A stretch of 25,892 nucleotides of DNA from Gemmatimonadota bacterium (GTDB lineage Bacteria; ARS69): contig JASLLL010000034.1 of NCBI GenBank assembly GCA_030747075.1, forward strand, positions 1 to 25,892, given 5' to 3'. How positions within the stretch are numbered: position 1 is the first letter of the stretch; every line of letters starts with the position of its first letter. Shown here one piece after another: positions 1-25,892 of this stretch. The notes under the pieces were generated by a model that saw only the letters and a list, made by a program, of their open reading frames with translations, did no database searches and had not been told where the DNA came from. Made by a program: the position numbers and the translations under genes.

Positions 1-1
1 G

Positions 2-496
2 CAGACGACCGGTACGCTGTTCGATATGCCGGTGGACTTCCGCGTGGAGACGGCGTCCGGGGACTTCGACTTCTCGGAGCGGATCTCCGGCGCGGAAGAA
101 ACGGTGTCGTTTGTGGTACCGGACGCGCCCACCGGGTTCGTCGTCGACCCGAACGACTGGATTCTGGACGAGCAGAGCCTTGCGCCGACCTCGGTCGACT
201 TCGGGCCGGAGACGACGCCCGCGCTCACACTGCTGGCACCCCGGCCGAACCCCTTCTCCGGGCTGACGGAGATCCGATACCAGCTTTCGGCGAGGGGGGA
301 GACCGCGCTGGAGATCGTGGATGTCGCGGGGAGGCGCGTGCGGTCGCTGGTCGCGGGCGTGGCGCAGCCCGGCGCGCGGAAGGCGTACTGGGACCGGCGG
401 GACGACTCCGGCGCCCGAGTTGCGCCCGGCGTGTACTGGGTGCGCCTTGCGGCCCCGGACGGCGTGATGTCCCGCAAACTGGTGGTGGCGGACTGA
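2..496 (+). CDS. C-terminal part of an M1-like aminopeptidase with a FlgD-like sorting domain (partial, runs off the left edge)
   Basis: The reading frame is open to the first base, so only the C-terminal 164 residues or so are present. The first part, ending VVDPNDWIL, resembles the beta-sandwich end of M1 (gluzincin) aminopeptidases, where a D-P-x-x-W-x-L ending is usual. This recognition rests on a short stretch because the HExxH catalytic domain lies outside the window. The last 85 residues or so form a FlgD-like immunoglobulin fold: a PRPNPF start, a VDVAGRRVRSL strand, a YWDRRDD turn and a GVYWVRL end. Such modules are common at the C-termini of secreted FCB-group proteins and are thought to serve export and surface attachment through a type-IX-like pathway. 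The likely role is extracellular or cell-surface peptide hydrolysis. A sister module ends the protease at 14759-17125. Confidence 0.7.
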   Translation, partial: QTTGTLFDMPVDFRVETASGDFDFSERISGAEETVSFVVPDAPTGFVVDPNDWILDEQSLAPTSVDFGPETTPALTLLAPRPNPFSGLTEIRYQLSARGETALEIVDVAGRRVRSLVAGVAQPGARKAYWDRRDDSGARVAPGVYWVRLAAPDGVMSRKLVVAD

Positions 497-573
497 CGGG
501 GAGGATCCCTCCGCCTCCCTCTCCTCCTACTGGCCGGATATTCCTGACCCATGTATCTTGAATAGTCCGTCCC

Positions 574-592
574 GGCCGGGGCTACCCCGGCC
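574..592 (+). repeat. Perfect GC hairpin in the 5' leader of the FAD monooxygenase gene
   Basis: GGCCGGGG and CCCCGGCC form an uninterrupted 8-bp stem around a CTA loop. The hairpin ends 13 nt before the GGGAGG ribosome-binding site (606-611) of the next gene. No T-run follows, so a classical intrinsic terminator for the upstream gene is not supported. It may be a leader stem, a factor-assisted terminator or chance in GC-rich DNA. The 122-bp gap from 497 to 618 shows nothing else I can name. Confidence 0.45.
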
Positions 593-618
593 CCCATCAT
601 CCCACGGGAGGCTCTGCC

Positions 619-1839
619 ATGTTCGGGAAGCGAGACACCGATGTTCTTGTCGTGGGGGCCGGCCCGGTCGGGCTCTTGACGGCCCTGCAATTGGAGAAGC
701 GCGGCGTTCGAGTAGAGATCTACGACAAGGACTGGCGGACCGCCGCCCACAGCTACGGACTGGCTCTGCACGGGCACTCGCTGGCACTCCTCGACGAGGT
801 GGGGGTTCTTCCCGAGCTTCTGGAAGAGGGGCGAAAGGTCCTCCGCATGGAGTTCCACGATGCGGACGGGAAGAAGGCGGAGATTGACTTCTCGCGTCTC
901 GGCGGGGACTACCCCTTCGTACTGGCGCTGGCTCAGAGCGCCATCGAGGACAGTCTGGAGAACCGTCTTCGGGAGAAGCACATCCCCGTGCACTGGAACC
1001 ATCGCGTGCAGACACTCGCCGACGATGGCACCCGGGTGCTGGTGGATGTGGCGAAACTCGACAAGGTGAGCACCGGCTACCCCGTGGCTCGGATGGAATG
1101 GGAGGTGACCGGGACGGTCCGCGTGAGGGCGTCGTATGTCGCCGGAGCGGACGGGTACCACTCGCTGGCGCGGCGTGCGCTGGACATCGACTTCGCGGAC
1201 CGGGGCGGTCTGGAGTCATTCGCGGTCTTTGAGTTTGAAATGACGGAAGATCCCGGCGACGCGGCCCGCGTCTATCTGCACGACCACGGCACGGATGTCT
1301 TCTGGCCGATGAAGGACGGCCGCTGTCGGTGGAACTTCCATGTCGACTCGGTGGGAGAGGATCGAGTGCCGTCTCTGGAAGAGTTGCACCGGCTTCTCAA
1401 GACTCGTGCCCCCGGTTTTCCGTTGCCGGAGAAACTGTACTGGTCCTCGTTTGTGATGTTCGATCGAAGGGTTGCCGAAAGCTACGGGCGCGGGCGGATC
1501 CGCCTCGCCGGGGATGCGGCCCACCTGACCGGGCCGGTCGGTGCGCAGAGCATGAATGTGGGGCTGGACGAAGCGTGCGATCTCGCGGAGAGGCTGGCGG
1601 GGATCATTCGCGATGACGCACCCTCCGAGCTCCTCGATACCTACGGAGAGGCCCGTCGCGCCGACTGGCTGGACATTCTCGGCGAGACCGGCGCTCCGAA
1701 GCCCGGCGCGGAGTGCAGCGAGTGGGTCGCGTCGCGGGCGGGCGGGATTCTCCCGTGCGTTCCCGCTTCCGGTGCGGACCTGGACGCGCTGCTCGGACAG
1801 CTCGGACTGGCTGCCGTGCGGACGCAGGCAGGCGTCTAG
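619..1839 (+). CDS. FAD-dependent monooxygenase (PheA/TfdB/UbiH-like flavoprotein hydroxylase)
   Basis: This 406-residue protein has the three marks of single-component flavin hydroxylases. A Rossmann FAD-binding loop GAGPVG lies at residues 13-18 after a beta strand. A mid-protein GADGYHS (DG motif) contacts FAD and NADPH. A second FAD motif, GDAAHLTGPVGAQSMN, begins near residue 298 and leads into the NVGLDEA helix. Family members hydroxylate aromatic or isoprenoid substrates using NAD(P)H and oxygen; the substrate here cannot be read from the sequence. The length matches the minimal family fold, and I see no C-terminal thioredoxin-like domain as in phenol hydroxylase. GGGAGG at 606-611 with a 7-nt spacer supports the ATG. 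The protein is soluble with no signal peptide. It converges on the NTPase gene with only 3 bp between stops. Confidence 0.85.
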   Translation: MFGKRDTDVLVVGAGPVGLLTALQLEKRGVRVEIYDKDWRTAAHSYGLALHGHSLALLDEVGVLPELLEEGRKVLRMEFHDADGKKAEIDFSRLGGDYPFVLALAQSAIEDSLENRLREKHIPVHWNHRVQTLADDGTRVLVDVAKLDKVSTGYPVARMEWEVTGTVRVRASYVAGADGYHSLARRALDIDFADRGGLESFAVFEFEMTEDPGDAARVYLHDHGTDVFWPMKDGRCRWNFHVDSVGEDRVPSLEELHRLLKTRAPGFPLPEKLYWSSFVMFDRRVAESYGRGRIRLAGDAAHLTGPVGAQSMNVGLDEACDLAERLAGIIRDDAPSELLDTYGEARRADWLDILGETGAPKPGAECSEWVASRAGGILPCVPASGADLDALLGQLGLAAVRTQAGV

Positions 1840-1842
1840 AGG

Positions 1843-2406
1843 CTACTCTTCGCTGAAGAGCCGCGTCTGGGGTGCGTCTGAGGGAATGGACAGGTCTTTC
1901 AAGATCTGGCCCACCCAGCAGTCGGGCCGGTCGGGCTGAAGGCGCACCACATTCAGCCCGAAGTCCTCCACGAGCGAAACCAGCGTCTCGTGGATGGAGC
2001 GCTGGAAGTCCGGGTCCGTGTCGCGGGTGCCGTCGAAGGTGGGCCTCTGCCACAGGGGGACCAGATACATCCCGTCGTAGCCTGCGCACCACGCCCGAAT
2101 CCACGGGTCCAGTTCCTTTCGGCGCCCCATCGAGTGGACCAGATACGCGTAGTTGTCGAGGACGGACCGATCGCAGACCACCACATCTCCCGATCGCGCC
2201 GCCGCGATCTCCCGTGCGCACTGCGTGTGGAGAATCCAAGTCTGCGCATCGAGGGTCGTGTCCCGGTTGATCGGGAGTGGACAGTCTCTCGCCACTTCCT
2301 TGACGAGGTCCACTCCCAGATCCAGCCTTTTCAACCGGGCCGCGATGTCGAAGCAGAGCGTCGTCTTCCCGACGCCATGTGTTCCGACCAGTGCGATCTT
2401 CACCAC
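1843..2406 (-). CDS. NadR/AAA_28-like P-loop NTPase, probable small-molecule kinase
   Basis: A 187-residue single-domain P-loop protein. The Walker A motif is GTHGVGKTT (residues 8-16) immediately after the first strand. A VVVCDRSVLDNYAY segment (residues 75-88) corresponds to the DR(S) region of nucleoside-kinase-like enzymes and the AAA_28 family, which includes the ribosylnicotinamide kinase domain of NadR. An EVAR segment near residue 37 is also typical. The substrate is unknown; no NadR adenylyltransferase or DNA-binding part is attached. The start is GTG at 2406, or the adjacent GTG at 2403; AAGGAG lies 4 or 7 nt upstream. It lies 16 bp after the inositol-phosphate synthase stop on the same strand, so the two are probably cotranscribed. 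It could phosphorylate a nucleoside or sugar, but this is inference. Confidence 0.7.
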   Translation of the reverse strand: MVKIALVGTHGVGKTTLCFDIAARLKRLDLGVDLVKEVARDCPLPINRDTTLDAQTWILHTQCAREIAAARSGDVVVCDRSVLDNYAYLVHSMGRRKELDPWIRAWCAGYDGMYLVPLWQRPTFDGTRDTDPDFQRSIHETLVSLVEDFGLNVVRLQPDRPDCWVGQILKDLSIPSDAPQTRLFSEE

Positions 2407-2422
2407 ACCACTCCTTCCGCGA

Positions 2423-3730
2423 TCAGTCGTAGTACTCCAGCCCGAGGTGCGTGATGAGTTCCTCGCCCTTGAGGTGCCTCAGCGTGTTCTTCAGCTTCAT
2501 GAGCTGGATGAACAGGTCGTGCTCCGGATACAGCCCGGGCGCGGTCTGGGGAGCTTTGAAGTAGAACGACAGCCACTCCTGAATGCCTTTCATTCCCGCG
2601 CGGTGCGCAAGATCCAGGAACAGAACAAGGTCCAGAACAATCGGCGCTGCAAGGATGGAGTCCCGGCAGAGGAAGTCCACTTTGATCTGCATGGGCATTC
2701 CCATCCAGCCGAAAATGTCGATGTTGTCCCACCCCTCCTTGTTGTCACCGCGGGGGGGGTAGTAGTTGATGCGGACCTTGTGATAGAGGTCGCCGTAGAG
2801 GTCGGGATAGAGATCCGGCTGGAAGATGTAGTCGAGAGCGCCGAGCTTCGACTCTTCCTTTGTCTTGAAGGACTCGGGGTCGTCCAGAACTTCGCCGTCG
2901 CGGTTGCCGAGGATGTTCGTCGAGAACCAGCCGTTCACCCCGAGAAGGCGCGCCTTGAACCCGGGGGCGAGGATCGTCTTCATCAGCGTCTGCCCGGTCT
3001 TGAAGTCCTTCCCGCAAATGGGCACGCCCTCGCGCTTCGACAATTCCACCAGCGCGGGCACATCCGCGGACAGGTTCGGGGCGCCGTTTGCGTAGGGCGT
3101 TCCCGTCATGAGGGCCGCGTAAGCGTAGAGCATGCTCGGTGCGATGTCGGGATCGTTTGCCTTCATGCCCGCCTCGAACGACTCGATCGTCTCGTGGACC
3201 GGCTTCGGCTTCAGAAAGATCTCCGTGGAACCGCACCACACCATGACCGTCCGGGCGGCGCCGGTTCTTTCGCGGAAGGAGACAATGTCGTCCATGAGCG
3301 CGTGCGCTTTGTCCCACCATGTGCCGTCGGTCTTGATGTGCGAGCCGTCCAGCTTCTTCACATATCGCTGGTCAAAGACGGCCGGCATGGGCTGGAGCTC
3401 TTCCAGTTCGGGCTTGAGTTCGCGAACCAGATCCTTGTCGAGAACGCCGGCGTTCAGAGCGGATTCATAGGCCGAGTCTTCAAAGATGTCCCAACCGCCG
3501 AAGACAAGGTCCGTGAGTTCCGCCATCGGAACGAAGTCGCGGATCAAGGGAGAGCGGTCGTCCGTTCTCTTGCCGAGACGGATGGTGCCCATTTGCGTGA
3601 GGGATCCGAAGGGCTTGCCGAGATCCTTCCGCACGGCTTCCACACCCGTGACGAAGGTCGTGGCGACGGCGCCCATGCCGGGGAGAAGGACTCCCAGTTT
3701 CCCCTCGGCGGGGCGGATGTCGATGGTCAT
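2423..3730 (-). CDS. ino1: Inositol-3-phosphate synthase (myo-inositol-1-phosphate synthase), Bacteroides-type
   Basis: A 435-residue enzyme that converts D-glucose 6-phosphate to 1D-myo-inositol 3-phosphate using tightly bound NAD. The N-terminal Rossmann segment LGVLLPGMGAVATTF binds NAD. Family blocks follow: GSLTQMGTIRLGKR, VFGGWDIFEDSAYE, then WCGSTE, GKDFKTGQTLMKT and GWFSTNILGNRDG in the central catalytic part. The sequence resembles the Bacteroides form more than the shorter actinobacterial Ino1. The ATG has AAGGAG 6 nt upstream. In Bacteroidetes this enzyme feeds inositol-containing sphingolipids, and elsewhere it feeds phosphatidylinositol or compatible solutes. No inositol-lipid synthase is visible here, so the product's fate is open. 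It is divergent from the LysR gene and followed closely by a P-loop NTPase. Confidence 0.93.
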   Translation of the reverse strand: MTIDIRPAEGKLGVLLPGMGAVATTFVTGVEAVRKDLGKPFGSLTQMGTIRLGKRTDDRSPLIRDFVPMAELTDLVFGGWDIFEDSAYESALNAGVLDKDLVRELKPELEELQPMPAVFDQRYVKKLDGSHIKTDGTWWDKAHALMDDIVSFRERTGAARTVMVWCGSTEIFLKPKPVHETIESFEAGMKANDPDIAPSMLYAYAALMTGTPYANGAPNLSADVPALVELSKREGVPICGKDFKTGQTLMKTILAPGFKARLLGVNGWFSTNILGNRDGEVLDDPESFKTKEESKLGALDYIFQPDLYPDLYGDLYHKVRINYYPPRGDNKEGWDNIDIFGWMGMPMQIKVDFLCRDSILAAPIVLDLVLFLDLAHRAGMKGIQEWLSFYFKAPQTAPGLYPEHDLFIQLMKLKNTLRHLKGEELITHLGLEYYD

Positions 3731-3839
3731 GCGGCTCTCCTTGCTTCAGGGAACAGTTTTTCCGGGCGACTGCTCAGACTTGGTGCGGGCATCGTCCGGC
3801 GGGGTGGTGGATTCGTCCATTCGATTCTGTTTGTCGAAG

Positions 3840-3858
3840 TGATAAGGCGCGTTTATCA
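3840..3858. promoter_or_regulatory. Perfect palindrome in the ino1/LysR divergent region, candidate LysR operator
   Basis: TGATAA, seven bases, TTATCA form an exact inverted repeat and contain a T-N11-A core with dyad symmetry, the general form of LysR-family boxes. It sits in the AT-richest part of the 136-bp divergent region and its last base is the A of an upstream ATG (3858) in the regulator frame. An autoregulatory site is the natural reading. Control of ino1, whose ATG is 110 bp away, is possible but not shown. No clear -35/-10 pair was found. Confidence 0.5.
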
Positions 3859-3866
3859 TGCGTTTC

Positions 3867-4838
3867 ATGGAAGTGAGACCGGTTCGATACTTCGTAGCCG
3901 TCGCCGAAGAGGGTTCCTTCGGCCGGGCGGCGCAGCGCGTCGGGGTGAGTCAGCCCGCGGTTTCGCACGGCGTGGCCCTTCTGGAGGCGGAGCTGGGAGC
4001 GCGTCTCTTCGATCGGGCGGGGAGGCGTGTCGCGCTCACTCCGGAAGGTCGGGACTTCCTGGAACCGGCACGGCAGGCACTTGCGGCCATGGACGGTCTT
4101 CCCGGCCGGCTGGACAGGAGTCGGGGGGTCGTGCGGGGGCGTCTCGAGATCGGCACCACCGATGTCGCGAGCATCTATGTGCTGCCGAGGGTCTATCGCG
4201 CTTTCAGAACCGCGCACCCGGAGGTGGATCTCTCGGTTCGCGTGGAGGGAACCGAGTCCCTCCTGCGGCAACTTGATGCGGGAACGATTGAACTGGCGGT
4301 CATCACCATGGCGGTCGGCGACCTGATTGCGCGGATGCCGTCAGACTCCATTCGCGCAGTTCCGCTCTTCCGCGAAGACCTGCTGTTTGTCGTCTCCGGG
4401 CGGAATGCACTGGCCGGGCGTCGTCGTGTCCCGACCACCCGCCTTGCGGAAGAGCCGCTCATTACCTTCAAGACGGACTCGATCACGCGACGGGCTGTGG
4501 ACCGGTTCTTCGCGGAGGCGGGAGTCACGCCGCGGGTGGCGATGGAAATGTCGAGTCCGGAAGCGATCAAGAAGCTCGTACAGGTGGGGCTGGGCGCGGG
4601 CGTTCTTCCGTCGCGGTCGGTCCGTACGGAGATTCGCTCGGGAACGCTCGCTGCCGTGCCGGTCCGGGGCGGGGGACTCACCCGGGTGCTGGGGATTGCA
4701 CGGGACGCGCGGCGTACGCCATCCCCTGCGGCGGAGGTCTTTGCGCGAATGACGGAGCGAATCCGGAGCGTGCGCCTTCAGCGCGAGACTGCTAAACTGT
4801 CCGCATCGGTGGATTCCGGGAGAAACGAACATGATTGA
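3867..4838 (+). CDS. LysR-family transcriptional regulator
   Basis: A 323-residue protein with a typical LysR N-terminal winged helix-turn-helix (residues 1-60: MEVRPVRYFVAVAE, GSFGRAA, VSQPAVS, LFDR, LTPEG). A periplasmic-binding-protein-like effector domain follows from about residue 90 (GRLEIGTTDV onward) to about 290. The start was placed at 3867 because family members begin M-E-x-R-x-x-R-Y-F; an ATG at 3858 adds MRF. Neither start has a visible Shine-Dalgarno sequence, so translation may be weak or from a leaderless transcript. A palindrome ends at 3858 and suggests autorepression. The effector is unknown. The stop overlaps the next ATG by 8 bp, so the small anchored protein downstream is probably cotranslated. 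Confidence 0.88.
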   Translation: MEVRPVRYFVAVAEEGSFGRAAQRVGVSQPAVSHGVALLEAELGARLFDRAGRRVALTPEGRDFLEPARQALAAMDGLPGRLDRSRGVVRGRLEIGTTDVASIYVLPRVYRAFRTAHPEVDLSVRVEGTESLLRQLDAGTIELAVITMAVGDLIARMPSDSIRAVPLFREDLLFVVSGRNALAGRRRVPTTRLAEEPLITFKTDSITRRAVDRFFAEAGVTPRVAMEMSSPEAIKKLVQVGLGAGVLPSRSVRTEIRSGTLAAVPVRGGGLTRVLGIARDARRTPSPAAEVFARMTERIRSVRLQRETAKLSASVDSGRNEHD

Positions 4839-5295
4839 GGCTCCATCCGAAGCGCCCGCGCTGTCTGTGGCCGCAAGGAGCGCCCGAAAACTGTGGGGAG
4901 GCGCGGTGCTCGTGGGTGCGGCGCTGCTCCTTGTGGTGAGCGGCCGCGGGGCGCTGCCTTCGCTCCCTTCCGGGGAAGAGATTGGCATTCCAGAGCTCAT
5001 TTCTCCCGAAGGAGACCTGGCGGGGCCACCGACACACTTCACCTGGGTTCCCGGCGGGGAGGATGTGGACTTTGCGCAGGTGATCGTCTATCGAGGAACC
5101 ATGGAGCGGATCTGGGCCACAGGGCCTCTGCAGGGCAGCGAAGCAACGGTTCCCGAGTTCATCTACGATGAGCTCACTCTTGATGAACCCTGCGCGTGGC
5201 GCGTTCGGGAAGTGGTGGATGGGCGTCCGCGCGCCTCTTCCCGCCTGGCGAAGTTCGGCTTCGGGATGGAGTCCGATCCTGCCGCGCCGGAATAG
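4831..5295 (+). CDS. Small membrane-anchored protein with a fibronectin-III-like extracytoplasmic domain (uncharacterised)
   Basis: A 154-residue protein I do not recognise as a named family. Residues 1-20 or so are cytoplasmic. A hydrophobic stretch at about residues 23-39 (GGAVLVGAALLLVVSG) is a single membrane anchor or uncleaved signal. The rest is exported and resembles a beta-sandwich of the fibronectin/PKD type: ELISPEGDLAGPP, FTWVPG, AQVIVYRG, then a WRVREVVDGR strand. Such folds often bind partners at the envelope. It starts 8 bp inside the end of the LysR gene, so coupling is likely. It converges on the next minus-strand gene with 6 bp between stops, leaving no room for a separate terminator. 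Confidence 0.7.
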   Translation: MIEAPSEAPALSVAARSARKLWGGAVLVGAALLLVVSGRGALPSLPSGEEIGIPELISPEGDLAGPPTHFTWVPGGEDVDFAQVIVYRGTMERIWATGPLQGSEATVPEFIYDELTLDEPCAWRVREVVDGRPRASSRLAKFGFGMESDPAAPE

Positions 5296-5301
5296 AGCCG
5301 A

Positions 5302-6075
5302 CTAACTCCCCGACGCGTCCGTGCCCTTCGGCAGGAAGGCACCCGGCGGGAAGCTCTCCACTTCGGCCGTTCGCGTAAAGCGCATCTCCCGGACTGCGCG
5401 TTCTCCGTGGAACTCCGTGATCCGACACGGGAGCACCAGACTTCCGACTTCCCGAAAGTCCCCGAACGAGCGCGTCACGGTGTCCACGCCCGGCGCAGTT
5501 CCCTCCATTCGCCGGAGTCGCCCGGGGCCGGGGTCGATGAAGTAACGCATGTGCAATCCGCCCGGCAGATCCAGCGTCAGGACCTCCCACCCCTCGGGCG
5601 AAGTGCCGTCCCGGTGAAGTGCTGTCGGCTCTGCCCCGGCCAGATCCCAAGCCGCTGCAAGATGGTGGTAGAGCAGGCGAAGCCGCCGCGTCTCCCGTGC
5701 GTCGAGCGCCTCCTGATTCCGGCCGACGCCGCCCCACGCGACCGGACCCGACAGGATCGAGACATGCTTTCTCTCGGGCGTGCGGCGCTCCAGCCACATT
5801 CCTCCATCGGGTGAGAAGCGCAGGCGAAGCGCCGCCCGGGTTCCGTCCAGCAGAAGCAGCGCTTCGCCGTGGGCGCGCATTCCGGCGAATGCGGCCAGCG
5901 CGTCAGCCCCGCCGAAGGTGTCGACTGCGGCGTCCCGCAGCGCGACCGCAGCGTCATCGACGGTCGGGAGAGCCGGTTCCGGCTCCGGGGGCGTGGCATG
6001 GGATGCGCTCCCCAGGATTGCCCCGGTCAGCACGATGGACCCGGCGCGGATCGCATGGCGCGCGGCGCGTTTCAT
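5302..6075 (-). CDS. Exported LolA-like or outer-membrane-lipoprotein-sorting-like protein (uncharacterised)
   Basis: A 257-residue protein with an N-terminal signal peptide: basic MKRAARHAIR, a hydrophobic core, and a likely cleavage after SASHA near residue 27. The mature part has a helix with GGADALAAFAGM, then strands with a GMWLERRTPE segment, a GPVAWGG turn and a later FGDFREVGSLVLPCRI strand. This order resembles periplasmic LolA/LolB-like half-barrels and the uncharacterised secreted proteins found beside peptidases. I would not assign lipoprotein transport on this alone. The ATG at 6075 overlaps the stop of the upstream gene (ATGA), so the two are translationally coupled. Longer readings upstream of this ATG fall inside the neighbouring gene in another frame and are rejected. 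Confidence 0.7.
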   Translation of the reverse strand: MKRAARHAIRAGSIVLTGAILGSASHATPPEPEPALPTVDDAAVALRDAAVDTFGGADALAAFAGMRAHGEALLLLDGTRAALRLRFSPDGGMWLERRTPERKHVSILSGPVAWGGVGRNQEALDARETRRLRLLYHHLAAAWDLAGAEPTALHRDGTSPEGWEVLTLDLPGGLHMRYFIDPGPGRLRRMEGTAPGVDTVTRSFGDFREVGSLVLPCRITEFHGERAVREMRFTRTAEVESFPPGAFLPKGTDASGS

Positions 6076-7271
6076 CCCGCCTTCGCCGACGCGGTCTTTC
6101 GCCAGGACTCCGGAAGATCCAGGATGCGAAGCATCTTCTCCTGCGGTCCGAATGAATAGAGCACCAGGAGTCGCGACACATCCGGCGTGACAAACCGGAA
6201 GTACCGGCAAAGGCCCATCAACGGTTCGCAGTCGCGACGGTATTGCATGTCGCGGGGGAGGGGGTCGTTCTCGTCGAAGAAACCGCTCCCCCGGTCCCAT
6301 CTCGTGCGGAGTTGCTCCGCGAATCGGTCCGGTGGTGTCGGCAGCGGGAGGATCTCCCCGCGGTCGACATGAAGCAGCGCCTGCTGCCCGCCTTCCAGCG
6401 TGACCAGCGCGAGTCCCCGATCCAGAACCGAGACGAACTCCACTTCTTCGAAGACCGGCACCCAGTCGGACCCGGCCCGCGCAAAGAGAGTGGGTCGCTC
6501 TCCGAAGAGTTCCGACACGATCGGGTCTTTGTGCCCGCGCCGGGTCCATCGGTTGTCCAGACGCTTCAGAACATCCGCAAGCCGCGTGGGGTCTTCCGCG
6601 TTGCGCCCGACGGCCAACTGCGTTGCAAGGAAGGCTCTGCGCTGATCTTCTGCCTTCAGCTGCTCTTCCCACGCCCGGTACACGGTGGGGAGTCCGCGCT
6701 CATAGAGTGCCCACACGCGAGACGGGTGCCCGGGCCTCCACACTCCGTGGTAGGTCCCGCGCTTCTTCCATTGGAACCGGTTTCCGTCCCGGATTCCGGT
6801 GAAGGGCTTGCGGGGGATGAAGTCGGAGGTGACGACATCGTAGATCCAGTGGAAGGTCGTCACCCCGCCCGTCAGGGAACTCATGAGATCGGGCTCCGTC
6901 GATTCCACAAGCAGGTAGCGACCGGTGGTATCCCAGCCCGAGATTCGCGTGGCATTTCCCTGCGGAGTCTGGATCTCGCGGTTTTCGCCGGTGGAGAGAT
7001 CCAGGAGGAAGGCACAGCGACGGGGCTTTCTCTTGAGCAGGCCGCCGGGGATGCGAAACAGATGGGCCAGGTGGTATCCATCGGGGGAAATGGAGCCCGG
7101 CGTGGCCGGAATGCCCGACTGGAAGAGGCTTCCCCGGATGTTCAGGTCGTGGTGTCCCGGAGTTGCCAGCGTCGTGAGTGGCTTCGCCCGTGCGGGAAGC
7201 CCGGTGGCCGCGATCACCAGGACCGCGGTCAGGAGCCTCGCCCGAAGGACGGCTCGGGTTGGACGGGTCAT
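6072..7271 (-). CDS. Exported protein with beta-propeller-like repeats (uncharacterised)
   Basis: A 399-residue protein with a signal peptide (MTRPTRAVLRAR, hydrophobic core, GLPARA cleavage region near residue 28). The N-terminal half contains SPDG-type blades (SISPDGYHLAHLF; then WDTTGRYLLVES), as in WD40-like PD40/TolB and prolyl-oligopeptidase propellers. The C-terminal half is mostly charged and unrecognised. No alpha/beta-hydrolase GxSxG was seen, so this is not a complete oligopeptidase. The start at 7271 has GAGG 5 nt upstream and begins a clean signal sequence; an ATG at 7340 would add 23 residues without a signal and is less likely. It is coupled by ATGA to the LolA-like gene, suggesting joint work in the periplasm or outer membrane. 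Confidence 0.7.
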   Translation of the reverse strand: MTRPTRAVLRARLLTAVLVIAATGLPARAKPLTTLATPGHHDLNIRGSLFQSGIPATPGSISPDGYHLAHLFRIPGGLLKRKPRRCAFLLDLSTGENREIQTPQGNATRISGWDTTGRYLLVESTEPDLMSSLTGGVTTFHWIYDVVTSDFIPRKPFTGIRDGNRFQWKKRGTYHGVWRPGHPSRVWALYERGLPTVYRAWEEQLKAEDQRRAFLATQLAVGRNAEDPTRLADVLKRLDNRWTRRGHKDPIVSELFGERPTLFARAGSDWVPVFEEVEFVSVLDRGLALVTLEGGQQALLHVDRGEILPLPTPPDRFAEQLRTRWDRGSGFFDENDPLPRDMQYRRDCEPLMGLCRYFRFVTPDVSRLLVLYSFGPQEKMLRILDLPESWRKTASAKAG

Positions 7272-7330
7272 CAGCACCTCGCGCCACAGGGATCGCGTCT
7301 CGGACCGGGGCATTGTGCCCGGCAGAGGAG

Positions 7331-7356
7331 ATTCCGGCAATGCCGGAGACCGGAAT
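7331..7356 (-). repeat. Nested inverted repeat between the selenoprotein candidate and the propeller gene
   Basis: Arms ATTCCGG (7331-7337) and CCGGAAT (7350-7356) pair perfectly over 12 bases. A shorter alternative hairpin, TCCGGCA-A-TGCCGGA at 7333-7347, competes with it. No T-run follows in the minus direction, so this is not a clear terminator; it may be an mRNA-end or attenuation structure. The 102-bp gap 7272-7373 holds nothing else visible. Confidence 0.35.
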
Positions 7357-7373
7357 CGGGTGGCGGGAGGGGG

Positions 7374-7544
7374 TCAGTCCTGGCCGGGCGGAGGATCACG
7401 GTGGTCCTCATCGGTGGTCTCGGGGGACCGAGCCTCGGTCCCGCATCCGGGCGCCATTCAGGTGGGCACCCCGAGTCGGGGGAGGATCACGGTCTGAAAG
7501 AGAATCCACGCGGCGATCAGCGCCAGAAAAGTCCACAGATCCAT
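7374..7544 (-). CDS. Candidate small membrane selenoprotein with in-frame UGA (56 residues if UGA is read as Sec)
   Basis: ATG at 7544 has GGAG 7 nt upstream. Translation gives MDLWTF, a hydrophobic helix (residues 3-22), PRLGVPT, then TGA at 7458-7460 as codon 29. The frame continues MAPGCGTEARS and an acidic, proline-rich tail to TGA at 7374-7376. The U-M-x-x-x-C spacing after a GVPT turn looks like a redox pair. From memory, small one-helix proteins with Cys at the matching place (LPRLGVPTCM-type) occur in several phyla; I could not check this. A SECIS-like hairpin follows the UGA at the proper distance. The protein would sit in the inner membrane with the Sec-Cys motif just after the helix; topology and role are unknown. 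If UGA is a real stop, a 28-residue hydrophobic peptide remains. It is divergent from metH. Confidence 0.6.
7424..7442 (-). promoter_or_regulatory. Bacterial SECIS-like hairpin after the in-frame UGA
   Basis: Reading the minus strand, GGGACCGA pairs fully with TCGGTCCC around GGC, or as a 7-bp stem with an AGGCT loop. The loop begins 22-23 nt after the UGA. Published bacterial SECIS rules ask for an apical loop about 16-37 nt from the UGA and a G among its first two loop bases; both are met. The AGGCT loop resembles the AGGUCU apical loop of E. coli fdhF. The hairpin is inside the extended reading frame, as expected in bacteria. Strong hairpins also arise by chance in GC-rich DNA. Confidence 0.55.
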
Positions 7545-7678
7545 GAGTACGCTCCGGTTCGGGAGGATGGCCTCCAACCCGGGGAGTATAGGCGAGTTTC
7601 CCGGGAGGGAACAGTGCTCCCTTGCCCGGCGGGAGATGCAGGCTTAGCCTTGCCGGGTTCTTCGACAGGAGGCTCCGC

Positions 7679-10600
7679 ATGACCGATTCCGCCATGAACC
7701 CCGCGTCTCCCTCTCCGCGTTCGGAGGCGGAGCTTCGGGATGCCTTCGCGCAGAGGATTCTCGTGTTTGACGGGGCCATGGGCACGGGGATTCAGGCTTG
7801 CGAACTCACCGCGGCCGATTACGGGGGTGCGGCTCTCGATGGATGTCATGAGGTGCTCAACCGGACGCGTCCGGATGTCATCCGGGGACTCCATGGGTCG
7901 TTCCTGTCGGCAGGGGCCGATGTCGTCCAGACGAACACCTTCGGCGGGACGCGAATCGTGCTGGCGGAGTACGGGCTGGGTGACGAAGCGGCGGAGTTGG
8001 CGTTCGCCGCGGCGCAGATCGCCCGGGAGGCGGCGGACGGGCTCTCCTCGCCGGAGAAGCCGCGCTTTGTGGCCGGTTCGCTGGGTCCGACCACGCGGGC
8101 CATCAGCGTCACGGGCGGCGTGACCTTCGGGGAACTTCGGGACGCCTACCGCGAACAGGTGGCGGGGCTCCTCCGGGGTGGCGTGGACCTTCTTCTGCTG
8201 GAGACGCAGCAAGACACCCGGAACGCCAAGGCCGCGCTCCTCGGCATCCGCCAGGCGATGGATGCGGAAGGTATCCGCGTTCCGGTGTCCGTCTCCTGCA
8301 CGATCGAGCCGAACGGGACCATGCTGGCCGGGCAGACCGCCGAGGCCTTCTGGACGAGCGTCTCTCATGTGCCGCTTCTCTCGGTCGGGCTGAACTGCGC
8401 GACCGGCCCCCGCGACATGGCCGACTCGCTGCGGAGTCTGTCCGCTCTGGCGACGGCCCCGGTCTCGTGCATGCCGAACGCGGGTCTGCCCGACATGGAC
8501 GGACTCTACCGGGAGTCTCCCGCCGACCTTGCGGCGGCGCTGGAGCATTTCATGGAGGAAGGCTGGCTGAATGCGGTGGGCGGATGCTGCGGCACGACCC
8601 CGGACCACATCCGCCGGGTTTCCGCCGTCGCCCGGCGATATGCGCCGCGCCCGATTCCGACGCACCGGGAGACACGACTCAGCGGGATTGATGTCCTGGA
8701 GTTCGAAGAGGACGCACGACCCATTCTTGTCGGGGAGCGCACGAATGTGATCGGCAGCAGGCGTTTCAATCGGTTGATCGGCGAGAAGCGATATGCCGAG
8801 GCCGCCGAGATCGCCCGGCGACAGGTGGACGGGGGCGCACAGATCATCGATGTGAACCTCCAGAATCCCGACCGCGACGAACTGGAGGATTGCGCGGCTT
8901 TCTATCCGGAGGTCCTGCGACGGGTGCGTGCGCCGGTCATGATCGACACGACCAGTGTGGAGGCGGTTCGGCTGGCGCTGACGGAGTGCCCGGGGAAGAG
9001 TGTCGTCAACTCCGTCAATCTGGAGGATGGCGGCCAACGCATGGCCGAAGTGTGTGAACTTGTTCGCGGGTTTGGCGCGGCTCTCGTGGTGGGGCTGATC
9101 GACGACGATCCGGACGGAGGCATGGCGGTCACGCTGGACCGGAAGCTGGCGGTCGCGCGGAAGTGCCATGCGGAGCTTTCCCGGCACGGAATCCCCCCGG
9201 AGGACATTCTGTGGGACACGCTGGTCTTCCCGGCCGCGACCGGGGACGCGCAGTATGCGGGAGCCGCGGGCGCCACCCTGGAGGCCATCCCCGCGCTCAA
9301 GCGGGAGTTCCCCGGGACGAAGACGATTCTCGGGATCTCCAATGTGAGCTTCGGCCTGCCCGTGGCGGCGCGAGAAGTGCTGAACTCCGTCTTCCTGCAT
9401 CGGGCGACCCGCGCGGGACTCGACTTCGCCATCGTGAATACGGAGCGTCTGGAGCGGCACGGGAGCATCCCGCCCGAGGATGTGGCGCTTGCGGAGGATC
9501 TCCTCTTCGGTCGGGGGGAGGACACGCCGCGTGCGTTTGCCGACCGGTACCGGGATGCGCTTCCCCGGCGAAAGCGCAGCACCCCGGGGGATGAGCGCCC
9601 CATCGATGAGCGCCTCTCCGCGTGTGTCGTGGAGGGGCGACGCGAAGGGCTGATCGCGGACCTCGATCGGAAGCGGGCGGACGGAATCTCCCCGATGGAG
9701 GTGATCAACGGCCCGCTTCTCCGCGGAATGGCGGAGGTCGGGAGGCTCTTCAACGACAACCAGCTCATTGTGGCGGAAGTGCTTCAGAGCGCGGAGGTCA
9801 TGAAGGTGGCGGTCAGCCACCTGGAAGCGGATATGGACGCCGAGGGCGTCGAGTCTCGCGGGACGATCGTTCTGGCGACGGTGAAGGGCGATGTCCATGA
9901 CATTGGCAAAAACCTCGTGGAGATCGTTCTGTCGAACAATGGATACCGGGTCGTGGACCTGGGGATTCGTGTCGCTGCAGAGCGGATTGTGGAGGCCGCG
10001 AGTCATCACCGGCCGATGGCCGTCGGTCTTTCCGGGCTGCTCGTGAAGAGCGCCCGGGAGATGGTGACCGTTGCGAGAGAGTTGCATCGCGCCGAACAGT
10101 CCACGCCGCTTCTGGTCGGGGGGGCGGCGCTGTCGTCGCGCTTTGTGGACGAGAAGATCGCACCTGAGTACGGCGGGGCGGTGCACTACGCCAAGGACGC
10201 CATGGCAGGGCTGGACCTGTGCGGAAAGATCCGCGCGGGTGAGGCGGGAGGTGCCGCTCGGCCCCGTGCGGGCGCGGGCGCGAGCGATCGCGTGGAGCTT
10301 CCCCCGCGGGAGCGTTCGGGTGCGCGAAGCGCGGCGATCCCGGTTCTCGCCGAGGTTCCGCAGCCGCCGGATGAGGATCGGCATCTGGCTCGGGCGGAAG
10401 ATCTCTCCCGCGTCTGGCCGTGGATTCATCCGCAGGCTCTCTATGGCCGGCATCTGGGGATTCGTGGCAGGTGGGAGGAACTTCTCGCCCGGGGTGACCC
10501 GCGTGCGATTCAGCTGGAGGGGGTCGTGGCGGAACTGATGTCCGAGGCGGAAGCGGGCGCCATGCGGACTTCCGCCGTATGGCAGTGGTTCCGTGCGGAG

Positions 10601-11158
10601 AGCTGCGGCAATGTGCTTCGTCTGCTCGACGGGGGCGGCGAACCTCTGGAGGAGTTCGTCTTTCGTCGGCAGGCGCGGCCCGACGGGCTGTGCGTCGCCG
10701 ACTGGTGCTGCCCGGCGGGCGCGGCTCCCGACTGGGTTGCGCTCCTTGTGACGACCGCGGGTCGCGGCATTCGCGAGAAAGTGCGCAAGCTCCGGGACGC
10801 CGGGGAGTATCTGCGCAGCCACGCGCTGGGCAGCCTGGCTGTCGAGACGGCAGAAGCTCACGCAGAGATGCTGCACGCGGACCTTCGCTCCGCATGGGGA
10901 TTCCCGGATGCGGAAGGGATGTCTCGCGCGGAGGTCTTCCGCTCCCGGTATCGCGGCGTCCGGGTGTCCTTCGGCTATCCGGCGTGTCCGGATCTGGAGG
11001 ATCAGGCGAAGCTGTTCCGCCTGCTGCGCCCGGAGGAGATCGGAGTCGAACTGACCGGCGGATTCATGATGGACCCGGAAGCGTCCGTCTCGGCAATGGT
11101 CTTCCACCACCCGGACGCGGCGTACTTCAGTCTCGGGCGCCGCGGGGCTTCGCGGTAA
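7679..11158 (+). CDS. metH: Cobalamin-dependent methionine synthase
   Basis: An 1159-residue, full-length MetH that transfers the methyl group of 5-methyltetrahydrofolate to homocysteine through methylcobalamin. The homocysteine domain carries the zinc cysteines C240 (LNCATG) and C303/C304 (GGCCGTT). The pterin-binding domain starts near residue 345 (GERTNVIGSRRF, then DVNLQNPDRDE). The cap and cobalamin domains follow, with DVHDIGKN giving cobalt ligand H740. A C-terminal AdoMet reactivation domain includes VSFGYPACPDLEDQ and GFMMDPEASVSAM. All modules are present, so the enzyme should be competent. AGGAGG at 7667-7672 with a 6-nt spacer sets the start at 7679; a TTG at 7622 is rejected. No cobalamin or SAM riboswitch is apparent in the 134-bp leader region. 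Its 3' end overlaps convergent trpS by 32 bp. Confidence 0.97.
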   Translation: MTDSAMNPASPSPRSEAELRDAFAQRILVFDGAMGTGIQACELTAADYGGAALDGCHEVLNRTRPDVIRGLHGSFLSAGADVVQTNTFGGTRIVLAEYGLGDEAAELAFAAAQIAREAADGLSSPEKPRFVAGSLGPTTRAISVTGGVTFGELRDAYREQVAGLLRGGVDLLLLETQQDTRNAKAALLGIRQAMDAEGIRVPVSVSCTIEPNGTMLAGQTAEAFWTSVSHVPLLSVGLNCATGPRDMADSLRSLSALATAPVSCMPNAGLPDMDGLYRESPADLAAALEHFMEEGWLNAVGGCCGTTPDHIRRVSAVARRYAPRPIPTHRETRLSGIDVLEFEEDARPILVGERTNVIGSRRFNRLIGEKRYAEAAEIARRQVDGGAQIIDVNLQNPDRDELEDCAAFYPEVLRRVRAPVMIDTTSVEAVRLALTECPGKSVVNSVNLEDGGQRMAEVCELVRGFGAALVVGLIDDDPDGGMAVTLDRKLAVARKCHAELSRHGIPPEDILWDTLVFPAATGDAQYAGAAGATLEAIPALKREFPGTKTILGISNVSFGLPVAAREVLNSVFLHRATRAGLDFAIVNTERLERHGSIPPEDVALAEDLLFGRGEDTPRAFADRYRDALPRRKRSTPGDERPIDERLSACVVEGRREGLIADLDRKRADGISPMEVINGPLLRGMAEVGRLFNDNQLIVAEVLQSAEVMKVAVSHLEADMDAEGVESRGTIVLATVKGDVHDIGKNLVEIVLSNNGYRVVDLGIRVAAERIVEAASHHRPMAVGLSGLLVKSAREMVTVARELHRAEQSTPLLVGGAALSSRFVDEKIAPEYGGAVHYAKDAMAGLDLCGKIRAGEAGGAARPRAGAGASDRVELPPRERSGARSAAIPVLAEVPQPPDEDRHLARAEDLSRVWPWIHPQALYGRHLGIRGRWEELLARGDPRAIQLEGVVAELMSEAEAGAMRTSAVWQWFRAESCGNVLRLLDGGGEPLEEFVFRRQARPDGLCVADWCCPAGAAPDWVALLVTTAGRGIREKVRKLRDAGEYLRSHALGSLAVETAEAHAEMLHADLRSAWGFPDAEGMSRAEVFRSRYRGVRVSFGYPACPDLEDQAKLFRLLRPEEIGVELTGGFMMDPEASVSAMVFHHPDAAYFSLGRRGASR

Positions 11159-12119
11159 GCCCCCAGGCTTCGCGCGTTTTCTCCACGACCGGCAGGGCCA
11201 CTTCCCGGGCGCGCTTTGCACCGTCGATGAGGATATCCGTGATGTCATCCGGGTGCGCGAGAATCTCCTTCTTTCGCTCCCGCGCCGGGGCGAAGGTCTC
11301 CTCGACGCGCGCAAGCAGGATCTTCTTGGCCTCACCATAGCCCATGCCGCCCCGGCAGTATGCTTCCTCCAGTTCCGCGCGTTCTTCCGCGGAAGCGAAG
11401 AGCGAGTAGAGCGCGAACACCGTGCACCGGTTGGGATCTTTCGGATCCTCCACGGGCGTGGAGTCCGTGACGACGCTCATGATGCGCTTCTTCATCGGCT
11501 TGGGTTCGAGGAAGAGTTCGATGGTGTTGTCATAGCTCTTCGACATTTTCTCGCCGTCGAGACCCGGGACGACCGCCGTATCTTCCAGAATGAGCGGGTC
11601 CGGCACGGTGAGGAGATCTCCGCAGCGGTTGTTCATACGGATGGCGAGATCCCGCGTGATCTCGACATGCTGCTTCTGGTCCTTCCCGACCGGGACGAGG
11701 TCTGCGTCGTACAGCAGAATGTCCGCCGCCATCAGGACCGGATACGCGAAGAGCGCATGCTGCGGCGCGATGCCGCGGGCGGTCTTGTCCTTGTAGCTGT
11801 GCGCGCGCTCCAGAAGGCCCATGGGTGCCAGACAAGAGAGATACCAGGTGAACTCGTGGTGCTCGGGCACATCCGCCTGATCGAAGAGGACGCAGCGCGC
11901 CGGGTCCAGCCCCAGAGCGAGGTAGCTGGCCGCGATGTCCAGGATTCGCTCCTGGAGTCGGTCCGGGTCTTTCTGAGTGGTCATCGCGTGGTAGCTCGCG
12001 ATGAAGAAGTAACAGGTGTGCTCCTCCTGGAGGCGGAGAAACTGGCGAATGGCGCCGAAGTAGTTGCCCAGATGCAGCGAGCCGGACGGCTGAATGCCGG
12101 AGAGAACGCGCTGGGGCAT
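11127..12119 (-). CDS. trpS: Tryptophanyl-tRNA synthetase
   Basis: A 330-residue class I synthetase that charges tRNA-Trp. The N-terminus LSGIQPSGSLHLGNYFGAI contains the HIGH-equivalent HLGN (residues 16-19). GEKMSKSYDN gives the KMSKS loop at residues 191-195. The length is normal for the bacterial compact form. The start at 12119 is set by GGAGG 7 nt upstream and by family alignment; an in-frame codon at 12161 would add 14 residues not found in homologues. The gene lies 101 bp downstream of the barrel-protein gene on the same strand, and that gap holds no recognisable promoter or T-box. Its last 32 bp lie within the end of metH on the opposite strand. Confidence 0.97.
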   Translation of the reverse strand: MPQRVLSGIQPSGSLHLGNYFGAIRQFLRLQEEHTCYFFIASYHAMTTQKDPDRLQERILDIAASYLALGLDPARCVLFDQADVPEHHEFTWYLSCLAPMGLLERAHSYKDKTARGIAPQHALFAYPVLMAADILLYDADLVPVGKDQKQHVEITRDLAIRMNNRCGDLLTVPDPLILEDTAVVPGLDGEKMSKSYDNTIELFLEPKPMKKRIMSVVTDSTPVEDPKDPNRCTVFALYSLFASAEERAELEEAYCRGGMGYGEAKKILLARVEETFAPARERKKEILAHPDDITDILIDGAKRAREVALPVVEKTREAWGLTAKPRGARD

Positions 12120-12220
12120 GAGGATCCCTCCGGGTGGAACGGTTTTCGCGCGGCCCGGCATCGAGGCGGGGTTCGCCGGATCTTACGATCAAACGGCGCT
12201 CTTGTGACCTTGAAAGCGCG

Positions 12221-13048
12221 TCAGAAATCCGTGCGCAGCCCTGCGGAGAAGCCGTGCCCGGCCCCGGCGTTCTTCCCTTCGCCCATGACGGCGGCGAGCG
12301 CTTCCAGTTGCAGGTGTCGAAGCGCCTGCCACTTCGCTCCGGCGGAGAGCTGCGTGTACCGGTGGGAGACGAGATCCTCTCCGCCCGAGAGGGTGACCCG
12401 GCCGTCTGCTGCGGCGATGAGTGTCCAGCGAGCCGTCACATCCGCCTCCACGCAGGCACGCCAGATGAGCCGGATGTCGCGGTCCGCCGCCGCAGAGAGG
12501 TCCGCGCGGTAGACGGCCGAGGTTCCGAAGCCGACGCGACCTCCCGGGATGTCCGTGTCCGCTTCCATCCCGGCGGACAGGAGGAGCGAGTTCTCCGCGA
12601 GATAGGGAAACCGCTCTCCGTTGGAGAGAAGCGGGGTGGAGGCGTCAGCCGTCAGAAGTACGGGCCAGCCGGGCAGGGCGACGCGCGCCCCGAGCCCCGC
12701 GCGGGTCCACCCCGTACGCGAAGAGGCCGGGGATCCGTCCGCCGGGATGATCCGCACCGACTGTCTCCACAAGTTCCAGTGCGCCTCGATCCGGTTCGTG
12801 AGGCCTCGCCGGCACTCGAGAATCCACGCATTCCAGGCGCCGTCGTCCCCGGGCCGGTGGAGGCCGTCCTCGTCAAAATACTGATCCCCCCGGAAGTGTG
12901 AGGCGAAGAGCTTGACCTCCGTGCGTCCTTCGGGCGTGAGGTACGCCATGCCGAGATCCCGGTAGTCGGCCGAGGCGGGAACCGCCACGAGCAGCGCGAT
13001 CCAGACGACCACCGGCACCGGGCGCCGGCGGATGTCAGCGGTACTCAT
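12221..13048 (-). CDS. Outer-membrane beta-barrel protein (uncharacterised)
   Basis: A 275-residue protein with a signal peptide (MSTADIRRR, hydrophobic VPVVVWIALLVAVPA, cleavage near ASA, residue 27). The mature chain is a run of alternating amphipathic strands with aromatic girdles (FASHFRGDQYFD, AHWNLWRQ, GWTRAGLGARV, GFGTSAVYRADL) and ends in Phe (GLRTDF), as outer-membrane barrels commonly do. About 12 strands would fit the length. The substrate or function is unknown; it resembles DUF3187-like or porin-like proteins only in general form. The ATG lies 14 bp inside the end of the beta-helix protein gene, so the two are translationally linked and may work together at the cell surface. Confidence 0.7.
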   Translation of the reverse strand: MSTADIRRRPVPVVVWIALLVAVPASADYRDLGMAYLTPEGRTEVKLFASHFRGDQYFDEDGLHRPGDDGAWNAWILECRRGLTNRIEAHWNLWRQSVRIIPADGSPASSRTGWTRAGLGARVALPGWPVLLTADASTPLLSNGERFPYLAENSLLLSAGMEADTDIPGGRVGFGTSAVYRADLSAAADRDIRLIWRACVEADVTARWTLIAAADGRVTLSGGEDLVSHRYTQLSAGAKWQALRHLQLEALAAVMGEGKNAGAGHGFSAGLRTDF

Positions 13049-14570
13049 CCGCCCCGAGATCGTAGAGGTAGCCGGAGGACGGGCGGGACTCGCCGTCGAT
13101 GTCGTCGCGGACGCCTCCGTACCGATCGGCCACGAGATACACACCTCCCGCATCGATCGCCGGGTTCGGGTCCCCGCCGGGGAGCGTGGGCTTCAAGTGG
13201 TAGTCGGTGCCGGAGATACTCACGAACATCGAGGATGTGGGAGCTGTGGGCGCGTGCAGGTTGTCGCCGACGGTTCCGGAGAGACCGTTCAAGAGCGGCC
13301 ACGAGTTGATCTCCGTCTGGTCCACGCGGTCTCCGCCTTCCCAGTCTCCGTAGAGCGGCTGGATGGCGAGGAAGAGATTCCCTTCGATCCACGACGGATT
13401 GGTATCGGGTCCGGTCTCCAGGATTCCGTATCGCTTTCCCGATCCCTGCGAGAAGAAGATGTTGCCGCCGATGGAAGGAGCTCCCGAGAAGATGCGAATC
13501 GATGCGGAGTTGTCGTACCCGGAGGTGGAGGCCACGCGCGCGGCGATCGTATTGCAGGCGATCCGTAGATTTCCGCGGGCTTCGATCCCGGAGGCGAAGT
13601 GCAGCCCGACTCCCGCATCGATGAAGCAGTTCTGCACGAGGACGCTGGACTGGTCCGAAGTGGAGACTCCGCAGGTGGAATCCGTGGCAGCGCCGCCTCC
13701 CGCGTTTCGGCCTCCGATGATGACCGATGAAGTCAGCGTGACCTCCGAGGCTCCAAGGATCTCAAGCCCGGTGCCGGTGGAGGCGCTTTCGCCCAGAATC
13801 CGGCATCCGTGGAGATAGGCGGTGCTCCCGTCGATTCTCGCGGCGACCTCCCCGCCGGAGACCGACACATCGAGCAAGAGGTTGCGGAAGACGACCGCCC
13901 CGGGCGCATCCGTGACGGAGAGCGCGGGTCCGGAAGGCGGGAGGATCCAGGTCTCCCGGTAGGTTGGTTCTTCGAAAAAGTGGTCCGGGGAAAGATCCCC
14001 GATCACGGAGATCCGGCGCCCGTCCAGGTGGAGAGCGCTTTCGTAGATGGCGGGGGCACCGATCGGGGAGCCGTTGTCCTCGGAGATGGAGCCGCCGCTC
14101 AGATGAATGGTCATTCCGTCGGTGGCGAGGTTTAAGGCCGCGTCGAGTGTGGCGAGTGCCTCATCCGGGGCGCGGCCGGTACGGGCGTCGTCCCCGGTGG
14201 AGTGGTTGACGAAGATGCTCCCGGGATAGGTCACTTCCACGCTGACAGAGCCGGTGTCCGCTCCCGCGGAGTTGGAGACAATGATCCGATAGGTGGTGGA
14301 TGTGTAGGGGCGAAGCGGGATGGAGCCGTTCGCGACCGGAGAGACGGCTCCGACACCGGGGGAGAGGAGCGCCGAGGTTGCGCCGGACGCTTTCCAGACG
14401 AGCCGGATCCACTCGCCGTGCGTGATGGACGCCTTCGTCGTCACGAAACTCTGGAGAATGGGGGGAGGGGTGGCGTCGTCGCCGGGGTCGGTGGTCGTGT
14501 CGATTTTCCGGCAACCGAGCGGCGAGGAGAGCAGCAGCGCCGGAAGCGCCCCCAGGACAAGGGAACGCAA
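13035..14570 (-). CDS. Exported right-handed beta-helix protein with an N-terminal Ig-like domain, possible lipoprotein
   Basis: A 511-residue protein (from TTG at 14570) with a hydrophobic leader and a Cys at residue 20 (LLLSSPLGC); the box is imperfect because Pro is at -3. Residues 35-115 resemble an Ig/PKD-like strand set. From IFVNHSTGDDARTG onward the chain has the DUF1565/parallel beta-helix layout, with regularly spaced IDGSTAYLHGCRI, VLVQNCFIDAG and RIACNTIAA coils, ending YDLGADEYR. This is typical of surface proteins that bind or cleave polysaccharide, but no lyase active site was identified. The start is uncertain: the only strong Shine-Dalgarno (GGGAGG) sits 6 nt before an ATT at 14594, in frame 8 codons upstream, while TTG lacks one. 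Confidence 0.75.
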   Translation of the reverse strand: MRSLVLGALPALLLSSPLGCRKIDTTTDPGDDATPPPILQSFVTTKASITHGEWIRLVWKASGATSALLSPGVGAVSPVANGSIPLRPYTSTTYRIIVSNSAGADTGSVSVEVTYPGSIFVNHSTGDDARTGRAPDEALATLDAALNLATDGMTIHLSGGSISEDNGSPIGAPAIYESALHLDGRRISVIGDLSPDHFFEEPTYRETWILPPSGPALSVTDAPGAVVFRNLLLDVSVSGGEVAARIDGSTAYLHGCRILGESASTGTGLEILGASEVTLTSSVIIGGRNAGGGAATDSTCGVSTSDQSSVLVQNCFIDAGVGLHFASGIEARGNLRIACNTIAARVASTSGYDNSASIRIFSGAPSIGGNIFFSQGSGKRYGILETGPDTNPSWIEGNLFLAIQPLYGDWEGGDRVDQTEINSWPLLNGLSGTVGDNLHAPTAPTSSMFVSISGTDYHLKPTLPGGDPNPAIDAGGVYLVADRYGGVRDDIDGESRPSSGYLYDLGADEYR

Positions 14571-14639
14571 CAGGGGCGGTCCGGTGGCGAAAATGACGAC
14601 CCTCCCGATAGAGTTCGCTTCGGTGCCAATCCGGGCGCG

Positions 14640-14645
14640 AGTATA
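14640..14645 (-). promoter_or_regulatory. Candidate -10 element for the beta-helix protein gene
   Basis: TATACT on the minus strand differs from consensus by one base. A poor -35 (TGGCGA) lies 17 bp upstream. It is about 46 bp before the candidate ATT start at 14594. The 188-bp divergent gap 14571-14758 shows no equally good promoter for the protease. Confidence 0.35.
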
Positions 14646-14758
14646 CGAAACCCGAGTGAGAGTCGCCAGATCTGGTGTTTCATGTGGAGTCTGGCCGGGA
14701 ATGCGCTAGGATGGCCGGTCGATACAGATTCCCATCTCCCGGACTCGCGGAGGACGCA

Positions 14759-17125
14759 GTGACGCTCACTCGGATCGCGTGTGCATTGCTCGCCGTGCTG
14801 CTCTGCGCCGCACCGGCTTCCCACGCTCTGGATCTGGGGGACTCGCGTGTTCACCTCGTCGGGGGCGGGTACTCGGTCGCCGAGGGCCCCGGGCCGCTCC
14901 CCGCGGAACTTCGTTCCCACGCGCTTCCTGCAGCGGTTCGTCAGTCGTGGGTGGTGTGCTACCGCGGGCCGGCGGACGAAGGACTCCGGGCGGCCATCCA
15001 ACAGGCGGGCGGGCGCATCGTGGGGCATGTGCCCTCCAGTGCGTGGATCGTGCGGGCCTGTCCTTCGGATGCGCGCAGAGTCGCGGAAGTTCCCGGAGTG
15101 TTGCGCGTCGATCTGATGCGCCCGGAGTGGAAGGTGGACCCCGGGATCGGAACGCGCGAGTTCGCCGACCCGCAACGGCGTGCGGAAACGGATCTCTTTC
15201 TGACGGTCGAGATCTTTGAGGGCGAAAGCGTGGCGGCCGTCGCCGACCGGGTCGCGGCGACGGGCGCTGCGGTGCGTCGGGCGTGGGATCGTCTCGGAGT
15301 GCGACGACTCTCGGTTCGTGCATCGCGAGGCGCGGTCGCATCCATCGCGCGCATCCCGGAGGTGGAGTGGATTGAAGAAGTCGGTGAGATCACCCTCCGC
15401 AACGACACGGTGCGCTGGTGTATTCAGTCAAACTCCAGCGGATTGACCCCCGTGCAGGATGCGGGGCTTCTCGGAGAAGGGGAGATCGTCGGACACATCG
15501 ACGGTCCGATCTCAAAGTCCAGCTGCTTCTTCTCCGACAGCCTGGTGGCCGAACCGGGGCCGACCCACCGCAAGCTCGTCTCCTACCGGAACGACTCCGC
15601 CTTCCAGAACCCGGACAGCCACGGCACGCACACGGCGGGGACCGTCGCGGGAGACGAGGAGCCGGTGATCGGGTCGGTGGTGGATCGCGGGATGGCTCCG
15701 CACGCACGCCTGGCACACCGGGCCATCTGGGATGTGGCGGGGTATTCGAACACGCCTTCGAACCTGAAGGATCTGCTGACAGAGATGCACTTCGATGGCG
15801 CGCACATCTTCACGAACAGCTGGGGGGATGATTCGTTCACCTCGTACACGACATGGTGTCGGGACATCGACAGCTTTGCATATCAGCGGCAGAACGACCT
15901 CGTGATCTTCGCGTCCACGAATACCAGCACGCTCAAGACACCGGAGAACGCGAAGAATGTGCTGGCCGTGGGCGCGACGCGCAGGCCGGCGGGCGGTGGA
16001 GAGCAGGACGCGATCTGGTCCGGCGGCACGGGACCGACCTCCGATGGACGGCGGAAGCCCGAGGTCTTCGCGCCGGGGATGTCGACGCGGTCGGCATCGA
16101 CGGCCTCCTGCGCGATGACCACGATGAGCGGAACCAGCATGGCAGCCCCGGCGGTGGCGGGAGCGGGCGCTCTGGTGCGCGAGTACCTCGTCAAGGGTTA
16201 CCACCCGCGGGGGATTCCCGCGCCGGAACGGGCCGTCTGGCCGACGGGTGCTCTGGTGAAGGCGTTCCTGATTGCGTCCACGGTGGACATGACTTCGGTC
16301 GCGGGGTACCCAAACGAGGAAGAGGGATGGGGGCGGCTTCTTCTCGACCGCGTGCTGCACTTCCCGGGAGATCCCGAGCGCGTCTGGTTTCGAGATGTTC
16401 GCCACAACGAGGGCCCGGGACCGGGCGCGGTTCACACACACCTTCTGCAGGTGGCCGATGCGGGGCAACCGCTTGAGATCACGCTGGTCTTCACCGATTA
16501 CCCGGCGGCTCCGGCAGCCGCGTTGACCCCCGTGAACGACCTGGATCTGGAGGTCGTGGGCCCCGGGGGGACCTTCCTCGGAAATGTCTTTGACCCGGCG
16601 GCCGGGCATTCCGTGACCGGGGGAACTGCCGACCCGCTGAACAATGTGGAGCGCGTCATTCTGGATTCGCCGGACCCGGGGCTTTATCGCGTGCGAGTCC
16701 GGGCTTCCGATGTTCCCGAAGGACCACAGGGGTATGCGCTCCTGGTGGTCGGGGGGCTGGAGCCGCCGCAGGGGATGGAAGGCGAGGATCCGGGGCCACC
16801 GCTTCCGCCTCCGGGGCCGGGGCGGGGAGGGGCGCCGGAGAGTGGCGTGGATTCGGAGCTTCGCATGGAGGGACCGAATCCGTTCGAGCAGCGGGTGGAG
16901 CTTCGCCTGACCGTCGGGGAACCGGGGCGGCAGGAGGTCACGGTTTACGATGTTCTGGGGCGTCCTGTGCGCGTGCTTCTCGACCGGGAGGTCACACCCG
17001 GAGAGTACCCGCTGTACTGGAACGGCCTGGATGAGAGCGCGCGCCGCGTGCCTTCAGGCGTCTACTTTGTGCGTCGCGGGGGGGCTGTCGATTCGTCGCC
17101 CGTACGCGTGACTCTCATCCGATGA
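14759..17125 (+). CDS. Secreted subtilisin-like serine protease (S8) with FlgD-like C-terminal sorting domain
   Basis: A 788-residue pre-pro-protease. GTG at 14759 has GGAGG 5 nt upstream and begins a signal peptide (VTLTRIACALLAVLLC, cleavage after SHA). A propeptide-like region runs to about residue 215. The S8 triad is D248 (GHIDG), H288 (DSHGTHTAG) and S460 (SGTSMAAP); N388 (ASTN) may be the oxyanion Asn, in place of the usual AAGN. A P-domain-like beta-sandwich spans about 558-660 (LVFTDYPA, VNDLDLEVVGP). A proline/glycine linker (665-697) then leads to a FlgD-like domain from about 700 (GPNPFEQRVEL to GVYFVRR). The protein should be exported and anchored at the surface by a type-IX-like route. 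The stop overlaps the next ATG (ATGA). Confidence 0.9.
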   Translation: MTLTRIACALLAVLLCAAPASHALDLGDSRVHLVGGGYSVAEGPGPLPAELRSHALPAAVRQSWVVCYRGPADEGLRAAIQQAGGRIVGHVPSSAWIVRACPSDARRVAEVPGVLRVDLMRPEWKVDPGIGTREFADPQRRAETDLFLTVEIFEGESVAAVADRVAATGAAVRRAWDRLGVRRLSVRASRGAVASIARIPEVEWIEEVGEITLRNDTVRWCIQSNSSGLTPVQDAGLLGEGEIVGHIDGPISKSSCFFSDSLVAEPGPTHRKLVSYRNDSAFQNPDSHGTHTAGTVAGDEEPVIGSVVDRGMAPHARLAHRAIWDVAGYSNTPSNLKDLLTEMHFDGAHIFTNSWGDDSFTSYTTWCRDIDSFAYQRQNDLVIFASTNTSTLKTPENAKNVLAVGATRRPAGGGEQDAIWSGGTGPTSDGRRKPEVFAPGMSTRSASTASCAMTTMSGTSMAAPAVAGAGALVREYLVKGYHPRGIPAPERAVWPTGALVKAFLIASTVDMTSVAGYPNEEEGWGRLLLDRVLHFPGDPERVWFRDVRHNEGPGPGAVHTHLLQVADAGQPLEITLVFTDYPAAPAAALTPVNDLDLEVVGPGGTFLGNVFDPAAGHSVTGGTADPLNNVERVILDSPDPGLYRVRVRASDVPEGPQGYALLVVGGLEPPQGMEGEDPGPPLPPPGPGRGGAPESGVDSELRMEGPNPFEQRVELRLTVGEPGRQEVTVYDVLGRPVRVLLDREVTPGEYPLYWNGLDESARRVPSGVYFVRRGGAVDSSPVRVTLIR

Positions 17126-18330
17126 AGTCGGTGCGTTGGCTCCCAGGCGGGGGAGGAAGGCCCCGCGCGGGGAGGGTCCTTGCCGAAGTGGCGCTGGGAA
17201 TCGCGGGGCTTGCGCTCGCCGGGCTCGCAGGAGAGTGGACGCTTCGCGAGTTTTGTCCGCAGCGATCCGCCTCCACGCTCGGGATGTTCCGCGAGGATCC
17301 GGCCGCAGGATATCGTCTTCGCGAGAACTTCGGCGGGGAAGTGCGTGTCGTGGAGTATCGCACCCGCGTCTTCACCGACGCCGACGGTCTCCGCGTACCC
17401 GCGAACCCAGGGCCGGATCGCCTGGCAGATCGGCGCATTCTTGCCATCGGAGACTCCTTCACCTTCGGTGTGGGAGTGGAGGCGGCGCAGGCCTTTCCCG
17501 AGGTGCTCGAGAGGCTTCTCGTGACCGACGGGCGGCCCTCCTCCGTTCGGAACGGTGGCGTCGGCGGGTACGGTCCGCTTCGGGCCTCCCGGCTTCTCTC
17601 GAGCTCTCTGGGGAAATGGAATCCTGAGATCGTCGTACACACGATCTATGTGGGAAACGACCTGGAGGACCCCGAACCCGACCGCTATCTGAGTCATCCG
17701 CGCGTTGTGGACGGCAGGCTTGTTTCTGACGGCCGCCATCCGCTCTTTCGCCTTCGGAAGAGTCTGCACATTCATTCGCACCTGTACTCCTTCCTTCGTG
17801 AGCGGCTCTATGGGGTGTACCGTGCGACAGGGCTCGCGGAGCGGAGTCGTCATCTGGATCCCGTGGGGCTGGCGGAGTGGCCCGCGCGCATCCTTCGGTC
17901 ATCGTGGCCTGCGGGTCGGGACGCGGTCCGTGATGCGGCAGAGGAGACGCGTGAGTTGGGCGGGCGGTATCTGGTGGTGGTCGCGCCGACCCGGTATCAG
18001 GTGGACGATGACTCCTGGCGCCGTTACCGGGATCGATGGAGACTTCCGGACTCCGCGTTTGACCGCGATCACGCACAGCGGGAGATCGTGCGCGACCTTC
18101 AGGCGATGGGGGTCGCTGTGCTGGATCTGCTTCCCGGGTTTCGTCGGGAAGCGGCCTGCGGAACGCGTGCGTACTTCGATGTGGACGAACACTGGACGCG
18201 GGAAGGACATCGGATTGCGGCGGAGGAAATCGCGGAGGAACTGCGACGCCTCGGCTGGATTGATTCACTCCCGCGTGAAGAGATCGCGGACGCAAGGGCA
18301 AGATCCCGCATGGAGGAATCGCAGACATGA
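17122..18330 (+). CDS. Membrane-anchored SGNH/GDSL hydrolase
   Basis: A 402-residue protein. A hydrophobic stretch at about residues 19-37 (VLAEVALGIAGLALAGLAG) is a single N-terminal anchor or signal. The SGNH blocks are present: block I GDSFTFG with nucleophile S112, a Gly-rich GGVGGYG as block II, GND (N179) as block III, and D355-x-H357 in DVDEHWTREGH as block V. Family members hydrolyse or transfer acyl esters on lipids, polysaccharides or peptidoglycan, and AlgX/AlgJ-like acetyltransferases share this block V form. The substrate is not visible. Both ends use ATGA overlaps, tying it to the protease upstream and the radical-SAM-like gene downstream. Confidence 0.83.
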   Translation: MKSVRWLPGGGGRPRAGRVLAEVALGIAGLALAGLAGEWTLREFCPQRSASTLGMFREDPAAGYRLRENFGGEVRVVEYRTRVFTDADGLRVPANPGPDRLADRRILAIGDSFTFGVGVEAAQAFPEVLERLLVTDGRPSSVRNGGVGGYGPLRASRLLSSSLGKWNPEIVVHTIYVGNDLEDPEPDRYLSHPRVVDGRLVSDGRHPLFRLRKSLHIHSHLYSFLRERLYGVYRATGLAERSRHLDPVGLAEWPARILRSSWPAGRDAVRDAAEETRELGGRYLVVVAPTRYQVDDDSWRRYRDRWRLPDSAFDRDHAQREIVRDLQAMGVAVLDLLPGFRREAACGTRAYFDVDEHWTREGHRIAAEEIAEELRRLGWIDSLPREEIADARARSRMEESQT

Positions 18331-19088
18331 GGCATGAAGTCACGGTCCATGAGCCGTACGATTCGCTTCGCTTCGGGCGCGTGCTGATGCTCGAAGTCGC
18401 GGCGGGCCCGCCGGAGGATGCACCCTGCCGGTATTGCTCTGTTCTGGCACCCGGGCGTGTCATGCCGGTCAGGAAGGGGTTCGCACCCACTCCGGCCATC
18501 CTGTCCGAGCTGGACTCCCGGTTGGGCCGAGGCGAGAGCTTTGACGCGATTGTGTTCGGAGGCCGGGGCGATCCTCTCCTGCACCGGGGCATCGGGGCCA
18601 TCCTGCGAAAGATCCGGCAGCAGATACACTTGCGGACGATTCTCCTCACCGATGGCGTGGTTCTGGCGGACAAGGACATCCGCCGTGACGCAGGGGAAGC
18701 GGCGGATGTGGTGGCGTATCTTCCATCGCCGGAGGATCCCCTTCGACCGGGTCGTGCCCCGGACAGGCGCCGCGCCTTTGGCCATCATGTGGAGTCCGTG
18801 GCGGCGCTGGGACGGGAGACCTCCGCGCAGATCTCACTGGAACTCCCGGTCCATGCGGCGCTCTCGTCTCTTGACGAAACGGTTCGTGCATGGGCGGATG
18901 CGGTGAAGTCGATTCGTCCGGCTCGCGTTTTTGTGATCCCGCACCCTGAAGCAGATCTCGGGACAGCCCCGGAACTCCTGGCGAAGGTGCGCAGAGAGAT
19001 CGGGCCGCGCGCGGGCGAGTATCTTCCAGACCCGGGGTTTCTGGATCTGCGGTGCTGGTGTGGCGGTGTGGGGCCGAAGGCGGATTAG
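18327..19088 (+). CDS. Radical-SAM-like protein with a degenerate cluster motif
   Basis: A 253-residue protein whose order of motifs follows small radical-SAM proteins of the COG0731 kind: LRFGRVLMLEV in strand 1, CRYC with C34 and C37, VFGGRGDPLLH in the place of the G-E-P glycine-rich loop, and TILLTDGVVL as the next strand. The usual C-x3-C-x2-C needs a Cys at residue 30, which is Glu here, so the normal three-Cys ligand set is lost. Two further cysteines, C243 and C245 (CWC), lie near the C-terminus. It may be a non-catalytic relative or use other ligands. A sequencing error would need a base substitution, not a frameshift. It converges on the membrane-protein gene with overlapping stops (4 bp). 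Confidence 0.65.
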   Translation: MRHEVTVHEPYDSLRFGRVLMLEVAAGPPEDAPCRYCSVLAPGRVMPVRKGFAPTPAILSELDSRLGRGESFDAIVFGGRGDPLLHRGIGAILRKIRQQIHLRTILLTDGVVLADKDIRRDAGEAADVVAYLPSPEDPLRPGRAPDRRRAFGHHVESVAALGRETSAQISLELPVHAALSSLDETVRAWADAVKSIRPARVFVIPHPEADLGTAPELLAKVRREIGPRAGEYLPDPGFLDLRCWCGGVGPKAD

Positions 19089-20110
19089 CGGCGGCGCGGG
19101 AAGAAGGGCGCACGCGGTTCTCCGGGACAGGAGGTGTCCTCTTCCGGATGGGGGGGCACTGCGGAGACTGTCGGGCGTGGCCTCGGGCTCACCGGGCGAG
19201 AACCTCCGGCGAGTCGTTCCAGCAAGGGCGAGGTGAGCAGTCCTGCCGCGAGCGCTGCCGGGACAAAGACCACCGACAATCCCCGAAGCGGATCGACCGG
19301 GAGGAGTGGCGTCCCCTCCAGGAGAAGCACCAGCAGGACGCCGCCGACTCCTGCGGTCGTTCGGGAAACGAGCGGTGGAACGCGCGGCCTGCTGCGCAGA
19401 GCCTCCACGAGGAGTGCCCCGAAGAGCGCGGCGAGGAGCGCTTCCGCGATTCGACCCCGGCCCCGGCGAAGAAACCCACCCGTGGTCCCCCCGGCGAGGG
19501 CGGCGCTGGCCTCCTGACGAAACTCCTCCAGCGCGACTCCAGCCTCTCGGTCCGCGTCCATCCGGGTGTCGTCGATGCGGCGAAGCAACTGGCCGAGTTC
19601 CCTTCGCCGGGCAGCTTCAGCGACCCCGATCCCCGTGGGAGGTTCCGCGAGGCGCGACTGGAAGACGGCGTGAAACTCGTCCAGCGATTCGCGGGGCGGA
19701 AGACCGGCTGCCGCCGCAGCGAGGCGCGCGGCGTCCATGCCGTGAAACGCGGTCAGTTGATCGCCCAGCCGGATTCCGGTGGGGCCGCGGGCGTGGACTT
19801 CAACGCGCCGGGACATTTCCCTCGCGAGGATCACGAGCCGCCGATTCTGGGCGGCAAGGCGGTCGGTGAATCGCGCGCGTGCCTCCTGCCATCCGCCGAT
19901 GCTGCCCAGCCGGAGGGGATCATCGGCCGGCGTGGGAAGACCCACCGGTTGGTACGCGCTGGAACTGGTGGCCTCCACGCGAACTCCGGCGACGGCGGCG
20001 CGAGCCACGGCCGGAGGCTCCGTGGGAATGGGGAAGACTCGAAGCGCGATCCAAAGCGCCCCCACGGCCGCAAGGAGTGCAGCCGGGCCGCGGGGAGCGC
20101 CGCGAGTCAC
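19085..20110 (-). CDS. Multi-spanning membrane protein (uncharacterised)
   Basis: A 341-residue protein I do not recognise. A hydrophobic segment lies at about residues 10-28 (PAALLAAVGALWIALRV). A long Arg- and Ala-rich, probably coiled-coil middle follows (GWQEARARFTDRLAAQNR, RELGQLLRRIDDTRMD). Three C-terminal hydrophobic segments come between about 225 and 300 (EALLAALFGALLVEAL, GVGGVLLVLLLEG, FVPAALAAGLLT). The C-terminal tail is Pro/Arg-rich. The layout suggests an extracytoplasmic helical domain between the first and second membrane segments. The start is GTG at 20110, overlapping the stop of the DRE-TIM enzyme gene (GTGA), so it is translationally coupled as the last gene of the ftcD operon. 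A function linked to that pathway, such as transport, is possible but unsupported by homology. Confidence 0.65.
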   Translation of the reverse strand: MTRGAPRGPAALLAAVGALWIALRVFPIPTEPPAVARAAVAGVRVEATSSSAYQPVGLPTPADDPLRLGSIGGWQEARARFTDRLAAQNRRLVILAREMSRRVEVHARGPTGIRLGDQLTAFHGMDAARLAAAAAGLPPRESLDEFHAVFQSRLAEPPTGIGVAEAARRRELGQLLRRIDDTRMDADREAGVALEEFRQEASAALAGGTTGGFLRRGRGRIAEALLAALFGALLVEALRSRPRVPPLVSRTTAGVGGVLLVLLLEGTPLLPVDPLRGLSVVFVPAALAAGLLTSPLLERLAGGSRPVSPRPRPTVSAVPPHPEEDTSCPGEPRAPFFPRRR

Positions 20111-21354
20111 GAATCCCGCCCGGCCTGCTCATGCTCCGCGATGAATGTGTCCACCTGTTCGTCGGTGAGGACAGTGCTGGAGTCCTTGGCATGCGCGAGA
20201 AGACCCTTCACCAGCTGCGCCTCCGGCTTGATTCCACGAGCTTCCAGATAGAAGATCACATTGCTTTTCCCGCTCATGAACCCGATTTCGACACGCTGGG
20301 ACAGGCCCACCATGTCCGCCGGAACTCCGGAGTACACCTGATCCGCGAGCCAGTCCTTCCCCTTGCGCTTGGCTTTGAGGATGGCGGCCGCGTGAACTCC
20401 GGTAGAAGTGCGAAAGGCGTCCTCTCCAAAGACCGGATAGCTGAAGGGAATCGGCACGCCGGTGGCTTCGCACACCGTCCGGACATACAGGTCCAGTCGG
20501 GAGAGGTCGCGGTTCGTGATCCCCTCCAGACGGAGGTTCACGAGCAGCAGGTCCATCGGGACATTCCCGCATCGTTCCCCGATCCCGAGCGCGGTGCCGT
20601 GAACCCGGTCCACTCCGCTGGCGATGGCCATCATGCAGTTTGGAATGGCAATCCCGCGATCGGAATGCCCATGCCAGTCGACCAGTACATCCTCGCCGGA
20701 GTCCTTGACGATTCCGAAGATGTGCCGCAGGAGCTCCCGCACACCGATGGGTGTTGCGTGCCCGACGGTATCGGCTACCACAATCCGCGTCGCGCCCGAT
20801 TCGATGGCGCAGCGGTAGAGTCTTTCCAGCGTGGTCGGGTCTGCGCGGGTGGTGTCCTCGGTGACATAGCACATGGGGATGTCATGATCCACGCCGAAGC
20901 GAATGGACTCTTCCGTCTTCTTCAGGATGCCGTCCAGATCCCACCCCTCGGTGTAGCGCCGGATCCCGGATGACCCGATGAAGGTGCAGGCTTCCACCGG
21001 GATGCCGGTGCGTGAGGAGATGTCGATCAACGGTTCGATCTCGGACACCACTGTGCGCACCGCCACATTGGGGGAGATGGAGAGGCTGCAGTCTGCGATC
21101 TCCTGCACGAGGCGTTCGATATGGCGTGCCGCGCGTTCTCCCGCCCCGGGAAGCCCGAGGTTTGCCGCATCGATCCCGAGGTCGCCCATGAGATGGAGAA
21201 TCTGAAGTTTCTCCTCGATGGAGGGATCGCGGACGGAAGGCGACTGCAAGCCGTCGCGAAGGGTCTCGTCGTTGAGGTGAAGATCGTCCTTGTGCCGGAA
21301 GGAGAAACCCGGCGGTCGGTTCCAGTCGAAGATCAGCTTTTCGTCTCTCGGCAT
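20107..21354 (-). CDS. DRE-TIM metallolyase: isopropylmalate/homocitrate synthase-like, without the LeuA regulatory domain
   Basis: A 415-residue TIM-barrel enzyme of the family that condenses acetyl-CoA with 2-oxoacids. The NDETLRDGLQ segment (R33, D34) is the catalytic R-D motif. VTEDTTRADP, VADTVGHATP and the metal-binding H228-G-H230 (HGHSDRG) complete the active site. The last 60 residues (SGKSNVIFYLEARGI onward) match the LeuA linker subdomain, but the allosteric leucine-binding domain is absent. The candidate products are isopropylmalate, homocitrate or a related 2-alkylmalate; the substrate cannot be chosen from sequence. HMG-CoA lyase is less likely given the LeuA-like blocks. GAGGAG lies 9 nt before ATG. 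It is 13 bp after ftcD and coupled to the next gene. Confidence 0.8.
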   Translation of the reverse strand: MPRDEKLIFDWNRPPGFSFRHKDDLHLNDETLRDGLQSPSVRDPSIEEKLQILHLMGDLGIDAANLGLPGAGERAARHIERLVQEIADCSLSISPNVAVRTVVSEIEPLIDISSRTGIPVEACTFIGSSGIRRYTEGWDLDGILKKTEESIRFGVDHDIPMCYVTEDTTRADPTTLERLYRCAIESGATRIVVADTVGHATPIGVRELLRHIFGIVKDSGEDVLVDWHGHSDRGIAIPNCMMAIASGVDRVHGTALGIGERCGNVPMDLLLVNLRLEGITNRDLSRLDLYVRTVCEATGVPIPFSYPVFGEDAFRTSTGVHAAAILKAKRKGKDWLADQVYSGVPADMVGLSQRVEIGFMSGKSNVIFYLEARGIKPEAQLVKGLLAHAKDSSTVLTDEQVDTFIAEHEQAGRDS

Positions 21355-21367
21355 ATTCGCTCGCTCC

Positions 21368-23074
21368 TCATTGGGGATCTGCAGCCTGGCCGGTCGCGTC
21401 CGTATATTCCAACCGGTCGCGGATTCGGGATGTGACGGCCTCCGCGCCCGCGCTCACACGGGCGAGTGTCGCGGCGGCGTCCTTCATCACCGGAGCGGCC
21501 CACTCGGAGTCGTCCGTGTCGATCAGATTGATGAGCACATTGTAGTACGCGCCTTCCGCGCAAGCTCGCGCGGCCAGCGCAGCCACTCCCGCGTCTGAGA
21601 GGGAGTTCGTGTTCCCGCGTTCGGCCACGGCACCGGAGAGTTCCACCGTGTCGACCGCTCTTTGCAGCACTCCCAACGGAATCAGGGTGGCTGCCCGGGT
21701 GGCTTCCCGCAGAGCACTTGCTCGTGCGGCGACTTCCTCCGGCGTCTTGCGCTTCATCTTCGCAGCCGCAAAGAGATCATTGAACGCTTCCGTGTCCCGG
21801 TCGATATCTGCCGCGAAGGCCTCCTTCAGTTGCTGCGCCTTCAGCCCGACCGCCTTCATTTCCTCCTCCGCGCTCTCGTAGCCCTTCTTGCCGACGGTGA
21901 GGTTCGTCACCATGGCGGAGAGTGCCGCGGAGAGCGCCCCCATGAGGGAGGCCACGCTCCCCCCACCGGGCGCGGGGCTGTCGGCAGCGAGTTCGTCAAG
22001 GAATGCGGTGACGGTCTTGTCGACGAGTCTTCCGGGCTGCTGAAGGCGGTATTCGATGATCTTGGATGCGGGGTCGAAGGGGGTGAGGTCGTCGAGGCCG
22101 AGGCTCTTGACGGCCTGTTGCACCAGATCCGCCTCGGACACAGCGGGGGAGAGGCCTTGACGGCGAAGGTAGTGAAGACCCGCATCGCGAAGCGCCCTCA
22201 GCGGTACCAACCCGACGATCTCGCTCCCCGTGACGCGCAGTCCGCGTCGTGTGGCTTCTTCGACCACCGCATCGAATGCGATATGGACGGGCGTGACCTC
22301 CGCGTTTGTCAGGTTCATGGAGATCTGTGCAGCCCCGTATTCGGGGATGAGCCAGCCGACGGCCTTGCACTCCTTCAGGCGACCGGGAACCATGACAAAC
22401 TTGCCGTCGTGATCCCGGATGGCTTTGCCCGAGGAATCGCGCTTGCGACGGCCCCGCTCGCGAATATCGAGCGCGATGTCGTGCGCGAGCTTCCGGGAGC
22501 GCGTATCGAGGTTGATATTGTAGGCGATCAGAAAGTTCCGCGCGCCGATGGCCGTGGCACCCGAGCGGGGATTGAACTTCGCCGGGCCGAAGTCCGGATC
22601 CCATTCCGACTTTCCCTCGCGAGCCGCCAGGCCTTCATACTCGCCCGCACGGACTGCGGCCAGATTCTGCCGCTCGGGTCGGGAGGCCGCATGTTCGTAG
22701 AGGTATACCGGGATGCCCAGCTCTTCGCCGACTCGCGTACCCAGCTTGCGGGCCAGCTCCGCGCACTCGTCCATGGTGACACCCGACACCGGGACGAAGG
22801 GACACACATCGGTGGCGCCCATGCGCGGGTGCGCGCCCGAGTGGGCGGACATGTCGATCCGTCGCTGCGCCTCCGCGATCAGCCGGAAAGCTGCGTCGAC
22901 CGTGGCATCCGGGTTGCCGACGAGGGTGATCACGGTCCGGTTCGTTTCCTCCCCGGGGTCTACATCCAGGAGGGCTACGCCGGGAATGTTCTGCACGACG
23001 GCGGTCACCGCATCGATGACGGTGCGGTCACGGCCTTCGCTGATGTTGGGAACGCATTCCACAATGCGCGACAT
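21368..23074 (-). CDS. ftcD: Bifunctional glutamate formimidoyltransferase / formimidotetrahydrofolate cyclodeaminase
   Basis: A 568-residue fusion. The first 300 residues or so are the formiminotransferase: RIVECVPNISEGRD at the N-terminus, then HSGAHPRMGATDVCPF with H82, which equals the catalytic histidine numbered 82 in the porcine enzyme. From about residue 348 (LVDKTVTAFLDELA, then PAPGGGSVASLMGALS) the chain is the helical cyclodeaminase. Together they move the formimino group from formiminoglutamate to tetrahydrofolate and release ammonia, giving 5,10-methenyl-THF, late in histidine breakdown. Channelling is the known benefit of the fusion. GGAGG 5 nt before ATG at 23074 fixes the start; the ORF continues 38 codons upstream without support. 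No hut genes are nearby, but metH elsewhere in the window also uses folate carbon. Confidence 0.95.
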   Translation of the reverse strand: MSRIVECVPNISEGRDRTVIDAVTAVVQNIPGVALLDVDPGEETNRTVITLVGNPDATVDAAFRLIAEAQRRIDMSAHSGAHPRMGATDVCPFVPVSGVTMDECAELARKLGTRVGEELGIPVYLYEHAASRPERQNLAAVRAGEYEGLAAREGKSEWDPDFGPAKFNPRSGATAIGARNFLIAYNINLDTRSRKLAHDIALDIRERGRRKRDSSGKAIRDHDGKFVMVPGRLKECKAVGWLIPEYGAAQISMNLTNAEVTPVHIAFDAVVEEATRRGLRVTGSEIVGLVPLRALRDAGLHYLRRQGLSPAVSEADLVQQAVKSLGLDDLTPFDPASKIIEYRLQQPGRLVDKTVTAFLDELAADSPAPGGGSVASLMGALSAALSAMVTNLTVGKKGYESAEEEMKAVGLKAQQLKEAFAADIDRDTEAFNDLFAAAKMKRKTPEEVAARASALREATRAATLIPLGVLQRAVDTVELSGAVAERGNTNSLSDAGVAALAARACAEGAYYNVLINLIDTDDSEWAAPVMKDAAATLARVSAGAEAVTSRIRDRLEYTDATGQAADPQ

Positions 23075-23234
23075 GGGTACCTCCGCTGTCCCTGAACGGT
23101 CTGACGGGCGTGGGTCCGGCTGAAATCGTGTCGGATCGTACCGCCTGAGGTCGCCGGCGTCCAACCGGCGTTCCATGCCGAACTCCACAGAGGCGTTCCA
23201 GCGCGATTTCCGGTAGGGTTCCCCCGCCTGGAAA

Positions 23235-23243
23235 TGGTATATT
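23235..23243 (+). promoter_or_regulatory. Extended -10 promoter for the ribosomal protein S1 gene
   Basis: TGGTATATT has the extended -10 TG followed by a TATATT hexamer one base from consensus, in an otherwise GC-rich 258-bp divergent gap. No good -35 lies 17 bp upstream, which extended -10 promoters tolerate. The leader would be about 80-85 nt. A GGTTCG/CGAACC stem (6 bp) is possible just after the start site. An ATG at 23234 overlaps this element and is therefore not the gene start. Confidence 0.5.
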
Positions 23244-23332
23244 GGTTCGGCTTGTCTGAAATCGTGGCGAACCAGGGAACCTCGTCATTGTCCCGAGTCG
23301 CCGCGCCCCTGTCGTGGAACCGCGAGGAAGAA

Positions 23333-24826
23333 ATGGAACACCGACCCGAAGACGAGTCGCCGGAGACCCCGGTGACGGAGAAAACCCCGCTGACCGATCC
23401 GACCCCCACCCCTGACGCCCCTGCCGCGGAGCCTGCTGCCGAGAAGGCGGAGGATCCGGTGGAAGTGCCCGACGCCCCTGCCGGGGAGCCAGCCGCCGAG
23501 AAGGCGGAGGATCCGGTGGAAGCGCCCGACGCCCCTGCCGGGGAACCTGCCGCCGAGAAGGCGGAGGCAGACGGGGAGGACTTCGCCAAAATGCTCAAGG
23601 AGTCCGAGGAGAAGAACTGGGTCGAGCCGCGCAAGGGGCTTCGCGTTCAGGGGAAGATCGTGCGGATCGGTGAGGATGCCGCATTCGTGGACTTCGGGGG
23701 GAAGGCAGAGGGAAGCCTGGACCTGAAGGAGATTGCTGGCGAGGAAGGGAATCCCGCGAAGAAGGTCGGAGATCAGGTCACGGCGGTGATTTCTGAGGTC
23801 GATGGGGGCGTTCGTCTGGCGCTCAGAGCAGGAAAGCGTCAGGGGAGCATTCGGGCCATGCTGGAGGCTGCGGAATCCAAGCTTCCGGTTGAGGGGAAGG
23901 TCGTTGGCACCAACAAGGGTGGGCTGGTTGTATCGACCAAGGGGTTGCGAGCCTTTTGCCCCTTCTCCCAGATCGATCGGCATTTTGTGGAGGACGCGAA
24001 GGCCTACCTCGGCAAGAAGTTCTCCTTCCGGGTGATCTCTGCGGATCGCAAGGGTCGCAATGTGATTCTCTCCCGGCGTGTCATCCTGGACGAGGAAGCG
24101 CGCGGAAACGCAACTCGGGTGCGGGAGACGCTGGAGGTCGGTTCGGTGCTGACCGGGGTTGTTTCGCGGATTCGCCCGTTCGGCGCATTTGTGGACCTCG
24201 GCGGGCTGGACGGGCTCGTCCATGTGTCGGAGATCAGCTTCGGCCGCGTTGCGAATCCGAACGATGCGCTCAAGGTGGGACAGGAAGTTCAGGTGAAGGT
24301 GGTGAAGCTGGAGGACCTCGGAGGCGAGAAGGAGCGCGTCAGTCTTTCCATTCGGCAGCTTCTGGAGGATCCGTGGAAGACAATGACCGAGACGATGACC
24401 CCGGGGCAGTGGATCGAGGGCAAGGTTGTGCGTCTGGCGGATTTCGGAGCTTTTGTGGAAGTCGCTCCCGGAGTGGATGGCCTCGTCCATGTCTCGGAAC
24501 TGGCGGACCACCGAGTGGAGAATCCCTCGGAGGTGCTCACAGTCGGGCAGGATGTGAAGACGCGAGTGGTGAGAGTCGACTCGGAGGCGCGGCGGATTTC
24601 GCTGTCGCTTCTGGAAGAGTCTGCATCTCCGGAGAGACAGAGCGGCGGTCGGCCTGAAGGAGGCCGGGGCAGTCGGGGGCGCCAGAGTGGTCGGGATCGC
24701 GGAGACCGCAACGACCGTGGTGGGAGTTCCAGGGGGGCCACGCGGGCCAGCAGCGGAGATGCTGGCGGGATGACCTCGATGGGCGAAGCCTTCGAGCGCC
24801 TTCGGGAGCGGACGACGGAAGAGTAG
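23333..24826 (+). CDS. rpsA: Ribosomal protein S1, four S1 domains, with repeat-bearing N-terminus and Arg/Gly-rich tail
   Basis: A 497-residue protein with four S1 (OB-fold) RNA-binding domains at about 102-165, 185-255, 270-342 and 355-427. The last two are the best conserved (PFGAFVDLGGLDGLVHVSE; DFGAFVEVAPGVDGLVHVSE). S1 delivers mRNA to the 30S subunit during initiation. E. coli S1 has six domains; four-domain forms occur in many phyla. The N-terminal 95 residues are acidic and Pro/Ala-rich, with three copies of a 19-residue repeat. The C-terminal tail (about 430-480) is rich in Arg, Gly and Ser (GGRGSRGRQSGRDRGDR). GAGG with a 5-nt spacer supports ATG 23333, and an extended -10 promoter lies about 90 bp upstream. 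It is probably cotranscribed with ctaB. Confidence 0.9.
   Translation: MEHRPEDESPETPVTEKTPLTDPTPTPDAPAAEPAAEKAEDPVEVPDAPAGEPAAEKAEDPVEAPDAPAGEPAAEKAEADGEDFAKMLKESEEKNWVEPRKGLRVQGKIVRIGEDAAFVDFGGKAEGSLDLKEIAGEEGNPAKKVGDQVTAVISEVDGGVRLALRAGKRQGSIRAMLEAAESKLPVEGKVVGTNKGGLVVSTKGLRAFCPFSQIDRHFVEDAKAYLGKKFSFRVISADRKGRNVILSRRVILDEEARGNATRVRETLEVGSVLTGVVSRIRPFGAFVDLGGLDGLVHVSEISFGRVANPNDALKVGQEVQVKVVKLEDLGGEKERVSLSIRQLLEDPWKTMTETMTPGQWIEGKVVRLADFGAFVEVAPGVDGLVHVSELADHRVENPSEVLTVGQDVKTRVVRVDSEARRISLSLLEESASPERQSGGRPEGGRGSRGRQSGRDRGDRNDRGGSSRGATRASSGDAGGMTSMGEAFERLRERTTEE
23414..23566 (+). repeat. 57-bp in-frame tandem repeat in the S1 gene (about 2.7 copies)
   Basis: Units begin at 23414, 23471 and 23528. 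Each full unit encodes the 19-residue DAPAxEPAAEKAEDPVExP. The third unit keeps 13 codons before diverging. Units one and two differ at only a few bases, so the array is young or under homogenisation and may vary in copy number between strains. Confidence 0.85.
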
Positions 24827-24860
24827 AGGAGAGTCCACGGCCCGGAGGGTCGGTCTTCCC

Positions 24861-25751
24861 ATGAGGACCCGGAACGACAACCTGGCTCAGCCCGTCGGAG
24901 CCGGGTGGGTGCCCTACGCCGAACTCACCAAGCCTCGGCTTGTGCTGCTCGTTCTCATGACGGTGGTCGTGTCGTACCTTCTGGCTGGCCGAGGCCGTTC
25001 CGTGGACTGGTCCGGGCTTGTGGCGGCTGCCGTGGGGACGGGGCTTGTCGGGGGCGGTGCCAACGGCGTGAATCAGGTACATGAGGCCCGTCTCGATGCC
25101 CGAATGCACCGGACGCGTGGGCGCCCCATTCCGTCCAGTCGGCTGAAGTCTCCGACTGCGCTGCTGTTCGCCCTGGCAATCTCCGCAGCCGGGCTTGCCC
25201 TTCTGGTGTGGGGTGCGAACCTTCTGACCGGGCTCTTGGGGGCGGTCTCCTGGGTGGCCTATGTCGTTGCCTACACTCCCATGAAGCGCCTCACTTCACT
25301 CAACACACTGGTCGGTGCCGTCCCCGGGGCGATTCCTCCGCTCATGGGTTGGGCTGCTGCCTCGGGGCGTCTGGAGGCGGGAGCCTTCGTCCTCTTCGCC
25401 ATGGTGTTCATCTGGCAGGTTCCGCATTTCATGGCGATCGCCTGGCTCCATCGGGAAGACTACGCACGCGCCGGATTCCGAATGCTCCCGGTGGAGGATC
25501 CGGAAGGGCGTGTGACCTTTCGCGTGGCGGTGGCCTATTCGCTGGCGTTGATTCCGGTGAGCTTGATGGCGCTGCCGACGGGCCTGGGTGGCGGGCTGTA
25601 TGCGTGGGGAGCGGTGATCGGCGGGGGGGCGATGCTGGGGCTGTCGGTGTCGCTGGCGCGGCGGGGGACGGAAGGGGCTGCGCGCCGGTTGTTCGTAGGG
25701 AGCATTGTCTACATGCCTGCAGTGTTCGGACTCCTTCTGCTCGGCCTTTGA
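24861..25751 (+). CDS. ctaB: Protoheme IX farnesyltransferase (haem o synthase)
   Basis: A 296-residue UbiA-superfamily integral membrane prenyltransferase. It adds a farnesyl group to haem b to give haem o for haem-copper oxidases. The first Asp-rich motif appears as NQVHEARLDARMHRTRGRP, the second region as YTPMKRLTSLN. WQVPHFMAIAWLHREDYARA is a strong CtaB signature. About eight hydrophobic helices cover the chain from LVLLVLMTVVVSYLLA to the C-terminus. A Glu occupies the middle acidic position of the first motif, which some family members also show. The ATG lies 34 bp after the S1 stop with GGAGGG 11 nt upstream, a little far. No cox genes are in the window. The presence of CtaB implies aerobic respiration. 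Confidence 0.93.
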   Translation: MRTRNDNLAQPVGAGWVPYAELTKPRLVLLVLMTVVVSYLLAGRGRSVDWSGLVAAAVGTGLVGGGANGVNQVHEARLDARMHRTRGRPIPSSRLKSPTALLFALAISAAGLALLVWGANLLTGLLGAVSWVAYVVAYTPMKRLTSLNTLVGAVPGAIPPLMGWAAASGRLEAGAFVLFAMVFIWQVPHFMAIAWLHREDYARAGFRMLPVEDPEGRVTFRVAVAYSLALIPVSLMALPTGLGGGLYAWGAVIGGGAMLGLSVSLARRGTEGAARRLFVGSIVYMPAVFGLLLLGL

Positions 25752-25808
25752 CCCGAAAGTTGTGTTCTGAAGATTGTTGTTGGCCCGATTCGTGCAGGGT
25801 ATTCGGGC

Positions 25809-25892
25809 ATGGAGACGATTCGACCCAATGCCTGCCCGCACCGAGATTGTGCATCTCACGCTGACTCAACGGGTTGGCGATATACCCGCTGC
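25809..25892 (+). CDS. Start of a possible Cys-rich zinc-ribbon protein (partial, runs off the right edge)
   Basis: The frame from ATG 25809 is open to the last base and gives 28 residues with Cys at 9, 14 and 28 (NACPHRDC, YTRC). A C-P-x-x-x-C start is seen in zinc-ribbon N-termini of some transposases and DNA-binding proteins, which makes a mobile-element or regulator gene conceivable. The upstream AGGG is weak. A second frame from ATG 25828 is also open to the edge, so the call is tentative. Confidence 0.35.
   Translation, partial: METIRPNACPHRDCASHADSTGWRYTRC

Follow-up and report, generated by a model that had tools for sequence, protein, structure and literature searches.

A Probable Selenoprotein of a Tiny, Single-Helix Membrane Family Encoded by an In-Frame UGA Gene in a Gemmatimonadota Genome

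Results

A Small Gene With an In-Frame UGA on the Minus Strand

The window analyzed here, a stretch of 25,892 nucleotides from a Gemmatimonadota genome, carries on its minus strand a small gene whose in-frame UGA would encode selenocysteine (Sec; Table 1). With TGA given as U, translation of 7544→7374 yields MDLWTFLALIAAWILFQTVILPRLGVPT-U29-MAPGCGTEARSPETTDEDHRDPPPGQD followed by a second UGA, and the peptide after the Sec begins MAPGC. A preliminary description of the same DNA had proposed a small selenoprotein at 7374-7544, with a Shine-Dalgarno-led start, one membrane helix, an in-frame UGA with a Cys five residues on, and 27 codons to a second UGA. The open reading frame is real and lies on the minus strand, which that description had left unstated; the GGAG 7 nt before the ATG and everything from the UGA onwards were read directly from the sequence, and a helix was predicted by AlphaFold2. 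A plus-strand reading of 7374-7544 was rejected, as it gave an unrelated frame. UGA is the terminal codon of most other genes in the window as well as of the selenoprotein gene itself, and since most window genes end in this way UGA is taken to be a normal stop in this Gemmatimonadota genome.

Table 1. Positions of the selenoprotein gene and its parts in the window.
Feature	Positions	Strand	Basis or remark
Predicted selenoprotein gene	7374..7544	minus (7544→7374)	56 codons, Sec = codon 29, plus terminal UGA stop 7376-7374
Start codon ATG	7544-7542	minus	direct sequence reading
Shine-Dalgarno GGAG	7552..7555	minus	7 nt spacing to ATG; direct sequence reading
Predicted membrane helix codons, residues 3-23	7476..7538	minus	AlphaFold2 on 43 members; hydrophobic in every member
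Signature LP(K/R)LGVPT, residues 21-28, abutting Sec	7461..7484	minus	near-invariant, 65 members
UGA as predicted Sec, residue 29	7458..7460	minus	conserved TGA across homologues
Cys34, candidate resolving Cys (U-x4-C)	7443..7445	minus	Cys at U+5 in 72/106 members
SECIS-type hairpin GGGACCGA-GGC-UCGGUCCC	7424..7442	minus	loop begins 23 nt 3' of UGA
Polar tail, 27 residues 3' of Sec	7377..7457	minus	translation; tails of other members compared

A MetH-like gene on the plus strand (ATG at 7680) lies in divergent orientation to the selenoprotein gene, with 7545-7679 as their common intergenic region. A sigma-70 promoter scan of 7545-7679 returned no match, although TATACT is present on the upstream side of the selenoprotein gene. 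Neither the window nor four family loci gave a match in Rfam scans.

Selenocysteine Machinery in the Source Genome

The source assembly (2.67 Mb, estimated 100% complete) contains SelA, SelB, detected as two stretches of one frame with 357 bits together (above cut-off), and a tRNA-Sec with the anticodon tca. The preliminary description had held that its proposal would fall in a genome lacking the Sec machinery, and both selB and tRNA-Sec are present. SelD (G000:C4:62873-63799, L138) has one in-frame TGA and is probably a second selenoprotein, which gives this genome at least one likely selenoprotein besides the gene in the window.

Homologues and Conservation of the UGA

Two further copies with TGA at the same codon were found among five genomes of the phylum (...NVILPRFGVPT-U-APPAR and ...NVVLPKLGVPT-U-TTQTR). 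A three-row profile detected the gene in distant families, in 29 of 290 diverse genomes, with TGA in every clear match. A scan of contigs from 84,980 species was then built on a tighter family alignment, the first alignment having been too diverse, and used the pattern [FVY][VIL]LP[KR]LGVPT with the following codon unspecified; 80 loci were kept, and the free codon after LGVPT was TGA in all 80. These loci came from Eisenbacteria, KSB1, Calditrichaeota, Geobacter and other Desulfuromonadales, Acidobacteria, Armatimonadota, Planctomycetota, Chloroflexi, Nitrospirota, Actinomycetota, Gemmatimonadetes and others. With TGA at exactly the same place in 3/5 phylum genomes, 29/290 broad-sample genomes and 80/80 named loci, the in-frame UGA is more than a chance occurrence. 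Run on the phylum to which an Acidobacteriota MAG belongs, a larger profile placed the family in 93 of 396 genomes; for that of a Geobacter MAG the figure was 166 of 395, and there all matches listed contain TGA.

Across 182 distinct members the Sec codon was TGA in 180, TGT in one and TGC in one, and never TAA or TAG. Tails had a median of 24 residues and terminated in TGA (50), TAA (27) or TAG (26). This mixture of terminal stops, set beside TGA as the only stop codon at the Sec position, speaks against a plain stop. The two exceptions encode Cys: L199 (= L155; TGT) reads ...RWVLPAMGIGT-C-MSGACKVPAP and L201 (TGC) reads ...KWVLPRFGIPT-C-MSNSCRGAARRPN (GIPT-C-MSNSC). Judged by their sequences, L199 and L201 form classical Sec/Cys pairs with the Sec members. 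Genome G525, which carries L199 and is the one Cys-form genome compared, was not among the SelB-positive genomes of its sample. Cys homologues at the UGA position, which the preliminary description had mentioned, thus exist but are very rare, with two seen.

Conservation continues past the UGA. Position U+1 is Met or Leu in 77 of 106 members, U+2 is Ser in 71 and U+5 is Cys in 72, giving the consensus U-M/L-S-x-x-C, and a Cys occurs somewhere downstream of the Sec in 100 of the 106. The U-x4-C motif singled out in the preliminary description is therefore typical of the family, but it is missing in the two closest relatives (L018, L019), so the U+5 Cys must be dispensable in at least some members. 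The acidic tail of that description did not hold up as a family feature: across the family the tail is polar, with a net positive charge close to the helix on average. Synonymous and non-synonymous counts in close pairs were very few.

Two sets of loci were unusual. In a Candidatus Eisenbacteria MAG (L057:653 onwards, the same gene as L048) the frame stays open for at least 65 codons past the UGA, as a C-terminal extension or fusion. L084, L107 and L113 are near-identical members from three differently named Acidobacteria MAGs, with flanks alike in two, which may reflect a recent transfer or a binning mix-up.

Co-occurrence With SelB

SelB was above cut-off in 130 of the 290 broad-sample genomes, and all 29 genomes with a clear family member were among them (Fisher P = 1.1e-11, kinship ignored). 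For the Acidobacteriota MAG's phylum, 254 of 396 genomes had SelB, and these included 87 of the 92 TGA carriers (Fisher P = 2.5e-14, kinship ignored), and SelB was found in 44 of 50 named MAGs carrying the gene. The TGA carriers in which SelB was not found (five in the Acidobacteriota MAG's phylum sample, six among the named MAGs) are plausibly explained by draft gaps.

SECIS-Type Hairpin

Hairpin fit was assessed with a bacterial SECIS model (PMC13188914). A hairpin at -5 kcal/mol or lower was found in 93 of 106 members, compared to an average of 15 (maximum 26) with codon-shuffled tails and an average of 25 (maximum 31) when synonymous codons were redrawn for the same proteins. Stems vary in sequence yet remain paired across members; grouping by best hairpin makes this comparison partly circular, and it is the shuffled controls that provide the real test. 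Taken alone, the hairpin of the window copy is unexceptional for its base composition (z -0.27). Conservation beyond the UGA, set as a test in the preliminary description, is thus kept across the family both as peptide and as SECIS-type hairpin.

Protein Architecture and Topology

AlphaFold2 models of 43 members predicted one helix (H3-23), the first 20 residues having pLDDT values above 90, and a low-confidence tail. An excess of K/R on the C-terminal side was present in 104 of 104 members analyzed, which under the positive-inside rule would place the Sec at the cytosolic face. From this charge bias we consider a cytosol-facing Sec at the membrane likely.

Genomic Neighborhood

Neighbors were defined as same-strand genes recurring across loci, and the values below are raw counts given without a chance level. 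DUF302 proteins occurred at about 15 loci, mostly just downstream (about 15 rather than 17, because two assignments, L200 and L216, look misframed). ArsR regulators were found at 15 loci, with twelve directly upstream and several overlapping the selenoprotein start. Further neighbors were FmdB-type zinc ribbons (15 loci), Usp (14), thioredoxin (12), Pyr_redox_2 proteins (10; nearest to CoA-disulfide reductase, below its cut-off), RND pumps (9 plus 8), DUF72 (9, mainly KSB1) and OsmC of two types (8). The gene order was RND - PII-like - ArsR - [Sec] - FmdB - DUF302 in L136 and Trx - OsmC - [Sec] - DUF302 in L093. A recurrent redox neighbor lay within 1.5 kb at only 78 of 182 loci, and none of the recurrent neighbors is beside the gene in the window.

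DUF72 was directly upstream in L058, L059, L061, L063, L065, L067, L072 and L103, mainly of candidate division KSB1. Neighboring DUF302 proteins have two conserved cysteines (GAC[NH]P, LLPCN) in L093, L116, L131, L136, L142, L150, L164 and L168; a thiol role of DUF302 itself is suggested by sequence. An assignment of the neighboring ArsR proteins as BigR/SqrR-type persulfide sensors was dropped, as one resembles BigR below cut-off and the 15 are mixed.

Discussion

Identity and Proposed Role

We put the probability that the window gene encodes a selenoprotein at roughly 0.97, about as firm a call as can be made from sequence, whereas its function is a proposal. The interpretation as a small selenoprotein given in the preliminary description is supported, with none of the findings named there as refuting it observed, and the family is larger than was assumed. 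The gene very probably belongs to a new selenoprotein family that has some kind of redox function. The common theme of the neighbors is thiol, sulfur and oxidant stress, and it is on this theme that we propose a redox role; a role specifically in thiol or sulfur redox has somewhat less than an even chance of being correct. On the sequence evidence, the UGA after LP(K/R)LGVPT is read as Sec by the resident SelA, SelB, SelD and tRNA-Sec, with the SECIS-type hairpin just downstream. The helix would insert N-out/C-in, bringing the selenol to the cytosolic membrane surface. The Sec and the Cys five residues on may form a selenol/selenenyl-sulfide couple that would act at the membrane to reduce or scavenge peroxides, disulfides or reactive sulfur species, with thioredoxin or a CoA-disulfide-reductase-like flavoprotein regenerating it.

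It is also conceivable, if unlikely, that the protein acts mainly in regulation, as a small membrane subunit whose redox switching governs a partner such as a pump or flavoprotein, and not as a catalyst. Small single-helix bacterial proteins are often regulators, and the very small size, the one helix, the low-confidence tail and the variable neighbors would all suit such a function; no single partner gene is conserved among the loci, however, which argues against it. A second and rather improbable possibility is that the selenol serves to bind metals or metalloids, making the protein a membrane-surface chaperone or sensor that passes soft metals to RND pumps. Selenols bind soft metals, 12 loci have an ArsR-family regulator immediately upstream and about 17 have RND pumps, but the pumps fit multidrug-type models better than the CusA/CzcA heavy-metal model, ArsR proteins are able to sense redox and sulfur besides metals and are mixed here, and the thioredoxin, OsmC, DUF302 and CoA-disulfide-reductase-like neighbors suit thiol redox better.

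That the UGA is a normal stop, leaving a conserved 28-residue membrane peptide with the remainder non-coding or a regulatory hairpin only, is very hard to maintain. It is the reading that gene callers would give and UGA is the usual stop in the window, but the Sec codon is never TAA or TAG in 182 members while each of the three stops is used to end the downstream frame, the U-M/L-S-x-x-C peptide is conserved past the UGA, the Cys homologues read through into the same MSxxC peptide, and the family is almost entirely confined to SelB-positive genomes. Insertion of another amino acid (e.g., Trp), by reassignment or selenium-free readthrough, would equally keep the frame open past the UGA but has a negligible chance of being correct, given that UGA terminates most other window genes and the selenoprotein gene itself, that homologues have Cys and not Trp at this position, and that the family is associated with SelB and SECIS-type hairpins.

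Novelty and Comparison With Known Systems

A 2026 review lists 119 prokaryotic selenoprotein families, and no single-helix family of ~55 residues with a GVPTU motif is in that catalogue (PMC13188914). In a 2006 survey, three Geobacter species were each listed with eight selenoproteins, and the GVPTU type was not among them (PMC1794560). NCBIfam and Pfam gave no match above cut-off to 65 members, PDB chains and plasmid records gave no match to the family, and no description of the motif was found in the open-access literature. The family, seen here in hundreds of bacterial genomes, thus appears to have been missed by gene annotation and by published selenoprotein catalogues, and it would form a new selenoprotein family that is unusually tiny and almost exclusively Sec. 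Although absent from the list of 119, it is present in 10 to 42% of genomes across three samples.

According to its authors, the deep-Sep method may miss selenoproteins without Cys homologues (PMC12013277). Since discovery methods lean on Cys homologues and annotated proteins, short and nearly Sec-only families vanish, and the present family exposes this blind spot, with its near-complete absence of Cys replacements making it a striking case. It also poses a testable question of function in Geobacter-type bacteria. We tentatively suggest, while leaning slightly against it, that this is among the most widespread bacterial selenoprotein families, a minimal membrane-anchored selenol redox device with which many phyla counter thiol stress or reactive sulfur, with an architecture parallel to SELENOK/SELENOS, and that it was overlooked because it is tiny and nearly Sec-only.

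The family resembles catalogued prokaryotic selenoproteins, many of which are redox proteins, in its UGA-encoded Sec, its link to SelB and its hairpin further along the message. Glycine reductase selenoprotein A (GrdA) was long thought to have no Cys homologues (PMC12013277) and, like the new family, is almost exclusively Sec, but it is an unrelated soluble enzyme component with a CxxU motif. Thioredoxin-fold selenoproteins similarly have a Sec with a Cys close by that may serve as its redox partner, and thioredoxin is a frequent genomic neighbor of the new family; the new family, however, has one helix and no thioredoxin fold, and its motif is U-x4-C, not UxxC/CxxU. The eukaryotic SELENOK and SELENOS are small single-pass membrane selenoproteins with the N-terminus outside and a polar cytosolic tail bearing the Sec. 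Their likeness to the new family is one of architecture only, with the topology of the new family drawn from charge bias. In SELENOK and SELENOS long tails separate the Sec from the membrane and place it close to the C-terminus, and the SECIS lies in the 3' UTR, whereas in the new family the predicted Sec directly abuts the LP(K/R)LGVPT signature and the SECIS-type hairpin lies just downstream of the UGA.
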